Source of the DNA: Pseudoduganella lutea
Lineage (GTDB): Bacteria; Pseudomonadota; Gammaproteobacteria; Burkholderiales; Burkholderiaceae_D
Assembly (NCBI RefSeq): GCF_004209755.1
Contig: NZ_CP035913.1
Span: 1,550,001-1,614,000, forward strand
DNA: 64,000 nucleotides
Direction of reading: 5' to 3'
Within the stretch, counting starts at the first letter, position 1. Every line of letters starts with the position of its first letter. Shown here in pieces: positions 1 to 64,000 of this stretch. Both the position numbers and the translations under genes were made by a program. The notes under the pieces were generated by a model. It was not told where the DNA came from. It did no database searches and saw only the letters and a list, made by a program, of their open reading frames with translations.

Positions 1-1484
<1,484 letters not shown>

Positions 1485-1571
1485 GTGGTTGGTGCAGGTT
1501 ATGAGAGACAGGCTGAAGGCGAGCGGGCGCCCTGGCTGAAATACAAAACGACGATTATATAACGCTTATCG

Positions 1572-2315
1572 TTACTTGAAGTCGGGCGGCAGGAGGTCGA
1601 TCCGGTCCGTGCAGATCGCGTCCACGCCCCAGGACAGCAGCACGCGGGCGCGCGCGGGATCGTTGACGGTATAGCAAAACAGGCCGAAGCCGGCGGCTTT
1701 CACGGCTGCCGCCAGCGCGGGCGTGAGCTTCGCATGATCGACGTGGACGGACAATACGCCCAGTTCGCGCGCCTGCCCTTCCCAGTCGGCGGGCAAGCCT
1801 TCGAAGGCGATCGCCCGGGGCAGTTCGGGCGCCGCGGCGCGGGCGGCACGCAGCGCGGCGGCGCTGAACGAGGACAGCAGCGGCAGCCTGGCTGCGTCGC
1901 TTTCACCCGGAAACAGCTTGCGCACGGTTTCCGCCACCCAGCGGCCGGTGGCTTCGTCATGGCCCGGCGCGGGCTTGATTTCCACGTTCATCCAGATGCC
2001 GTGGCCCTTGCAATATTCGGCGAACGGCACGAACAGCGGTACCGGCTCGCCGGCAAAGCCGGGACCGAACCACGTGCCGGCGTCGAGCCTGGCGATATCG
2101 GCGGCGGCGGTGTCCGCGATGCAGCCCGTGCCAGCCACGGTGCGACCGAAGTCGGGATCGTGCATGACAACGCCGATGCCGTCTTGCGACAGCATCACGT
2201 CGAATTCGACGGCATGGTAGCCGTGGCGCAGGCCGGCGGCCAGCGCCGCAATGGTGTTTTCCGGGGCGGTCGTGCCGCCGCCGCGATGCGCGATCATGGT
2301 TGGATAGGGCCACAT
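1572..2315 (-). CDS. ugpQ: Glycerophosphodiester phosphodiesterase
   Basis: Hydrolyses glycerophosphodiesters to glycerol-3-phosphate and an alcohol. The 247-residue protein starts MWPYPTMIAHRGG and shows the family's HRG...PENT motif near residues 9-18, the acidic pair in VEFDV (about 35-40), the MHDPDFGRT motif and a late EIKP element, which together form the metal site of the TIM barrel. There is no signal peptide, which fits the cytoplasmic UgpQ type rather than periplasmic GlpQ. The frame stays open upstream to 3215, but that extension overlaps the next gene and has no family similarity, so the ATG at 2315 is preferred. Confidence 0.92.
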   Translation of the reverse strand: MWPYPTMIAHRGGGTTAPENTIAALAAGLRHGYHAVEFDVMLSQDGIGVVMHDPDFGRTVAGTGCIADTAAADIARLDAGTWFGPGFAGEPVPLFVPFAEYCKGHGIWMNVEIKPAPGHDEATGRWVAETVRKLFPGESDAARLPLLSSFSAAALRAARAAAPELPRAIAFEGLPADWEGQARELGVLSVHVDHAKLTPALAAAVKAAGFGLFCYTVNDPARARVLLSWGVDAICTDRIDLLPPDFK

Positions 2316-2377
2316 GGCTGCGACACTAGCATGCTTTGACGCATTCAGGGCAAAAGGCGCGGGCAAAAGCCGGGGGC

Positions 2378-2408
2378 AAAAAAAGGCCGCTTCACCATCG
2401 AAGCGGCC
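2378..2408 (-). terminator. Rho-independent terminator of the 2501-2824 gene
   Basis: Read on the minus strand, a 9-bp GC-rich stem (2400-2408 pairing with 2385-2393) is followed by seven T residues (2384-2378). It lies about 95 bases past the stop of the small leftward gene and before ugpQ, so the two genes are probably separate transcripts. Confidence 0.85.
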
Positions 2409-2500
2409 CTGTAAGGCGCCGGTTGCCACCACGGTTCGGGGTTCACCGCGGGGCTGGCCCGTGGAGGCCGCGCAGCGGGTCCCGGCGCCGTCGCCCCAAC

Positions 2501-2824
2501 TCAATGCAGTTTCACCTTGAAGTCGATCAGTTCGTTGTGCATGTGGTTCACCGCCGATTTCATCTGGGCCGACAACGGCAAGCCGCTGCCACAGACGCGG
2601 CGCGCGCGTGAGCCCAGCAATTCCATGTCGTGGACCAGCTTGACGATGCGCGTGCGGTCGCGCAGTGCGAGGATTTCGGTAATGCGGTCGGATTGCCGGT
2701 CCAGCTTCTGGATATAGTCGCGCAGTTCGCCTGGCAGGTTGCGCTCGGCGGACAGCGCCTGCGCGGCCTGGCCGACGGCAAGCTGGACACTGCTGAGGCG
2801 GCTTCGAATTTCCTGTTCTCCCAT
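2501..2824 (-). CDS. Small helical protein of unknown function
   Basis: A 107-residue protein starting MGEQEIRSRLSSVQLAVG. I do not recognise the family. It looks all-helical, with heptad-like spacing, and ends in SAVNHMHNELIDFKVKLH. There is no signal peptide or membrane segment. A GGAGG ribosome-binding site lies 5 bases before the ATG at 2824, which decides this start over a GTG two codons upstream. The gene has its own terminator and is flanked by same-strand ugpQ and the MFS gene. It may be a conserved cytoplasmic hypothetical of this bacterial family, but that is a guess. Confidence 0.75.
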   Translation of the reverse strand: MGEQEIRSRLSSVQLAVGQAAQALSAERNLPGELRDYIQKLDRQSDRITEILALRDRTRIVKLVHDMELLGSRARRVCGSGLPLSAQMKSAVNHMHNELIDFKVKLH

Positions 2825-2907
2825 GATCACCTCCGTGGGTTGTGCGGCAGCGGATGCGCCACTGAAGCTTGGAGGGCCATGCGGCCGAAAGGTTGCCTGA
2901 GTCCGCC

Positions 2908-4134
2908 TCAGGCTTGAGCGGGTTCAAGTTTCCGCAGCGTTTTCGCAGGCTCCAGCGGCGCCAGGTTGCGCAGCCGCAGCGCGACCAGCAGCCCGGTAGC
3001 CAGCAACCCTGCCAGCAGTGCCACCACGCCCGGCCAGCCACCATGCGCCCACAGCACGCCGCACAGCCAGCCAACCACGCTCGATCCCAGGTAATAGAAG
3101 AACAGGTACAGTGCCGACGCCAGCGCCTGCGGCGCGCGGGCACGCCGCCCCACCCAGCTGCTGGCCATCGAATGCGAGGCAAAGAACGAGAACGTGAACA
3201 GGGCCATGCCGGCAACGATCGCCGCGACGTTGTCCGCCAGCGTCAGCAGCAAACCAGCCAGCATGGCCGACATCGTGGCCCACAGCACCTTGCGGCGGCC
3301 CAGCCGGTCCGCCAGCCGGCCAGCCCAGACGGAACTGTAGATGCCCAGCAGGTACAGGAACGAGATGCCGCCGACGAGCCCCTGGCGCAGCGAGAACGGC
3401 TCGCCCAGCAGCCGGAAGCCGATGAAATTGTAGGCGCTGACGAAGCAGCCCATCAGCAGGAACGCCAGCGCAAACAGCCATGGCAGGCCATCGTCGGACA
3501 GGTGGCGGCGCAGTCCGGCAGCCATGCCCGCCAGCCCGCCCTGCGCCGGCCTGAAATTGCGCGACGCGGGCAGGCTGCGCCAGAATTCCCATGCGGCATA
3601 CAGGCCGGCCATGCCCACCGCCGCCAGCGCCACGCGCCAGGAAAACACGTCGGACAGCGTGGACGTGACGACCCGCCCCAGCATGCCGCCGAACGCGCTG
3701 CCGCTGATGTACAGCCCCATCGACAGGCCCAGCGATTCCGGCTCGATTTCCTCGCTCAGGTAAGCCATCGCCACGGCGGGCATGCCGCCCAGCCCCAGCC
3801 CCAGCAGCGCACGCGCCACCAGCAGTTGCGGATAGTTGCGGGCCAGCGCGCAGACGAGCGTCATGATGGCGGCCAGGAACAGCGCGGTGATCATCAGGCC
3901 CTTGCGGCCGATGCGGTCCGACACGATCGACGACAGCAGCAGCGACACGGCCAGCGCCCCCGTCGACACCGACAGCGACAGGCTGCTTTGCGCCGGCGTC
4001 AGCGCGAACTGGTGCGCCAGCAGCGGCATCAGCGGCTGCACGCAGTACAGCAGCGCAAAGCAGGAAAATCCGCCGAAGAACAGCGCACGGTTGGTGCGCC
4101 GGAAGGCGGGGCTGGCGGGTGAGATGCGTTCCAT
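2908..4134 (-). CDS. MFS transporter, YnfM-like (drug exporter family)
   Basis: Inner-membrane major facilitator superfamily transporter of 408 residues with about 12 hydrophobic segments. The MFS signature between helices 2 and 3 is visible (SDRIGRKGLM), and a second copy occurs in the C-terminal half (GRLADRLGRRKVLW). It is transcribed divergently from a LysR regulator at 4233. The same arrangement is known for ynfM and ynfL of Escherichia coli, and the sequence style (arabinose/multidrug-exporter branch) agrees. The ATG at 4134 (MERISPASPAF) is chosen because the longer frame to 4212 adds only residues encoded in the divergent promoter. The substrate cannot be told. Confidence 0.88.
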   Translation of the reverse strand: MERISPASPAFRRTNRALFFGGFSCFALLYCVQPLMPLLAHQFALTPAQSSLSLSVSTGALAVSLLLSSIVSDRIGRKGLMITALFLAAIMTLVCALARNYPQLLVARALLGLGLGGMPAVAMAYLSEEIEPESLGLSMGLYISGSAFGGMLGRVVTSTLSDVFSWRVALAAVGMAGLYAAWEFWRSLPASRNFRPAQGGLAGMAAGLRRHLSDDGLPWLFALAFLLMGCFVSAYNFIGFRLLGEPFSLRQGLVGGISFLYLLGIYSSVWAGRLADRLGRRKVLWATMSAMLAGLLLTLADNVAAIVAGMALFTFSFFASHSMASSWVGRRARAPQALASALYLFFYYLGSSVVGWLCGVLWAHGGWPGVVALLAGLLATGLLVALRLRNLAPLEPAKTLRKLEPAQA

Positions 4135-4232
4135 ATCGGTGAGCTTCCAAAGGCGATGGCACGATGGTAGGGTTGCCCGGTAATACAGTCCAATATATAT
4201 TTGAGGCGTCATTAATACTTCAAAGCGATTAC

Positions 4233-5126
4233 ATGGAGCTTCGTCATCTGCGTTACTTCGTGGCCGTGGCCGAGGAACTGAGCTTCACGCGGGCGGCGGA
4301 ACGGCTGCACATCGGCCAGCCGCCGCTGTCCCAGCAAATCCAGGCGCTGGAACACGAGGTGGGCGCGCGGCTGTTCGAGCGCAGCAAGCGCTGGGTGCGG
4401 CTGACGGAGGCGGGCAAGCTGTTCCTGGTGGATGCGCGGCGCGTGCTGGCGCTGTCGGAACAGGCCAAGGAAACCGCGCGCAGGGCCCAGCGCGGCGAGG
4501 CGGGCGAACTGCGGGTGGGATTCACGTTCTCGACGCCGTTCACGCCGCTGTTCGCCGCCGTGGTGCGGCGCTACCGCCAGCAATATCCCGGCGTGCTGCT
4601 GACGTTCCATGAAATGGCGACGCTGCCGCAGCTGGCGAAACTGGAAGCGCGCGAGCTGGACCTGGGCTTCGTGCGCACCGTCAGCGTGCCGATCCCGGAA
4701 ACGATCACGCTCACTACTTTGCGCCACGACCCGCTGCGCCTCGTGCTGCCGGCGGACTGGCCCATCGCGGCAATGGACACCATCACGGTGAAGGACCTGG
4801 AGGGGCTGCCGTTCGTGATCTTCCCGAAGGATGCCGGCACCGGCATCCACCCGCAACTGTTCCGCATGTGCCGCGCCGCCGGCTTCACGCCGCAGATCGC
4901 GATGGAAGCGGGCGAAGCGTCGACGATCATCGGGCTCGTGGCCGCCGGCTGCGGCATCTCCGTACTACCGAGTTCATTCGAGGGCATCCACATGGAAGGC
5001 GTCGTGTACCGGCCGCTGGATGATTCGCAGGCAACCACGGCGCTGATGCTGGCGCAGCGCAGCGACGATGGCGGGCCGCTGGTGGCGGCGTTCGTGGCGC
5101 TGGCGAAGGCGGCGGCCGAGGAATAA
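4233..5126 (+). CDS. LysR-family transcriptional regulator, YnfL-like
   Basis: A 297-residue DNA-binding regulator. The N-terminal winged helix is clear: MELRHLRYFVAVAEELSFTR, then AAERLHIGQPPLSQQIQALE (recognition helix) and GARLFERSKRWVRLTEAG. The rest is a substrate-binding-like effector domain. It is divergent from the MFS gene with a 98-base gap that must hold both promoters, so it probably controls that transporter in response to an unknown ligand. The ATG at 4233 matches the canonical start of the LysR fold. The frame opens 23 codons earlier, but those codons fall within the promoter region. Confidence 0.93.
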   Translation: MELRHLRYFVAVAEELSFTRAAERLHIGQPPLSQQIQALEHEVGARLFERSKRWVRLTEAGKLFLVDARRVLALSEQAKETARRAQRGEAGELRVGFTFSTPFTPLFAAVVRRYRQQYPGVLLTFHEMATLPQLAKLEARELDLGFVRTVSVPIPETITLTTLRHDPLRLVLPADWPIAAMDTITVKDLEGLPFVIFPKDAGTGIHPQLFRMCRAAGFTPQIAMEAGEASTIIGLVAAGCGISVLPSSFEGIHMEGVVYRPLDDSQATTALMLAQRSDDGGPLVAAFVALAKAAAEE

Positions 5127-5132
5127 TTTCCC

Positions 5133-5159
5133 GAAAAATGGGGACGTACCCCATTTTTC
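5133..5159. repeat. Intergenic palindrome, GGGGACGTACCCC class
   Basis: Two 11-base arms (gaaaaatgggg at 5133-5143 and its complement at 5149-5159) flank ACGTA. It sits between the convergent ends of the LysR gene and the 5188-5733 gene, so it may act as a two-way terminator. The same core recurs at 10147-10230, and related palindromes occur at four other intergenic sites in the window. Confidence 0.85.
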
Positions 5160-5187
5160 AGGCAATATTTGAACGGACTGGTGCCGG

Positions 5188-5733
5188 CTAGCGCTTTTCG
5201 ATTGCGGTCTGCATCGCCTGCAACCGGGCACGCCGGGCCTGCCACTCCGCCGCCTGGGCCTTGTCCAGCTCGATCGTAAATTCCGTCCACGAGCCGGTGA
5301 AGTTGCACACGTGGTTCCACACGCGCCGCACGTGCAGGGTCGCGCCCTGCAGGTCCGAATCGAGCAGGCTGACTTCCAGGGAGCCGTCCTTGCGGAACAC
5401 GTGCCGCGCATGCAGGTCCGGTGTGAGCGCATCTTCCCATTCGCGCTGCTGCCGGGGCGATGCGGGCACGAGCTTCATCTGGAAATAGGCATCGATGCGC
5501 GCGACGTGACGGCGGATGGCTTCGCAAAGCTCGTGCACCCGCTCGTCATCGGTATCCCTGAGCTCCTTCGAGCCGGCGGCGTAACGCAAGGCCAGCACGG
5601 CGTCGTACCACTCGGCTGCCGTGCCGGCCTTCTTCACCATCGCATGAAACCGGTTCGGCGACACCTGGTGCAGCGCCTCCACCAGTTTCGTCAGGTCGGC
5701 GAGGATCGCCGCGGTGTCGGCCTGCGGGTTCAT
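5188..5733 (-). CDS. Unrecognised protein, last gene of the J-domain operon
   Basis: A 181-residue soluble protein starting MNPQADTAAILADLTKLVEA. I do not recognise the family. The N-terminal half looks helical. The middle (about 110-160) contains alternating strand-like segments such as SLEVSLLDSDLQGATLHV, and the C-terminus is a charged helix (DKAQAAEWQARRARLQ). There is no signal peptide or membrane segment. It starts 8 bases after the stop of the preceding leftward gene, so it is almost certainly co-transcribed with it and with the three genes further upstream, headed by a J-domain protein. Confidence 0.8.
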   Translation of the reverse strand: MNPQADTAAILADLTKLVEALHQVSPNRFHAMVKKAGTAAEWYDAVLALRYAAGSKELRDTDDERVHELCEAIRRHVARIDAYFQMKLVPASPRQQREWEDALTPDLHARHVFRKDGSLEVSLLDSDLQGATLHVRRVWNHVCNFTGSWTEFTIELDKAQAAEWQARRARLQAMQTAIEKR

Positions 5734-5741
5734 CGACGCCC

Positions 5742-6614
5742 TCAGTCGTAGTCGGGGTCCAGCTCCGAACCGGCGTAATTCTCCAGCTCGGCAAACAGCG
5801 TCTTCATCGCCGTGCGGCCGGGAATGTGCTGCAGCACCGTGCAGCCCTTGCGGTACACGTCGATGCGGTTCAGCAGCACCGGGTGGTGCTGGGCTGGCAC
5901 GGCGGCGACCAGCGCGGCCCAGCCGGCTTCGAAGTCGGGCTTGTTCGCCCGCACCGCCTTCACGAAGCGCTCGAAGTCCTTCTGGCCGGTGCGAGCCACG
6001 ATGCGCCCGCCTCCTTCGACGGCAAAGATGATCGCCAGCGCGATCACGCCTTCCGCGTTCAGGTCGGTGTCCTTGATGGCGCCGCCGCTGTTGTGCCGCC
6101 GCAGCCAGCTCGCGAAGCGGACGACGGCCTGCGCTTCCTGGCGCTGCCTGAACTGTTCCTGGTAGCGTGCCGGGCCATCCCAGTTCGCGTTCGGGTCGGT
6201 CAGGCAGAGGTCGAAGAAGATGTCGCGCAGGCGCCGCTGGGCATACACCGGGTCCTGGTCGTATTCGCCCACCAGCGTATCCTCGGGCATCGCGGCCAAA
6301 TCCTTCAGCTGGCGAAAGCCCGCCTGGAATGCCGCCTCGGCGCCGTTCTCGACGAGGAAGTCCAGCGCGGCCGCGTCGCTGTCCACCGACAGCAACTGCT
6401 CTAGACCGAGCGACACGCCGCCCACGGTGAGGTTGACGGCCTTCTGGATGCCTTCGGACGTGCGGTGGTTCGTGAACTTCTCGGCGACCATCGCCGTGAT
6501 GCCGGCCAGTTCATCGGCCAGCATCACGGCCGCGTCCGGGCGGTCGTCGCCCGGCAGCAGCTTGATCGCGCGCGTCAGTCTCGGCAGGTTTTCGCGTACG
6601 AGTGCCGGCAGCAT
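5742..6614 (-). CDS. Unrecognised 290-residue protein of the J-domain operon
   Basis: The protein starts MLPALVRENLPRLTRAIKLL and is mainly helical, with a conspicuous GGGRIVARTGQKDFERF segment around residues 205-220. It carries no signal peptide, no transmembrane helix and no catalytic motif that I know. Its ATG overlaps the stop of the upstream gene (TGATG at 6616-6612), which implies translational coupling. The downstream 181-residue gene follows after 8 bases. Function unknown; the only contextual clue is the J-domain protein at the head of the operon. Confidence 0.82.
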   Translation of the reverse strand: MLPALVRENLPRLTRAIKLLPGDDRPDAAVMLADELAGITAMVAEKFTNHRTSEGIQKAVNLTVGGVSLGLEQLLSVDSDAAALDFLVENGAEAAFQAGFRQLKDLAAMPEDTLVGEYDQDPVYAQRRLRDIFFDLCLTDPNANWDGPARYQEQFRQRQEAQAVVRFASWLRRHNSGGAIKDTDLNAEGVIALAIIFAVEGGGRIVARTGQKDFERFVKAVRANKPDFEAGWAALVAAVPAQHHPVLLNRIDVYRKGCTVLQHIPGRTAMKTLFAELENYAGSELDPDYD

Positions 6615-7396
6615 CAGGAGAAGATCCCCGTGCCCAGGTTGCGGCGGCCGCCGCGTGTGCTGGCGCTGCGGGTACTCGGCACCTGCTTGCGCAGGCGGTA
6701 CAGCAGCTCCTTCGTGGAACGCTGCAGCACTGACGGTTCTTCCTCATCCGGATCGTCGGAGTATTCGGCATCGGCCAGGTCCGCGCTGTGGCGGAATTCC
6801 GGGAACAGCTCGAACAGGGCGCGGTCCCAGCCATCCTCGCTGGCCTGCGCCAGCGCCACGGCCAGCGGCACCACGTCGCTGTCGGAGGACGACTGCGCCG
6901 TGATGTACGAACCCTTCGAGATCACTTCGCCGGCCACTTCCAGCATTTCCTTCGGTGCCAGCGAGAACACGATGGCGAACACGGTCGCGCCATGGTCGGA
7001 AGCCGATGCTTCCTGCAGCAGTTCGCGGCGGCGTTCCTCGTCCTCGGTGCCGAACACCACACCGTGGATGTGGTTGAACAAGCCTTCGGCGATGCGCTCG
7101 GGATCATCCTCGATCATGTCCTCGTTCCACGTGGCGGCGATGTAGGCGAGGCTGTCGGCCCAGGCCTTCGGCGGCACCAGCAGCGTGGCCAGCGACAGCT
7201 TGCCGCCATCGAAGCCGGCCATGTGCAGCGCCGTCACGTGCGGCGGAATGTTCTGCAGCACTTCCACGACAGCGAGGTCGCCATGCTGCTCGGCCGCATC
7301 CGCGAACGCCTGCTCGGCGTGGGCCAGCGAGCCGGCCAGCACCAGTTCCGTCACCTGCTTGCTGATGGCGGGCAGATTGGACTTTTCGTCGGACAT
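6614..7396 (-). CDS. Unrecognised 260-residue protein of the J-domain operon
   Basis: Starts MSDEKSNLPAISKQVTELVL at the ATG at 7396, which overlaps the stop of the upstream gene (TGATG). The first 190 residues look like a helical repeat-type fold. An acidic linker (YSDDPDEEEPS, about 210-220) and a basic Gly/Arg tail (STRGGRRNLGTG) follow. No known catalytic motif is visible. The frame remains open as far as 7978, but that extension runs through the neighbouring gene and is rejected. Both ends overlap neighbours, so it is made in fixed proportion with them. Confidence 0.82.
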   Translation of the reverse strand: MSDEKSNLPAISKQVTELVLAGSLAHAEQAFADAAEQHGDLAVVEVLQNIPPHVTALHMAGFDGGKLSLATLLVPPKAWADSLAYIAATWNEDMIEDDPERIAEGLFNHIHGVVFGTEDEERRRELLQEASASDHGATVFAIVFSLAPKEMLEVAGEVISKGSYITAQSSSDSDVVPLAVALAQASEDGWDRALFELFPEFRHSADLADAEYSDDPDEEEPSVLQRSTKELLYRLRKQVPSTRSASTRGGRRNLGTGIFS

Positions 7397-7899
7397 CAAC
7401 GCTCTCCTTCCTGGTCGAACATCTGGGTGAATTCCTCGCTGGCGCCGCCCTCTTCCTCGTCGTCGTCGCCCTCGTCGCCTTCGGCCAGCTGGTCGAGCGA
7501 CGTGTCGTCGTCGTCCCACATGCGCGGGTGCTTGTGCAGGAACGCGGTAACGATGGCCTGGCGGCCCAGTTCCAAATGGTTTTCCTCGATGGCCGCGAGC
7601 ATGCGGGCGGGTTCGCCCTCGGGGCACGACACGGCCGCGAACACGCGTGCCGGGTCGCCGAACTCGAAGTCCTCGGCATCGGCCAGCAGCGTTTTCGGTT
7701 CGGCGATGTCGATCACGTCGACAAGCGCGAACGCCATCATGTTCAGGTCTTCGATGCCGCCGCCATTGGCGTACTCGGTCACCAGCGCCTGCGTCATCGC
7801 CTTGTAGTTCTTGCGGTCCGGCGGATCGCCGAGGATGCCCTCGATCTGCTCGGCCAGTTCGCGCGCCTGGAAGGCGAACTCGGGGTGTACTCTTCTCAT
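7396..7899 (-). CDS. Unrecognised acidic 167-residue protein of the J-domain operon
   Basis: Starts MRRVHPEFAFQARELAEQIE. The body is helical and the C-terminus is strikingly acidic (residues about 130-160, including EGDEGDDDEEEGG), a composition often seen in regulatory or protein-binding tails. It begins 30 bases after the J-domain gene ends, and its stop overlaps the next start. I do not recognise the family. It could be a substrate adaptor or regulator partnered with the J-domain protein, but this is inference from position only. Confidence 0.8.
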   Translation of the reverse strand: MRRVHPEFAFQARELAEQIEGILGDPPDRKNYKAMTQALVTEYANGGGIEDLNMMAFALVDVIDIAEPKTLLADAEDFEFGDPARVFAAVSCPEGEPARMLAAIEENHLELGRQAIVTAFLHKHPRMWDDDDTSLDQLAEGDEGDDDEEEGGASEEFTQMFDQEGER

Positions 7900-7929
7900 T
7901 GCTGACTCTTTTCTTGAATGCTGGTTGGC

Positions 7930-8223
7930 TCAGGCGGCGGGTAACGCAACGCCATGCAGACTGAAGACGGAACGCCACAACTGGTAGGCTTCCTCTTCCG
8001 GATCGATGATGATCCGGTGGTTCAGGCTCTGGTTGTATTCGTCCCGCTTGGCCGGGTCGGACAGTACCTCGTAGGCCTTGACGATGGCCTTGAAGCGGGC
8101 ATCGGCACCGGGCTCGGGGTTGCGGTCCGGGTGGAAGCGCATTGCCAGCGACCGGTAGACCTTCTTGATCTCGTCTTCCGTCGCGTTCGGCGCGATACCG
8201 AGCACGTTGTACAAATTATCCAT
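7930..8223 (-). CDS. Short J-domain (DnaJ-like) protein
   Basis: A 97-residue protein that is essentially a J domain: [20 protein letters not shown], then [20 protein letters not shown] with the invariant HPD at residues 31-33, then [15 protein letters not shown] domains stimulate the ATPase of Hsp70 (DnaK). There is no Gly/Phe region, zinc-finger or substrate domain, so any substrate specificity would lie in its 30-residue tail or in partner proteins. The ATG at 8223 is used because the J domain starts there. It heads a five-gene leftward operon and is divergent from glnS across 142 bases. Confidence 0.92.
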
Positions 8224-8365
8224 GGTTTTCCTTTGCCTCGACACTCTGGTCGAAAAACGTGGGCGTAAGGGCGAATTATCCTATAGAAAACGTTCCGCCG
8301 TCCCGCCGCACGAGGCGACGTACGGTAAAATGGCCGTCAATCGACTCCAATTCCCGCCTTCGTAC

Positions 8366-10132
8366 ATGAGCAACGACAAAAAGACAGCCGCAGCGGCTCC
8401 AGCACCGAATTTCCTTCGCAACATCGTTGAACACGACCTGGCCACCGGCGCGCACCAGCGCGAAGGGCTGCCTCCCGTCATCACCCGCTTCCCGCCCGAA
8501 CCGAACGGCTACCTGCACATCGGCCATGCCAAGTCGATCTGCCTGAACTTCGGCCTGGCGCGCGACTACCAGGGGCGCTGCCACCTGCGCTTCGACGACA
8601 CCAATCCGGCCAAGGAAGAGCAGGAATACGTCGACTCCATCATGGACAGCGTGAAATGGCTGGGCTTTTCCTGGGAAAGCCAGGACCCCGCCGGCGGCGA
8701 CGGCTACCTGCACTATGCCAGCGATTATTTCGACCGGCTGTACGACATGGCGGAATATCTGATCATGGCAGGCTATGCCTACGTGGACAGCCAGAGCGCC
8801 GAGGAAATGGCGGCCAACCGGGGTAATTTCAATACGCCGGGCGTGAACTCGCGCTTCCGCAACCGCCCCGCCGAGGAATCCCTGCAGCTGTTCCGCGACA
8901 TGAAGGCCGGCAAGTATGCCGATGGCGAGCACATCCTGCGCGCGAAGATGAGCGAAGACGCGATGGCGTCGCCGAACATGAACCTGCGCGACCCGGCGAT
9001 CTACCGCATCCGCCATGCGCATCACCACCGCACGGGCGACAAGTGGTGCATCTACCCGATGTACGACTACACGCACCCGATTTCGGATGCGCTGGAAAAC
9101 ATCACGCATTCCGTGTGCACGCTGGAGTTCCAGGATCACCGGCCATTCTATGACTGGCTGCTGGAAACGCTGGCCGAAGGCGGCTTCTTCAAGAAGCCGC
9201 TGCCGAAGCAGTACGAATTCTCGCGGCTGAACCTGACATACATCGTCACGTCCAAGCGCAAGCTGCGCCAGCTCGTCGAGGAAGGCATCGTCGATGGCTG
9301 GGACGATCCACGCCTGTCCACGCTGGTGGGCATGCGCCGCCGCGGCTTCACGCCCGAAGGCATCCAGCTCATGGCCGAACGCACGGGCGTGACGAAGTCC
9401 GACGGCTGGATCGACTTCGGCGTGCTGGAAGGCGCCGTGCGCGAAGACCTGGACCCGAAGGCGCCGCGCGCGATCGCCGTGCTCAAGCCCCTGAAGCTGA
9501 TCGTCGACAATTTCGACGCCGCCGAGAGCGTGGAGTGCAGCTCGCCGGTGCACCCGCACCATCCGGAACTGGGCAACCGCACGTTCCCGTTCACCCGCGA
9601 ACTGTGGATCGAGGAAGAGGATTTCATGGAAGTACCGTCGAAAGGCTACTTCCGTTTCTATCCGCCGATCGGCGACCAGCCGGGTGCGCGCGTGCGCCTG
9701 AAATACGGCTTCGTGGCCGAATGCACGGGCTACGACAAGGACGAGAACGGCAAAGTGACCGCCGTGCACGTCAACTACTTCCCCGACAGCAAATCCGGCA
9801 CCGATGGCGCCAACAACTACAAGGTCAAGGGCAATATCCACTGGGTCAGCGCCAGCGGCGCGCTGGAAGCGGAAGTGCGGCTGTATGACCGCCTGTTCAC
9901 GGACCCGCAACCGGATGCCGGCGGCAAGGACTTCAAGGAATTCCTGAACCCGAAGGCCAAGGAAGTGGTGACCGCGTACCTGGAACCGGGCCTGAAGGAT
10001 GCACAAGCCGAGCAGCGCTTCCAGTTCGAGCGCCACGGCTACTTCATTGCCGACCGGGTCGATTCCCGGCCGGGCAAACCAGTGTTCAATCGCATCGTCA
10101 CGCTGAAAGACAGCTGGGGCAGCGCGAAGTAA
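8366..10132 (+). CDS. glnS: Glutaminyl-tRNA synthetase
   Basis: Class I synthetase charging tRNA(Gln), 588 residues, close to the usual bacterial length of 550-590. RFPPEPNGYLHIGHAKS carries the HIGH motif (residues 51-54). The KMSKS-equivalent is VTSKRKL near residue 295. The C-terminal half is the two-barrel anticodon-binding region (SGTDGANNYKVKGNIHWV). The ATG at 8366 (MSNDKKTAAAA) is chosen; an in-frame start as early as 8165 would overlap the divergent J-domain gene. A long antisense frame covers the whole gene and is ignored. Confidence 0.97.
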   Translation: MSNDKKTAAAAPAPNFLRNIVEHDLATGAHQREGLPPVITRFPPEPNGYLHIGHAKSICLNFGLARDYQGRCHLRFDDTNPAKEEQEYVDSIMDSVKWLGFSWESQDPAGGDGYLHYASDYFDRLYDMAEYLIMAGYAYVDSQSAEEMAANRGNFNTPGVNSRFRNRPAEESLQLFRDMKAGKYADGEHILRAKMSEDAMASPNMNLRDPAIYRIRHAHHHRTGDKWCIYPMYDYTHPISDALENITHSVCTLEFQDHRPFYDWLLETLAEGGFFKKPLPKQYEFSRLNLTYIVTSKRKLRQLVEEGIVDGWDDPRLSTLVGMRRRGFTPEGIQLMAERTGVTKSDGWIDFGVLEGAVREDLDPKAPRAIAVLKPLKLIVDNFDAAESVECSSPVHPHHPELGNRTFPFTRELWIEEEDFMEVPSKGYFRFYPPIGDQPGARVRLKYGFVAECTGYDKDENGKVTAVHVNYFPDSKSGTDGANNYKVKGNIHWVSASGALEAEVRLYDRLFTDPQPDAGGKDFKEFLNPKAKEVVTAYLEPGLKDAQAEQRFQFERHGYFIADRVDSRPGKPVFNRIVTLKDSWGSAK

Positions 10133-10146
10133 CCCGGGAAAAACCG

Positions 10147-10230
10147 GGGACGTACCCCTGTTTTGAAGCAAAATTGGGGACGTACCCCTGTTTCACGGCA
10201 ATTTTTCCCGGAAACAGGGGTACGTCCCCA
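10147..10230. repeat. Cluster of three GGGGACGTACCCC palindromes
   Basis: Cores lie at 10147-10159 and 10177-10189 (GGGGACGTACCCC) and, inverted, at 10218-10230 (GGGGTACGTCCCC). They follow glnS in the 250-base gap before the sensor kinase. The outer copies can pair with each other into a long hairpin ending in a short T run, so they may also end the glnS transcript. Confidence 0.88.
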
Positions 10231-10384
10231 GTTTTCTTGTAGGGCAAGGGTTATGCATGACGGCGACGGACGAGGGCTGCGTCCGCCGCAACGGTTCATG
10301 TCCGGTAGTCGCTTTGTTCTTGACGCAGCTCACTTCGACTGCCTATATTTTGACCACGAACCCAGCCCTCTCACCGCCCCGCCC

Positions 10385-12196
10385 ATGAAACAACCTCTGT
10401 CAGGAAAACTGCACGAAGCCAAACCCTCCTGGTGGAGCGGCGTGCTGCTGTCGACGCTGGTCGGTGCCGGATTTTACGCATGGATGGCCAACTCGCTGGA
10501 AAGCGAGGCCCTGGACCGGTTCCGCAATCAGGCCCGCAGCATCCAGTACAACATCGCCGGCGGCATCAAGGCATGCACCGACGTGCTGCGTGGTGCTGCG
10601 AGTCATTTCCAGGCCAGCGAGGAAATGTCGCCCCAGAGTTTCCACCGCTATGTGCGGGGCCTGGACATTCCACACAATTTCCCGTCGATCGCCACGATCA
10701 ATTTCGCGCAGTATGTGCCGGACGAGCGCCGCGCCACGTTCGAATACCAGATGCGCAGTGCGACGGTACGCGAGCTGGGATACCCCGAATTTCGTATCTC
10801 GCCTTCCGGCCAGCGGCCCGATTACACCGTCATCACCCTGCTTGAACCGATGTACGGCGCCAAAGGCAAGTTCGGGTACGACCTGGCGTCCCGTCCCGCC
10901 GTTGCCCGTGCCCTGGAGCTGGCGCGCGACACGGGCGCGATCTCCACCTCCGGCCTGCCGGTGCAATTGCCCGAAGCGCCCACGCAGTTCGGCATGCCGT
11001 TGCGCCTGCCCGTGTACCGGGCGGACATGCCGGTCGACACCGTGGCCGATCGCCGCGCCGCTTATATGGGCTCGGTTGGCATCGGCTTTTCCGTACCGCG
11101 CCTGGTGGAGGCGGCCATGGTCGATACGCCGGTGCGCGAAGTGCGCGTGCGGCTGTACAGTACCGTGGCTGGCACGCCGCCGAATGGCACGCAGCCCAAT
11201 GGCCACCTGTTGTTCGACAGTACCGAATCCGCCGCCGGCCAGGCGCCGCCGGACGATCACGTTCAGTTGAGCCTGCCTGTGAACTACAACGGCAGGCTGT
11301 GGCAAGTCTATTTCGATGCACCCCGAGGGGCGCTGTTCTCGAGCTTCGACGCCTACCTGCCGTGGCTGGCCGCGCTGGTCGGCTTTGTCAGCACGCTGCT
11401 GATGTACGCGCTGTTCCATGCCCAGGTATCGTCGCGGCGGCGTGCGCTGCAGATGGCGCGCGACATGACGCGCGAACTGCGCGACAGCCAGGCAAAGCTG
11501 CAACTGTCGCACCAGCGGCTGCGCCGCCTGGCCGCGCATGCCGAGCAGATCAAGGAAGAAGAACGCAAGCGCATCGCCCGCGAAATCCATGACGACCTGG
11601 GCCAGAACCTGCTGGCGCTGCGCATCGAGGCCGATATCCTGGCCAGCCGCACCGCGCTGCGCCACCCGCGCCTGCACTCCCGCGCGACCGCCACGCTGAA
11701 GCAGATCGACGAAACAATCCGCAGCGTGCGCAACATCATCAACGACCTGCGGCCGAACGTGCTCGATCTCGGCCTGTCCGCCGCGGTGGAATGGCAGATC
11801 ACCCAGTTCCGCAAGCGCTCCGGGATCGAATGCGACGTGCTCGACCCCGATGGCACGCCGGATGTGGACGACCGCTGCGCCGTGGCACTGTTCCGCGTAC
11901 TGCAGGAATCGCTCAGCAACATCCAGCAGCATGCGCGGGCCACGCATGTGCGCGTGGAATTGCGCCAGCTCGGCGGCACCTTGCGCATGGTCATTGCCGA
12001 CAATGGCATTGGCCTGCATGACGGCAGCCGCAACAAGAATGGCTCGTTTGGCCTCGTGGGCATCGAGGAACGCATGAGCTTGCTGGGCGGCGATTGCTCC
12101 ATCGTCAGCCGCCCTCATGGCGGCACGACGGTCACCGTGACGGTGCCGGTGGCGTGGCGTGCCGCGCAGCCGGCAGTCGGTGTATTCGCCAATTAA
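10385..12196 (+). CDS. CHASE-domain sensor histidine kinase (NarL-partner type)
   Basis: A 603-residue membrane kinase. Helix 1 is near residues 16-38, followed by an extracytoplasmic CHASE-type domain (about 60-280), then helix 2 near 323-346. A HisKA_3 dimerisation domain follows, with the phospho-acceptor His402 in RIAREIHDDLGQNLLALR. The ATPase domain has QESLSNIQQHA (N box), DNGIG and GLVGIEERM. Kinases of this type normally pair with LuxR/NarL-family response regulators, but none is adjacent, so it is an orphan here. The ATG at 10385 places helix 1 correctly. The pair of repeat genes at 12334-14158 lies immediately downstream, and a regulatory link is possible but unproven. Confidence 0.93.
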   Translation: MKQPLSGKLHEAKPSWWSGVLLSTLVGAGFYAWMANSLESEALDRFRNQARSIQYNIAGGIKACTDVLRGAASHFQASEEMSPQSFHRYVRGLDIPHNFPSIATINFAQYVPDERRATFEYQMRSATVRELGYPEFRISPSGQRPDYTVITLLEPMYGAKGKFGYDLASRPAVARALELARDTGAISTSGLPVQLPEAPTQFGMPLRLPVYRADMPVDTVADRRAAYMGSVGIGFSVPRLVEAAMVDTPVREVRVRLYSTVAGTPPNGTQPNGHLLFDSTESAAGQAPPDDHVQLSLPVNYNGRLWQVYFDAPRGALFSSFDAYLPWLAALVGFVSTLLMYALFHAQVSSRRRALQMARDMTRELRDSQAKLQLSHQRLRRLAAHAEQIKEEERKRIAREIHDDLGQNLLALRIEADILASRTALRHPRLHSRATATLKQIDETIRSVRNIINDLRPNVLDLGLSAAVEWQITQFRKRSGIECDVLDPDGTPDVDDRCAVALFRVLQESLSNIQQHARATHVRVELRQLGGTLRMVIADNGIGLHDGSRNKNGSFGLVGIEERMSLLGGDCSIVSRPHGGTTVTVTVPVAWRAAQPAVGVFAN

Positions 12197-12333
12197 AGTA
12201 ATCATTCATATCAGCAAATAGTTGCATAGAAGTCTTCTATAGTTTGAGCCAGATCAATAGCTCCTTTGAACCAAGGGCAACAATAAGCCCTGGTTTAAAT
12301 GCCTTGACCCATCTCAACAATAGGAGACTTGAA

Positions 12334-13194
12334 ATGACCGACTACATCGCAATCGAAGAGCTGGACCTGGAACCCATCAAGGTCAAGCTGATGCACAGGG
12401 AATCAGGCGAAGGGTGGAGCCTGGCCCGCGCCAATGCGGTGGAAAAGGAATACCGGCGCTTCTTGATCCTCATGAAGAAATATCCTGAAGAGCAGGCTGC
12501 CCCGTTGATGGACGTGGACACGTTCTGGCATTACCACATCCTCGATACGTTGAAGTACGCGGTCGATTGCCAGGCGGTGTTCGGCTATTTCCTCCACCAC
12601 TTCCCTTATATCGGCCTGCGCGGCGAGGAAGACGAGGAAGTCCACCAGAGCATGGGCGAACGCATGAAGGAACTGTACGAGGAAACGTTCGGCGAGGATT
12701 ACATCCGCGCAGGCGCCACCGCCTGGTCGGGTCGCGCGCCCGCATCGCAGGAAGCGCAAACCGCCTGGTCGGGCCGTGCACCGGCATCCCTTGAAGCGCA
12801 GACCGCCTGGTCGGGTCGCGCACCGGCATCCCTCGAAGCGCAGACCGCCTGGTCGGGCGCGGCAACGGCACTGGCTGCAAAGACCGCCTGGTCCGGTGCG
12901 GCAACGGCACCGTCGGCAAAGACCGCCTGGTCGGGTGCGGCAACGGCACCGTCTGCAAAGATTGCCTGGTCGGGTGCGGCAACGGCACTGGCTGCAAAAA
13001 CGGCCTGGTCCGGTGCGGCAACGGCACCGGCTGCAAAGACCGCCTGGTCGGGTGCGGCAACGGCACTGGCCGGCCAAACTGCCTGGTCGGGTCGCGCACC
13101 GGACGCGCAGGCAGCGACAATCGATAGTGCGCCAACTCCGGCGGTCATCCCGATCTATACCGTGCGGCCGCGACTGCCCCAAGCAGCGGTCTGA
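12334..13194 (+). CDS. GRDP-like domain protein with ten AWSG tandem repeats
   Basis: A 286-residue protein. Residues 1-128 form a conserved domain resembling the GRDP-like (DUF1399) family: LDLEPIKVKLMHRESGEGWS, then DVDTFWHYHILDT and VFGYFLHHFPYIGLRGE, rich in His that could bind metal. From residue 130 come ten copies of AWSG in units of 14 (AWSGRAPASLEAQT) and 13 residues (AWSGAATALAAKT). The tail contains YTVRPRL. There is no signal peptide. The ATG at 12334 follows TAGGAGA by 6 bases; an earlier in-frame start is rejected. A paralogue with AYSGR repeats follows at 13373. A precursor of multiple short peptides, a structural repeat protein or a modified-peptide substrate are all possible. 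No function is established. Confidence 0.88.
   Translation: MTDYIAIEELDLEPIKVKLMHRESGEGWSLARANAVEKEYRRFLILMKKYPEEQAAPLMDVDTFWHYHILDTLKYAVDCQAVFGYFLHHFPYIGLRGEEDEEVHQSMGERMKELYEETFGEDYIRAGATAWSGRAPASQEAQTAWSGRAPASLEAQTAWSGRAPASLEAQTAWSGAATALAAKTAWSGAATAPSAKTAWSGAATAPSAKIAWSGAATALAAKTAWSGAATAPAAKTAWSGAATALAGQTAWSGRAPDAQAATIDSAPTPAVIPIYTVRPRLPQAAV
12721..13110 (+). repeat. Coding tandem repeat array encoding AWSG units
   Basis: Ten in-frame repeats of 42 bases (first three) or 39 bases (next six), each starting GCCTGGTC. The units are very similar at DNA level and also vary in synonymous and adjacent positions, as in an array that expands and contracts by recombination. Within the protein the W-S-G trio is invariant, while the following residues switch between RAPASLEAQ and AATALAAK types. 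Confidence 0.93.
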
Positions 13195-13267
13195 CGCACT
13201 GTCGCGGAACCGCCACAGCGGTTCCGCCTCCCTCGCCCCTCACATGCGCACACGATTGAATCGTTGC

Positions 13268-13295
13268 TTGCAATCCATAAAGAACGTCCTATACT
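13268..13295 (+). promoter_or_regulatory. Sigma-70-like promoter of the AYSGR-repeat gene
   Basis: TTGCAA (13268-13273), a 16-base spacer and TATACT (13290-13295) resemble -35 and -10 boxes. The region is AT-rich compared with its surroundings and lies about 78 bases before the ATG at 13373. If correct, the second repeat gene has its own promoter besides any read-through from the first, and has a leader of about 70 bases containing an ATTGAT/ATCAAT inverted repeat (13303-13324). Confidence 0.5.
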
Positions 13296-13372
13296 AGGGT
13301 CTATTGATGTTTCCTTGAATCAATATCAATTCAAATACGGCATCGCCGTCGCCCCCCTTGGAGAGGATGTAC

Positions 13373-14158
13373 ATGGTTTCTACCGAACATTTCAAACAAA
13401 TTGCCGAACTCGACCTTGAACCCATCAAGGTCAAGCTGATGCACGAGGAATCGGGCGAAGGCTGGTCGCTGGAAAAGGCTGACGCCGTCGAGTTCGAATA
13501 CCGCCGTTTCCTGTACCTGATGAAGATGTTCCCGAACGAGCAGACCGCGCCGTTGATGGACGTGGACACGTTCTGGCATTACCACATCCTCGATACGATG
13601 AAATACGCGGTCGACTGTGACAAGGTGTTCGGTTACTTCCTGCACCACTTCCCGTACATCGGATTGCGCGGTGAAGATGACGAGGAAGCGCACCGCCGCG
13701 TGGGCGACCGGATGAAGGAGCTGTACGAGGAAACCTTCGGTGATGCCTACCTGCGCAATGCCGAGCCGGCCTACTCCGGCCGTATCAGCGCGAACTCGGC
13801 ATATTCCGGCCGTATCGGCACCGATGTCGCCTATTCGGGCCGCATCGGCACCGACACGGCATACTCGGGGCGCATCAGCGCGCAAACCGCTTATTCCGGC
13901 CGCATCGGCACCGATGTGGCCTATTCCGGACGCATCAGCACGGACACCGCCTATTCCGGCCGTGTTGCCTATTCCGGCCGTGCCACCGCACCGACCGTCG
14001 CCGCGCAAACGGCTTATTCGGGTCGTATCAGCGACGCGAACGTCAGCCCGAAAACGGCTTACTCCGGCCGGATCGGTACCGAAACGGCCTATTCCGGCCG
14101 GATCGACGCAGCACCGGCGCAGACCGCGTTCTACACGGAACGCCCGCGCCTGGCCTGA
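13373..14158 (+). CDS. GRDP-like domain protein with eleven AYSGR tandem repeats
   Basis: A 261-residue paralogue of the 12334 gene. The N-terminal 125 residues are nearly identical in plan: LDLEPIKVKLMHEESGEGWS, DVDTFWHYHILDTMKYAVDC, YFLHHFPYIGLRGEDDEE. From residue 133 there are eleven AYSGR copies, mostly in 10-residue units such as AYSGRIGTDV and AYSGRISTDT. The end, FYTERPRLA, matches the paralogue's YTVRPRL. Each unit ends in or contains Arg, so a trypsin-like protease would release many near-identical decapeptides. GGAGAGG at 13360-13366 supports the ATG at 13373. A strong terminator follows. The domain's function in bacteria is unknown to me. Confidence 0.88.
   Translation: MVSTEHFKQIAELDLEPIKVKLMHEESGEGWSLEKADAVEFEYRRFLYLMKMFPNEQTAPLMDVDTFWHYHILDTMKYAVDCDKVFGYFLHHFPYIGLRGEDDEEAHRRVGDRMKELYEETFGDAYLRNAEPAYSGRISANSAYSGRIGTDVAYSGRIGTDTAYSGRISAQTAYSGRIGTDVAYSGRISTDTAYSGRVAYSGRATAPTVAAQTAYSGRISDANVSPKTAYSGRIGTETAYSGRIDAAPAQTAFYTERPRLA
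13769..14101 (+). repeat. Coding tandem repeat array encoding AYSGR units
   Basis: Eleven in-frame copies of AYSGR. The period is mainly 30 bases, with one 18-base unit (AYSGRV) and two longer units of 15 residues. The repeated pentapeptide uses mixed synonymous codons (tac/tat, tcc/tcg, ggc/cgt variants), showing that the amino acids rather than the DNA are being conserved. Confidence 0.93.
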
Positions 14159-14176
14159 TCGCCCTTCCCAAAAAAA

Positions 14177-14209
14177 GGCCGGCCCCATTCAGGGGCCGGC
14201 CTTTTTTTT
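14177..14209 (+). terminator. Strong rho-independent terminator, probably bidirectional
   Basis: A 10-bp perfect stem ggccggcccc (14177-14186) with ggggccggcc (14192-14201) closes a 5-base loop and is followed by eight T. Six A residues precede it, so it can also serve the convergent small gene ending at 14219. It isolates the repeat-gene pair from downstream DNA. Confidence 0.95.
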
Positions 14210-14218
14210 GCACGATGC

Positions 14219-14461
14219 TCAGTGCGTCATCAGGTCGCGCAGCTCGCGGATCGAATAATCGCTGATCTCGTGCATGCGGATCAGGATGGTGGCACCGATC
14301 GGCAGCGTGTTGTGACGGATCTTGCTGATGACCGGTGGCGCTACCTCGAGGGCGCGCGACAGCGCCGCGTCGTTCTTCAGGTCCAGCTTGGCGATGATGG
14401 CGTCGAGGACGCGGTTCGGGTTGTATGACGGCGATGCGGTCAGGTCTTTCAGGAATGACAT
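14219..14461 (-). CDS. Small helix-turn-helix (XRE-like) protein
   Basis: An 80-residue protein starting MSFLKDLTASPSYNPNRVLD. The segment NDAALSRALEVAPPVISKIR (about residues 30-49) reads as an XRE/Cro-type helix-turn-helix, followed by NTLPIGATILIRMHEISDYS as the third helix and core. It may be a small DNA-binding regulator. The upstream leader (14462-14600) is AT-rich. It converges on the AYSGR-repeat gene across a shared terminator. The frame is open to 14512, but the shorter start at 14461 matches the domain. Its target is unknown. Confidence 0.75.
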   Translation of the reverse strand: MSFLKDLTASPSYNPNRVLDAIIAKLDLKNDAALSRALEVAPPVISKIRHNTLPIGATILIRMHEISDYSIRELRDLMTH

Positions 14462-14658
14462 ATTCAAACTTTCTCGGACAGTGCTCTCTTGAAGCAATAG
14501 CAGGGTTACCAATATTTCGCCGGTTCGTTACCGGTCTTTTGGTGACAAACGATCGCGCACGGCGAATTAGTTTGTATGCGGACAATATGGTACACCGATT
14601 TGCTTAATTTTTGGCAACTTGCGTGAGAATCCGAGAGATTTCGACAGCATATTCTGTG

Positions 14659-14925
14659 CTAGGAAACCGGTTGCGAAGGCGCCCGAGGCAGCAACAGCAG
14701 CAGCCAGCACCATGTGATGATGGTCAAGGCCGCGAATTCGGCCAGGGGCAGGCACACCGGCGGCGCCTCCTGCCGGGCCACCGGCAACTGGTGCCAGCCC
14801 AGTTCGCGCCGGAGTTCATCCGGCGAGGGCAGCGGCAGCGGCAACCCGGCGCGGGAAGAAACCCGGCGCCGGGCCATCCATGCCCGTACTTCTTCCTTGC
14901 TGGGATGCCGGCGGTTCGCGTCCAT
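14659..14925 (-). CDS. Small C-terminally anchored membrane protein
   Basis: An 88-residue protein, MDANRRHPSKEEVRAWMARR..., with a charged N-terminus and one hydrophobic segment near the C-terminus (FAALTIITWCWLLLLLPRA, about 63-81). AGGAGGT lies 5 bases before the ATG at 14925, a strong site that fixes the start. I do not recognise a family. The topology suggests a cytoplasmic N-terminus and a C-terminal anchor. It lies between the SDR gene and the small regulator on the same strand but with separate spacing. Confidence 0.65.
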   Translation of the reverse strand: MDANRRHPSKEEVRAWMARRRVSSRAGLPLPLPSPDELRRELGWHQLPVARQEAPPVCLPLAEFAALTIITWCWLLLLLPRAPSQPVS

Positions 14926-14987
14926 ACGACCTCCTGGTGATGTCTGCCTACGGTAGTCGCAAGCACGGAAATCACGTTTGCGGCACG

Positions 14988-15899
14988 TCAATCCTGCCGG
15001 ATGGCCGTTATGTTTTGTAGCCCGTCGGCAACGGTTGGATAACGCAGGCGAATGCCCAGTTCGCGCTTGGCCCGGCCGTTGGCCAGGCGGCGCGACTCGG
15101 ACATGAAGGACAGCAGCGTTGGCGACACCACCTGCGCCAGCTGGGCACGCGGCAGGCGCGGTGGATGGGGCAGCCCGACGGCATCGGCGACGGCATCGAA
15201 ATACTCGGCCATCCGCATCGCGCTGTCGTCGACTGCGTGGTACACCCGCTGCGGCCGGCCGCGATACAGCGCCGCCCGCAACAGTGCCGCCAGGTCATCC
15301 GCATGGATGTGGTTCGTATAGACATCGTCCGCAGGATCGAGGGCGGGGGTGCCCTGGCGCAGCCGCTCGAGCGGCAGCCGGTCCGCCGCGTAGATGCCCG
15401 GCACGCGCAGGATGGCCAGGTGGCCATGCGCACGGCGGGCCCAGCCACGCAACTGGCGTTCCGCGTCGACCCGCCGGCGAGCACGGATATTGCGGGGTGC
15501 CACCGGCTGCGTTTCATCGACGAGCCGCCCCGCCAGGTCCCCATAGACACCGGTCGTGCTGACATAAACGACCTTTGCCGCCTCGGGTAGAATGGCGGTC
15601 ACATTGCGCGTGCGGGTATCGCGTTCGCCGGTACCCGGCGGCGGCGCCAGGTGGATCACGGTGTGGGCGAGGCCGGCCAGCCGGCGCAGCGTGCCTGGCT
15701 GGTCGAGGTCGGCCAGCACCGGCACCGCGCCCGCAGCCCGCAGAACGCCGACATCCGCCGTATCGCGGGTCACGGCGAAGACGCGGTAGCGTGCGCACAG
15801 CAGTGGCAACAGCCGCATGCCGACATCGCCGCAGCCAAGGATCAAGAGGCGCGGCTTCCCGAGGGTCCGGCCGGATTTTTGTTTGCTTGAGGTTTTCAT
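14988..15899 (-). CDS. NAD(P)-dependent epimerase/dehydratase-like SDR protein
   Basis: A 303-residue extended short-chain dehydrogenase-like protein. RLLILGCGDVGMRLLPLL (about 17-34) is the glycine-rich Rossmann motif, VVYVSTTGVYGDLAG holds the YxxxK-region equivalent, and a NAD-binding fold is clear throughout. The sequence resembles the YeeZ type of nucleoside-diphosphate-sugar epimerase-like proteins with atypical active sites, so catalytic activity is uncertain. It is transcribed away from the ferredoxin-reductase gene, with only 13 bases between the two starts, so their promoters must overlap the opposing coding regions. Confidence 0.85.
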   Translation of the reverse strand: MKTSSKQKSGRTLGKPRLLILGCGDVGMRLLPLLCARYRVFAVTRDTADVGVLRAAGAVPVLADLDQPGTLRRLAGLAHTVIHLAPPPGTGERDTRTRNVTAILPEAAKVVYVSTTGVYGDLAGRLVDETQPVAPRNIRARRRVDAERQLRGWARRAHGHLAILRVPGIYAADRLPLERLRQGTPALDPADDVYTNHIHADDLAALLRAALYRGRPQRVYHAVDDSAMRMAEYFDAVADAVGLPHPPRLPRAQLAQVVSPTLLSFMSESRRLANGRAKRELGIRLRYPTVADGLQNITAIRQD

Positions 15900-15912
15900 T
15901 TCGAAAGATTGT

Positions 15913-16938
15913 ATGACGTTTCAGATTACTGTTCAGCCCAGCGGCCACCAGTTTGCATGCGATGAAGACGAAACCGTGCTGGCGGCGGCCATGCGGGCGG
16001 GTGTCGGTCTGCCGTACGGCTGCAAGAACGGCGCGTGCAGCTCCTGCAAGGGCAAGGTGGTTGCCGGCGAGATCACGCACAAGCCGCATCAGCGCCGCGC
16101 GCTGTCCGAGGAAGAGGAAGTCCAGGGCATCTCGCTGTTCTGTTGCGCGATTCCCCATTCCGACCTCGTGATCTCCGCCCGCGAAGTGGCCGGCAGCGGC
16201 GACTTCCCCGTCAAGAAGATGCCGTCGCGCGTGACCACGCTGGAAAAGGTGGCGCCGGATGTGATCGTGATGACCCTGCAACTGCCCGCCAATGAAGTGC
16301 TGGAATACCGTGCCGGCCAGTACATCGAATTCCTGCTGCGCGACGGCAAGCGCCGCAGCTACAGCATGGCCAGCGCGCCGGGCGCCGGTCCCATCTCGCT
16401 GCATATCCGGCACATGCCGGGCGGGCTGTTTACCGACCAGGTGTTCAGCACCCTGAAGGAGCGCGACATCCTGCGCTTCGAAGGCCCGCTGGGCACGTTC
16501 TTCGTGCGCGAGGAATCGGACAAGCCGATGGTGCTGCTGGCGTCCGGCACCGGCTTTGCACCGATCAAGGCGATCGTCGAGCAGATGCAGGCTTCCCGCT
16601 CGCAGCGCAAGATGGTGCTGTACTGGGGTGGCCGCCGGCCGCGCGACCTGTACATGCATGCACTGTGCGAGCAATGGGCACGCGAGCTGCCGAACTTCAG
16701 CTACGTTCCCGTGGTGTCCGATGCGCTGGACGAAGACGGCTGGACGGGCCGCACCGGTTACGTGCACCAGGCCGCCGTGGCCGACCTGCCGGACTTGCGC
16801 GACTGGCAGGTGTATGCGTGCGGCGCGCCGATCGTCGTCGAATCGGCAAAGCGCGATTTCGTCGCCACCTGCGGCTTGCCGGAAGACGAGTTCTACGCGG
16901 ACGCCTTCACCACCGAAGCCGACCTGGCCCAACCTTAA
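15913..16938 (+). CDS. 2Fe-2S ferredoxin-NAD(P)H reductase (CDP-6-deoxyhexulose reductase-like)
   Basis: A 341-residue electron-transfer flavoprotein. The N-terminal plant-type ferredoxin domain has the cysteines C37, C42, C45 (CKNGACSSCKG) and C77/C78. An FAD-binding ferredoxin-reductase domain follows, with RSYSMASAP for flavin. The NAD-binding domain has LLASGTGFAPIKAIVEQM. The order ferredoxin-FAD-NAD matches oxygenase reductases and the AscD/RfbI family often annotated as CDP-6-deoxy-delta-3,4-glucoseen reductase. No partner oxygenase is adjacent, so the electron acceptor is unknown. The ATG at 15913 starts the ferredoxin domain directly. Confidence 0.93.
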   Translation: MTFQITVQPSGHQFACDEDETVLAAAMRAGVGLPYGCKNGACSSCKGKVVAGEITHKPHQRRALSEEEEVQGISLFCCAIPHSDLVISAREVAGSGDFPVKKMPSRVTTLEKVAPDVIVMTLQLPANEVLEYRAGQYIEFLLRDGKRRSYSMASAPGAGPISLHIRHMPGGLFTDQVFSTLKERDILRFEGPLGTFFVREESDKPMVLLASGTGFAPIKAIVEQMQASRSQRKMVLYWGGRRPRDLYMHALCEQWARELPNFSYVPVVSDALDEDGWTGRTGYVHQAAVADLPDLRDWQVYACGAPIVVESAKRDFVATCGLPEDEFYADAFTTEADLAQP

Positions 16939-17012
16939 TCACCATCGCGATCCCGGTTCCCGCCGGCCCTCCCGGCCGGACCGCGGGGCCGCGTAACACC
17001 ACTGATCGCTTC

Positions 17013-18260
17013 ATGTCCTCATCCAACGGCTTCGCCGTCCTGCGTCACCGTAACTTCGCGTTTTACCTGTCCGCCCGCATCCTTGGCACGCTTGCCGTGC
17101 AGATGCAGAACGTTGCCGTGGGCTGGCAGGTCTATTCGATGACCCACAACCTGTTTTACCTCGGCATGATCGGGCTGGCCCAGTTCGCGCCCTTCCTGCT
17201 GCTGATCCTGCCGGCCGGCCATGTGGCCGACCGCTACAACCGCCGCAACATCGTGACGGCCTGCCTGGCCACGCAATGGCTCGTGGGCGTGCTGCTGCTG
17301 GCGTTTGCCCACAGCGGCATGGCGATCGTGTGGCCGGTGTTCGCCGTGCTCGTGCTGTTCGGCAGCGCACGCGCCTTCATGGGGCCGGCCACGCAGGCAA
17401 TGCTGGTGAACCTCGTACCCCAGCAAGACCTCAGCAAGGCGGTAGCGCTATCCTCCTCGAGCTTCCACGTGGCGGTGATTCTCGGCCCCACGCTGGGCGG
17501 CCTGCTGTACATCCACGGCCCGATTGCCGTGTATGCGATCGCCGCCGCGCTGCTGCTCGTGGCGACCGTGCTGATGGCGATCACCAAGGCCCCGCCGCAG
17601 GCCAGCAACCGCGAGCCGGCCACATGGCACAGCGTGCTGGAAGGCTTGCGCTTCGTGATGTCGCGCCCGATCGTGCTGGGCGCGATCTCGCTGGACCTGT
17701 TTGCCGTGCTGTTCGGCGGCGCCACGGCATTGCTGCCGGCGCTGGCCCACGACGTGCTGCACGTGGGCCCGACGGGCCTGGGCCTGCTGCGCACGGCGCC
17801 CGGGGCCGGCGCGGCATTGTGTTCCATCGCGCTGGCCTTCTTCCCGATCACGCGCCGGGTCGGCGCCTGGATGTTCGGCGGCGTGGCCGTGTTCGGCGTG
17901 GGCACGGTCGTGCTCGGCACCACCACCACGTTCACCATCGCCCTCGCCTGCCTGCTGCTGATGGGCGCGGGCGACATGATCAGCGTGTATGTGCGCCACC
18001 TGCTGGTGCAGTTTGAAACGCCGGACGCGATCCGCGGCCGGGTCAGCGCCGTGAATTCCGTGTTCATCGGCGCATCGAACGAGCTGGGCGAATTCGAATC
18101 CGGCGTCACGGCTGGCTGGATGGGCCTGTCGCGCGCGATCGTGTTCGGCGGCGCGGCCACCCTGGTCGTCACCGGGGCCTGGATCAAGCTGTTCCCTGTG
18201 CTCGCGAAGATGGACCGGTTCCCGCACCATGAGAAAGAGTTGGCGCAGCAGGCGAAGTAG
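17013..18260 (+). CDS. MFS transporter, EntS-like
   Basis: A 415-residue transporter with about 12 membrane segments, starting MSSSNGFAVLRHRNFAFYLS. The loop PAGHVADRYNRRNIVTACL is an MFS signature. The start and the FETPDAIRGRVSAVNSVFIG region near the C-terminus are typical of the enterobactin-exporter (EntS/MFS_3) branch. It follows the reductase gene after 74 bases on the same strand and could share its transcript. Transport substrate unknown; no siderophore biosynthesis genes lie nearby. Confidence 0.9.
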   Translation: MSSSNGFAVLRHRNFAFYLSARILGTLAVQMQNVAVGWQVYSMTHNLFYLGMIGLAQFAPFLLLILPAGHVADRYNRRNIVTACLATQWLVGVLLLAFAHSGMAIVWPVFAVLVLFGSARAFMGPATQAMLVNLVPQQDLSKAVALSSSSFHVAVILGPTLGGLLYIHGPIAVYAIAAALLLVATVLMAITKAPPQASNREPATWHSVLEGLRFVMSRPIVLGAISLDLFAVLFGGATALLPALAHDVLHVGPTGLGLLRTAPGAGAALCSIALAFFPITRRVGAWMFGGVAVFGVGTVVLGTTTTFTIALACLLLMGAGDMISVYVRHLLVQFETPDAIRGRVSAVNSVFIGASNELGEFESGVTAGWMGLSRAIVFGGAATLVVTGAWIKLFPVLAKMDRFPHHEKELAQQAK

Positions 18261-18350
18261 GGCCTTGAAAACACGGCAATGTGCTGCACTTAACAACAGA
18301 AGGGCCCCGTAAGACGTAACATCAAGCCATACACAACGAGGAGAACAACA

Positions 18351-18722
18351 ATGCAAGTTCAAGTGAATACCGACAAGGCCATTACCCATGATGCCAACCT
18401 GGACAACCACGTCGAAAGTGTCGTTCGCTCGGCGCTGGAACGCTTCGGCGAAGCCATTACCCGCGTCGAGGTTCACCTCGGTGACAATAACGGTCACAAG
18501 ACCGGTCCGAACGACAAGCGCTGCATGATGGAAGCCCGCGTGGCCGGCATTCCACCGATCGCCGTGACCGACCAGGCCGGCGACCTGCACCAGGCGATCA
18601 CCGGCGCCTCCGGCAAGCTGGTGCGCGCACTGGATACGGCCATCGGCAAGCGCAGCGACGTCAAGCACAACACGCCTGTCGCCGACCTCGTGCAACCGGA
18701 CGCCGTCGAGACCGACGACTGA
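18351..18722 (+). CDS. HPF/RaiA-family ribosome-associated protein
   Basis: A 123-residue protein resembling the short hibernation-promoting factor fold: MQVQVNTDKAITHDANLDNH, then RFGEAITRVEVHLGDNNGHK, then AITGASGKLVRALDTAIGK. Proteins of this family bind the 30S subunit and reduce translation under stress. It lacks the C-terminal dimerisation domain of long HPF. GAGGAGA precedes the ATG. It stands alone, convergent with the metal-receptor gene, and could be a stress-induced paralogue rather than the rpoN-linked hpf. Confidence 0.87.
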   Translation: MQVQVNTDKAITHDANLDNHVESVVRSALERFGEAITRVEVHLGDNNGHKTGPNDKRCMMEARVAGIPPIAVTDQAGDLHQAITGASGKLVRALDTAIGKRSDVKHNTPVADLVQPDAVETDD

Positions 18723-18738
18723 CCGGCACGGTCGACGA

Positions 18739-19521
18739 TTATCCCGCCGCGGCCAGGCCGCGCAGGTACGCCAGCCCGGCCAGTGCCCGGCTGCCGTACC
18801 ACGACATCATTTCCCCATCCACGAGCTGCACCGGCTTGCCGACTTGCTTTTCCAGCGCTTCGGCATGCGCTTCCGTGAACCGGTACGGCTCCGTGGACAG
18901 CAGCACCTGGTCGATACCCGCCACCAGCGTATCGTTCCAGTCGAAACGGGGATACCGGTCGGGCCCGAGTTCAGGCACGCTCCAGCCGATTTCCGCCAGC
19001 ATGGCCGCGATATACGTGCCGCGCGACACGGTCATCCAGGGGTCCTGCCAGATGCAGTACAGCACGCGCTGCGGCGGCCCTTTCGGCATGGCGCGCAGCA
19101 CGGCCAGTTCGGCGGCAAACGCATCGCACCAGCGGCGCGCCGCGTCATCCGCGCAGAATATGCCGCCCAGCAGGCGGGCAAGCTCCAGGTTGTCTTCCGG
19201 CCGCTGCGGGTGCGTGACGATTACGTGCGGCACGAACGTGGCCAGCAGGTCGGCCACCGGCTTCGTGTTCTCATCGATGTTGACCACGACGTGCGTGGGC
19301 GCCAGCGCGCGCACCCGGTCGACGTTGACATCCTTCGTGCCGCCCACCTTCGGGATATCGCGCAGCACGTCTGAGGGATGGATGCAGAAACCCGTCCGGC
19401 CCACCAGTTGGCCAGCCAGCCCCAGCGTGCACAGCAGTTCAGTGATCGAAGGCACCAGCGACACGATGCGGGCATTCGGATCGGGCAAGTGCGCGTGGCC
19501 AAGGGCATCGATGAAGTTCAT
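18739..19521 (-). CDS. BtuF-like helical-backbone metal/cobalamin receptor protein
   Basis: A 260-residue protein of the periplasmic-binding-like BtuF/FhuD fold: RIVSLVPSITELLCTLGLAG at about 18-37, VGGTKDVNVDRVRALAPTHV, then WQDPWMTVSRGTYIAAML. Family members bind vitamin B12 or metal chelates for ABC import. No signal peptide is visible from the ATG at 19521 (MNFIDALGHAHLPDP), and no permease or ATPase is adjacent, so it may be a cytosolic member with a different role. The longer frame to 19584 does not add a convincing signal peptide either. It is divergent from the diguanylate cyclase at 19620. Confidence 0.83.
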   Translation of the reverse strand: MNFIDALGHAHLPDPNARIVSLVPSITELLCTLGLAGQLVGRTGFCIHPSDVLRDIPKVGGTKDVNVDRVRALAPTHVVVNIDENTKPVADLLATFVPHVIVTHPQRPEDNLELARLLGGIFCADDAARRWCDAFAAELAVLRAMPKGPPQRVLYCIWQDPWMTVSRGTYIAAMLAEIGWSVPELGPDRYPRFDWNDTLVAGIDQVLLSTEPYRFTEAHAEALEKQVGKPVQLVDGEMMSWYGSRALAGLAYLRGLAAAG

Positions 19522-19619
19522 GTTGCTAAAGAAAGTAAAAGTAGTGGATTGAAACAAGTTCAGCCGCGTTCGACCGACTTTCATGCGCTATCATGGCATG
19601 ACTTCCTGGAAACCCCGCC

Positions 19620-20603
19620 GTGAAACTACTTAGCACTTTCGCCGCTTCCCCCTACGACATCGCCGACTTGCACCTGTTTCGCGATGTCGATATCGCCAGC
19701 GCCGCAGCGCTGCTGGCGAACTGCCCCGTGATGCTGACGGCGGCGGGGGAAGCGGTATCCGATCCGGCACGGCCGCGCCTCGTGATCGTGCTGCGCGGCG
19801 CGCTGGCCGATGCCACGGGCGATGGCGCCACGACACGGATACTGCCCGGCGAAAGCGCCGGCGAACAATCCGTGCTCGACGGCGAGGCCGACCTGTCCGG
19901 CCTGAAGGCGCTGGAAGCAAGCGAACTGCTGCTGATCGACGCCGACCTGGCCTGGCGCCTCATCGAGGAAGCCGACGGCGTCGCCCGCAACCTGCTGCGG
20001 CTGCTGTCATTCCGCATCCGCGCCGCCAGCATGCAACTGCGCCGGCGGCAAAAGCTGGGCGAATTCTACCGCCAGCTGTCGCTGAACGATGGCCTGACGG
20101 GCCTGTACAACCGCGCCTGGCTGAACGACGTGCTGCCGCGGCTCGTCTCGACGGCGCACGCGACACGCGCGCCGCTGTCGCTGATCATGCTCGACATCGA
20201 CCATTTTAAAAAGTTCAACGACCGGCACGGCCACCAGTTGGGGGACAGCGCGTTGCGCATCGCCGCGCAACTGCTGGCGGGCGCATTGCGGCCAACGGAT
20301 TTCGCCGCGCGCTATGGTGGCGAGGAATTCATGGTGATCCTGCCCGATACGCCGGGCGCGGTCGCGGCCGGCGTGGCCGAGCGGCTGTGCGAACGGATGC
20401 GCGAGACGATGGTGTTCGACGACATGCGGCTGCCGCTGCCGCACGTTACGGCGTCATTCGGCGTCGCTTGCCTGGCCGATGGGCAGGACGATCATGCGCT
20501 GGTCGCCGCCGCCGACGGGGCGCTGTACCGCGCGAAGGCGGCCGGGCGCGATCGGGTCATCGTGGCTGTCGAGGTAGCCGTGACTGCGCAGCCCGCTGCT
20601 TAG
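19620..20603 (+). CDS. Diguanylate cyclase with cNMP-binding-like N-terminal domain
   Basis: A 327-residue protein. Residues 1-145 resemble a cyclic-nucleotide-binding (cupin-like) domain ending in an alpha-helical linker (SFRIRAASMQLRRRQKLGEF). Residues about 150-315 are a GGDEF domain with DGLTGLYNRAWL, DIDHFKKFNDRHGH and the active-site GGEEF at 233-237, so it should make c-di-GMP from GTP. There is no membrane segment. The start at 19620 is the first residue of the recognisable protein. The N-terminal domain probably senses a cytoplasmic nucleotide or acts as a dimerisation module, which is inferred. Confidence 0.92.
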   Translation: MKLLSTFAASPYDIADLHLFRDVDIASAAALLANCPVMLTAAGEAVSDPARPRLVIVLRGALADATGDGATTRILPGESAGEQSVLDGEADLSGLKALEASELLLIDADLAWRLIEEADGVARNLLRLLSFRIRAASMQLRRRQKLGEFYRQLSLNDGLTGLYNRAWLNDVLPRLVSTAHATRAPLSLIMLDIDHFKKFNDRHGHQLGDSALRIAAQLLAGALRPTDFAARYGGEEFMVILPDTPGAVAAGVAERLCERMRETMVFDDMRLPLPHVTASFGVACLADGQDDHALVAAADGALYRAKAAGRDRVIVAVEVAVTAQPAA

Positions 20604-21045
20604 AGCGCCTGGCAAAATCGTCATTTCACCTTAGAACAACAACATCGAATACAAGCTGTTGCGGCAGACCGCTCTCAGCCAAAGGCGGATATGCGCTCGT
20701 TTAACTTCCTTGTCCTGCGATCGCCGAGGCATCGAGCTATTTTTCTTCACCCATCGTGCGCAAGGACTTTGCTCGATGGTTATGTCTTCCATCGTCAAAG
20801 GGCTGTGCACGCGAATTAACGTAAGTTAAATGTAGTTGCTCGATATCCTATAGCAAATCTCGGTCCAGCATTGCTAATCCGCAATCATCGAAATGGCAAC
20901 CGTAATTGACCTTAGGTGCGTTCAGAGGTGCCTGACGAACGAAAATTCCTCATCTGGAGGCACATCGTATCGATATAAGGTACGATTACCAGCGTGATCC
21001 TCTTCCTTATAGCAATTATTCCACCGGCTTTGCCAGCCTATTTCC
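20604..21045. other. Gene-free, AT-richer intergenic region (442 bases)
   Basis: No convincing coding frame, tRNA or terminator is seen. Base composition drops visibly compared with both sides of the genome. An imperfect inverted repeat (ATCGTATC...GGTACGAT, about 20966-20988) lies before the kinase gene. With the following kinase and transposase relic it looks like one edge of acquired DNA, but no attachment site is identified. Confidence 0.6.
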
Positions 21046-22167
21046 ATGACCATAGCTGAATACATTAGAGCAAACAGTGAAAAAATACTTGCTGAATGGG
21101 ATGTATTTGCGCTGACTTTGGGAGCGGTTACCGAAAATATGTCAAGCGCGGATTTGCGGGATCACGCCAAGCAGATATTGGAGTTTGTTGCGGCTGATAT
21201 CGATGACCTGAAGCAAGATCCTGCTGGAGACAGTCCACGTAGCCCAGCAGCGCCCGCCGATTCCAAGGACAGTGCTTCATATATCCATGGCCGATTGCGA
21301 TATGCCAGTGGTTTTACACAACTACAGCTTATTGCCGAGTATCGGGCGCTTCGTGCCAGCGTACTGCGGCTTTGGGAACAAGACAGCGTATCGATCTCGC
21401 GGGACAGTCTCCGCGACGTTATTCGCTTCGACGAAGCGATAGATGAGTCGATATCTGAAGCGGCGATGGCATTTTCCGAGAAAGTCAACGAAACCCGTGA
21501 CCTGTTTTTAGCGATTCTCGGGCACGACCTACGTAGCCCCTTGGCAGCGACTTCGACTGCGGGAACCTATCTATCGACACCTGGTGTGTTCAACGAGCAA
21601 GTGAGGCAGATAGGCGGCCGAATTAAGAGAAGTGCGGTGACGATGTCGGGTATGGTGGACGATCTTCTAGCTCTCGCCAGGACCCAGCTCGGCGATGGCA
21701 TTGCAATCGAACGAGAGGCTTGTGATCTCCTCCAGATGTGTGAATGGGCAATAGAGGATGCGCGTTCCGCACATCCACGTGCGTTATATGAACTGCGTGC
21801 CATTGGCAATCTTACCGGTAGCTTTGACCGCCCGCGACTCCAACAATTGCTGACGAATTTGGCAAACAATGCTGCACAGTATGGATCGCCAGGTATGCCT
21901 ATTCTGATCAGCGTATCCGGTGAGGCAGAGCGCATAGTCTTAATGGTGCGCAATCAGGGACCGACGATCCCGAAAGACGCTTTACCCAAATTGTTCAGTT
22001 CGCTAGTTCAGCTACCAGAACAGAATGGCGACGAGAGGCCACGGAGCAGCCTTGGGTTAGGGCTCTTTATTGCAAAGCAAATTGCAGTGGCACATGGAGG
22101 CAGCATTGATGTGACGTCGGACGAGGTAAATGGCACCGCATTTACAGTGACTATCCCTCGAACATAA
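21046..22167 (+). CDS. Cytoplasmic sensor histidine kinase with RsbRD-like N-terminus
   Basis: A 373-residue kinase without membrane segments. Residues 1-130 (MTIAEYIRANSEKILAEWDV... to RLWEQD) resemble the RsbRD N-terminal helical sensor domain. HisKA follows, with the phosphoacceptor His160 in FLAILGHDLRSPLAAT. HATPase_c carries NLANNAAQYG, the G1 region VRNQGPTIPKD, and LGLGLFIAKQIAVAHGG. The N-box Asn is present. There is no receiver domain and no adjacent response regulator. Codon use is unlike its neighbours (frequent tta, ata, aga), so recent transfer is likely. No strong ribosome-binding site precedes the ATG. Confidence 0.9.
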   Translation: MTIAEYIRANSEKILAEWDVFALTLGAVTENMSSADLRDHAKQILEFVAADIDDLKQDPAGDSPRSPAAPADSKDSASYIHGRLRYASGFTQLQLIAEYRALRASVLRLWEQDSVSISRDSLRDVIRFDEAIDESISEAAMAFSEKVNETRDLFLAILGHDLRSPLAATSTAGTYLSTPGVFNEQVRQIGGRIKRSAVTMSGMVDDLLALARTQLGDGIAIEREACDLLQMCEWAIEDARSAHPRALYELRAIGNLTGSFDRPRLQQLLTNLANNAAQYGSPGMPILISVSGEAERIVLMVRNQGPTIPKDALPKLFSSLVQLPEQNGDERPRSSLGLGLFIAKQIAVAHGGSIDVTSDEVNGTAFTVTIPRT

Positions 22168-22321
22168 AACTGGGGATGGTGGATTTTTCAAATCGAAAGC
22201 AGCTGCCCAACGCCCAAATCCAGTTGAGGCTTCGCGGACGTCCACTACGGAACGGTAGCGATCATGTGCGACCACGGGACCAGGCGAGGATGAGGGCCGT
22301 ATTTGCAGACGGACTGATGTC

Positions 22322-22495
22322 ATGGCCCGCGCACTTCCCTCCAACGACCTTTGGTCTCTTGTAGAAGCCCATCTTCCAACCCACCATCGATCACCGGGAG
22401 GTGGGCGAGCACGCATCAGTGATCGTGCAGACCTGACGGGAACCCCTTTCATACTCAGGACCCGGATACCTGTACCTGGTTCTCTTCAACCCGGT
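22322..22495 (+). pseudogene. Decayed IS5-family transposase, N-terminal fragment
   Basis: The frame from 22322 encodes MARALPSNDLWSLVEAHLPT followed by HHRSPGGGRARISDRADLTG and FILRTRIPVPGSLQPG. This matches the usual N-terminus of IS5-group transposases (ALxDxLWxLVEPxLP...GGRPRxxDRAALTGILFVLRTGIPW). Similarity ends around 22495, where the DUF5610 gene's 3' end begins, so the catalytic DDE region is absent. The rest of the 335-base gap 22168-22502 holds no gene. Terminal inverted repeats could not be identified. Confidence 0.72.
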
Positions 22496-22502
22496 ACTGT
22501 GT

Positions 22503-23051
22503 TCACGCCGCTTCTTTCTCTTCCTTCGGCTGCGCCGCCCGGGCGGCGAAATCGTCGAAACCCTTCATCACGAATTCATACGTCTTGTCGATGCTGGCGG
22601 CCACGTCACCGTCCAGCACCTTCAAGCCCTTCAGGATGTCGCGCGCTTCCTTGAAGCCCTGTTCGACGCCGCCCTTGACGGCACCCATAAATTTTTCCAG
22701 TGCCGCGCCGTCTTCCATCTGCGGGTTCTGGCGCTTGAACACCTCGAAGAACCCGCTGGCCAGCGAGACGATGCGGTCGGCCGTCGCCTGCGGCGAATTG
22801 TCGTGCCGGGCCGCGTTCTGCACGGCGTTCTCGCCGAGCTCTGCTTTCAGCGCTTCATTGATGCTGGTGATCGCCGACTTGTACAGCAGCGCCTGCGGAT
22901 TGCTGCCGACGCCGATCGAGATCGACGCGGAAGCTTCCATGATCGATACGTTCAACTGCATTTTCGCCCGGGCCGCGGTGACTTCGCCCTGGTTGGCCAC
23001 CTTCGAATCGGTCGAGATGGTCTTTGAATTGAGGGAAATGCTGTTTGCCAC
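22503..23051 (-). CDS. DUF5610-like protein
   Basis: A 182-residue protein starting MANSISLNSKTISTDSKVAN, with a GTG start at 23051 preceded by GGAG at good spacing. The middle (SIGVGSNPQALLYKSAITSI, then NSPQATADRIVSLASGFFEVF and FKEARDILKGLKVLDGDV) matches my memory of the DUF5610 family, found in many proteobacteria and sometimes near flagellar or motility genes. No signal peptide or membrane helix. It is divergent from sbcB, with only 34 bases between the starts. Function unknown. Confidence 0.75.
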   Translation of the reverse strand: MANSISLNSKTISTDSKVANQGEVTAARAKMQLNVSIMEASASISIGVGSNPQALLYKSAITSINEALKAELGENAVQNAARHDNSPQATADRIVSLASGFFEVFKRQNPQMEDGAALEKFMGAVKGGVEQGFKEARDILKGLKVLDGDVAASIDKTYEFVMKGFDDFAARAAQPKEEKEAA

Positions 23052-23085
23052 GATAATCTCCGGTTATGACACGACTAAGCTACTC

Positions 23086-24531
23086 ATGAGCAACCACACC
23101 TTTCTCTGGCACGACTACGAAACGTTCGGCGCCGTGCCGCGCCGCGATCGTCCCGCGCAGTTTGCCGCCATCCGCACCGATGCCGACCTGAACGAGATCG
23201 GCGATCCAGTGATGCTTTACTGCAAGCCAGCCGACGATTACTTGCCCGACCCGCAGTCCTGCCTGATCACCGGCATCACGCCCCAGCACGCCTTGCGCGA
23301 AGGCGTGCCCGAGTACCAGTTCGCTGCCACGATCCTCGAACTCTTCGCCGAGCCCGGCACGATCGGCGTGGGCTACAACACGATCCGGTTCGACGACGAA
23401 TTCACGCGATTCCTGTTCTGGCGCAACCTGATCGATCCCTATGCACGCGAATGGCAAAACGGCTGCGGCCGCTGGGATCTGCTCGACGTGGTGCGCATGT
23501 GCCACGCCTTGCGGCCCGACGGCATCGAGTGGCCTAAAGGTGATAACGGCAAGACCAGCTTCAAACTTGAATTATTGACATCAGTCAACAATTTGACCCA
23601 CGACGCGGCGCACGACGCACTGTCCGACGTGCGAGCCACGATCGCGCTGGCACGGCTGATCCGCCAGAAGCAACCACGGCTGTGGGACTTTTGCCTGGCC
23701 CTGCGCGACAAGGGCCGCGCCGCGGACGAGATGGGCCTGCACCTGACGCGCGAACTGCGCAAGCCTTTCCTGCACGTGTCCGGCATGTTCCCCGCCGAAC
23801 GGGGCTGCCTGGCACTCGTGTGGCCGCTGGGCGTGCACCCGACGAACAAGAACGAAGTGCTGGTGTGGGATTGCAGCCACGACCCACGCGAACTGTTCAC
23901 GCTGGACCCGGAAACCATCCGCACCCGGCTGTTCAGCCGTGCCGGCGACCTGCCCGAAGGCGTCAGCCGGCTGCCCATCAAGAGCGTGCACCTGAACAAG
24001 TCGCCCATGTTGGTCGGCAACCTGAAAACGCTGAGCGCGGAAATGGCCCAGCGTTGGGGCCTCGACCTCGAACTGGCGCTCACGCATGCGCAATACGCGG
24101 CAAGCGGCCCCGACCTGTCGGCGCTGTGGGAACAGGTATTCCACCGGCCACCGGCCGAATCCGCCGACGTCGACGAAGACCTGTACGGCGGCTTCATCGG
24201 CAAGGATGACCGGCGGGTCCTCGACTCGCTGCGCCGCGAACCGCCGGGCAAGCTGGCGACGGCGTCGCCGCATTTCCAGGACGACCGGCTGGCCGAACTG
24301 CTGTTCCGCTACCGCGCCCGCAATTTCCCCGACACGCTGTCGGAACAGGAACACGAGCATTGGGAACAGCACCGCGCGGCGCGGCTGCTGGAAGGCGCCG
24401 GCGGTGCACGCAGCGTCGACCAGCTGTTCGGCGAGATCGACACGCTGTCGCAAACGGCCGACGAACGCGCCGAGCAGATCCTGGGCGAACTGTACGAGTA
24501 TGCGGAGATGATCGTGCCGCAGTCGTACTAA
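23086..24531 (+). CDS. sbcB: Exodeoxyribonuclease I
   Basis: A 481-residue 3'-5' single-strand DNA exonuclease acting in recombination and mismatch repair. The DEDDh exonuclease motifs are visible: HDYETFG (Asp10, Glu12), GYNTIRFDDEFTRF, and HDALSDVRATIALA with the catalytic His and Asp. The C-terminal SH3-like and helical domains of ExoI follow (VHLNKSPMLVGN...). Length matches the E. coli enzyme (475). The frame is open far upstream through the divergent DUF5610 gene. The ATG at 23086 (MSNHTFLWHDYETFG) is the family start. Confidence 0.96.
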   Translation: MSNHTFLWHDYETFGAVPRRDRPAQFAAIRTDADLNEIGDPVMLYCKPADDYLPDPQSCLITGITPQHALREGVPEYQFAATILELFAEPGTIGVGYNTIRFDDEFTRFLFWRNLIDPYAREWQNGCGRWDLLDVVRMCHALRPDGIEWPKGDNGKTSFKLELLTSVNNLTHDAAHDALSDVRATIALARLIRQKQPRLWDFCLALRDKGRAADEMGLHLTRELRKPFLHVSGMFPAERGCLALVWPLGVHPTNKNEVLVWDCSHDPRELFTLDPETIRTRLFSRAGDLPEGVSRLPIKSVHLNKSPMLVGNLKTLSAEMAQRWGLDLELALTHAQYAASGPDLSALWEQVFHRPPAESADVDEDLYGGFIGKDDRRVLDSLRREPPGKLATASPHFQDDRLAELLFRYRARNFPDTLSEQEHEHWEQHRAARLLEGAGGARSVDQLFGEIDTLSQTADERAEQILGELYEYAEMIVPQSY

Positions 24532-24538
24532 CAAGCAA

Positions 24539-24615
24539 AACTGGGGACAGACCCCTGTTTAGAGGAAATTTCCTTAAAACCAGGCGGTCCGGCGATCTGG
24601 TCTGTCCCCGGTTTT
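24539..24615. repeat. Intergenic palindrome pair, GGGGACAGACCCC class
   Basis: One copy, ctggggacagacccctg, lies at 24541-24557, and a diverged inverted partner (GGTCTGTCCCCGG) at 24599-24611 is followed by five T. It fills the gap between the convergent ends of sbcB and pyrF and probably terminates at least the sbcB transcript. Confidence 0.82.
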
Positions 24616-25434
24616 TCAGCGGTGCGCGTTGATTGCGTGCCGCGTTTCATCCGCCACCCGGCGTGCGGCCTGGGCGAAGTCTTCGCCGGCTTGCGGCGTT
24701 GCATACAGGATGGCGCGCGAGGAGTTGATCATCATGCCGGCACCGGCATCCGTGCGGCCGGCACGCACCGTTGCCTCGATGTCGCCGCCCTGCGCGCCGA
24801 TGCCGGGAATCAGCAGCGGCATTTCGCCGACGATCGCGCGTACCGCACGGATTTCTTCCGGGAAGGTGGCGCCGACGACGAGCGCGCACTGGCCGTTGCT
24901 GTTCCACTTGTCCGCCACCAGCTGCGCCACGTGCTGGTACAGCGGCTTGCCATTCACCTCGAGGAACTGCAGGTCGGACCCGCCCTGGTTCGACGTGCGG
25001 CACAGCACGATCACGCCGCGGTCGCGCCATTCCATGTACGGCTCCACCGAATCGGCACCCATGTAGGGGCTGACCGTGACCGCGTCGGCGCCGTAGCGGT
25101 CGTAGGCTTCGCGCGCATACTGCTTTGCCGTGGCGCCGATGTCGCCTCGCTTGGAGTCGAGAATCAGCGGAATGTGCGGATGCCTGTCGCGCAGGTAGGC
25201 GCCGATGCGCTCGAGCTGCCCTTCCGCGCCCAGCGCCGCGAAGTAGGCGATCTGCGGCTTGAAGGCGCACGCCAGGTCGGCCGTGGCATCGATGATCTCC
25301 TTGCAGAAGTGGTAGATGCCATCCGGCGTGCCGCGGAACTGCGCCGGCAGGCGGTCCATGTCTGGGTCCAGGCCCACGCACAGCAGGGAGTCGTTGGCGG
25401 CCCATGCGGCGTTCAGTTTATTGATGAAATTCAC
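24616..25434 (-). CDS. pyrF: Orotidine 5'-phosphate decarboxylase (type 2)
   Basis: Catalyses the last step of UMP synthesis. The 272-residue protein has the active-site Lys region [18 protein letters not shown], typical of the longer 'type 2' PyrF family, with [12 protein letters not shown] near the start and [20 protein letters not shown] for phosphate binding. It starts [20 protein letters not shown] at 25434, and nothing in the neighbourhood belongs to pyrimidine synthesis, as usual for this scattered pathway. Confidence 0.97.
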
Positions 25435-25581
25435 GGCGGCCCCTTATCTGATAGCTTGCAAACCCTGCATTATAAGCGGCCGCCCCGCGGCGCCTCGCTA
25501 TGTGCTGCACCGAACACAGCGCAGGCTGCCGGGCATGTATAGTGCCTTCAATACCGGAACGTGTCATTTCAAGGAGGAAGC

Positions 25582-26184
25582 ATGCGCAAGACTTTCGTAC
25601 GCTGGATCGCCCTGGGCCTGCTGACGGCCACGCTGTCCGGCTGCGGCTACAACGATTTCCAGACCAAGGATGAGGCAACGAAGGCCGCCTGGGGCGAAGT
25701 CGTCAACCAGTACCAGCGCCGGGCCGACCTGATCCCCAACCTCGTCAACACGGTCAAGGGTTATGCATCGCACGAGCGCGAGACGCTCGAAGCGGTGACC
25801 GCCGCGCGGTCCCGGGCCACGAGCATCCAGGTCACGCCCGAAGTACTGAACGATCCAGCTGCATTCCAGAAATTCCAGCAGGCGCAGGGCGAGCTGTCGT
25901 CGGCGCTGTCGCGGCTGATGGCGGTGTCCGAGCGCTATCCCGACCTGAAGGCCGACACCAGCTTCCGCGACCTGCAGTCGCAGCTGGAAGGCACGGAAAA
26001 CCGGATCACGGTTGCAAGGCAGCGTTACATCACCTCGGTGCAGGACTACAATGTGCTCGCACGGCGCTTTCCCACGAACCTGACGGCGATGATGTTCGGC
26101 TATGACGTCAAGCCGAGCTTCACCGTGGAGAACGAGAAAGCCATCTCGACCGCGCCGACCGTCGACTTTGGCGGGAAGAAATAA
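25582..26184 (+). CDS. LemA-family lipoprotein
   Basis: A 200-residue membrane-anchored protein. The N-terminal signal MRKTFVRWIALGLLTATLSG leads to the lipobox LSGC (Cys21), so it is probably a lipoprotein. The LemA domain follows: DEATKAAWGEVVNQYQRRAD, then LIPNLVNTVKGYASHE, and YNVLARRFPTNLTAMMFGY at the end. AAGGAGG precedes the ATG at 25582. It leads directly into two TPM-domain genes, a widespread LemA-YgcG gene pairing of unknown biochemical role thought to act at the envelope. Confidence 0.93.
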   Translation: MRKTFVRWIALGLLTATLSGCGYNDFQTKDEATKAAWGEVVNQYQRRADLIPNLVNTVKGYASHERETLEAVTAARSRATSIQVTPEVLNDPAAFQKFQQAQGELSSALSRLMAVSERYPDLKADTSFRDLQSQLEGTENRITVARQRYITSVQDYNVLARRFPTNLTAMMFGYDVKPSFTVENEKAISTAPTVDFGGKK

Positions 26185-26207
26185 GCTTGCAGGAGGTGAT
26201 TACCACC

Positions 26208-27251
26208 ATGCCGCTGGGCCCGCACGGACCGCACGACCAGGCCGCCCCACCCGCTGCCCCGCGGCGGCGCATGCGCGAACACCCGTCCGAAGGCAAATGG
26301 CTGGGTACCGCCGAGACCACCAACGAGCGCGACGTCCGTGACGCACGGGCTGGCCGGCGCGGCTTGCGTCGCCTGGTACCGCGCCCGTCGAAGCGCTGGC
26401 TCGACCATTGGCTCGTGCGCTACACGGTGCTGGTGCTGCTGTTGTGCTTTGCCTTGCTGTTCGTCGAGGCGGCCCGGGCGCAGGACGGTGCTGCGCAGGA
26501 TGGCTTCGTTCCCGTGCCGGCGCTGACCGCCCGCGTAACGGACGGTGCCGGCATGCTGACGGCGCAACAGCGTGGCGCCCTCGAATCCGTGCTGGCCGAC
26601 TATGAAACCCGCACCGGCAGCCAGATCGCCATCCTCACGGTGAAAAGCACGGCGCCTGAACCGATCGAGCAATACAGCATCCGCGTGACGGATGCATGGA
26701 AGCTGGGCCGCAAGGGCGTCGACGATGGCGTGCTGCTGGTGGTGGCCAAGGACAATCCTTCGTCGCTGCGCCGCCTGCGCATCGAGGCCGGCCGCGGCGT
26801 GCAGGGCGTGCTGACGGATGCGCAATCCAAGCGCGTGCTGCAGGACGTGATCGCCCCCCATTTCCGCAACAACGATTATTACGGTGGCCTGAGCGCCGGC
26901 GTGTCCGCGATCGCCACGCTGCTGGACAAGGAACAGTTCCCTGCCCCGCAGCAGCAACCGGCGCCGCGGCAGGCGCAGGCCGACGGCGGCGGTTCATGGC
27001 TGTGGCCGGCGATCCTGTTCGGCGTCTTCGTGCTGCTGCCAATGTTTCGCGGTCGCGGGCGGCGCAGCAGCGCGCACCGTTCGGGCTGGGGTTCGGGTGC
27101 GGCCGGCGTGCTGATCGGCAGTGCCCTCGGTAGCGCCCTGGGCAATGCCCACCGCGGTGGCGGATTTGGCGGCGGCGGCTTCGGTGGCGGCGGCTTCGGC
27201 GGCGGTGGCGGCGGCACATTCGATGGCGGCGGCGCCTCGGGAGACTGGTAA
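26208..27251 (+). CDS. TPM-domain (YgcG-like) membrane protein
   Basis: A 347-residue protein. A charged, Pro/Arg-rich N-terminal extension of about 70 residues precedes a hydrophobic segment (YTVLVLLLCFALLFVEAARA). Next comes the TPM domain (VTDGAGMLTAQQRGALESVL through KGVDDGVLLVVAKDNPSSLR), a second membrane helix (WLWPAILFGVFVLLPMF) and a glycine-rich tail ending GGGASGDW. The long cytoplasmic N-terminus is unusual for YgcG proteins. AGGAGG lies 11 bases before the ATG at 26208; a TTG at 26187 is the alternative. It is co-transcribed with lemA (23-base gap). Confidence 0.88.
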   Translation: MPLGPHGPHDQAAPPAAPRRRMREHPSEGKWLGTAETTNERDVRDARAGRRGLRRLVPRPSKRWLDHWLVRYTVLVLLLCFALLFVEAARAQDGAAQDGFVPVPALTARVTDGAGMLTAQQRGALESVLADYETRTGSQIAILTVKSTAPEPIEQYSIRVTDAWKLGRKGVDDGVLLVVAKDNPSSLRRLRIEAGRGVQGVLTDAQSKRVLQDVIAPHFRNNDYYGGLSAGVSAIATLLDKEQFPAPQQQPAPRQAQADGGGSWLWPAILFGVFVLLPMFRGRGRRSSAHRSGWGSGAAGVLIGSALGSALGNAHRGGGFGGGGFGGGGFGGGGGGTFDGGGASGDW

Positions 27252-27760
27252 TGGATGCGATTGCACGCTGGCGCCGCGCGTTGCGCCACCTGATGACAGG
27301 CTCGGGCGAAGGGCGCCGGTGCTTCCCTGAAAAGACGCTGGCGGCGATTGCCGCCGCGATCGCCGATGGCGAACAGCGCCACCGGGCCGAAGTGCGGCTG
27401 GTGGTCGAACCCGCGCTGCCGTTCGGCGCCGCGCTCGACGGCATGTCGAACCGGGAGCGGGCCCGTGCCCTGTTCGCGCAATATGGCGTGTGGGATACGG
27501 AAGAAAACTGCGGCGTGCTGATCTATGTGAACCTGGCCGACCACGCGGTGGACATCGTTGCCGACCGCAACGTTGGGCGGCGCATCGCCGACACCGAGTG
27601 GCAGGCGGTCTGCGGCACGATGACAGCCGCGTACAAACGCGGCGAATTCGCCGAAGGGACCGTGGCGGCACTGAACCAGCTGGCCGACCTGCTGCAGCGG
27701 CATTTCCCGTCGGATGGCTCGCGCCCGAACCAGTTGCCGGACGAAGCCGTCATCCTGTGA
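27251..27760 (+). CDS. Second TPM-domain protein, soluble
   Basis: A 169-residue protein without membrane segments whose ATG overlaps the stop of the upstream TPM gene (TAATG at 27249). It resembles the stand-alone TPM_phosphatase-type domain: FPEKTLAAIAAAIADGEQRH, then RARALFAQYGVWDTEENCGVLIYV in two parts, and DIVADRNVGRRI. It completes the common lemA-TPM-TPM operon. It starts MDAIARWRRALRHLMTGSG, and its C-terminus (LPDEAVIL) has the short hydrophobic end usual for this group. Confidence 0.88.
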   Translation: MDAIARWRRALRHLMTGSGEGRRCFPEKTLAAIAAAIADGEQRHRAEVRLVVEPALPFGAALDGMSNRERARALFAQYGVWDTEENCGVLIYVNLADHAVDIVADRNVGRRIADTEWQAVCGTMTAAYKRGEFAEGTVAALNQLADLLQRHFPSDGSRPNQLPDEAVIL

Positions 27761-27902
27761 TGCCCGTGCGATGGCGGGTCCTGCACGGATGAGTTATTCG
27801 ATACTCGTATATCTATTATCGAAATTCAAAATTGGACTTATATGTGGCAGCGCAGCATAATTACACCTGTCTCCACTATTCTCCTCCAAGATAATAGTTT
27901 GA

Positions 27903-27930
27903 AGCCCGCCAACCAGCGGGCTTTTTTTTT
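27903..27930 (+). terminator. Rho-independent terminator
   Basis: AGCCCGC (27903-27909) pairs with GCGGGCT (27916-27922) over a 6-base loop, followed by a run of T to 27930. It lies 140 bases past the TPM operon, so it ends that operon or a separate small transcript. Confidence 0.93.
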
Positions 27931-28147
27931 TGCTGCAGCAATCCGATGACCGGGTATTGCGCCGGGTATGCCGAGTGCGCCAGGTTTGCGCACTGTCATG
28001 GCAGCGTCACATAGAAACCCTATACTCAAATCCATCTGCCACACATGCAACCGATATGCGTGGTGGCAGACCTGGTGTGCTTCGGCACACCGCTCCGAAT
28101 TCGTCATTCCGCAGTGTGTGACCATGTGTTTTCGAGGAGCCGGATTT

Positions 28148-28191
28148 TATCGACCGACGATTGATATCGACCGATGCATCGATATCGACCG
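28148..28191 (+). repeat. Iteron-like direct repeats of TATCGACCG
   Basis: Three exact 9-base copies start at 28148, 28165 and 28183, that is 17-18 bases apart. TGCATCGAT occurs at 28175 and again at 28214. Even spacing suggests a protein-binding array on alternate helical faces, but no regulator gene is adjacent. Confidence 0.7.
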
Positions 28192-28293
28192 GCGATCCGG
28201 ATCTGCTTTCGAATGCATCGATCACACTGCACCGCGATTCATTGCCACTTGCATCGCTATGTGATTCATCGTCTCTTGGCCCGGACAGGGTTT

Positions 28294-28322
28294 GAGCCCG
28301 CCTTCATGGCGGGCTCTTTTTT
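28294..28322 (+). terminator. Rho-independent terminator before the VanZ-like gene
   Basis: GAGCCCGCC (28294-28302) pairs perfectly with GGCGGGCTC (28308-28316) around TTCAT, then six T. It lies just upstream of the 28367 gene and inside the longest open frame, which argues for the later start there. Confidence 0.93.
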
Positions 28323-28366
28323 CTGGTACGTGCTATCGTTACGCTTTTGCCAATTCAATCTACGTC

Positions 28367-28762
28367 GTGCTGAAACTTCTCCACCTCTTGCTGCTTACCC
28401 CTGTATATGCGCGCCTGCGCTATTGGGGAGCAATGGCGCTGTTCGCGCTGATCGTGATCATCGGGTCGATTCCCGGCGCCCGGGCGGATGCCGGCGAAGT
28501 CGCGTCCGGCGTTGTACTGCATTCGTGCGCCTATGCGGTGCTGACGTTCCTTGTTTTCACCGGCAGCAGCGGCACGCCGGCGCAACGCGCCACGAAAGCC
28601 GTGCTCACCATCGCCGCAATGGGTATCTGCGATGAAGTGGTGCAGAGCTTCCTGCCCTACCGCCACGGGGCCATTGGTGACTGGCTGGTCGATTGCACGG
28701 CGGCCATCGTCACGTCCACGCTGCTGTGGGCACTGTGGACGAACCGCAAGGTATCCACCTGA
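28367..28762 (+). CDS. VanZ-family membrane protein
   Basis: A 131-residue protein with about four hydrophobic segments: LLHLLLLTPVYARLRYWGAM, ALFALIVIIGSIPG, VLHSCAYAVLTFLVF and a C-terminal helix. The motif DEVVQSFLPYRHGAIGDWLV is the VanZ-family signature (E..Q...R.....D...N/D). Family members are of unclear function; VanZ itself raises teicoplanin resistance. A GTG at 28367 is chosen because the longer frame to 28292 runs across a terminator. That start is uncertain. Confidence 0.8.
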   Translation: MLKLLHLLLLTPVYARLRYWGAMALFALIVIIGSIPGARADAGEVASGVVLHSCAYAVLTFLVFTGSSGTPAQRATKAVLTIAAMGICDEVVQSFLPYRHGAIGDWLVDCTAAIVTSTLLWALWTNRKVST

Positions 28763-28808
28763 CATGCTCGTCGGGAAGCGCTGATCTGTTGGCGGCGCCG
28801 TTCGGGAT

Positions 28809-29186
28809 CTAGCTGTTGCCGCAATCGTTTTCAATATCGGCACAGGGCTGGCCTTTCGGTACAGCCGCAGCCTCCCCGGCCACTCTGGTGGCCCGCGCCG
28901 CCGCCCAGTCTTGTTCAAGGCGCGCCTGGTCGGCATGCACGTCCATGCCGATCTTGCGCAACAGTGCCTTTGTATGGCGGCGCTGCGCAACGCTGACCAT
29001 ACCGCCCGTCGCACGCTCCGCATCGAGCCGCATTTCCAACAACTGTTCCACTTTCGCCAGCCGTACCAGCGCATACAGTGCATGGCGCAGCACGTGGCGC
29101 TTGCGCCGGCCGCTGTGCCCGGCCTGGCCGCCATAAGCGGCGTCCACCAGATCCGAGATCACCGCTTCCGTCCGATGCTTGAGCAT
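28809..29186 (-). CDS. Unrecognised small basic protein
   Basis: A 125-residue protein starting MLKHRTEAVISDLVDAAYGG with AAGGG 6 bases before the ATG at 29186. The middle is helical and Arg-rich (RRKRHVLRHALYALVRLAKV, then LDAERATGGMVSVAQRR). The end contains a Cys pair (PCADIENDCGNS). No membrane segment is evident and I do not recognise a family. It is flanked on both sides by non-coding DNA and stands alone on the minus strand. Confidence 0.55.
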   Translation of the reverse strand: MLKHRTEAVISDLVDAAYGGQAGHSGRRKRHVLRHALYALVRLAKVEQLLEMRLDAERATGGMVSVAQRRHTKALLRKIGMDVHADQARLEQDWAAARATRVAGEAAAVPKGQPCADIENDCGNS

Positions 29187-29409
29187 ATCCAACCCTTATA
29201 GTTTTCCGATGTCCAATAGCTGATTATCAAGCTGCATGGAATCGGGAGTTTGATTTGCATCAAGGGGTGACTTGCCGGCATGAACGCTGGCGCGATGGGT
29301 GTCCACATCCAGCAGGGAATACGGGGCGGTTACGGGATGGCGTGGGCACCCTGGCCGATGGCGATGCAAGGCGGGCACGGCAGCGAGCCGCGCCATGGGC
29401 GCCCGATGG

Positions 29410-30348
29410 TCAGTACATCTGCTCGACAGCGTAGCCGCGGCGCCGCAGCAGTTCGGGGATGCTGTCTTCGCCAACGAGGTGCAGCAAGCCGATGCCCACG
29501 AACGCCACCTCGTCGCTGCGCATGATCGCTTCGATGTGGGCGGTCATCTGCGGATTGCGCTGGCGCAGCAGCGTGCGGTCCATGAAGGTGGCGGAGACGG
29601 TATCGCCACTGGTCAGCTCGCGTGCCAGTACGGCGATGCGCGCCGCGTCGGCCGTGCTCCAGGCGTCGATCAGCCCGGCCGACTTTTGCACGGCCTTGCC
29701 GTTGTCCAGGTCGTCCAGGTTTTCAAGCAGGTATTGCTCTTGCTGGGCATCGTCCAGCGAAGCAAACAGGCTGAGCTGGTAGTCGGCCGTTTCCAGCTCG
29801 CGCACCCGCTTCTTCTGCTTTTCCGCGGCGGACAGCAGGAATCCCTCCACACCATTGTTGCGGTGATAGCCATGCTTCTCGATTTCGCCGCCGACGAGGA
29901 TATTCGCGACCAGCCATGGCCGGTAGCCTTCCACATTGCTCAGCGGGATGCCGGCCTTTGCCAGCGCCCGTTCCAGCCGGGCCAGCGCATGCGGCGACAG
30001 GTGACGCGTGATCGATTCACCGGCCGGATAGCTGCCATATTTGGCCAGCGCCCGCTGGAACGGTTCGTGCACGCGGGTATCGAGTTCCAGCACGAGCGAG
30101 CTGGCATGGGCCAGCGCGCTGGTCACTTCGGGCTCGAGCGGGAAAAAGGCCTGCTTGCCTACGTGGATCGTGCCGAACAGGTAACTGGTCTTGCCCTCGT
30201 GCTGCACGCGGTACAGGGCGCCACGCCGGGGTACCGGCTTCAGCTCGATCGGCTCCGCGGTGGCAACCGCGTTGGGGACATTCATTTCCATACTATTGAC
30301 GGACCAGGAGATCAATAAGGCAACGGTGAAAGTCAGATAGCGCAGCAT
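29410..30348 (-). CDS. TraB/GumN-family protein
   Basis: A 312-residue exported protein. After a signal sequence (MLRYLTFTVALLISWSVNSM) the family motifs appear: SYLFGTIHVGKQAFFPLEPE with the GT-H motif near residue 60, and AFVGIGLLHLVGEDSIPELL with the C-terminal GxxHLxGxxs motif. TraB/GumN proteins are related to the Tiki protease fold and are thought to be metal-dependent peptidases; activity here is untested. GGAGA precedes the ATG at 30348. The frame continues to 30540, but without a better start. Confidence 0.9.
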   Translation of the reverse strand: MLRYLTFTVALLISWSVNSMEMNVPNAVATAEPIELKPVPRRGALYRVQHEGKTSYLFGTIHVGKQAFFPLEPEVTSALAHASSLVLELDTRVHEPFQRALAKYGSYPAGESITRHLSPHALARLERALAKAGIPLSNVEGYRPWLVANILVGGEIEKHGYHRNNGVEGFLLSAAEKQKKRVRELETADYQLSLFASLDDAQQEQYLLENLDDLDNGKAVQKSAGLIDAWSTADAARIAVLARELTSGDTVSATFMDRTLLRQRNPQMTAHIEAIMRSDEVAFVGIGLLHLVGEDSIPELLRRRGYAVEQMY

Positions 30349-30521
30349 GCAAATCTCCAACCGGCCTTTCGATAAAAGGCTGGCATGATCCGAAAACAAT
30401 GAACGGTAATGCCCTGGAGTCAGCCGGGCACTGGCTGGTGGCCGCGTGAAAGCGGCTCTGTTGCTGATGGTAAAGGAATTTGCGTTGGGAGGAAATTTAT
30501 TTGTGGCAGGCGAAGAAAATC

Positions 30522-30607
30522 GGCCGGATAGAAACAACAATATGTTTCCGTTCCGGCCGCGATGGTTGGATCGATAATATTGGTCTTCATGCCAGCGCCG
30601 CTGGCAT
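30522..30607. other. Two intergenic hairpins between the TraB and dipeptidase genes
   Basis: GGCCGGATAGAAAC (from 30522) pairs, with two mismatches, with the segment ending 30558, and ATGCCAG (30589) pairs with CTGGCAT (ending 30607), followed by TTT. Neither has a good T run on the minus strand, so they are not clear terminators for the dipeptidase gene. Confidence 0.45.
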
Positions 30608-30631
30608 TTTGTCTCCGCGCCGTGGCGGTAT

Positions 30632-32143
30632 TTACTGTGCCAGTTCGACCAGCACGGCGGTATACATCTGCAGATTCAATGACAACTGTTTTTCGGTGAT
30701 GAATTCATGTTCCGAATGCCCCGTGTAGACGGCGCCCGGCATGCCCGGCCCGAAGCTGACCGCATTCGGGAACAGGCGTGAATTGGTACCGCCGCCGATC
30801 GATACCGGTTTTGCATCGCGCACGCCGGTGTAATGCGCGAACACGTCGAGCAGCACCGGCACCTGGGGCGCATCCTCGCGCACCCATGGTTCGCCGATCT
30901 GCGCCTTCAGCGTGGCGCCGGGCGCATGTGCGCGCTTCCAGCCATCGAACGCGGTGTGGAACTGGCGCTCCAGTTCGGCGCCGGTCTTGCCGCGCGGGCG
31001 CCGCAGGTTCAGATTCAGTTCCAGCGCCCCGCCACTCGCCTTGAGCACCACGGGCGCCACCGTCATCGGCCCCATGAACGCATCGCGATAGGCCACGTCG
31101 CCGAATTTCTCGCCATACAGGCCGGTTCCCACCAAGTCGTTTACGAACGACACCATCGCCCCGGCCGTCGTGCCCGCCCAGGGTTGCACCGCCAGCGCAT
31201 CGGCCAGCATCGCGATGGCGTTGACGCCATCCTCGGGTTTCGACGAGTGGGCCGACACGCCTTTCGCCGTGACCGTCAACCGCTGCGCGGCGCGCGAGAA
31301 ACCGTAGCGCATGCCCTTCTGCCCGGCGGCGCGGGCACGGATGCGTTGCTCCAGTTCCGCCGTGGCGCCATCGATCGTGGCCGACGCATCTTCCGGGATC
31401 TGGCTGTTGAAGAAGCCACCCGTGAACGATGCCAGCGCCGGCCCGGCGACCGCCGTGCCCTTCAGCGCCGGCATCGTCACGGTCACCAGCCCCCAGCCCT
31501 TTTCCGCCGTCACCGCCGGGTACTCGGCATCGAGCGTGATGCTCACCTGCGGCGGCACATGCGTTTTCAGATAAGTTTCGAGTGGCCCCCAGTCCGACTC
31601 CTCGGCCATGTACACATACAGCTCGATGCGCTTCGTCAGCGGCACCTTGCGGTCGCTGATCGCCTTCATCGCATACAGGGCCGTGGCGATCGGGCCCTTG
31701 TCGTCCTCCGTGCCGCGGCCGAGCAGCAGGCCCGGCTCGCTCGTGCGGTCCAGCGTGAACGGCGACTGTCGCCACTTCGCGGGATCGACCGGCTGCACGT
31801 CGCCATGCGTGACGATGCCCACGCGCTCGCTCCCCTTGCCGTAGCCGATGACCAGCACGCAGCCGGCATCGTCGACGTCGAAGCCGAGGCGCTCCGCTTC
31901 CCCGCGCAGGTAATGCTTGAAGGCGATGTGCTGCGCATTGCGCTCGCACGGCACGCCTTCCTGGGCGACCGTATTGAAGCTCACCATGCGCGCCAGGGTA
32001 TCGATGACCTTCTCGTGATAAGCCGTGCGGGCATGCTCGGCGGCTGCCAGCGCGACGGGGCCGGGCGCGGCCGGTGCGGCCGTGTGAAAGCATAGGGAGC
32101 ACAGCGGGGCAAGCAGGGTAACGAGGGCGGCTTTTTTCAGCAT
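30632..32143 (-). CDS. M20-family dipeptidase (PepV-like), exported
   Basis: A 503-residue zinc peptidase. Signal peptide MLKKAALVTLLAPLCSLCFH...APAAP, then the M20 metal ligands: VTHGDVQPVD (His113, Asp115), GRGTEDDKGP (about Asp147), MAEESDWG (Glu181/182) and a late GHSEHEF His. A lid domain sits between, with VSAHSSKPEDG. It should cleave dipeptides or small amide substrates in the periplasm. The ATG at 32143 gives a clean signal peptide, whereas the longer frame to 32212 enters the promoter shared with the divergent hybrid kinase. Confidence 0.93.
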   Translation of the reverse strand: MLKKAALVTLLAPLCSLCFHTAAPAAPGPVALAAAEHARTAYHEKVIDTLARMVSFNTVAQEGVPCERNAQHIAFKHYLRGEAERLGFDVDDAGCVLVIGYGKGSERVGIVTHGDVQPVDPAKWRQSPFTLDRTSEPGLLLGRGTEDDKGPIATALYAMKAISDRKVPLTKRIELYVYMAEESDWGPLETYLKTHVPPQVSITLDAEYPAVTAEKGWGLVTVTMPALKGTAVAGPALASFTGGFFNSQIPEDASATIDGATAELEQRIRARAAGQKGMRYGFSRAAQRLTVTAKGVSAHSSKPEDGVNAIAMLADALAVQPWAGTTAGAMVSFVNDLVGTGLYGEKFGDVAYRDAFMGPMTVAPVVLKASGGALELNLNLRRPRGKTGAELERQFHTAFDGWKRAHAPGATLKAQIGEPWVREDAPQVPVLLDVFAHYTGVRDAKPVSIGGGTNSRLFPNAVSFGPGMPGAVYTGHSEHEFITEKQLSLNLQMYTAVLVELAQ

Positions 32144-32275
32144 GGTCGTGTGGGAAAAGATTCGTGGCGCCTCGCGCACAAGGCATTGCTTTTCCGCATT
32201 GCCTGCTGTCATCGGGCTCTAGCTTATGGTAACTTCGTACCACCAATTTTCGAGTGTACACGCACCCAACGTTTC

Positions 32276-34540
32276 GTGCAGACAACTCCTGGCCAGCTGC
32301 CACCCCACGTTCACCCTCGCCTGCCCACCATCCGTTTCCGGCTGGCGCTGCTGGTGCTCAGCTGCGTGCTGCCCGCCGCCATCGTGTCGGCATTCCTGAT
32401 CTACGACCACTACCGCGTGGAACGCGCCAGCCTGCTGGGCGAGGCGATGGCCACCGCGCGCTCGATGGTCGCGGTGGTGGACCGCGATTTCGATACCGTC
32501 GTCACCGCGCTGTCGGCCTTGTCCGTGTCCGACGATGTCGATGCGGCGGATATCGCCGAATTCCGCCGGCAAGCCACCAACGTGCACGCAATCCTGCCGA
32601 TCACGGAAATCGTGCTGTATGACGCGCCGACACGGCGCCAGCTGATGAACACCGCGACGGGGCCGGTGTCCGTCGCGCCCGGCAATGCGGCCCTGCTGCG
32701 CGACGTGATGCGCACCGGGCAGCCGGTCGTCACGGGCCTGACGCGCGACGGCGCGGGCGGGCAGACCATCACGGTTGGCGTGCCGGTCGTGCGCGAAGGC
32801 GCCGTGCGCTACGTGCTGGCGGCGCAGGTACTGCCGGCGGCGCTGGGCGCGATCCTGCGCGACCAGCAGGTGCCCGCGAGCTGGCGCGCGTCGATCCTGG
32901 ACGGCGACCTGCGCATCGTCGCCCGCAACGTCGACATCGAGCGCTACCGCGGCACCCTGCCCGCTCCCGACCTGGTCGAGCGCATGCGCCGCCAGCTCGA
33001 AGATACGTTCGACGGCTCCACCGTGGACGGCAACCGGGTCGTCATGCTGTACAGCCGGTCGAGCAAGTCCGGCTGGAGCGTCACGCTGGGCATTCCCCAC
33101 GCGAACCTGGCGGCGGGCCTGATGCGCACGCTGGAATCGCTGATCATCGCCACCGTGGTGATCCTGGCACTGGGTCTCGGCATGGCGTGGCTGGTCGGTG
33201 GGCGCATCGCCCATTCCGTGCAGGCGCTGATCGAACCCGCGACGGCGCTCGGTACCGGCCAGCATGTGCAACCCGCCGTGGTGGACTTCCAGGAAGCCCG
33301 GCAAGTGGCCGATTCGCTGGTGCGTGCCGCCGCCGCGCTGGACGATGCGCGCGGCCGCGCCGACAGCGAACTGCGCGAACGCCGCGCGGCCCAGGAAGCG
33401 CTGCAGGCGGCCGACCTGCGCAAGGACGAGTTCCTGGCCACGCTGGCGCACGAGCTGCGCAACCCCATGGCGCCGCTCGTCAACGCGCTCGAGATCATGC
33501 GGCTGGGCGGCCCGGGCAAGCCGCCGCCGCCCAATGTGCTGGACATCATCGAGCGCCAGCTCAAGCAGATGGTGCGCCTCGTCGACGACCTGCTCGACGT
33601 ATCGCGCATCACCACCGGCAAGCTGGGCATCCGCGAAGAGACGATCGTGCTGCAGGACGTCATCAACCATTCGCTGGAGACGGCCGGCCCGCTGGTCGCG
33701 CAGCGGCGGCACGCGCTGTCGGTCAACGTGCCGGACGAACCGGTGGTACTGCAGGGCGACGCCACGCGCCTGGCGCAGGTGCTGTCGAACCTGCTGAACA
33801 ATGCCGCCAAGTACACGCCGAACGGCGGGCGCCTGGCCCTGAACGCCGTGCGGCTGCACGCGCCCGACCGGGTGCGCATCGACATCAGCGACAACGGCAT
33901 CGGCATCGCCGCCGAGATGCTGCCGCAGGTCTTCGACATCTTCTTCCAGGCCGACCGTTCGCTGGGCCGCGCGCAGGCCGGGCTCGGCATCGGCCTGTCG
34001 CTGGCGCGCCGGCTGGTCGAACTGCACGGCGGCACGCTCACCGCGGCCAGCCCGGGCAAGGACCTGGGCAGCACGTTCGCCATCGAACTGCCCGTCACCA
34101 CCGGCGATGCGACGCCCGCCCCGGCCGGCGATGTGCGCTCGGCACCCCTGCCGCAGTTGCGCGTGCTGGTGGCGGACGACAACATCGACCACGCCAACAC
34201 GCTGCGCACGCTGCTGATCGCCGCCGGGCAATCGGTCACCGTGTGCTACGACGGCCTTTCCGCGCTGCGCTGCGCCGAAAGCTTCGAGCCGCAGATCGCC
34301 TTCCTCGACATCGGCATGCCGCGCATGGATGGCTACGAACTGGCGCGGCGGCTGCGCGCCGACCCGCGCCAGCAAGACTGCATGCTGGTGGCCGTGACCG
34401 GCTGGGGCCAGGAAAAGGACCAGCAAAGCTCGCGGGCCGCTGGCTTCCACCGCCACATCGTCAAGCCGCTGGCCCCGGCCCAGCTGCGCGCCCTCCTGCA
34501 GGAACGCGCCAGCCGTGCCACAATGCACGACACTGTTTGA
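32276..34540 (+). CDS. Hybrid sensor histidine kinase with receiver domain
   Basis: A membrane kinase of about 754 residues. Helix 1 (FRLALLVLSCVLPAAIVSAF) precedes an extracytoplasmic dCACHE-like sensor (about 45-285), and helix 2 (LIIATVVILALGLGMAWLVG) comes next. HisKA contains His392 in LATLAHELRNPMAP. HATPase_c has LSNLLNNAAKYTPNGG and DNGIGI. The C-terminal receiver has Asp678 in AFLDIGMPRMDG and the conserved Lys in HIVKPLAP. A phosphorelay output is absent nearby. The start is uncertain; a GTG at 32276 is proposed, and the frame opens at 32150. Divergent from the dipeptidase gene. Confidence 0.88.
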   Translation: MQTTPGQLPPHVHPRLPTIRFRLALLVLSCVLPAAIVSAFLIYDHYRVERASLLGEAMATARSMVAVVDRDFDTVVTALSALSVSDDVDAADIAEFRRQATNVHAILPITEIVLYDAPTRRQLMNTATGPVSVAPGNAALLRDVMRTGQPVVTGLTRDGAGGQTITVGVPVVREGAVRYVLAAQVLPAALGAILRDQQVPASWRASILDGDLRIVARNVDIERYRGTLPAPDLVERMRRQLEDTFDGSTVDGNRVVMLYSRSSKSGWSVTLGIPHANLAAGLMRTLESLIIATVVILALGLGMAWLVGGRIAHSVQALIEPATALGTGQHVQPAVVDFQEARQVADSLVRAAAALDDARGRADSELRERRAAQEALQAADLRKDEFLATLAHELRNPMAPLVNALEIMRLGGPGKPPPPNVLDIIERQLKQMVRLVDDLLDVSRITTGKLGIREETIVLQDVINHSLETAGPLVAQRRHALSVNVPDEPVVLQGDATRLAQVLSNLLNNAAKYTPNGGRLALNAVRLHAPDRVRIDISDNGIGIAAEMLPQVFDIFFQADRSLGRAQAGLGIGLSLARRLVELHGGTLTAASPGKDLGSTFAIELPVTTGDATPAPAGDVRSAPLPQLRVLVADDNIDHANTLRTLLIAAGQSVTVCYDGLSALRCAESFEPQIAFLDIGMPRMDGYELARRLRADPRQQDCMLVAVTGWGQEKDQQSSRAAGFHRHIVKPLAPAQLRALLQERASRATMHDTV

Positions 34541-34627
34541 GCAACGCCACCCGGCCTTGCTGCAAGCGGGACTTTGCATGAAAGGCAGGGCCGCGCCACG
34601 AGCGTCGGCGCGCCCTCGTACATATCG

Positions 34628-35611
34628 ATGATTCCACTTTCAATTCTTGATCTTTCCCCCATCGCCGAAGGCAGCCACGCCGGCGAATCGCTGCGCAACA
34701 CGCTGGAACTGGCCCAGCACGGCGAACGCTGGGGCTTCAACCGCTACTGGCTGGCCGAGCACCATGGCATGCCGGGCATCGCCAGCGCCGCCACCGCCGT
34801 CGTCATTGCCCATGTGGCCGGCGGCACGAAAACGATCCGCGTGGGCGCCGGCGGCATCATGCTGCCAAACCACTCGCCGCTGGTGATCGCCGAGCAGTTC
34901 GGCACGCTGGAAGCGCTGTTCCCGGGCCGCATCGACCTGGGCCTGGGCCGCGCGCCCGGCTCGGACCAGACCACGGCCCGCGCGCTGCGCCGCAACCTCG
35001 CATCGGACGCCGACGAGTTCCCGCAGGACGTGCTGGAACTTCAGGACTACATGAGCGACTCGCCGCGCCAGCGCGTGCTGGCCGTGCCGGGCCAGGGCGC
35101 CAAGGTGCCGCTATGGATCCTGGGATCGAGCCTGTTCGGCGCCCAGCTCGCCGCGCACCTCGGCCTGCCCTATGCGTTCGCCTCGCACTTCGCGCCGCAG
35201 ATGATGATGCAGGCCGTGGCCTTCTACCGGAACAACTTCAAGCCATCGGCGAACCTCGCCAGGCCCTACGTCATGCTGGGCTATAACGTGTTTGCCGCAG
35301 ATACCGACGAGGAGGCGCAACTGCTCGCCACGTCGATGCAGCAAGCCTTCGTCAACCTGCGCACCGGCCATCCATCGAAACTGCCGCCGCCGGTCGCCGG
35401 TTACCGCGCCACGCTCGGCCATGCGGAAAACGCCATGCTCGACTCTGTGCTGTCCTGCTCGGCGATCGGCTCACCGGCCACCGTGGCCGCCCAGCTGAAC
35501 GCCTTCATCGCCAGCACGCAGCCCGACGAATTGATGGTTACCTCGCAGATCCACGACCACCGCGCCCGGCTGCGCTCGTACGAAATCCTCGGCGACATCC
35601 TGCGCGGCTGA
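34628..35611 (+). CDS. Luciferase-like monooxygenase (LLM class, YhbW-like)
   Basis: A 327-residue flavin-dependent oxidoreductase of the bacterial-luciferase fold. [20 protein letters not shown] at the start, [38 protein letters not shown] and [20 protein letters not shown] are hallmarks of the YhbW/MsnO8 group. The substrate is unknown for most members, and the family needs reduced FMN from a partner. The ATG at 34628 starts the recognisable barrel. It follows the hybrid kinase by 87 bases and may or may not be co-transcribed. Confidence 0.92.
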
Positions 35612-35725
35612 CACCCGGCAAGCTGTAAAACCAGGCCCAGGCCCCGTTCCGGCATTTTGTCGGAATCGGCCGGGCGGCATACGCTCGCGCTATCGGGCAC
35701 CTCTATTTAGTACCGTCTGAATATA

Positions 35726-35764
35726 TTTCCTTAAAACAGGGGTCAGACCCCTGTTTTAAGGAAA
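35726..35764. repeat. Perfect intergenic palindrome, GGGGTCAGACCCC class
   Basis: Arms of 17 bases (35726-35742 and 35748-35764), perfectly complementary, flank TCAGA. It follows the luciferase-like gene and precedes the MFS gene by about 70 bases. Confidence 0.9.
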
Positions 35765-35833
35765 TCTTTCTAGAATCGGCAGACAGGCGCCCTGGCAGTG
35801 GCCGGGCGGATTCAGCAACAAAAGGAATTTGCA

Positions 35834-37054
35834 GTGCACACTCAACAACAAGAACAACCGGACATCTCCGCCGCCATGGTCTGGCTGATGGCCACGGCGA
35901 CGGGGCTCATCGTCGCGAACCTGTACTACGCGCAGCCGCTGGTCGGGCCGATCAGCCGGGCGACGGGGCTCGATGCGGGCGCCGCCGGCCTCATCGTCAC
36001 GCTGACGCAGCTCGGCTACTGCCTCGGCATGATCTTCATCGTGCCGCTCGGCGACCTGGTCGAGAACCGCAAGCTGATCGTGACGGCGCTGGCGGGCACC
36101 GCGTGCGCGCTCGGCGTGGCCGCGTTCAGCACCAGCGCGGCGCTGTTCCTGGCCGCGATGTTCGGCATCGGCCTCGGCTCGGTGGCGGCGCAGGTCATCG
36201 TGCCGTTCGCGTCGCACCTGGCGCGGCCGGAAACGCGCGGGCAGACGGTGGGCACGGTCGTCAGCGGCCTGATGCTGGGGATCATGCTGGCGCGGCCCGT
36301 GGCGGGCCTCGTCACCGACGCGCTGGGCTGGCATGCGATCTTCGTGCTGTCGGCGCTCGTCATGGCCGGCCTGGCGCTCGTGCTGAAACAGCGCCTGCCG
36401 CTGCGCGACCCGGTACAGCCGGGCGGGCAGCAACACACGTACCCCGCGCTGCTGGCGTCGCTGTGGACGCTGCTGAAGACCACGCCGATCCTGCGCCGCC
36501 GTTCCGCCTACCAGTTCTGCATGTTCGGCGCCTTCAGCCTGTTCTGGACCACCGTCCCGCTGATCCTCGCCAGCCCGGTGTTCGGCCTGTCGCAGACCGG
36601 CATCGCGATCTTCGCGCTGGTGGGCGTGGCGGGGGCCCTCGCCTCGCCGATCGCCGGCCGGCGCGCCGACCAGGGCAAATCCCGTTCGACGACGGCGATC
36701 GCGCTCGTGGCCGCCGCCCTGTCCCTCGTTGCCCCGCTGGCGTTCCACGGTGGCCGCACGTTCGAACTGGGCCTGCTGGCGGCAGCCGCGATCGTGCTGG
36801 ACGGCGCCGTCTCCGCCAGCCTCGTCACCGGCCAGCGGGCGCTCTACGCGCTGAGCGCCGACGTGCGCTCGCGCCTGAACGGCCTGTACATGGCGATCTT
36901 CTTCATGGGTGGCGCACTGGGCTCGTCGGTGGGCGGTTGGATGTACGCGCACCACGGCTGGCAGGGCGTGCTGATGACGGGCCTGCTGTTCCCGGCGGCC
37001 GGCATGATGGTCTTCGCCACCGAGCAACGGCAGCCGCGCGCCGTCACACCTTGA
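35834..37054 (+). CDS. MFS transporter (YnfM/arabinose-efflux type)
   Basis: A 406-residue transporter with about 12 hydrophobic segments and the loop VPLGDLVENRKLIVTALAG between helices 2 and 3. ANLYYAQPLVGPISRATGL at the start is typical of a common proteobacterial exporter group. The GTG at 35834 preceded by AAAGGAA is preferred over the frame opening at 35798. The last 11 bases overlap the convergent membrane-protein gene. No regulator is adjacent, and the substrate is unknown. Confidence 0.9.
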   Translation: MHTQQQEQPDISAAMVWLMATATGLIVANLYYAQPLVGPISRATGLDAGAAGLIVTLTQLGYCLGMIFIVPLGDLVENRKLIVTALAGTACALGVAAFSTSAALFLAAMFGIGLGSVAAQVIVPFASHLARPETRGQTVGTVVSGLMLGIMLARPVAGLVTDALGWHAIFVLSALVMAGLALVLKQRLPLRDPVQPGGQQHTYPALLASLWTLLKTTPILRRRSAYQFCMFGAFSLFWTTVPLILASPVFGLSQTGIAIFALVGVAGALASPIAGRRADQGKSRSTTAIALVAAALSLVAPLAFHGGRTFELGLLAAAAIVLDGAVSASLVTGQRALYALSADVRSRLNGLYMAIFFMGGALGSSVGGWMYAHHGWQGVLMTGLLFPAAGMMVFATEQRQPRAVTP

Positions 37055-38162
37055 CGAACCAGCGCCGCCGCCACATGCCCCAGGCGACGGCGTACATGGC
37101 CAGCACGAAGGCCACCGCGTAGGCCAGCGACGCGGCCTTCGGCACCAGCGGCAGCGCCGCGATCGGCGCATACAGCGCGCCGTGCCAGCCGAGGTGACCG
37201 ATCATGTTCACGACCACGCCAGACAGCGCATAGAGGAACAGCGCGTTCATGCCGAAGATGACGAACGGCCGCGCCAGCGCCGCCATGCGCTCGCGCAACG
37301 CGGCGGACGGCGCGGCATCGAGCAGCCAGTAGAACGCACCGAACACCAGCAGCGCCCAGCCGGTGGTCATCACGCAGAACGACGTCGTCCACAGGCTCTT
37401 GTTGACCGGCATGAGCACGACATCGAGCATCGCGCCGGCCAGCACGAACGCCAGCCCGGCCAGCAGCAGCCACACGGTGCGTTCGACGGCATCCACGCGC
37501 GCGGCCAGCCAGCGCCCCGCCAGCACGCCGAAGAGCTGGCTGCACAGCGCGGGAATGGTCGAGAACAGCCCTTCCGGGTCCCAAGTCCTCGACACCGGCC
37601 ACAGATGTCCGGACAGCACCAAGCGATCGATCCACGACGCGGCATCGCGCCCCTTTTCCAGCACGCCCGCCGCGACGACGCCGTCGACACCCGGCACCGG
37701 CAACAGCAGCATCACGGCGCTATAGAACGCCAGCAGCGCCACGATCCACGCCACCTGCCCGCGCCAGCCGTAGTACACGACGATGGGCGCGGCCAGCGCC
37801 GTGCACAGCGCGATCCGCTGCAGTACGCCGGGAATGCGCACGGTGGAGAAATCGAACGCAGGGAACAGGTTGAGGAACAGGCCGATTGCGAAGATCAGCG
37901 CGGCGCGCCGCCACAGTTTCGCCAGCAGCGCCCCTTTGTCCGCACCGGCTTCCGCCTGGCGCCCCAGCGACAGCGTCATCGACACGCCGCCGATGAACAG
38001 GAAAAACGGAAAGATCCAGTCGGTGAACGTCCAGCCATGCCAGTCGGCGTGCGCCAGCTGCGAATACAGGTTGCCCCAGTCACCCGGGTTATTCACCAGC
38101 AGCATCGCGGCGATCGTGAAACCGCGGAAGGCGTCGAGGGAGAGCAAGCGTTGTGAAGTCAT
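37044..38162 (-). CDS. DUF5009 / heparan-alpha-glucosaminide acetyltransferase-like membrane protein
   Basis: A 372-residue protein with about ten membrane segments. It starts RLLSLDAFRGFTIAAMLLVN, followed by PGDWGNLYSQLAHADWHGW and TFTDWIFPFFLFIGGVSMTL, which is the family signature (NagX/YeiB-like acyltransferases). Members transfer acyl groups to sugars across the membrane; human HGSNAT is the model. In bacteria the NagX type is often linked with chitin or GlcNAc use, but no such genes lie here. The C-terminus overlaps the MFS gene on the other strand. Confidence 0.9.
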   Translation of the reverse strand: MTSQRLLSLDAFRGFTIAAMLLVNNPGDWGNLYSQLAHADWHGWTFTDWIFPFFLFIGGVSMTLSLGRQAEAGADKGALLAKLWRRAALIFAIGLFLNLFPAFDFSTVRIPGVLQRIALCTALAAPIVVYYGWRGQVAWIVALLAFYSAVMLLLPVPGVDGVVAAGVLEKGRDAASWIDRLVLSGHLWPVSRTWDPEGLFSTIPALCSQLFGVLAGRWLAARVDAVERTVWLLLAGLAFVLAGAMLDVVLMPVNKSLWTTSFCVMTTGWALLVFGAFYWLLDAAPSAALRERMAALARPFVIFGMNALFLYALSGVVVNMIGHLGWHGALYAPIAALPLVPKAASLAYAVAFVLAMYAVAWGMWRRRWFVKV

Positions 38163-38290
38163 CCGGCACCGGGCGTTATGGACGAGCGACGACTATAGAA
38201 CACGCGAGCCGCCGCTGTCCATCGCCACGCCGTGCTCCACGCGCGGGCGGCCGGTTGACGCCCCGCCGCCGGTTCCCCGATACTGCGCGC

Positions 38291-39193
38291 ATGACTTCCT
38301 ACATCGGCCGCTTCGCCCCTTCCCCCACCGGTCCCCTGCACCTCGGTTCGCTCGTCGCCGCCATGGCCAGCTACCTCGACGCGAAGGTGCACGGTGGCCA
38401 GTGGCTGGTGCGCATCGAAGACCTCGACCGCGACCGCAACGTGGCCGGCGCGGACGAGCATATCCTTGCATCGCTGCGCCGCTGCGGCATGGCGTGGGAT
38501 GGCGAAGTGACGTGGCAAACGCGCCGCCAGCACCTGTACGAAGCGGCACTGGCGCAGCTGGCGGAGCACGTGTACCCGTGCGGCTGCTCGCGCCGGGAAA
38601 TCGCCGATTCCCAGGTCAACCTGCAGGCACTGCAGCCCAACGCCACGCTCGTTTACCCGGGCACGTGCCGCGCCGGCCTGGCGCCGGGCAAGGCAGCGCG
38701 CGCGCTGCGCCTGCGCACCCCGCAGCAGCCGCGCCGCGTGATCGGCTTCCAGGACCGCTGGCACGGACACGTCGAGCAGGACATCACGGCCGAGGTGGGC
38801 GATTTCGTGATCCGCCGGGCGGACGGCTTCTGGGCCTATCAACTGGCCGTCGTCGTCGACGATGCCGCGCAGGGCATCACCGACATCGTCCGCGGCGCCG
38901 ACCTGCTCGATTCCACGCCGCGCCAGCTCTACCTGCAGGAACTGCTGGGCGTGCCGCATCCGCGCTACCTGCATGTGCCGGTCGTCGCCAATGCCGACGG
39001 CGAGAAGCTGTCGAAGCAGACCGGCGCGGCGGCGTTCGACAACGGTGCGCCCCCCGCGCAACTGCTGACCCAAAGCCTGCTGCCCGCCGCCCGCTTCCTT
39101 GGCCTGCACGTCGAGGCGGCCACCATTCCCGATTTCTGGGCCGCCGCCGTGCCGGCCTGGGCCAGCCTCCTGCGTACGCGCCACACGCAATGA
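38291..39193 (+). CDS. gluQ: Glutamyl-Q tRNA(Asp) synthetase
   Basis: A 300-residue GluRS paralogue (GluQRS/YadB) that glutamylates queuosine in tRNA(Asp). IGRFAPSPTGPLHLGSLVAA contains the HIGH-like motif. RIEDLDRDRNVAGADEHIL and the zinc-ligand Cys pair CGCSRREI follow, and the KMSKS-equivalent is GEKLSKQTG near residue 240. The anticodon-binding domain of GluRS is missing, as expected. The ATG at 38291 is the family start, with the upstream frame disregarded. Confidence 0.95.
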   Translation: MTSYIGRFAPSPTGPLHLGSLVAAMASYLDAKVHGGQWLVRIEDLDRDRNVAGADEHILASLRRCGMAWDGEVTWQTRRQHLYEAALAQLAEHVYPCGCSRREIADSQVNLQALQPNATLVYPGTCRAGLAPGKAARALRLRTPQQPRRVIGFQDRWHGHVEQDITAEVGDFVIRRADGFWAYQLAVVVDDAAQGITDIVRGADLLDSTPRQLYLQELLGVPHPRYLHVPVVANADGEKLSKQTGAAAFDNGAPPAQLLTQSLLPAARFLGLHVEAATIPDFWAAAVPAWASLLRTRHTQ

Positions 39194-39361
39194 TCCCCCA
39201 TTCGCCATGCGCCGCGGCGCCGGCGCCGGCGCCGGCAGCGTTATCGGGACATTGACGCATCGCCCTGTAGGACTGGTCCTCCGGCCGATCGTGGGTTGGC
39301 GAACAGACCCGCGCATCCCCGGCACGCATACTTCACCCATCGCTTTCACAGGAGGTGAACC

Positions 39362-39778
39362 ATGCGACGCTTCATTCTTCCCTTCGCCCTCGGCCTGGCC
39401 ACCTTGGCCACCGCGGGCGTTGGCGCCAACGATCAGATCTACAAGTGCATCGATCCGAATGGCGCCACGATGTTGTCCGACAAGCCCTGCGCCATCGTGC
39501 AGTCCGTGCCCGCCTCCGACACGGCCCCCGCAACCGGCGATGTGACGCCGGGCGTGACTGCAGGCGTGGCCGAAATGCCGGCCATCGACGAAGGCCGGCC
39601 GCAGGTCGTCAAGGAATACTTCAAGCTGCCCGCGGCGGAAATCGACCAGCAGAACCGGCCCAAGCCGCTGCTCGTCAGCACGCCGCCCAAGGTGGACGTG
39701 GCGACGCTCAAGGCTGCCCGGCTGAAGCTCGAGCTGGAAGACAAGACGGCATCGCTGCGCCAGGCCAGCCTCGATTGA
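39362..39778 (+). CDS. DUF4124-like secreted protein
   Basis: A 138-residue exported protein. Signal peptide MRRFILPFALGLATLATAGVGA, then NDQIYKCIDPNGATMLSDKPC, the short Tyr-Lys-Cys...Asp/Gly motif of DUF4124, common in betaproteobacterial secreted proteins. The remainder is Pro/Ala-rich with a charged C-terminal helix. AGGAGGT sits 6 bases before the ATG at 39362. A hairpin follows at 39786. Role unknown. Confidence 0.82.
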   Translation: MRRFILPFALGLATLATAGVGANDQIYKCIDPNGATMLSDKPCAIVQSVPASDTAPATGDVTPGVTAGVAEMPAIDEGRPQVVKEYFKLPAAEIDQQNRPKPLLVSTPPKVDVATLKAARLKLELEDKTASLRQASLD

Positions 39779-40101
39779 TCGTGGCGCCGGAGACACACTC
39801 CGGCTTGCACGAATAAAGTCACTGCGCGTGCCGGCATTGGCATGCGCGTAAAGGCTGCGTTGCAGAGCCAAATGCCGTAAAGTCTTAGCTAGCGCTACCA
39901 AAGTTTATTTCCTCACCTCCCTTCCCTCCCAGAAATTGCCGTATAGCCACGGCACTTTGTTACAAATAATTCATCTTTCTCCTTTGACACTTGGTAGCCG
40001 CACTGCCGAGAATGGCTTGCCGCATTGACCACAAATCAACGTGCCGGAGATCCCGGCCGCGGCGCCACTTGGTGATCCATCAACGACTACAAGGAATGCA
40101 C
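39779..40101. other. Intergenic region with a hairpin (323 bases)
   Basis: No gene is seen. GCCGGAG (39786-39792) pairs with CTCCGGC (39798-39804), a compact hairpin with only a weak T tract, perhaps ending the DUF4124 transcript. The rest is AT-richer and should hold the PEP-CTERM gene promoter. I could not assign -35/-10 boxes with confidence. Confidence 0.55.
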
Positions 40102-40848
40102 ATGAAGATGAAGCAGGCTTACATGGTGTTGGCACTGGCATGTGCCGCGGGCAGTGCCGCCGCGGCCACGACGGACTTTTCTTCCGGCGCACAAGGCTGG
40201 GAAGGAACGCAACCGGCAAGCGGGATCGGCGGCTCCGGCATCGACGAGACGCTTGGCAATGGCGCACCAGCCTATCGCACGATCATCAACAACTTCGGCA
40301 TCACTTTCGCCAACAGCACGAACGCCGAGTTCGTGCGCGACTACACAGCCACGTCGTCCGTCACGTTCGGCATCGACGTGCTGGCGCAGCAGGTCAGCTT
40401 CTTTGGCCAGGACGTGACGCGCGACCTGGTACTGGAACTGCGCGACTACGACAACGCCAGCGCGGGCCTGCCCTACACGAGCGTGTGGTACACGGTGGGC
40501 ACGCTCGACGCGTCGAACGAAGGCTGGAAGCACTTCTCCGTCACCATCGACGACACGTCGGCCATCGGCCTGCCATCGGGCTGGGGCGGCTATGGTGCCG
40601 AGGAAGCGGACGGCACGCCCTACCTGCCGGCGGACCGCACGTTCGCCAGCGTGCTGGCTGGCGTGGACGAGATCGCGTTCACTACCTACAAGCCGGGCTA
40701 TATGTACGGCTTCACGGACTTCGACGTGGCAGTCGACAACATCACCGTCAGCGCCGTGCCGGAACCGGGGACGTACGCGATGATGCTGGCCGGCCTGGGC
40801 CTGGTGGGCGTCGTGGCCCGCCGCCGCAAAGCGGGCCGCAACGCCTGA
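40102..40848 (+). CDS. PEP-CTERM sorting-domain secreted protein
   Basis: A 248-residue exported protein. Signal peptide MKMKQAYMVLALACAAGSAA ends near Ala22. The middle is a beta-rich jelly-roll-like segment (DFSSGAQGWEGTQPASGIGG at its start). The C-terminus is a PEP-CTERM signal: VPEPGTYAMMLAGLGLVGVV then ARRRKAGRNA, recognised by exosortase (EpsH). Such proteins go to the cell surface in exopolysaccharide-producing betaproteobacteria. AAGGA precedes the ATG at 40102, favoured over one 6 bases earlier. Confidence 0.93.
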   Translation: MKMKQAYMVLALACAAGSAAAATTDFSSGAQGWEGTQPASGIGGSGIDETLGNGAPAYRTIINNFGITFANSTNAEFVRDYTATSSVTFGIDVLAQQVSFFGQDVTRDLVLELRDYDNASAGLPYTSVWYTVGTLDASNEGWKHFSVTIDDTSAIGLPSGWGGYGAEEADGTPYLPADRTFASVLAGVDEIAFTTYKPGYMYGFTDFDVAVDNITVSAVPEPGTYAMMLAGLGLVGVVARRRKAGRNA

Positions 40849-40937
40849 TGCGCCGTTGATGCGTTACTGATGCGTTACTAAGTTCGCAGTGGCGCTTGCC
40901 TGGACGCAGCGCACGCGCCGGCGCATGATGCAAGCCG

Positions 40938-40969
40938 AACGACGATCGCCTGCCGGCATCGTCGTTTTT
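40938..40969 (+). terminator. Rho-independent terminator of the PEP-CTERM gene
   Basis: AACGACGAT (40938-40946) pairs with ATCGTCGTT (40958-40966), followed by TTT (five T from 40965). It lies about 90 bases past the stop codon. Confidence 0.85.
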
Positions 40970-41016
40970 CATCCACGGTCCTATAATGCGCGCTCTGCCG
41001 ATACCGCGAGAACGCC

Positions 41017-41790
41017 ATGACCAGTCCTGATCCCCGCCCCGCCGTCGTGCTGCTGCACAGTTCGATGAGCTCGCGCAGCCAGTGGGCCGCGCTGATGGCC
41101 GCGCACGAAGCGGACTACCGTTTCATCGCGCTCGACCTGCTGGGCTATGGCAAGGCGCCGTTCCCCGATGCGGCCATGCAGGCCGGTTTCTCGCTGGTGC
41201 ACGAAGCCGATGCCGTCCAGGCCGCCCTCGCGGCCCACCTGGCGGACGACGAACCGTTCCATCTCGTCGGCCACTCGTACGGCGGCGCCACGGCATTGCG
41301 CCTGGCCCGCACCGCCCCCGGCCGCATCCGCTCGCTGGCCGTGTTCGAACCCGTCGCCTTCCACCTGCTCGACGAAAGCGACCAGGCCCGCGCCGAGGTG
41401 TGCGCCGTCATCGCCGCGATCGAAGCCGCCCCGACCGCAGAAGAAGCCACGCGCAGCTTCATCGATTACTGGAACGGCCCCGGCGCCTTCGATGGCATGC
41501 CCGCCCCCATGCGCGAGCGCTTTACCGGGCAAGTGGCGAAAGTGAAGCTCGACTTCGTGGCCCTGCTCGGCGAGCCCGCCACGTTGCGCGACATGGCCGC
41601 GATCGGCATCCCCTCCCTCGTGCTCACCGGCCGCGCCGGCCCGGCGTCCACACACGCTGTCGCCACGCGCCTCGCCACCGCCCTGCCCCGCGTCACCACC
41701 GCGCAAACGCCGGGCGGCCACATGGCCCCGATCACGCACGCCGCCGACGTCAACCGTGAAATCGTCGCTTTCCTGCAAAGTGTTGCCTGA
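41017..41790 (+). CDS. Alpha/beta hydrolase
   Basis: A 257-residue protein of the alpha/beta-hydrolase fold. VVLLHSSMSSRSQWAALMAA carries the HG-like oxyanion region, and FHLVGHSYGGATALRLAR holds the nucleophile elbow GHSYGG (Ser near 92). A catalytic Asp candidate lies near VLTGRAGPAS, and His in GGHMAPITHA near 243. The substrate is not predictable. No signal peptide. It stands alone, and the palindrome pair at 41791 begins immediately at its stop codon and probably terminates its transcript. Confidence 0.9.
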   Translation: MTSPDPRPAVVLLHSSMSSRSQWAALMAAHEADYRFIALDLLGYGKAPFPDAAMQAGFSLVHEADAVQAALAAHLADDEPFHLVGHSYGGATALRLARTAPGRIRSLAVFEPVAFHLLDESDQARAEVCAVIAAIEAAPTAEEATRSFIDYWNGPGAFDGMPAPMRERFTGQVAKVKLDFVALLGEPATLRDMAAIGIPSLVLTGRAGPASTHAVATRLATALPRVTTAQTPGGHMAPITHAADVNREIVAFLQSVA

Positions 41791-41853
41791 AACCGGGGTC
41801 AGACCCCAATTCCAGGAAATATTTCCCAAATTCGGGGTCTGACCCCGGTTTTT
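41791..41853. repeat. Long inverted repeat of two GGGGTCAGACCCC palindromes
   Basis: AACCGGGGTCAGACCCC (41791-41807) and its exact complement (41834-41850) flank 26 bases, followed by a T run. It begins at the hydrolase stop and precedes the 41869 gene. A nested structure of palindromes within a larger inverted repeat makes it a good terminator and a typical REP-type unit. Confidence 0.9.
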
Positions 41854-41868
41854 AGCAACACTACTCTG

Positions 41869-42441
41869 ATGAAACACCGATCCCGTCCACTCACCGATGG
41901 CGAAATCGCCTGCTGCCGCAAGCTGTTCGGCGCGGCGCTGGACTGTGCGCGCGTGCGCATCCATGCGCGTGGCTGGTTTTTCGGCTGGCAGTGGCGCCAC
42001 ACGGCGATGGCGCCAGATGGGCATGTCTGGTTCCGGCCCGAGGATTTCCGCGACGATTTTTCGCGCGAGCCGGCGTGGCGGCTGCTCTGGTTCATGCACG
42101 AGATGGTGCACGTGTGGCAGTGGCAGCTGGGCTACCCGGTGATGTGCCGCGGCGCCCTGCGCATCGGCCTTTCCTATCGCTACCAGCTCGCGCCGGGCCG
42201 GCGGCTGGCGGACTACAACATGGAAGCGCAGGGCGACCTGCTGGCCGACTGGTTCGCGCTGCGCTGGCTCGGCGAACCCGGCGCCATGCACCAGAAGCAG
42301 TATGCGGCCGACGCCTGGCTGTTCGAGGACGTGCTGGCCGGGTTCCTGGCCGATCCGGCGGATGCCGCCAGCCTGCCGCGCGCCAGCCTGCCGTTCGCGG
42401 CGCCGGCCATGGCCTGGCTCAGGCGCCGTCGGGCTGCATGA
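41869..42441 (+). CDS. Putative zincin-like protein (annotated 'vgr-related' in relatives)
   Basis: A 190-residue protein without signal peptide. The clearest feature is WFMHEMVHVWQWQLG (about 80-94), which contains HEMVH, an HExxH zinc-protease motif. YNMEAQGDLLADWFALRWLG may supply the third ligand Glu. Relatives are often annotated as vgr- or Rhs-related because of genomic association with type VI secretion, but I see no such genes nearby. The last 23 bases overlap the convergent GGDEF-EAL gene. Function unproven. Confidence 0.72.
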   Translation: MKHRSRPLTDGEIACCRKLFGAALDCARVRIHARGWFFGWQWRHTAMAPDGHVWFRPEDFRDDFSREPAWRLLWFMHEMVHVWQWQLGYPVMCRGALRIGLSYRYQLAPGRRLADYNMEAQGDLLADWFALRWLGEPGAMHQKQYAADAWLFEDVLAGFLADPADAASLPRASLPFAAPAMAWLRRRRAA

Positions 42442-44167
42442 GCCAGGCCGCCAGGTCCTCGCGCGGCAGCGGCCGCGCATACAGGTAGCCCTGCGCCTTG
42501 TCGCATTGCAGCGTGCGCACCACGTTGGCCTGTTCGGCCGTCTCGATGCCTTCGGCCACCGTGTTCATGCCCAGGCTCTGCGCCACCTTCACGGTGGCTT
42601 CGATGAGCACGCGATGATGGTGGCTCGTTTCGCTCTGGCTGACGAACGAGCGGTCGATCTTCACCGTGTCCACCGGCAGCAGGTGCAGGCTGGCCAGCGA
42701 CGAATAACCGGTGCCGAAATCATCGAGCGCGAGCGTGATGCCGAGCGCCTTCAGTTCGTGCAGGCGCTGCTGCACGTCGGTATCCTGCGCCGCCAGGCTT
42801 TCCGTCACTTCGAGCTGAAGGCGCTGCGCATCCATGCCCGTGTCGGCAAGGATGCGCGCCACGGTGTCCACCCATTCGCGGTGCCCCAGCTGGGCGCGCG
42901 ACAGGTTGACGGCCAGCAGCCGCGGCGCCAGCGCGCCAAGCTCGTGCTGCCAGCGCATGAAATCGCGGCAGGCCTGTTCGAGCACGAAATCGCCGAGCGG
43001 GCCAATCAGGCCGCTCTCCTCGGCCACGCCGATGAATTCGAACGGCGGCACGATGCCGCGCACCGGGTGCCGCCAGCGCACCAGCGCCTCCACGCCGGCG
43101 GAGCGGTCGGTGCCGCCGGCGGCGCCCAGCCCCACCACCGGCTGGTAGACCACGAACAACTGGTCGGACTGCAGCGCCTGGCGCAGGTCGGTCTCGATAT
43201 CGGTGCGGCGCGCGGCCCGTTCGCGCATCGCGGACTCGAAGCGCACGAAGCGCGCACCGCCGCTGCGCTTGGCTTCCACCATCGCGATGCCGGCATCGCG
43301 CAGCAGCGCGTCGGGATCGTTGCCGTCGCCCCAGGCAATGCCCACGCTGACATTGCAGATGACTTCATGCGCCTGCAGGTGGAAGACGCGGCCGATCGCG
43401 CCGATCAGCCGCGCGGCCACGCTTTCCGCATCCTCCACACGGCGCAGGCCATCGAGCACGACGACGAATTCGTCGCCGCCGACCCGGGCCGCGAGTTGCC
43501 CGGCGCGCTGGCCCAGCGCGATGTGGTCGGTGGGCGGGCGCAGCACGTTGCGGATGCGCTCGGCCACGAGGACCAGCAGCTGGTCGCCCATTGCCTGGCC
43601 GAGCGTGTCGTTCACCTGGCGGAAGCGGTCGCAGTTCATGAACAGCACCGCAAAGCCGGTATCCTTCCCGCCGCCGGCAGCGTCGTGCTCCAGGATCCTG
43701 CGCAATTCCTCATGCACCGCGCTGCGGTTCGGCATGCGCGTGAGCGCATCGGTGCGGGCCGCCGACGACAGCCGGCTGGCCAGCCGCTCCTGCTCGCGCC
43801 GCGCCTCCAGCGTGATGTCGTTCACGGCCACCATCAGCCTTTGCGGGTCGATCTTCATCACCGACAGCGACAGCACCAGCGGGCCATCCCGCCCGTCCGG
43901 GCCTTCGATCCGCATGCCCTCGACCACCACGCCGGACGGGGTGTCGCAGCGCGCCACGTCATCGCGCAGGCCGGGCGCTGCGCGCGCGAAGATCGCGTAC
44001 AGGTTGTCGAGCGCACCCTGCGGTGCCAGGGGCATCAGCAGCTGCGAAGCCATCGGATTGAGCATGTCGATGGCGCCGTCGATATCGGCCTGCAGCAGGC
44101 CGATCGGCGTGCGATACATGAACTGGACCAGGGCCTCGTAGGCAAGTTTGTCGTCGTGCTTCATCAT
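42419..44167 (-). CDS. GGDEF-EAL protein with PAS-like N-terminus (third gene of the PYP operon)
   Basis: A 582-residue c-di-GMP enzyme. Residues 1-125 form a PAS-like sensor nearly identical in plan to the N-terminus of the upstream cyclase. GGDEF is at 230-234 (ARVGGDEFVVVL) with no RxxD inhibitory site beside it. The EAL domain starts GVEALVRWRHP (Glu360) and keeps NLSRAQL, EVTES, DDFGTGYSSL, KIDRSF and EGIET, so phosphodiesterase activity is likely. The ATG at 44167 overlaps the upstream stop (ATGA), so the two are coupled. The open frame to 44992 is read-through of another gene. Confidence 0.93.
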   Translation of the reverse strand: MMKHDDKLAYEALVQFMYRTPIGLLQADIDGAIDMLNPMASQLLMPLAPQGALDNLYAIFARAAPGLRDDVARCDTPSGVVVEGMRIEGPDGRDGPLVLSLSVMKIDPQRLMVAVNDITLEARREQERLASRLSSAARTDALTRMPNRSAVHEELRRILEHDAAGGGKDTGFAVLFMNCDRFRQVNDTLGQAMGDQLLVLVAERIRNVLRPPTDHIALGQRAGQLAARVGGDEFVVVLDGLRRVEDAESVAARLIGAIGRVFHLQAHEVICNVSVGIAWGDGNDPDALLRDAGIAMVEAKRSGGARFVRFESAMRERAARRTDIETDLRQALQSDQLFVVYQPVVGLGAAGGTDRSAGVEALVRWRHPVRGIVPPFEFIGVAEESGLIGPLGDFVLEQACRDFMRWQHELGALAPRLLAVNLSRAQLGHREWVDTVARILADTGMDAQRLQLEVTESLAAQDTDVQQRLHELKALGITLALDDFGTGYSSLASLHLLPVDTVKIDRSFVSQSETSHHHRVLIEATVKVAQSLGMNTVAEGIETAEQANVVRTLQCDKAQGYLYARPLPREDLAAWLMQPDGA

Positions 44168-45486
44168 GCGGCGGTATCGGTCGATTGGGAACTCCAGCAT
44201 TCCACGCGATTGCGCCCGGCAGCCTTCGCGGCATACAGTGCGGCGTCGGCGCGCTTGACCAGGTCGTCGATACCGGCCATCTGCGCATCCCATGCGGCCA
44301 CGCCGGCGCTGACGGTGAACGTTACGGCGACCCCGTCGACCCGCACCGTCAGCCCTTCCACGGCAGCCAGCAGGCGCTTTGCCACAGAGCACGCCTGTGC
44401 CAATTCGGTCGATGGCAGCAGCACGGCGAACTCCTCGCCGCCCAGGCGGGATACCACGTCCACGGCGCGGAACGTGGTGCGCAGCGCCTCCGCGAATGCG
44501 CGCAGCACGGCATCGCCGACCGGGTGGCCATGCGTGTCGTTGACGCGCTTGAAGTGATCGAGATCGAACAGCGCCAGCGCGACAGGCCGCGGAAAGCGGC
44601 GCGCGCGGCCCAGTTCCAGCTCGGCCGCGTGGAAGAAGCCGCGCCGGTTGGCCACGCCGGTCAGGTGATCGGAAAACACGGCCTGGCGCCAGCCTTCGCT
44701 GGCCGCGCGCCGGTCGGTGATATCGCGCAGCACCAGGCAGTAGGCCGGCTCGGTGTCCGGCGCCCCGGGGTCGCCGTCGGGCAGCGGCGTGATCATCGCG
44801 CTGGCCCAGAACGGCGTGCCGTCGGCGCGCATGCGCAAGCCTTCGTCCACGCTCCAGCCACTGGCATCGGCCTCGCGCAGCAGGTCGCGCGCCCGTTCCG
44901 GCGTGGTCGTGTCTTCGGGCTCGAACACGGCATAGGGCTGGCCCACGATCGCTTCCGTGTACCCGGTCACCCGGCCGATGCTGTCGTTCCACTGCTCGAC
45001 CCGGCCCTCACGATCCAGGCTCACCAGCGCATAGTCGGCAACGCTGGCCAGCAGCGCGTTCAGCCAGGCGTCGCTTTGCCGCAGCTGGCGGTCGCGCTGC
45101 ACCTGCAGCGTCACGTCCTGCAGCACGGCCATCAGCCGCGCGGGATCGAGCTTGACGATCGACAGCGACAGGATGGCGGGCTCGTTGCGCCGGCCGCCGC
45201 CATGCAGGTGGATGTGCAGGCCATCGCAGATCCGGCCACGCGGCGCCGTGAATTCGCTGCACAGCATGCGCACTTCCGGCGCCACGTCCTGCAGCGCGGT
45301 GAACAGGTTGTCCAGGCAGCCATCGCGCGACAACGGCATCAGCAGTTGCGCCGAGATGGGATTGCTCAGCGTGATGGCGCCATCGGCCTGCGCCTGCACC
45401 AGCCCCACCGGCGCCAGGTACAGGAACTGCATCAGTGCTTCGTGCTCGGCCCCGATGTCGGGGTCGGCCGCGGGCGCGGTACTCAC
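44164..45486 (-). CDS. Diguanylate cyclase with two sensor domains (second gene of the PYP operon)
   Basis: A 440-residue protein. The first sensor domain (residues about 12-128: EALMQFLYLAPVGLVQAQAD..., LLMPLSRDGCLDNL) is duplicated in the next gene. A typical PAS domain follows (about 138-260), with ALLASVADYALVSLDREGRV and GYTEAIVGQPYAVFEPEDTT. GGDEF is present, with DHLTGVANRRGFF, FDLDHFKRVNDTHGHPVG and GGEEF at 349-353, so synthesis of c-di-GMP is expected. No membrane segments. Its start overlaps the stop of the photoactive yellow protein gene (ATGA at 45486), which suggests one transcript and coupled translation. Confidence 0.93.
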   Translation of the reverse strand: MSTAPAADPDIGAEHEALMQFLYLAPVGLVQAQADGAITLSNPISAQLLMPLSRDGCLDNLFTALQDVAPEVRMLCSEFTAPRGRICDGLHIHLHGGGRRNEPAILSLSIVKLDPARLMAVLQDVTLQVQRDRQLRQSDAWLNALLASVADYALVSLDREGRVEQWNDSIGRVTGYTEAIVGQPYAVFEPEDTTTPERARDLLREADASGWSVDEGLRMRADGTPFWASAMITPLPDGDPGAPDTEPAYCLVLRDITDRRAASEGWRQAVFSDHLTGVANRRGFFHAAELELGRARRFPRPVALALFDLDHFKRVNDTHGHPVGDAVLRAFAEALRTTFRAVDVVSRLGGEEFAVLLPSTELAQACSVAKRLLAAVEGLTVRVDGVAVTFTVSAGVAAWDAQMAGIDDLVKRADAALYAAKAAGRNRVECWSSQSTDTAA

Positions 45487-45866
45487 GGCTGGCGCTGCAC
45501 GAGCACGTAACGGGTGGCGGCGCCGGGCGACGACAGCAGCCGCAGCCGCACCTTCGTGGGGCGCATCCGCAACGTCAGCACATAGGGAATGGTTTCATCG
45601 AGCGCGACGCCATCGGCCTGCGCATCGTCGAAACGCTGGGCCACCATGAAGTTGTTCATGCACGGCGCCACGCTGGTGAAGAAATGCTGCCCCACCACGC
45701 TGTGCGGCGACAGGCCGGCCGCCTGCGATTCGAAGCGGTTGTAGCGCTGCACGACGGTCGTGTCGTCGAAACCGATGATGCCGAACGTTGCCTCATCGAG
45801 CTGTTCGTCGGTAAGCGTGGCGAGGCGCTGGCCCAGGTCGGGGTGGTCGAAAGCAAGGTCAGTCAT
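45483..45866 (-). CDS. pyp: Photoactive yellow protein homologue
   Basis: A 127-residue PAS-fold blue-light receptor candidate. It aligns without gaps to Halorhodospira halophila PYP over the first 69 residues, as I recall that sequence: Phe28-Gly29, Tyr42-Asn43, Glu46, Gly51, Gly59, Phe62-Phe63 and VAPC with Cys69, the residue that carries p-coumarate. RPTKVRLRLLS matches the PYP end. Positions 50 and 52 (Thr and Arg in the model) are Ala and Leu here, so the photocycle may be tuned differently. No chromophore-synthesis gene lies in the window. It is the first gene of a coupled c-di-GMP operon. Confidence 0.9.
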   Translation of the reverse strand: MTDLAFDHPDLGQRLATLTDEQLDEATFGIIGFDDTTVVQRYNRFESQAAGLSPHSVVGQHFFTSVAPCMNNFMVAQRFDDAQADGVALDETIPYVLTLRMRPTKVRLRLLSSPGAATRYVLVQRQP

Positions 45867-46098
45867 CGTTAACTCCCGGAAACAGAATGCAAACAGACAT
45901 CATCGCACGAATAGGTTGATGTGTGGCAATAGATGCTGACATGGTCACAATTGGCTGTCAATGCACGCACGATTGAAACCAGCAGTTTCGCTCTATAGCA
46001 ACAGGGTTTTTCGAAAGGTAATGGAACGCGGTCCTGTTGCATCCAATGCTACGATCAAAGCTCGAGTCACCAATCAACTCTGGAAAAAAGGAATCATC

Positions 46099-46398
46099 AT
46101 GACCATGACCAAAGCTATCTTCGCAGCAGCCCTGTGCTTCGGCCTGGCCGCTTGCAGCACGACCGACACCTCGAATTCCAGCGGCGCCACCGACAGCTCG
46201 GCAACCGGCTCGAGCACCACGTCGGGCAGCAGCTCGATGGATTCGGGCACCGCGGGCTCCAGCACTTCGGGTACCAGCTCGTCCGGTTCGACCAATTCGA
46301 GCCAGTGGAACCAGAACGGCACCACGTCGCCGACGGCAACGCCGGGCACTTCGCCCAGCAACCCGAGCAACGCGGACGACAACTCGGTGAAAAAGTAA
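46099..46398 (+). CDS. Ser/Thr-rich small lipoprotein
   Basis: A 99-residue protein with signal MTMTKAIFAAALCFGLAAC, lipobox LAAC, then almost pure low-complexity sequence of Ser, Thr, Gly and Ala (TDSSATGSSTTSGSSSMDSG type) ending DDNSVKK. It is probably an outer-membrane or periplasmic lipoprotein of structural kind. AAAAGGA lies before the ATG at 46099. The frame is open upstream to 45961 but without a signal. A strong terminator follows directly. Confidence 0.82.
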   Translation: MTMTKAIFAAALCFGLAACSTTDTSNSSGATDSSATGSSTTSGSSSMDSGTAGSSTSGTSSSGSTNSSQWNQNGTTSPTATPGTSPSNPSNADDNSVKK

Positions 46399-46413
46399 GC
46401 ACCCCTGCAATGA

Positions 46414-46445
46414 AAAATGGCCTGCGCATGCAGGCCATTTTTTTT
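46414..46445 (+). terminator. Rho-independent terminator of the lipoprotein gene
   Basis: AAAATGGCCTGC (46414-46425) pairs with GCAGGCCATTTT (46430-46441) around GCAT, followed by T to 46445. The symmetrical A and T runs let it also serve the convergent GNAT gene. Confidence 0.95.
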
Positions 46446-46535
46446 GGTGCCCACCCGCCGGCAAGACCCTTGGCAAACGACGCTATGCCGCGTGCACCAG
46501 CCCGTGAAGCCAATGCCGCACCAACCCAACGACGG

Positions 46536-47009
46536 TCACGTCCCATGCACCCGTTCGCCGTCCACCGCCAGCCGGTAGCGCAGCTTGGTGCGCTCGCCTT
46601 TCGCATACGTGGCGTACCACGGCGGGATCGGCACCTCTTCCACGAACGTGCAGCCGATCCGCTCCAGCGCGCGCCGACAGCCGGCGTTGTCCGGCGTGGT
46701 GGTGATCCACACGGCGCTCAGGCCGAGATGCGCCGCTTCCGGCAGAAGCGCCCGCACGGCCTGCCCGGCAAATCCCCGCCCGCGAAACGCCGCGTCGACG
46801 GCAAAGCCGATGTGCCCGAGCAGGTGCGTGTACACGTGCGAGTGACCATCGCGCAGGCTGATCGTGCCGACAGGCTCGCCGTCGGCCATGATGTGCCAGC
46901 GCCAGGCCCGCACGCCCCAGGGCGAACTGGCGGCGGTGTAGGCGGCATGCAGCAAGAGCGTCACCTCGGTGGCGCATGCTTGCGGGGTTGCTTCGGCGGT
47001 GTGTGACAA
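46536..47009 (-). CDS. GNAT-family acetyltransferase
   Basis: A protein of up to 157 residues. DGEPVGTISLRDGHSHVYTH, then IGFAVDAAFRGRGFAGQAVR with the acetyl-CoA motif (R/Q-x-x-G-x-G/A), and TPDNAGCRRALERIGCTFVE near the end are GNAT features. The start is uncertain: a TTG at 47009 opens the frame, while a GTG at 46964 (VTLLLHAAY) fits the domain edge better. The C-terminal 40 residues contain a Tyr/Trp patch (PIPPWYATYAKGE). Substrate unknown. Divergent from the CAP-domain gene. Confidence 0.78.
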   Translation of the reverse strand: MSHTAEATPQACATEVTLLLHAAYTAASSPWGVRAWRWHIMADGEPVGTISLRDGHSHVYTHLLGHIGFAVDAAFRGRGFAGQAVRALLPEAAHLGLSAVWITTTPDNAGCRRALERIGCTFVEEVPIPPWYATYAKGERTKLRYRLAVDGERVHGT

Positions 47010-47010
47010 G

Positions 47011-47035
47011 ATCGGACAGGATCGGACAGGATCGG
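47011..47035 (+). repeat. Short tandem repeat ATCGGACAGG
   Basis: Two and a half exact 10-base copies (47011-47035) lie in the gap between the divergent GNAT and CAP-domain genes. A 10-base period places each copy on the same DNA face. They may bind a regulator or only reflect slippage. Confidence 0.75.
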
Positions 47036-47140
47036 CGGCAGAACGTAACGAGCCGCCAGCTTACCACCGGCATCGGCATTGCACTCTTGTCGCACGCCCC
47101 CATTTGCGGCAAGATCGCTCTTTGTGCCGCAAATCCATCG

Positions 47141-48007
47141 ATGTTTACATCATCTTTCAACAATATTAACAAACAGCTGCTTTTGCTGCAGCTCGCGCTC
47201 GCGCCTGCGGCAGCCATTGCGCTGCCGTCACAAAAGCCGCTCGGTGCACCGCTGGCCACGTTGATCAACGCATATCGCGCCGCGCCCGGCACCTGCGCCG
47301 GCACGCCGGCCGCTCCCATGCCACCGCTTGCCGTGGAAGCCGCGTTGTCGCAGATCCGCATCGTTTCCGGGACATTCCTCGAACCGGCGCTGGAACAGGC
47401 CGGATACCCGGTCGAGCATGCCGAAGCACTGTTCATTTCCGGCGCCGCCGACGCGGCCGAGGCCATGCAGGCGCTGCGCGAGAAATACTGCACGCGCCTC
47501 CTGGGCACGGAAGTTTCCGCCGTCGGCACGATCCGCGTGGCCGACGGCTGGCACGTGGTGCTGGCGCGCCCCGAGCGGCGCGAACTGCCGGCACCGGAAG
47601 GCATCGGCGAGGAAACGCTGGCGGCCGTGAATGCCGCTCGCGCCACGCCGCGCCAGTGCGGCGATGAACGATTCGGTCCCGCGCCGCCGCTGCGCCTGAA
47701 CCGCGCCCTCGATGTGGCCGCCCGGTCGCACAGCGAATACATGGCGCAGGTGCGCTGGTTCCAGCACCAGCAAAAGAACGGCAGCGTGGTGGGCGACCGG
47801 GCGCTGCGCGCCGGTTACCGCTGGCGCACGATCGGCGAGAACATCGCCTCCGGCCAGCGCACCGCGCAGGAAGCCGTGCAGGGCTGGCTCGACAGCCCGG
47901 GCCACTGCGCCAACATCATGAACGCCGCGTTCGTGGAAATGGGCGTCGGCTATGCCGTCAACCCGGCGCGCGGCACGCTGTACTGGACCCAGGTACTCGC
48001 GCGCTGA
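47141..48007 (+). CDS. CAP-domain (SCP/PR-1) secreted protein
   Basis: A 288-residue exported protein with a signal sequence near LLLLQLALAPAAAIALP. The CAP domain occupies about residues 160-288: ETLAAVNAARATPRQCGDER, LDVAARSHSEYMAQ with the first His, YRWRTIGENIASGQRTAQEA (the GEN motif), and WLDSPGHCANIMNAAFVEMG. Cys residues are placed for disulphides. CAP proteins have varied extracellular roles and I cannot assign one. The first 130 residues form an additional, unrecognised domain (LSQIRIVSGTFLEPALEQAG). Confidence 0.9.
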   Translation: MFTSSFNNINKQLLLLQLALAPAAAIALPSQKPLGAPLATLINAYRAAPGTCAGTPAAPMPPLAVEAALSQIRIVSGTFLEPALEQAGYPVEHAEALFISGAADAAEAMQALREKYCTRLLGTEVSAVGTIRVADGWHVVLARPERRELPAPEGIGEETLAAVNAARATPRQCGDERFGPAPPLRLNRALDVAARSHSEYMAQVRWFQHQQKNGSVVGDRALRAGYRWRTIGENIASGQRTAQEAVQGWLDSPGHCANIMNAAFVEMGVGYAVNPARGTLYWTQVLAR

Positions 48008-48021
48008 CGGATCGGTCGTCA

Positions 48022-48450
48022 TCACAGCGAATTGCGCACATCCTTCACGGCCTGCGCCGCCGCGCGGGCAATCTCGGCGATGTCCTGGTCGCGCCGCCGG
48101 TCGAGCCAGCGCACCACGCCCCCCAGCAGCCACCACGCGGGCAGCGCCGCGACCACCAGCATGGGCACGCCCACGATGGCCACGCCGAGCGACGCATCGA
48201 TGCCGCACAGCGCCATCACCGACCCGGCGGAAACAAACAGCGTGGGCCACCACGAATGCACCGCAGCCAGCAGGAATGGCCCGGCAATGGCGGCCATGGC
48301 GATCGCGCAGGTGAAACGCACCCACCCCTCGCGGCGCGTGCGGGGCCACATGAACAGGAACGTCAACGCACACGCGAGGGCGCCGGCCAGCAACGGCGCC
48401 GCAAAGATTGTGAGAAGCGCGCTGCCGGCTGCGCCGAGTTCGATGGTCAT
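48022..48450 (-). CDS. Unrecognised four-helix membrane protein
   Basis: A 142-residue protein with about four hydrophobic segments: LTIFAAPLLAGALACALTFLF, FTCAIAMAAIAGPFLLAAVH, LFVSAGSVMALCGIDASLG, and VAIVGVPMLVVAALPAWWLL. The C-terminal tail is charged (RRRDQDIAEIARAAAQAVKD). Size and topology resemble phage holin-like or prophage membrane proteins, and the gene stands beside a phage-type repressor, but the identity is unproven. It converges with the CAP-domain gene and is divergent from the repressor at 48615. Confidence 0.7.
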   Translation of the reverse strand: MTIELGAAGSALLTIFAAPLLAGALACALTFLFMWPRTRREGWVRFTCAIAMAAIAGPFLLAAVHSWWPTLFVSAGSVMALCGIDASLGVAIVGVPMLVVAALPAWWLLGGVVRWLDRRRDQDIAEIARAAAQAVKDVRNSL

Positions 48451-48543
48451 GGTGCCTGGTCTCCTGGTGTGTTTCGCCGGCCCGGTGTTGTTTTTGATTG
48501 CTTGAGTGAACGCAAATAAACATCAGGCCGCTTGCAACCGACT

Positions 48544-48580
48544 TTAGCAAATGCTATATTCCGAGTCAAGCGTTTGCTAA
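48544..48580. promoter_or_regulatory. Inverted-repeat operator upstream of the S24 repressor
   Basis: TTAGCAAATGC (48544-48554) and GCGTTTGCTAA (48570-48580) are inverted with one mismatch in 11, separated by 15 bases. AT-rich TATATT lies between them. The position, 35-70 bases before the repressor ATG in an otherwise GC-rich area, fits autoregulation by the repressor or control of the divergent membrane-protein gene. Confidence 0.7.
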
Positions 48581-48614
48581 TCTATCGAAACCACCCATCG
48601 ATTCAACAGATTTC

Positions 48615-49328
48615 ATGAACATCTATCAACACCGACGAGAGCGGCTCAATGCCCTGATCCGCGACCAATATGACGGCATCCGCAAGGTGCTGGCCGATGC
48701 CAGCGGCTGGAGCGAGGCGCGCCTGTCCCAGATCCTGTCTTCCACCTACCGCGAAGGCCGGGCCTTCAGCGAAAAGATCGCCCGCAAGCTGGAAAGCGAC
48801 CTGGCGTTGCCGGCCATGTTCTTCGATCACGGCGCGATCGCACCGGCCGAGGATGCATCGCTGGCGCCGGTATTCCTGCGCGTGCGCCCGATCGATGCGC
48901 ACAGTCATGGCATCGTGCAGATCCGGCGCGTGCGACTGCGGCTTTCCGCCGGCATCGTCGGTTTCGCGGTCGAGCCCGACGAAGAAGCGGGCGGCTCCTT
49001 CAGCGTGGAAACCGAATGGCTGGCGCGCAACCGCTTCGCCCCGGAAGACCTGATCGCCCTCGAAGTAACGGGAGAAAGCATGGAGCCGCGCCTGCATCGC
49101 GGCGACCTCGTGGTGGTGAACACGGCCGACAAGTCGCCGGCCGACGGCCAGGTATTCGCCGTCAACTACGAAGGCGAGGCGGTGGTGAAGCGGCTCCTGC
49201 GCGATGCGGGCCACTGGTGGCTCACCTCCGACAACCCCGACCAGCGACGCTTTCCCCGCAAGCTGTGCGATGGCGTCACGTGCCTGCTGATCGGCCGCGT
49301 GGTGATGAAGAAAAGCGAGAACATCTGA
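48615..49328 (+). CDS. S24-family repressor (LexA/CI-like)
   Basis: A 237-residue protein. An N-terminal HTH-like region (residues about 8-60: LIRDQYDGIRKVLADASGWS, EARLSQILSSTYREGRAFSE) precedes a peptidase S24 domain: VTGESMEPRLHRGDLVVVN with Ser155 and EGEAVVKRLLRDAG with Lys192 as the catalytic dyad. It resembles phage CI-type proteins that are self-cleaved on RecA activation, but the cleavage site cannot be confirmed by eye. The gene stop overlaps the next start (TGATG). An inverted-repeat operator lies upstream. No integrase, excisionase or structural phage genes are close by. Confidence 0.88.
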   Translation: MNIYQHRRERLNALIRDQYDGIRKVLADASGWSEARLSQILSSTYREGRAFSEKIARKLESDLALPAMFFDHGAIAPAEDASLAPVFLRVRPIDAHSHGIVQIRRVRLRLSAGIVGFAVEPDEEAGGSFSVETEWLARNRFAPEDLIALEVTGESMEPRLHRGDLVVVNTADKSPADGQVFAVNYEGEAVVKRLLRDAGHWWLTSDNPDQRRFPRKLCDGVTCLLIGRVVMKKSENI

Positions 49329-49735
49329 TGGCGGAACGCCGCCTCGCCTGCGCGTTCGTCGATGGCGTGGACAACGCCGGCACGCAGTCGCTGCACTTCA
49401 TTGGCGGCGCGCCCGACCGTATCCGGCTGGAAGGGCCCGGCGCCGTCGGCGAACTGTGCATCTGGGTGGTGGTCGAAGCCCGCATGGCGGCGCCGCTGCG
49501 CAAGCTGGCGCTGTCGCTGCGGGCGCACGGCCAGGAAATCGACTGGATCACCTACGAAGACGCAGCCGTGGCGGCCCCCGCCGGTCGCCCCGAGGCCACG
49601 TATGTCGTCGACCACATCTTTACCATTCCCCACTGGCTCACGTTCCGCGATTGCGTCTTCGAAGTGCGCGCCGCCGGCGACAACGCCCCGATCGGCAGCG
49701 CCACGCTCACATTGGAGCTGCCCCCGCCGTTCTAA
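49328..49735 (+). CDS. Unrecognised protein coupled to the S24 repressor
   Basis: A 135-residue protein, MAERRLACAFVDGVDNAGTQ... It looks like a compact beta-rich domain (VGELCIWVVVEARMAAPLRK, FTIPHWLTFRDCVFEVRAAG) ending LELPPPF, with no signal or membrane helix. The ATG at 49328 overlaps the repressor's stop by 1 base, so it is translationally coupled and probably functions with the repressor, as an effector, inhibitor or target. The C-terminal 4 bases overlap the convergent acyltransferase gene. I do not recognise a family. Confidence 0.72.
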   Translation: MAERRLACAFVDGVDNAGTQSLHFIGGAPDRIRLEGPGAVGELCIWVVVEARMAAPLRKLALSLRAHGQEIDWITYEDAAVAAPAGRPEATYVVDHIFTIPHWLTFRDCVFEVRAAGDNAPIGSATLTLELPPPF

Positions 49736-50739
49736 GCCGCCTTGCGCTCCTGCAGCGGCATTTCATCACGCCCCCATCGCTGGTTCAGCCAGCGCCGCGC
49801 CGGCCTTTCCACGAGGTGGAATGACAGCATGCCCAGACATAGCGACAGCAGGAGACCGGCGATGCGCTGGTGCCACGCATCGCCGCCGAAGAGGTAGGCC
49901 GGCTGCTGCCACAGATACAATGAATACGACCACAGGCCCAGCATCCGCAGTGGCTGCCAAGACAGCACGCGCTGCACGATCGGGGCCGTCGAAGGCAACA
50001 GGTTCACGGCCAGTGCGAACAGCAGGCCACCCGCGTAGGTCTGCACCAGCACTGGCACCGACCACCATTGCGTGAGCAGCGCCGCACCGAAGATTGCGCA
50101 CCACGCCGGCGCAGGCACCGCGATCCGGCGCGCGCCGATGGCCAGGTACAGGAACGCAGACGCGCACAGGGTGAATGCCGCCACCTCGGTATGCAGCAGC
50201 ATGCCGGTCAGCGCCCGCCCGTCGTAATGGCGCACATACCAGATACCCGCCGCGATGCTGGCCCCCAGGCACAGCGCAACGGCCAGCAGCATCCGCCTGC
50301 CGGACCGCCCCACGGCGACCGCCAGTGCCGCCAGCAGCAGGTAGCTGTGCTCTTCCACGCACAGGGACCAGAAATGCCCTACCGGCAGCACCGCGCGTCC
50401 CAGCTCGCCGGGAAAATAATTGAACGTGAAGGTGGCGGCGGCCAGCAGTTCGGCCCACGACACTGGCATGCCCAGCATCGCGCAGACCAGCACCACGGTC
50501 ACGAGAAACACGTACGCGGCGGGGAAGATGCGGGCGATGCGCCGGCGCAGGAACTGACCGGCCGGCACGCGCTGCGTGATCAGTAGCCGCACCATCAGGA
50601 AACCGGACAGCGCGAAAAACAGCCGCACGCCGACGGCTCCCATGTTCATCCCTGGCACCGGCAGGAAGTGGCCGACCAGCAGCAACAGGATCGCCAGCCC
50701 GCGCCAACCGTCGAGATATGTAAGCTGTTCCGCGCGCAT
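49732..50739 (-). CDS. Acyltransferase 3 family membrane protein
   Basis: A 335-residue protein with ten or so membrane segments. MRAEQLTYLDGWRGLAILLL with the WRG motif, VGVRLFFALSGFLMVRLLIT, RIARIFPAAYVFLVTV and HFWSLCVEEHSYLLLAALAV with the family's SLxxEE-type motif identify it as an O-acyltransferase of the OafA/YrhL group that decorates surface sugars. GGAGAG lies before the ATG at 50739. The frame to 50886 is not used. Divergent from the large DUF4450-like gene, so the two may act on the same envelope or polysaccharide. Confidence 0.9.
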   Translation of the reverse strand: MRAEQLTYLDGWRGLAILLLLVGHFLPVPGMNMGAVGVRLFFALSGFLMVRLLITQRVPAGQFLRRRIARIFPAAYVFLVTVVLVCAMLGMPVSWAELLAAATFTFNYFPGELGRAVLPVGHFWSLCVEEHSYLLLAALAVAVGRSGRRMLLAVALCLGASIAAGIWYVRHYDGRALTGMLLHTEVAAFTLCASAFLYLAIGARRIAVPAPAWCAIFGAALLTQWWSVPVLVQTYAGGLLFALAVNLLPSTAPIVQRVLSWQPLRMLGLWSYSLYLWQQPAYLFGGDAWHQRIAGLLLSLCLGMLSFHLVERPARRWLNQRWGRDEMPLQERKAA

Positions 50740-51038
50740 GCACTCTCCAGAAGAATTGAACATCGGTGTTGTTGCGCGTGGCGAGGAAGATGGCACCGGC
50801 CCTAGCCGCCCTGGCAGCACGCCGTGCCGGCCGGCCCCCTTTAATGTCCAATCGCATTGCAAGTCGCACAGCAAGACAATTGTCATTTTTTATTTGATTA
50901 TTGGCAAGTTCCTGGACTTCCGGTGTTGTATCCAAAGCGCCTGGCATGACACGAGTTTTGAAAAACACATCCGATCAACCACGTGACTAATGCAGGCACG
51001 CCAGCCAACGATCGGAAATTTTCCGCTACCGTTGCCCG

Positions 51039-54000
51039 ATGAGCATACGATTCGCAATCTCCCTGGCCTGCCTGCTCGCGGGCGTGCATTGGGCACCTGA
51101 CGCGGCGCACGCGGCGCAACCCTACAAGCCCGAGGCCCCGTCCCTCGCGCCGAATTTGCAGGGGCGGCTCGAGCGCCCGTTGCGCTACCGGCCCGAAGGC
51201 GCGGACTTCGTGATCGACGATGGCCGCGAATTCTTCAACCGCCCGCTTTATGGCGGCAACACGGCGTTCCGCGTCGACGGCGGCGACCGGCCGGAATTCG
51301 CGCTGTACCTGCCGGGCCGCGGTGGCAACCTGAGGCTGGGCGTGCGCACCGCGGCCAGCACCTTGTGGCTGCACGAGGCACGCAGCGTGCAGGCGCGCTA
51401 CCGCCCCGGCGAGCTGCATTACGAGATCGCCGATGCCGCGCTGGGCGCAACCGGGCGGCTGAAAGTGGCGGCGGTAGCCTATGCCGCCACCGAGGGTCTG
51501 GCGGTGGAAGTGCGTGGCGAGGGCCTGCCGGCGGATGCGGAACTGGTATTCGCCTTCGGCCCCGGCAACGGCCAGCGTGGGCGCCGTGACGGCGACATCG
51601 GCACCGAGCGCGTGCCCATCGGCGAATACTTCCAGTTCACGCCGGCCTTTGCGCGCGGCGCGAAGTTCGATATGACGGGCAATGGCTTCACGGTCGTCAC
51701 GCCGAAGGCCACGATCAGCGCCACCGCCAGCCTGCCGGCGCAAATGGGCAAGGCCGATGCCAGCCAGTGGAACGCCCTGCCCGCCCTGCTGTCGTCACGC
51801 GCGGCAAGCGATGAACACGTGGCTGTCGGCCGCGTGCCGCTGGGCACGCAACCCGTGCACCTGGCCCTGCAGGTCACCGCGCGCGAACAGCCGAAGGAAG
51901 GGGCGCGCGAACTTTCCGTGTATCGCGAAGCGGGCGCCAGCGCGGAGACGAAAAGACCGCAAGCGCTGCTGCCCCGCTTCGCGCCAGCCGAGCTGCCGCA
52001 ACGCTTTGCCGACGCCACGCGCCACTTCGCGCAGCTGCGCAACCAAGTGCGCATCGACACGCCCGACCCTTACCTGAACGCGGCGATGGGCGCGTTGAAC
52101 GTGGCCGCGGACGCCGTGTGGGACGATACCCAGCAAGCCATCATGCACGGCGCCGTGGCATGGCGCAGCAGGCTGCTGGGCTGGCGCGGCCCGTATGCGC
52201 TCGATGCGCTGGGCTGGCACGACCGCTTCCGCCGCAATGCCGACGGGTGGACCGTGCAGCAGAACACGACGCCCGTCTCCACCAAGGTGCCGCCGCCCGA
52301 ACAGGCCACGAACCTGGCCCGCAACCGCGCGGGCATGCACACGAACGGCAACCTCACGCAGTCGCACTACGACATGAACATCGGTTTCGTCGATGCGGTA
52401 ATGCGCCACCTTCTGTGGACCGGCGACATGGATTACGCCCGCGCCGTGTGGCCCGTGCTGGAGCGCCACCTGGCGTGGGAACGCCGCCTGTTCCGCCGCG
52501 AGTTCGGCCCGTCGAAACTGCCGCTGTACGATGCCTACGCCGCCATCTGGGCCAGCGACGACCTGTTCTACAACGGCGGCGGCGCCACCCACACCACCGC
52601 CTACAACGCCTGGCACAACGCGATGGCCGCGCGCATCACGACAATGATCGGCAAGGACCCGGCACCGTACGAAGCGGAAGCGCAGGCGATCCACCATGCG
52701 ATGCGCGAGCAGCTGTGGATGCCGGAGCGCGGCGCGTTCGCCGAATACCGCGACGCGCTCGGCCAGCAACTGCTGCACCCCAGCTACGCCGTATGGAGCT
52801 TCTACCACACGCTCGATTCGCGGGTGCCCACACGCTTCGAAGCGGCGCGCATGGCGGCCGACCTGGACCGCCACCTGCGCCCCATCCCCGTGCGCGGCCC
52901 CGGCGTGCCGGCCGACCGGCCCTACGCGGTGCTGCCCACGTCGGACTGGATGCCCTACACGTGGTCGATCAACAACGTGGTCATGTCCGAGAACCTGCAC
53001 ACGGCGCTCGCCTACTGGCAGGCCGGCCGCGCCGAAACCGCGTTCACGCTGGCGAAAGGCGCGCTGCTGGCCAGCCTGTACATGGGCATCAGCCCGGGCA
53101 ATATCGGCAGCATGAATTACCTCGACGTGTACCGCCGCGAATCGCAGCGCGACTTCGCCGATGGTTCGGGCGTGATGTCGCGCGCGCTCGTCGAAGGCCT
53201 GTTCGGCGTGCAGCCCGACGCGCTGGCCGGCGTGCTCACCGTGCGCCCCGGCCTGCCGCGCGCCTGGCACCATGCGCGCCTCGACCACCCGGACGTGGGC
53301 GTTGCCTACCGCCGCGACGGCAACCGCGAAACATGGCAGATCAGCCAGAACGGCAAGCGCTTCAGGCAGTTGTCGCTGCAGGTGCCGGCACGCGCCGGCA
53401 AGGTGGCCGGCGTGACGGTGGACGGCAAGCCGGCGCGCTGGCAAGCCGAGGCCGACGCGGTCGACACGCCACGCCTGCTCGTCGACGTGCCGCTGGGCGC
53501 CGCCGCGAAGATCGACATCGCCTGGCGCGGCGAAACCATCCACGGCGACCGTGCCGCGCCGGCCGGCCCCGAACCGCGCGAAGGGTTCACCCAGGTGCGC
53601 CAGGGTGACTTCACCTGGTGGCGCCCTGCTGCACGACCGGCTCCGGAAACCGCGTGCACGCTCGAAGGCCCGGGGTGGACAGCCGGGCCGCCCGTGCGCC
53701 CGCGCCACGTCGACCTGGCGGGCGCCTTCAACGACCGCGTGACGGAACTGTTCAAGCCCTTCAAGTACCTGTCGCCCCGCTCGCCGCACGTGACGCTGGC
53801 CCTGCCCGCGCAAGGCGCCGGCGCCTGGGCCGGCCACGTCAACGACCTGCCCCGGCTCGACGACGCCGGCCTGCGCGCGCTCGGCGGCACGCTGCGCCTG
53901 CCGAACGGGCTGACGTTCGCCACGCCCGCCAGCGGCGCCAACGTCGTCTTTACTTCGCAGTGGGACAACTACCCGCGCGCCGTTACCGTGCCGCTGTCCG

Positions 54001-54404
54001 GCCGGGCCCCGCGCGCCTTCCTGCTGATGGCCGGCTCCACGAACCACATGCAAAGCCGCATCGACAATGGCGAGATCGTGGTGACCTACACGGACGGCAC
54101 CGCGGCCCGCACGCCGCTGCGCAACCCGGACAACTGGTGGCCGATCGAGCGCGACTACTTCCTGGACGATTACCAGTTCCGGCTGTGCGGGACACTGCCC
54201 GTGCGCGTGGACCTGCAATCGGCCCGGGTGCACGTGCCCGACCCGGCCACCTTCAAGGGCACGGCCCGCGAAGCCATCGACGGCGGCGCGGCCACCGTGC
54301 TGACAGTGCCGCTCGATGCCGGCAAGACGCTGCAAAGCGTGACGGTGCGCGCGCTGGCCAACGACGTGGTCATCGGCCTGATGGGCCTGACGCTGGACAA
54401 GTGA
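51039..54404 (+). CDS. Large secreted DUF4450-like protein, putative glycosidase
   Basis: A 1121-residue exported protein. Signal peptide MSIRFAISLACLLAGVHWAP ends near Ala26. An N-terminal beta-sandwich (LERPLRYRPEGADFVIDDGR) precedes an (alpha/alpha)6-barrel-like region, about 330-740: NAAMGALNVAADAVWDDTQQ, GPYALDALGWHDRF, HYDMNIGFVDAVMRHLLWTG, ASDDLFYNGGGATHTTAYNA, LPTSDWMPYTWSINNV. A C-terminal beta-domain pair follows. The layout resembles six-hairpin glycoside hydrolases, and the family name as I recall is DUF4450. The substrate is unknown. Its first residues lack a strong ribosome-binding site. Divergent from the acyltransferase gene. Confidence 0.88.
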   Translation: MSIRFAISLACLLAGVHWAPDAAHAAQPYKPEAPSLAPNLQGRLERPLRYRPEGADFVIDDGREFFNRPLYGGNTAFRVDGGDRPEFALYLPGRGGNLRLGVRTAASTLWLHEARSVQARYRPGELHYEIADAALGATGRLKVAAVAYAATEGLAVEVRGEGLPADAELVFAFGPGNGQRGRRDGDIGTERVPIGEYFQFTPAFARGAKFDMTGNGFTVVTPKATISATASLPAQMGKADASQWNALPALLSSRAASDEHVAVGRVPLGTQPVHLALQVTAREQPKEGARELSVYREAGASAETKRPQALLPRFAPAELPQRFADATRHFAQLRNQVRIDTPDPYLNAAMGALNVAADAVWDDTQQAIMHGAVAWRSRLLGWRGPYALDALGWHDRFRRNADGWTVQQNTTPVSTKVPPPEQATNLARNRAGMHTNGNLTQSHYDMNIGFVDAVMRHLLWTGDMDYARAVWPVLERHLAWERRLFRREFGPSKLPLYDAYAAIWASDDLFYNGGGATHTTAYNAWHNAMAARITTMIGKDPAPYEAEAQAIHHAMREQLWMPERGAFAEYRDALGQQLLHPSYAVWSFYHTLDSRVPTRFEAARMAADLDRHLRPIPVRGPGVPADRPYAVLPTSDWMPYTWSINNVVMSENLHTALAYWQAGRAETAFTLAKGALLASLYMGISPGNIGSMNYLDVYRRESQRDFADGSGVMSRALVEGLFGVQPDALAGVLTVRPGLPRAWHHARLDHPDVGVAYRRDGNRETWQISQNGKRFRQLSLQVPARAGKVAGVTVDGKPARWQAEADAVDTPRLLVDVPLGAAAKIDIAWRGETIHGDRAAPAGPEPREGFTQVRQGDFTWWRPAARPAPETACTLEGPGWTAGPPVRPRHVDLAGAFNDRVTELFKPFKYLSPRSPHVTLALPAQGAGAWAGHVNDLPRLDDAGLRALGGTLRLPNGLTFATPASGANVVFTSQWDNYPRAVTVPLSGRAPRAFLLMAGSTNHMQSRIDNGEIVVTYTDGTAARTPLRNPDNWWPIERDYFLDDYQFRLCGTLPVRVDLQSARVHVPDPATFKGTAREAIDGGAATVLTVPLDAGKTLQSVTVRALANDVVIGLMGLTLDK

Positions 54405-54852
54405 TGCCCGCCCGCCTGGTACGCCTGCCCGCTTGATACGCCCGCCCGGCTGGTGTCTGACACTATTTTTCGGACGCTTCACCCGGAAAATAGTGTCAGA
54501 CACCGGTTTTCGCCTGCTCTTGCCGACACATCAGCCGAAAACCGGAGTCCGGCACCGAAAAGCCGGTGTCCGACACCAGGCTGCCTGCGCCGCTGGCACC
54601 GCCACCGCCACAATCCCATTCACTTTCCCTGATCCCGCCCCCTGTCCCGCCAGCGCCCTGCCCCTCCCGGCACGGCCCAAGCCGTGGGAATAACAAGTCC
54701 CTCGTTACAAATCGCGCCGCAGACCACACTTGGCACGCCGGCTTGATGCGAATTATCAACAAATATATTTCTTCTATATATTTTTGATTGCCGCCCATCC
54801 ATATCGGTCGCTATGATCTTTTTTTTATTTTCTTAAAGAAAGAATCATTATC
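54405..54852. other. Gene-free interval with palindromes and an AT-rich promoter-like end (448 bases)
   Basis: The first half carries the GTGTCnGACAC-class palindromes described separately. 54590-54720 is GC-rich with no gene. From 54740 the DNA becomes strongly AT-rich (aaatatatttcttctatatatt), likely the promoter of the lipoprotein gene at 54853. An ORF in this stretch (54433-54693) has no protein-like features. Confidence 0.6.
54453..54576. repeat. GTGTCnGACAC-class palindrome cluster
   Basis: Cores at 54453-54463 (GTGTCTGACAC), 54493-54503 (GTGTCAGACAC, inverted) and 54566-54576 (GTGTCCGACAC). The first two are flanked by complementary ATTTTTC / GAAAAT arms, making one hairpin of about 50 bases. 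The block lies after the DUF4450-like gene and probably ends its transcript. Confidence 0.87.
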
Positions 54853-55350
54853 ATGAAGAACGCAATCATTGGCGGTTTTGTGGCCGTGGCACTGTCCGGC
54901 TGCGCCAGCATCATGGCGGGCAGCACCCAGCCGATCAGCATCCAGAGCGTTCCCGAAGGCGCCACCGTTTCGGTCACCAACCGCGCCGGCCAGAAAATCC
55001 ACACGGGCGTCACACCGGTCACGCTCACACTCAATCGTGGCGCGGGCTATTTCAAATCGGAAGTCTATAAAGTGGTCGTCAAAAAAGATGGTTTCCGCGA
55101 CCGCGAGCTCACGCTCAACAGCAATGTCAATGGCTGGTATATCGCCAATATCGTATTTGGCGGCCTGATCGGCATGGTGGCCGTGGATCCAGCCACCGGG
55201 GCAATGTATTCGTTCCCTGAATCGGTGACCGCGACCCTGGACGCGGGCGAGGAAAAAGTGGCGGGCGCGGCACCGTTGAAGATCGTGTCCACGACCGAAC
55301 TGTCCGCCGAAGTGATGCAGCAGGCCCGCCTCGTTGGCGGCCTTCAGTAA
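54853..55350 (+). CDS. PEGA-like lipoprotein
   Basis: A 165-residue protein with signal MKNAIIGGFVAVALSG and lipobox LSGC (Cys17). It reads SIMAGSTQPISIQSVPEGAT, then VSVTNRAGQKIHTGVTPVTL and a YKVVVKKDGFRDRELTLNSN strand, a PEGA-type domain, and a hydrophobic glycine-rich stretch (WYIANIVFGGLIGMVAVDPA). It is an envelope-anchored protein of unknown role. A very AT-rich upstream region likely forms the promoter. Confidence 0.83.
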   Translation: MKNAIIGGFVAVALSGCASIMAGSTQPISIQSVPEGATVSVTNRAGQKIHTGVTPVTLTLNRGAGYFKSEVYKVVVKKDGFRDRELTLNSNVNGWYIANIVFGGLIGMVAVDPATGAMYSFPESVTATLDAGEEKVAGAAPLKIVSTTELSAEVMQQARLVGGLQ

Positions 55351-55484
55351 CAGCATCGCCAGCAGCAACGCCATGTGTGCGTTCCCTGCGACACCCATAC
55401 AACGGGGTATCGCACCACCAAGGTGCATGGTGTAAGCTGACCGCGGTAAACGCTGAGATATCCGCGCGAAAGGTCGGCACCCGC

Positions 55485-55928
55485 ATGAAGATCGTTCCCT
55501 GTAGCTCCACCGCGCAGGAAGGCTGGCTGGCCCTCCGGCAGGCCCTGTGGCCCGTCGGTCCGCCGGCCGAGCACCTGCTTGAAATGCAGGCCCTGCTCGA
55601 CGAGCCGGGCCGATTTGTGCAGTACATGGCCTACGAGGCGGACGGCACGCCGGCCGGCTTCGTGGAAGCGGCGCTGCGCACCGACTACGTGAACGGCACG
55701 GATAAATCGCCGGTCGCCTTCCTGGAAGGCCTCTACGTGGCGCCCCAGTCCCGCCGCAACGGGGTGGCTACCTTGCTGGTGGCCACCATCGTCGCGTGGG
55801 CGCAGGCGGTGGGCTGCGAGGAACTGGCCGCCGATGCCCTGCTGGACAACGAAGCCAGCCAGGCGATGCATCGCGCGCTGGGTTTCGAGGAAACCGAGCG
55901 GGTGGTGTTCTTCCGCAAGCTGATCTGA
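55485..55928 (+). CDS. aac(6')-I: Aminoglycoside 6'-N-acetyltransferase, AAC(6')-I type
   Basis: A 147-residue GNAT enzyme that transfers acetyl to the 6'-amino group of aminoglycosides. MKIVPCSSTAQEGWLALRQA...LW, RTDYVNGTDKSPVAFLEGLY (residues 65-84), RRNGVATLLV (90-99), DALLDNEASQAMHRALGFEE (117-136) and TERVVFF match the AAC(6')-Ig/Ij/Ik group well known from Acinetobacter chromosomes. There is no signal peptide or mobile element beside it, so it looks chromosomal. The ATG at 55485 is favoured. The frame opens at 55377, but that part is intergenic. Confidence 0.9.
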   Translation: MKIVPCSSTAQEGWLALRQALWPVGPPAEHLLEMQALLDEPGRFVQYMAYEADGTPAGFVEAALRTDYVNGTDKSPVAFLEGLYVAPQSRRNGVATLLVATIVAWAQAVGCEELAADALLDNEASQAMHRALGFEETERVVFFRKLI

Positions 55929-56016
55929 CGGCCCAGTCCGCCGCGCTGTCCGCCGCACCACCCGCGGGTGTATCCTCCCGTCCTGTTTTCAGCAACCATG
56001 GACGAAAGCCATCCGC

Positions 56017-56769
56017 ATGAGTAGCCCAATCTCCGCTTCCCCCGCTCCCGTTTCCCCTGCATCTCCCACCTCCGCCGCCGCCACGGAGGTCCGCTGGGGC
56101 CTGGCGATCGACACCGAACGCTGCATCGGCTGCCATGCCTGTTCCGTGGCCTGCAAGGTCGAGAATTCCGTGTACCTTGGCGCGTTCCGCACGAAAGTGT
56201 ATTACCACGACTACCGCGGCAAGGATGCCGTGGGAAAGAGCACGATGCGGCGCGCCTTCCTGCCCACGCTGTGCATGCAGTGCGAGGACGCGCCCTGCCT
56301 CACCGCCTGCCCCACCGAATCGATCCGGCGCGACGCAGACGGCGTGGTGCGCATCGACACGGAAAGCTGCGACCGCTCGCGCGACTGCATCAGCGCCTGC
56401 CCGTATGGCGCGATCCACATCGACCCGGTGGCCCAGGTGGCCGACAAGTGCGACCTGTGCAGCCACCGCCTGGAGGCGGGCATGCAGCCGGCCTGCGTGG
56501 AGGCCTGCCCTACCGAGGTCCTCGTGTTCGGCAACGAGAACGATCCGGCCAGCGCCATCAGCCGCTTCCGCGCGCGCCACCAGGCCGAGCTCACGGTGCT
56601 GAAGGCCGAGGAAAAGACGCGCCCCGCCGTGCACTACCGCGGCATCGGCAGCGTGGTGCCGCGCGCCATGGAACGCAAGCTCCCCAAGGGCCGTAACCAT
56701 GATCCGTTCACGTACGAGGTCGACACCTGGTCCGAACTGCGCGCCGATTACGGCACGGGGAGCAAATGA
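56017..56769 (+). CDS. 4Fe-4S ferredoxin-type electron-transfer subunit (DmsB/PhsB family)
   Basis: A 250-residue iron-sulphur subunit for the molybdoenzyme in the next gene. Cluster motifs: CIGCHACSVAC (36-46), CMQCEDAPC...C (86-98), CDRSRDCISAC (118-128) and CDLCSHRLEAGMQPACVEAC (145-164). In the third motif the expected second Cys is Ser121, so one cluster has an altered ligand. A long Pro/Ser N-terminal extension (1-25) is unusual. The stop overlaps the next start (ATGA), so they are coupled. No NrfD-type membrane partner is visible. Confidence 0.92.
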   Translation: MSSPISASPAPVSPASPTSAAATEVRWGLAIDTERCIGCHACSVACKVENSVYLGAFRTKVYYHDYRGKDAVGKSTMRRAFLPTLCMQCEDAPCLTACPTESIRRDADGVVRIDTESCDRSRDCISACPYGAIHIDPVAQVADKCDLCSHRLEAGMQPACVEACPTEVLVFGNENDPASAISRFRARHQAELTVLKAEEKTRPAVHYRGIGSVVPRAMERKLPKGRNHDPFTYEVDTWSELRADYGTGSK

Positions 56770-59423
56770 TGGAACGCCGCCAGTTCATCAAGTCGGGCAT
56801 GGGTGCTCTCGCCACCCTCGCCGTCGGCGAAACCATCCTGCTCACCGCCACCGAGGCTTCCGCGGCGGTCACCGAGCCGTTGAACTACGCGCCCGCCGCT
56901 GACGGCACGCTGCAGAAGGTGCGCCCGGACTACAGCAAGGCGAAGTCCGTCAAGAGCGTGTGCCTGAACTGCTCCACCGTGTGCGGCATCGAAGGCTTCG
57001 TGCAGGACGGCCGCGTGGTCAAGATCCGCGGCAACCCGCTCGACCCGAACCTGGGCAGCTTCATGACGTGCGCGAAAGGCCAGAGCGGCCCCACGATCAA
57101 CAGTTATCCGGAGCGCCTAATATATCCGATGAAGCGCGTGGGCAAGCGCGGCGAAGGGCTGTGGAAGCGCATCACGTGGGACGAGGCCTATGCCGAGATG
57201 GCCACGCGCATCCAGCGCTGCATCGACGACGGCCATCCGGAACGCGTGGCGATCCACCAGGGCCGCTCGCGCTATGAATCGGAAACGTCGCGCTTCCTGA
57301 ACGCGATCGGCTCGCCCGTGCTGCTGAACCACCGCGCGCTGTGCTCGTCGAACAAGCGCGCCGCCAACTACGTGAGCCTGGGCGAAACGGACTGGGAATC
57401 GATCGATGCGGAACGCTGCCGCTACTTCCTCAACTTCGGCGCCAATTTCTTCGAGGCGCACCAGGGTGGCCTGCACCTGGTCAAGCGGGTGACGAAGGCG
57501 CGCTTCGACCATGGCGCCAAGCTGGTCACGTTCGACGTGCGCCTGTCCAACACGGCGGGCCGCAGCGACGAATGGTTCCAGCCCTTCCCCGGCACCGAGG
57601 GGGCGATCGCGCTGGCGATGGCGCACGTGATCCTGCGCGACAACCTGCACGACCGCGATTTCATGGCCGATTTCGTGCAGCCGGGGGAAAAGCAGCTGCG
57701 CACCTGGCTTGCCGGCTACACGCCCGCCTGGGCACAGAAGCTTTCCGGCGTGCCCGCCAGGGACATCGAACGGCTCGCCACCGAATTCGCCGCCGCGAAG
57801 CCGGCGGTGGCGGCCTTCACGAACCGCGGCACGGGCGCCCACTACAACGGCTTCAATGCCGAGCGCGCGGTCGTCATGCTGAACGCGCTCGTCGGTGCCA
57901 TCGGCGTGCCGGGCGGTTATTGCTATGGCCTGGACGAGAAGCTGTCGCCGGGCCGCTATCCGGCGCCGCAGCCGGCGCCGCCGAAGGTCACGATCCGCAC
58001 CGACCTGGAAGACCCGCCCGAATGGCCGCTGGCGAACCGCTGGCAAAAGATGAAGGTGGGCCAGGTGGTCTATGACTACCTGAAGCAGGGCCGCGCGCGC
58101 CTGGACGTGTACATCAGCTACACGATCGTTTCGCCGATGACGTGGCCCGAAGGCCGCGCCACCGCCACCGAGGTGCTGTGCGACGAAAAGCTCATTCCGT
58201 TCCATGCCTGCTCGGACATCATCTATTCCGAGATGGCGCACTACGCCGACCTGATCCTGCCGGATGCCACGTACCTGGAACGGTGGGGCATGGACATCCG
58301 CAATAACCTCGAACTGCAGCACTACGTGATGCTGCGCCAGCCGATGGTGCCGCCGCCGGGCGAAACGGTGTCGTTCCCGGACGTGCTGTTCAACATCGGC
58401 AAGCGCCTCGGCCCCGCGCAGGCGAAATACTTCGCCTTCGGCACGCACGAGGACTACGTGCGCGAACAGTGTTCGAAGCTGCCCCGCACGGGCCCGGACG
58501 GCAAGCAGTTCGCCAGCGGCTTCGACTACATGAAGCACTACGGCGTGCACGTGGACACGAGCCAGCCCAAGGCTTACCACGTCTACCGCCGCCAGCTCGA
58601 TGCCGCGCAGCTGGCCGGCACCCGCGTGGACGAAGCGACGGGCTGCATCATGAAGGCCGACAAACCGGGCGGCAAGGAACGCGCCATCGGCCTGGTGGTG
58701 CGCGGCCAGCCGCTGCGCGGGTTCGCCACGCCATCGCGCCGCTTCGAGATCCACGCGCCGGAAGTGGCGCAGGTGGCCGCCACCGCCGGCATGAAGGATG
58801 ATGGCATGCCCGCCTTCCACCCCGTGCCCGGCCTGGAGAGGCTGCCGCGCGACCGCTTCGTGCTCACGTCGTTCAAGTGGAACGTTCACACGCAAGGGCG
58901 CACCGCATCGCAGAAATACCTGGCCGAGATCGTGCACGACAACCCCATGTGGATCCACCCGTCGGTCGCCGCGCGCATCGGCGCGAAGTCGGGCGACATG
59001 GTGGAGCTGACGACCTACCGGCCCCGCTCGGGCACTGTCGGGGACCAGGCGTTCAAGGCTTCGGCCACGGGCAAGGAAGAGGTGGTCGGGCGCGCCCGCA
59101 TCCGCGTGTTCGTGACCGAGGGCATTCACCCGAAGGTGCTGGCCGTGTCGAATTCACTGGGCTGGAAGTTCGGCGGCCGTTCTACGCAGGGCCGCTCCGG
59201 CGATCGCGATGCCTTGCTGGATGCGTCCGGCCAGGGCGGCGTGCGCCCTGCCCTGTCGACCGCACCGGCCACCGACGATCTGCGCAACGGCGTATGGTGG
59301 GACGAGCGGCGCGGCGGGCGCGGCAACGGCGTGAACATCAATGCCATCCTGCCCGTGAATCCGGGGCCGCTGGTGGGGATGCAGGCGTGGTTCGATACGG
59401 TGTGCAGCGTGCGCAAGGTGTGA
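56766..59423 (+). CDS. Tat-exported molybdopterin oxidoreductase (DMSO reductase family)
   Basis: An 885-residue catalytic subunit. Tat signal MMERRQFIKSGMGALATLAV with the twin arginine at 4-5. The [4Fe-4S] site is C66, C69, C73 and C102 (CLNCSTVC...TCAKGQSG). LNHRALCSSNKRAANY has Cys193 as a candidate molybdenum ligand, as in PhsA/PsrA/TtrA and arsenate or selenate enzymes. The cofactor-binding C-terminal domain is present (FVLTSFKWNVHTQGRTASQK). No NrfD membrane anchor follows. The substrate (polysulphide, thiosulphate, tetrathionate or an oxyanion) cannot be told. Confidence 0.92.
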   Translation: MMERRQFIKSGMGALATLAVGETILLTATEASAAVTEPLNYAPAADGTLQKVRPDYSKAKSVKSVCLNCSTVCGIEGFVQDGRVVKIRGNPLDPNLGSFMTCAKGQSGPTINSYPERLIYPMKRVGKRGEGLWKRITWDEAYAEMATRIQRCIDDGHPERVAIHQGRSRYESETSRFLNAIGSPVLLNHRALCSSNKRAANYVSLGETDWESIDAERCRYFLNFGANFFEAHQGGLHLVKRVTKARFDHGAKLVTFDVRLSNTAGRSDEWFQPFPGTEGAIALAMAHVILRDNLHDRDFMADFVQPGEKQLRTWLAGYTPAWAQKLSGVPARDIERLATEFAAAKPAVAAFTNRGTGAHYNGFNAERAVVMLNALVGAIGVPGGYCYGLDEKLSPGRYPAPQPAPPKVTIRTDLEDPPEWPLANRWQKMKVGQVVYDYLKQGRARLDVYISYTIVSPMTWPEGRATATEVLCDEKLIPFHACSDIIYSEMAHYADLILPDATYLERWGMDIRNNLELQHYVMLRQPMVPPPGETVSFPDVLFNIGKRLGPAQAKYFAFGTHEDYVREQCSKLPRTGPDGKQFASGFDYMKHYGVHVDTSQPKAYHVYRRQLDAAQLAGTRVDEATGCIMKADKPGGKERAIGLVVRGQPLRGFATPSRRFEIHAPEVAQVAATAGMKDDGMPAFHPVPGLERLPRDRFVLTSFKWNVHTQGRTASQKYLAEIVHDNPMWIHPSVAARIGAKSGDMVELTTYRPRSGTVGDQAFKASATGKEEVVGRARIRVFVTEGIHPKVLAVSNSLGWKFGGRSTQGRSGDRDALLDASGQGGVRPALSTAPATDDLRNGVWWDERRGGRGNGVNINAILPVNPGPLVGMQAWFDTVCSVRKV

Positions 59424-59428
59424 TGGAC

Positions 59429-59451
59429 GGGGCGCCACCCTGTGGCGCCCC
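59429..59451. other. Hairpin after the molybdoenzyme gene
   Basis: GGGGCGCCAC (59429-59438) pairs with GTGGCGCCCC (59442-59451) around CCT, a stable stem with no T run. It may be a weak terminator or stabilise the 3' end before the sigma-factor gene. Confidence 0.5.
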
Positions 59452-59559
59452 GGCGAAGGCCCCCTCCCGTGGCTATTGCAAATAAGATATCATCCTCCCG
59501 CAGCGTTACGGCGGCGCATTCCGCCGCCTTCCATTCCCAGCCACGCCAGCCGTCACCGA

Positions 59560-60120
59560 ATGTCCCTCCAAACGGCCCTGCAATCGACGGAAACAAAGCT
59601 GAACACCCTGATCGTGAAGGGCATGGCAGGCGATGAGGGCGCGTACCGGGCCTTCCTGCAGCTGGCCGCCACGCACCTGCGCGCGTTCCTCCGGCGCCGC
59701 ATGCAGAAATGGCCGGACGAGGTGGAAGACCTCGTCCAGGAATCGCTGCTCGCGATCCACAACCAGCGCCACACGTATGACCCGGCGGCACCGCTAACAT
59801 CCTGGATGTATGCGATCACGAAGTACAAGCTGATAGACTGGATGCGCCGGCATGCCCGCCAGGAAGCGCTCAACGATCCGCTCGGCGACGAGCATGAACT
59901 GTTTTCCAGCGCGGCAGCGGATGCGGCGGATGCGGGCCGCGACCTGGACAAGGTGCTGACGCTGCTGCCCGAACAGCAGCGCGCGGCCATCCTGCACACG
60001 AAGGTGGACGGGTGGTCGGTGCGGGAAACGGCCACCGCACTGCGTATCTCGGAAGCGAGCGTGAAGGTGGCGGTGCACCGGGGCTTGAAGGCGCTCGCGG
60101 AAAAACTACGGATGAAATGA
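59560..60120 (+). CDS. sigF: ECF sigma factor, SigF-type
   Basis: A 186-residue sigma-70 family factor. Region 2 includes RMQKWPDEVEDLVQESLLAI and YDPAAPLTSWMYAITKYKLI; region 4 is LPEQQRAAILHTKVDGWSVR then TALRISEASVKVAVHRGLKA. A membrane anti-sigma gene overlaps its 3' end. This sigma / NrsF arrangement is the SigF system of Caulobacter and relatives, which responds to heavy metals. The ATG at 59560 is chosen for domain fit (MSLQTALQSTETKLNTLIVK). A short AT-rich stretch upstream (about 59478-59490) lacks a clear promoter match. Confidence 0.9.
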   Translation: MSLQTALQSTETKLNTLIVKGMAGDEGAYRAFLQLAATHLRAFLRRRMQKWPDEVEDLVQESLLAIHNQRHTYDPAAPLTSWMYAITKYKLIDWMRRHARQEALNDPLGDEHELFSSAAADAADAGRDLDKVLTLLPEQQRAAILHTKVDGWSVRETATALRISEASVKVAVHRGLKALAEKLRMK

Positions 60121-60755
60121 TGAAAACCGACGATTTCATTACGATGCTGGCCAAGGATGGCACGGTGCGCCGGCGCCCATTCCTCGTCACCTGGTCGCCC
60201 GTGGCCGTGGCCATGGTGCTGAGCGCGGTGCTGATGGCAGTCACGCTGGGTGTGCGCCCGCACCTGGAACAGTGGGCCGGCGCACCGCTCTTCTGGCTCA
60301 AGTGCGGCTTCGTTGCCGCGCTCGCCGCCGCCGGCCTGCGCGCGGTGCGCATCGCGGCCATTCCCGGAGCGCGCTTCGGCACCCTGCCCTGGCTGCTGGC
60401 GGCCCCCGTGGTGCTGATGGCGATCGCCGCCGTGGCCACGCTGCTCGCCACCGATACCGGCGCCCGCGCACAGCAGTTCTGGGGCAGCACGTGGCGCACG
60501 TGCCCCCTGCTGATCGCGCTGCTGGCGCTGCCGATCTTCGCGGCCCTGCTGCACGTGATGCGCGGGCTCGCGCCCACCCGGCCCAGGCTTGCCGGCGCCA
60601 TGGCCGGGTTCGCGGCCGGCGCCACGGCGGCCCTGCTGTACTGCCTGCACTGCCCGGAACTGGCGCCAAGCTTCGTGGCATTCTGGTACCTGCTCGGCAT
60701 GCTGATTCCCACCGCGGCAGGCGCGCTGGCCGGCCGCGCGGTGCTGGCCTGGTAG
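60117..60755 (+). CDS. nrsF: NrsF-type anti-sigma membrane protein (DUF1109)
   Basis: A 212-residue inner-membrane protein with six hydrophobic segments. The N-terminal cytoplasmic part (MMKTDDFITMLAKDGTVRRR) should hold the sigma factor. Cys129 (TWRTCPLLI) and Cys179 (CLHCPELAP) lie where NrsF of Caulobacter has its two functional cysteines (131 and 181 as I recall), suggesting the metal or redox sensing is kept; Cys176 is additional. It overlaps the sigma gene by 4 bases (ATGA). No RseA-like zinc motif. Confidence 0.9.
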   Translation: MMKTDDFITMLAKDGTVRRRPFLVTWSPVAVAMVLSAVLMAVTLGVRPHLEQWAGAPLFWLKCGFVAALAAAGLRAVRIAAIPGARFGTLPWLLAAPVVLMAIAAVATLLATDTGARAQQFWGSTWRTCPLLIALLALPIFAALLHVMRGLAPTRPRLAGAMAGFAAGATAALLYCLHCPELAPSFVAFWYLLGMLIPTAAGALAGRAVLAW

Positions 60756-60805
60756 GCGCTTTTTTCGTTTTCTCCCGCTTCAAACAAATTTATTTGCATT
60801 CCCTT

Positions 60806-60831
60806 GTAACCAATCGGTGCGTGCCGGCGAA
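60806..60831 (+). promoter_or_regulatory. Candidate SigF-type promoter before the spondin-domain gene
   Basis: GTAACC (60806-60811), a spacer of exactly 16 bases, and CGAA (60828-60831). This equals the consensus I recall for SigF promoters in Caulobacter. It lies 98 bases before the ATG of the spondin-domain gene and just after the nrsF gene, so the sigma factor at 59560 probably reads this gene. Confidence 0.7.
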
Positions 60832-60928
60832 TTCACTTGCGTCGGCAGCGTTCCCGTATCCGGGTGCGGCCGGCAGCAACAGCTCCGTCAACCCGCCGAT
60901 ACCCGGCACCGCCATGCAAAGGAATGTC

Positions 60929-61780
60929 ATGAACAAGTTTTCCGCTTTCGCTGAAACCGTCGCGCCCGCTCCTTCGACGAATATCCTACCCGGCCATGCC
61001 GCGCGCCGGCCTGCGCTGCGCGCCGCCATCGTCCTCGGGTGCGCACTCGCGGCATCGGGTGCGGCAACGACCGTGCACGCCGACGAAGCGGAATCGGACA
61101 GGTTCGCTGCAAGCCGCCCATCCAGCGTGACCGTCAGCGTTACCAACCTCACGCATGCCACCTGGTTCGCGCCGATCCTGGTGGCCGCGCATCACGCGGG
61201 TTTCACCGGCTTCAGCGAAGGCAAGCCGGCATCGCCGGCATTGCAGGCCCTGGCGGAAATCGGCGATATCGCGCCGCTCGCCGAAACGCTGCCGGCCGGA
61301 TCGGCCGCCGTGCTCAATCCCGCCGGCGGCCCGCTCAAGCCGGGCGGCACCACCACGGTGGCCCTGCCCAACCGCAAGGGCGCAAGCAATACCCACTTGT
61401 CCATCCTCGCGATGCTGGTGCCCACCAACGATGGCTTTACCGCCTTGAACAGCATCGCGATCCCGACCATGCCGGGCAAGTACGTGTACACGCTCGGCGC
61501 CTATGACGCCGGCACGGAAGCCAACGACGAAGCGCGGGCAAGCGCCGCCGGTGTCGGCCAGCCAGGCATGGGCCTGCCGCCGTTCCTCAACGATGCCGAT
61601 GGCAACCTCGCACCGGACATCTACCCCGACGCGCCCGGCTTTGCCCACGCCAGGCCGGAAGGCTATGTGCATGGGCACCGCGGCATCGTGGGTGGCCCGG
61701 CCGGCGGCGACAGCGCGCTGGACCACGTCAGTTACCGGTGGATGAACCCGGTGGCACGCGTGACGCTCACCGTGAAATAA
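60929..61780 (+). CDS. Spondin-domain secreted protein
   Basis: A 283-residue exported protein. A long charged N-terminus and a hydrophobic signal stretch (AAIVLGCALAASGAATTVHA) lead to a spondin_N-like domain: VTVSVTNLTHATWFAPILVA, then GFTGFSEGKPASPALQALAE, LPNRKGASNTHLSILAMLVP and YVYTLGAYDAGTEANDEA. Bacterial spondin-domain proteins often occur with extracytoplasmic sigma factors. AAAGGA before the ATG at 60929 supports this start over one 15 bases upstream. A candidate SigF promoter precedes it, so it is likely the effector of the upstream sigma system. Confidence 0.88.
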   Translation: MNKFSAFAETVAPAPSTNILPGHAARRPALRAAIVLGCALAASGAATTVHADEAESDRFAASRPSSVTVSVTNLTHATWFAPILVAAHHAGFTGFSEGKPASPALQALAEIGDIAPLAETLPAGSAAVLNPAGGPLKPGGTTTVALPNRKGASNTHLSILAMLVPTNDGFTALNSIAIPTMPGKYVYTLGAYDAGTEANDEARASAAGVGQPGMGLPPFLNDADGNLAPDIYPDAPGFAHARPEGYVHGHRGIVGGPAGGDSALDHVSYRWMNPVARVTLTVK

Positions 61781-61793
61781 GCCAGGAGGCAAA

Positions 61794-61821
61794 GCGGGTA
61801 CCCGGATGACCGGGTACCCGC
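61794..61821. other. Perfect 12-bp hairpin after the spondin-domain gene
   Basis: GCGGGTACCCGG (61794-61805) pairs exactly with CCGGGTACCCGC (61810-61821) around ATGA. Each arm is itself almost palindromic. No T run follows, so it may protect the 3' end or act as a weak terminator. Confidence 0.6.
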
Positions 61822-61987
61822 ACAGGCAGACATCGGGTGGAAAACAGGAGGCGGAGCGGGGAGGTTCGCCGCACTTGCGACATCGCGGGAGCGCAATGCG
61901 CTGCGGCCCGACCGTGGTGGCGCGAGCCGCACACGTTCAGGCCGGGCGCGGCCAGTCAGCCGCGCCCTGGTCATGCAATGGCTGGAC

Positions 61988-62359
61988 TCAGAAGGTGAAC
62001 ACGGCGTACCCATCCGACACGGCCCGCGCGATGCTCGGCAAGCCGGAAGTCCCCGGCACGCCGTTATCGGTCAACAGATCGAGCCCGGTTTTCTCCACTT
62101 CCCCACGCGCGCCGAACACGTCGGCGCAACCGCACGAAACACTCACCACCCTGCCCTCGACCGCCTTGTACAGTGCGTGGACGGGGTGCGCGGGATTGGC
62201 CAGCACGCCCGGCCAGCGGGTGCCCGTACCCTGGAAATAAATGCCCACTTCGGTGTCCTGCTGCTGGAAATCGTACGCGGCGGCCAGGCCGTTGAACATG
62301 CGGCCCAGCGCTTCTTCGCCAGCGTTCGGGTCGGACAGGATGATGACGACAGCTTTCAT
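61988..62359 (-). CDS. DsrE/DsrF-like small protein
   Basis: A 123-residue cytoplasmic protein of the DsrE-like fold. MKAVVIILSDPNAGEEALGR at the start, then GIYFQGTGTRWPGVLANPAH, and CGCADVFGAR with a Cys-Gly-Cys (about 76-78) that could take sulphur. The ending PSIARAVSDGYAVFTF is typical. Members handle sulphur relay or unknown tasks. It converges with the spondin-domain gene and stands just after the LysR gene on the same strand, though not clearly in an operon (116-base gap). Confidence 0.8.
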   Translation of the reverse strand: MKAVVIILSDPNAGEEALGRMFNGLAAAYDFQQQDTEVGIYFQGTGTRWPGVLANPAHPVHALYKAVEGRVVSVSCGCADVFGARGEVEKTGLDLLTDNGVPGTSGLPSIARAVSDGYAVFTF

Positions 62360-62475
62360 GGTGGCTCCTTTCGATGTCCGCCGCAGGATGCAGCGGATGA
62401 GGCATTCTAGGAACCAGCGCGTCGTGGAAAAAGCGTGCGGCCGTCAATACAGCATTGCGCCGGGAGAAACGCCGC

Positions 62476-63375
62476 TCATTGCAGGTATTGGTGCCCCCGC
62501 AAATGCTCCGCCAGCACGTCGATGAACTTGCGCACCTTCGATGAACCGAACTTGCTTTCCCGGTGCACGAGGTGCACGGGCCACGGCGCTTCTTCGTGCT
62601 CGTCGAGGATAATCCGCAAACGCCCTGCGGCGACTTCTTCGGCCACCTGGTACGACAGCAGCCGGCAGATGCCCAGCCCGGCGATGGCCGCGTCGATGGC
62701 CGCGTCGTTGCTCGATACCGTAAGGCGGGGCCGCAGGCGCACGAGCGTGGGGTCTTCGGCGGCGCCGAACTTCCACTCCACGCGCGGCGAGATGCCGGTG
62801 GCGGCGATGACCGTGTGACGCTGGAGGTCCGCCGGATGCGACGGCATGCCGTGGCGCGCCAGATAATTCGGCGCGGCGCACAGCACGCGGCGCACCTGGC
62901 CCACGCGCAGCGCCTTCAGGCTGGAATCGGGCAAATGGCCGATGCGCACCGCCACGTCGATGCCTTCGTCCACCAGGTTGACGATGCGGTCCAGGAACAG
63001 GGCCGACACGTCCACCCCGGGGTACTCGTCCAGGTAGCGCACGATGCAGGGCATCACGAACTTCTTGCCGAACAATACGGGCGCCGTCACCGACAGGTTG
63101 CCCTTCGGCGCGGCATTCACGCCGGCCGCCGCCTCGTTCGCCTCCTCGATGCTGGCCAGGATGGCGCGCGTGTCGTCCAGGTAGCGCTGGCCCGCCTCCG
63201 TGAGCCGCACGTTGCGGGTGGTGCGCAGCAGCAGCCGCACGCCCAACTGCTCCTCCAGCCCGGCAATAGCGCGCGTGACGGCGGCTGGCGACAGATTGAG
63301 GCGACGCGCGGCCGCGGCAAAGCCCTCCTCCTCGCCGACCGCCACGAACACGTTCATCAGGTGAATCTGGTCCAC
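62476..63375 (-). CDS. LysR-family transcriptional regulator
   Basis: A 299-residue regulator. Its winged helix reads MDQIHLMNVFVAVGEEEGFA, then AARRLNLSPAAVTRAIAGLE and GVRLLLRTTRNVRLTEAGQR. The effector domain (FGKKFVMPCIVRYLDEYPGV, FRSSL-like ligand region) follows. A GTG at 63375 with GGAGA at good spacing is the natural start; the open frame to 63840 runs over the divergent gene and is not used. It is divergent from the PNPOx-family gene (139-base gap) and probably regulates it. Confidence 0.93.
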   Translation of the reverse strand: MDQIHLMNVFVAVGEEEGFAAAARRLNLSPAAVTRAIAGLEEQLGVRLLLRTTRNVRLTEAGQRYLDDTRAILASIEEANEAAAGVNAAPKGNLSVTAPVLFGKKFVMPCIVRYLDEYPGVDVSALFLDRIVNLVDEGIDVAVRIGHLPDSSLKALRVGQVRRVLCAAPNYLARHGMPSHPADLQRHTVIAATGISPRVEWKFGAAEDPTLVRLRPRLTVSSNDAAIDAAIAGLGICRLLSYQVAEEVAAGRLRIILDEHEEAPWPVHLVHRESKFGSSKVRKFIDVLAEHLRGHQYLQ

Positions 63376-63514
63376 GCATTTCTCCCCGCGAAATGATGTC
63401 TTGCGCCGGATGGCGATTCCACCGTTGCTGATTATTTCGCAGAATGACGTCATCGGCAATTCAATCGCCGCATTCCTGCATACGCCGGAATGCCGGCACC
63501 ACCGGGAGAACAAG

Positions 63515-64000
63515 ATGAGCGACATGGCCTTCCATGATGGCGAGCGCAAGGTGCAGGCGCTGGCCGGCGAGACCGCCATCGCCAACCGCAACGTCGCGAT
63601 GCTGTCGGACACCGTCATCGGCGGCGCCCGGCCCTTCATCGCGAAGCAGTCCATGGCGGTGCTGGCGAGCACCGATGCCGAAGGCGCCATGTGGGCGTCG
63701 GTGGTGTTCGGCGAACCCGGCTTCCTGCACACGCACGATGGCCGGTCGATCACGATCGACGTGGCGCGGGAGGACCGCGATGCCGCCGATCCAATCTGGC
63801 ACAACATGACCGCCGGCGCCGACGTGGGCATGCTGTTCATCGAACTGAGCTCGCGCCGGCGCTACCGCGTGAACGGCACCGTGCTGCGCATCGATGCGCG
63901 CGGCGCCGAAGTGGCGATCCACGAGGCTTATCCGAACTGCCCGAAATACATCCAGCGCCGGCAACTGCACCAGTTGGAGGAGCCAAGGCGGCCCGCGCGC
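63515..64000 (+). CDS. Pyridoxamine 5'-phosphate oxidase-family protein, 3' end cut by the window
   Basis: The first 162 codons of a flavin-binding split-barrel protein: MSDMAFHDGERKVQALAGET, then FIAKQSMAVLASTDAEGAMW, FGEPGFLHTHDGRSITIDV and YPNCPKYIQRRQLHQLEE. This resembles the N-terminal domain of a group often joined to a ferredoxin-reductase domain, so the full gene may be longer. GGGAGAA precedes the ATG at 63515. It is divergent from the LysR gene. Substrate unknown. Confidence 0.88.
   Translation, partial: MSDMAFHDGERKVQALAGETAIANRNVAMLSDTVIGGARPFIAKQSMAVLASTDAEGAMWASVVFGEPGFLHTHDGRSITIDVAREDRDAADPIWHNMTAGADVGMLFIELSSRRRYRVNGTVLRIDARGAEVAIHEAYPNCPKYIQRRQLHQLEEPRRPAR

Follow-up and report, generated by a model that had tools for sequence, protein, structure and literature searches.

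Paired GRDP-like genes with tandem aromatic-Ser units in Pseudoduganella lutea: candidate precursor-partner fusions of a RiPP-like peptide system

Anatomy of the gene pair

The 64,000-nucleotide stretch of the Pseudoduganella lutea genome analysed here (contig NZ_CP035913.1, forward-strand positions 1,550,001 to 1,614,000; called the window below) contains two adjacent genes, each encoding a GRDP-like N-terminal domain followed by a tandem repeat array, and directly upstream of them lies a gene for a CHASE-HisKA_3-HATPase histidine kinase (Table 1). A preliminary description made from the sequence had reported two adjacent paralogues with a common N-domain, carrying 10 AWSG and 11 AYSGR copies respectively; both ORFs are real, the shared domain spans ~127 residues, and translation bears out both counts. 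The C-terminal ..RPRL motif and the adjacent CHASE sensor gene were absent from that description. An alternative in-frame ATG at 13367 is possible for gene 2.

Table 1. Positions of the gene pair, its parts and the linked sensor gene within the window
Feature	Position	Strand	Basis
Gene 1: 286 aa, GRDP-like domain, 10 AWSG units, C-terminal IYTVRPRLPQAAV	12334..13194	+	Translation; Pfam PF07173
Gene 1, GRDP-like N-domain	12334..12714	+	Alignments; AlphaFold2 all-helical, mean pLDDT 83
Gene 1, ten AWSG units, 13-14 residues each, first to last motif	12721..13092	+	
Gene 1, C-terminal RPRL segment, putatively follower-like	13153..13191	+	C-terminal ..RP.. pattern; similar ends in distant fused relatives L198, L221, L222, L224
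Gene 2: 261 aa, GRDP-like domain, 11 AYSGR units, AFYTERPRLA	13373..14158	+	Translation; PF07173; precomputed PF27765
Gene 2, GRDP-like N-domain	13373..13768	+	76% identical to gene 1 N-domain
Gene 2, eleven AYSGR units, 10 codon spellings	13769..14101	+	
Linked sensor histidine kinase: CHASE (residues 154-340), HisKA_3, HATPase_c	10163..12196	+	Pfam; adjacency across loci

The two N-domains are 76-77% identical. Successive AWSG motifs in gene 1 are spaced by 14, 14, 14, 13, 13, 13, 13, 13 and 13 residues, and successive AYSGR motifs in gene 2 by 10, 10, 10, 10, 10, 10, 6, 15, 15 and 10. When each tail was shuffled 20000 times, the observed 10 or 11 [YWFH][SC] dyads were never reached, the maximum being 6 for gene 1 and 7 for gene 2. 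The 11 AYSGR copies use 10 different codon spellings, so the motif has been kept by selection on the protein and not by recent duplication of DNA, and the gene 2 array, at least, is old and maintained as protein. The 10 AWSG copies use only three spellings, and the gene 1 array is therefore younger or more homogenised. In the full-length model the tail is disordered (pLDDT <50 for residues 129-261 of gene 2).

GRDP-like proteins are the DUF1399 glycine-rich domain proteins (PF07173), whose plant members have glycine-rich tails. Gene 1 matches this profile at E 1.7e-4 with 22.7 bits, which equals the cut-off of 22.7, and gene 2 scores 22.4 bits, just below it; the match covers only profile positions 98-143, i.e. 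the end of the profile with its W-H-x-H region. The window's proteins thus resemble the DUF1399 proteins in this region and in having a C-terminal low-complexity tail, but they match the profile in part, and where the DUF1399 proteins have a glycine-rich tail they carry discrete [aromatic][Ser/Cys] units. A protein search returned 3644 matches, and PF27765 was precomputed for 120 of the 120 that were listed, the window's own included.

The gene 1 domain has the signature D62..F64-W65-H66-x-H68-I-L-D-T72..Y75..D78-C79..H88-H89-x-P91. Across 14 aligned family members 37 columns are invariant, and 18 are so among 15 sequences that include other orders and a cyanobacterial plasmid; these 18 include D..W-H-x-H-I-x-D-T..Y and, later, F-G and H-x-P. 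The conserved His, Asp and Cys residues suggest a metal site. The domain is the more conserved part of the protein, and acting as a leader may be just one of its possible roles. Comparisons of the domain with the PDB, made with Foldseek and VIA-align on the AlphaFold2 model and with a sequence profile, gave no useful match, and the predicted fold therefore lends catalysis no support.

Conservation of the dyad and of the neighbouring sensor

We searched 145 genomes of the GTDB-type family for the domain. A match at E <= 0.001 was present in 45, in 38 of them (the carriers) at <1e-30; the other seven comprised five membrane forms, a truncated gene (G025) and a relative with a single WCG motif (G009). 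The genome of P. lutea itself yielded the two genes and one further match at E 0.8. When one genome per species was scanned, 191 stretches proved to encode a relative, and 78 loci were kept, from Pseudoduganella, Massilia, Duganella, Rugamonas, Janthinobacterium and a few MAGs. Tails were counted over 123 distinct genes: the window and the 20-kb loci that were fetched supplied 34, the species loci 89.

All but three of the 123 tails contain three or more [YWFH][SC] dyads (120 tails), the exceptions being a degenerate gene (L057), a short tail with two dyads (L130) and a gene that is probably broken (L142). The dyads account for 1151 of the 1540 aromatic or His residues in these tails, and 239 of the 245 tail Cys residues directly follow an aromatic residue or His. 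Ala precedes the dyad in 1084 of the 1151 cases and Gly follows it in 737. The aromatic-Ser-Gly trio previously described as invariant is so in the two window proteins only; across the 123 genes it is the dyad of aromatic residue or His plus Ser or Cys that is conserved. By tail, 93 use Ser only (the window's included), 22 Cys only and 8 both, and Cys tails are present in Massilia and Duganella too. Cys is used throughout by the most divergent members (L053-L056, L060), so that it is probably ancestral and the window's Ser derived. Homologues lacking repeats, which the preliminary description had regarded as telling against a precursor, were found only outside the family, and in several of those cases the peptide is a gene of its own.

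A C-terminal ..RP.. motif like FYTERPRLA is present in 90 of the 123 tails. Release of the units at intervening Lys or Arg had also been suggested, and gene 2 agrees with this in having Arg in every AYSGR unit; as a general rule it is not supported, because 305 of the 1027 units in the 120 tails contain neither residue and three tails lack both throughout.

Kinase and repeat gene are neighbours in 26 of the 27 loci fetched as 20-kb stretches and in 77 of the 78 species loci (the two sets overlap), and in the exception among the latter the sequence ends 680 bases upstream. Most loci share one inherited synteny (GlnRS, kinase, repeat gene, XRE, SDR) and are therefore not independent. The surroundings differ at four loci from three genera (L053, L054, L056, L060), where a PAS-bearing CHASE kinase is placed divergently, and on three megaplasmids (two of Cupriavidus, one of Variovorax), where an AYCAR or AWCSL repeat gene directly follows a CHASE-GGDEF-EAL gene. 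A close orthologue of the kinase (E < 1e-150) is present in 34 of the 145 genomes, all of them within the 38 carriers, and in G025 one deletion seemingly took the 5' parts of both kinase and repeat gene.

Separate peptides and gene clusters in relatives

In a Piscirickettsia-like clade of gammaproteobacteria the domain is tail-less, and a small Cys-containing ORF lies upstream of it in nine of nine loci (seven groups, two pairs being near-duplicates). This ORF encodes 41-76 residues with a shared leader and a C-x3-C-x3/4-C-type core, and ends at or just before the start of the domain gene; a comparable small Cys ORF lies upstream of only 3 of 78 other ORFs. Profiles built without the tested peptide and its near relatives recovered the held-out peptides with E-values between 4.5e-13 and 1.6e-4; among the 562 ORFs searched, no unrelated one did better than 0.12. 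One clade domain ORF is identical over the shared 78 residues to an ORF on a Piscirickettsia salmonis plasmid. L256 has a frameshift in its domain gene, and the peptide of L253 requires a TTG start. A TonB receptor is encoded near the peptide/domain pair in eight of the nine loci, recognised by Pfam in seven and by similarity in one (L253); two of the seven are contig-end fragments. A TonB protein is present in several loci and an ABC transporter alongside in three.

Separate peptides are also found on plasmids. On one Halomonas plasmid and two of P. savastanoi an ORF of 42-45 residues ending GGGHCQGGG[S/G]W is followed by a tail-less domain gene and then by a gene for a membrane-type protein, which has a MatE match below the cut-off in Halomonas and no Pfam match in P. 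savastanoi; at the Halomonas locus (L212) the peptide ORF occupies 5725-5853 and encodes 42 residues, and the domain gene occupies 5911-6387. A Stanieria plasmid has, downstream of a tail-less domain gene, an ORF of 43 residues containing AFCFL and GFCFL and a methyltransferase gene. The smallest plasmid clusters consist of peptide, domain and membrane-type protein, and on gene content the domain is their sole candidate for a role in maturation or recognition. The tail-less relatives L211, L225/L262 and L235 have no convincing partner peptide at their loci.

Three further loci combine a single fused Cys tail with a methyltransferase, a TauD-like dioxygenase and a large ABC-type ATPase. The ATPase has a UvrA domain in G196, where a Qnr-like pentapeptide protein is also encoded, and on an Azospirillum ramasamyi plasmid; that of G716 matches an ABC domain only, with no UvrA domain match. 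UvrA-like proteins can provide self-protection in antibiotic-type clusters.

Among the broader GRDP-like ORFs, 42 of 58 have at least two Cys in their last 40 residues, compared with 73 of 303 other ORFs of the same loci (17 of 88 among those of at least 250 aa), and 7 of the 16 exceptions are domain genes with a separate peptide. Other fused tails include KRCPNCGRR..RP[SK][FL] (L198, L221, L222, L224), HACH..SCACR.PGACK (L194, L196) and DCWHDCEDRCWHACK (L223). Membrane GRDP-like proteins of Pseudomonadota with Gly/Cys tails (L061-L068 and many of L162-L193) share the signature WHEFIL or WHxHL ... HH.P and a Cys tail with the window family, but have membrane segments (judged by eye) and CGGCGGD-type tails, and lack its repeat units.

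A candidate peptide system and its alternatives

Because a constant domain pairs with Cys peptides, either separate or fused, and sometimes lies beside tailoring, immunity-like or transport genes, we interpret the two window genes as precursor-partner fusions of a RiPP-like peptide system, a reading to which we give a probability of about 0.5. It takes up the observed anatomy, the selection on the motif, the pairing of domain and peptide in cis and in trans, the CHASE linkage and the relatives' tailoring and transport genes; beyond these we infer a catalytic domain, modified or released units and a role for the product. The constant component would be the ~127-residue helical GRDP-like domain with its signature of His, Asp and Cys resembling a metal site, and its partner a Cys-bearing (here Ser-bearing) peptide, which has its own small gene in some bacteria and would here be fused to the domain as 10-11 tandem units. 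In every unit the domain would bind or modify the [aromatic/His]-[Ser/Cys] dyad in cis, with the RPRL end serving as follower signal; either the product or the stimulus that calls for it would be read by the CHASE sensor kinase encoded next door. With 93 of 123 tails Ser-only, chemistry on the dyad cannot need a thiol; since the dyad takes Cys or Ser, any chemistry would presumably fall on the aromatic residue or the backbone, or form a ring in a way that tolerates both. The precursor idea of the preliminary description is thus strengthened by the separate Cys peptides with leader and core-like parts and by the tailoring and transport genes of the relatives, while its assignment of the domain as leader becomes one option among others. 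Weighing against the reading are the lack of a recognised RiPP enzyme, protease or TonB receptor among the 15 window ORFs scanned, the predicted disorder of the tail, the loss of the tail-CHASE covariation described below, the tail-less relatives with no convincing partner peptide, and the MNIO and YcaO enzymes elsewhere in many genomes. We know of no such partner-substrate fusion layout from elsewhere.

The alternatives differ chiefly in what the domain and the tail would do. The proteins could be RiPP-like precursors whose GRDP-like domain serves as no more than a structured leader or binding partner, and an unlinked enzyme, for instance an MNIO or YcaO protein, would then carry out the chemistry; we regard this as unlikely. 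No RiPP enzyme, protease or TonB receptor was recognised by Pfam among the 15 window ORFs between 4.2 and 22.2 kb, in agreement with the earlier statement that no known modifying enzyme is nearby, and the neighbours of other Oxalobacteraceae loci were compared by clustering. An unlinked enzyme could nevertheless act, because both types are commoner in carriers (MNIO in 33 of 38 carrier genomes versus 52 of 107 others, YcaO in 37 of 38 versus 80 of 107) and because eight of the nine clade genomes with a separate peptide have an MNIO elsewhere; other tailoring enzymes occur in the relatives' clusters. In 21 of the 38 carriers an MNIO lies on the same contig as the repeat gene at 47-93 kb; in G062 one lies at 17 kb, and in G025, with its truncated gene, at 8 kb. 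However, the co-occurrence of both enzymes with carriers is confounded by phylogeny, and MNIO has no match in the intact carriers G045, G058, G115 and G126, in G019 (degenerate gene) or in the clade genome G1099. No MNIO was found beside a precursor (that of G000 is 50 kb off), nor was a peptide-specific YcaO, the single YcaO of G000 being a 747-aa frame ~0.4 Mb off and the nearest seen on a carrier contig lying at 17 kb (G003); YcaO occurs in only 1 of the 11 genomes of the set comprising the separate-peptide and ATPase-cluster loci. The Halomonas and Pseudomonas loci encode the domain as a protein of its own, which cannot be a fused leader.

It is similarly improbable, in our estimate, that the tail is the working part of a stable protein, e.g. 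a metal-binding or sticker-type disordered array on a domain serving as a stress or metal protein under CHASE regulation. The modelled disorder of the tail, the generality of Cys-bearing tails among the membrane forms of the domain and the lack of a recognised release gene among the 15 scanned ORFs are consistent with such a protein, but the Ser-only tails argue against metal binding by thiols, basic residues are missing from the 305 units counted above, and a released product would better explain the separate peptides, which have a conserved leader and are encoded beside TonB receptors. A peptide-signal loop, in which released units would be sensed by the CHASE domain of the neighbouring protein, seems to us less probable again. 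CHASE proteins with two different outputs, histidine kinase and GGDEF-EAL, flank repeat genes, and the single deletion in G025 appears to truncate both partners; yet the proteins have no signal peptide, related CHASE-PAS kinases occur without an adjoining repeat gene (L069-L071), and one repeat gene (L055) has no CHASE neighbour. Over 97 loci, tail and CHASE domain covary weakly when divergence of the kinase domain is controlled (0.14, with 0 of 300 permutations as high), but the covariation vanishes when that of the GRDP domain is controlled as well (-0.008, 179 of 300 permutations).

Returning to precursor-partner fusions, two known systems offer comparisons. Methanobactin-type metallophores are RiPPs made with the MNIO MbnB and associated with the TonB-dependent receptor MbnT. 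The Piscirickettsia-like clade resembles them in its peptide with leader and Cys core, its small partner protein, its TonB receptors and its ABC transporters, but the partner is GRDP-like and no MNIO lies at the loci, those of the clade genomes being at least 198 kb away or on other contigs; the window differs further in having no TonB receptor among the ORFs scanned and Ser in place of Cys. In the BURP-domain cyclopeptides of plants (burpitides), a domain with conserved His is fused to tandem short cores containing aromatic residues, and these may serve as a works-like analogy for processing in cis. The window proteins have no BURP match in Pfam at E <= 1, belong to another kingdom and interchange Tyr, Phe, Trp and His within the dyad.

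More tentatively, and with the odds somewhat against it, the GRDP-like domain could be a new family of peptide-modifying enzymes defining an undescribed RiPP class, with three kinds of substrate: a separate Cys peptide (metallophore-like, with a TonB receptor), a single fused Cys tail in antibiotic-type clusters with UvrA-like self-protection, or, as in the window, a fused multi-copy aromatic-Ser/Cys array whose product is tied to CHASE signalling. If the precursor-partner reading is right, the GRDP-like family, which was named after a glycine-rich tail and extends over Pseudomonadota, cyanobacterial plasmids and viral contigs, would be a marker for hidden peptide natural products, each gene giving a motif to look for in mass spectra, and Cys-tailed GRDP-like proteins would gain a testable function. 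In the window itself, an MFS_3 transporter and a Peripla_BP_2 protein are encoded 3-5 kb downstream of gene 2, in other units.

Surroundings of the repeat genes

The table lists features around the two repeat genes, which encode the GRDP-like domain followed by AWSG or AYSGR units. The inverted repeat that lies between the sensor kinase gene and gene 1, spotted by eye, has no T run after it. The position of the small gene that converges with gene 2 is conserved in most relatives, and the MFS_3 transporter is of the EntS-type family. In 21 of the 38 carrier genomes (repeat-gene match below 1e-30) an MNIO gene lies on the same contig at 47-93 kb from the repeat genes.

Features near the repeat genes (window positions, except MNIO; G000, P. 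lutea genome)
Feature	Position	Strand	Remarks
Inverted repeat AACCAAGGGC..GCCCTGGTT	12269-12295		kinase-gene 1 interval; spotted by eye
Small HigA-like/XRE-like protein	14219-14512	-	weak match; convergent with gene 2
MFS_3 transporter and Peripla_BP_2 protein	16665-19584	opposite strands	3-5 kb downstream of gene 2
MNIO (PF05114)	G000:C1:1511990-1512772		~50 kb upstream of repeat genes

Loci with tailoring genes or small peptides

Three loci (L197, L200 and L206) are candidate antibiotic-type clusters, each encoding a methyltransferase, a TauD dioxygenase, a large ATPase and a Cys-tailed GRDP-like protein. In L197 and L206 the ATPase carries a UvrA DNA-binding domain, in L200 an ABC domain only; L197 additionally encodes a Qnr-like pentapeptide protein, and L206 a phytanoyl-CoA dioxygenase and a second methyltransferase.

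The nine loci of a Piscirickettsia-like clade (L249-L257) resemble metallophore loci, although no MNIO is encoded there. Each pairs the GRDP-like gene with a small Cys peptide, with a TonB receptor gene near the pair in eight of the nine, a TonB gene in several and ABC transporter genes in three.

Other GRDP-like proteins

GRDP-like proteins are also encoded on viral contigs (IMG/VR, up to 533 kb; L241-L248), seven of the eight having long tails rich in Cys, Gly, Ser and His. Others, recurrent in Pseudomonadota (L061-L068, L162-L193), combine apparent membrane segments with CGGCGGD-type tails. Degenerate or broken domain copies occur at L051, L057 and L040, and adjoin intact copies at L051 and L040. 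One contig with two repeat genes (L145), filed as a Streptosporangiaceae MAG, is probably mis-binned.
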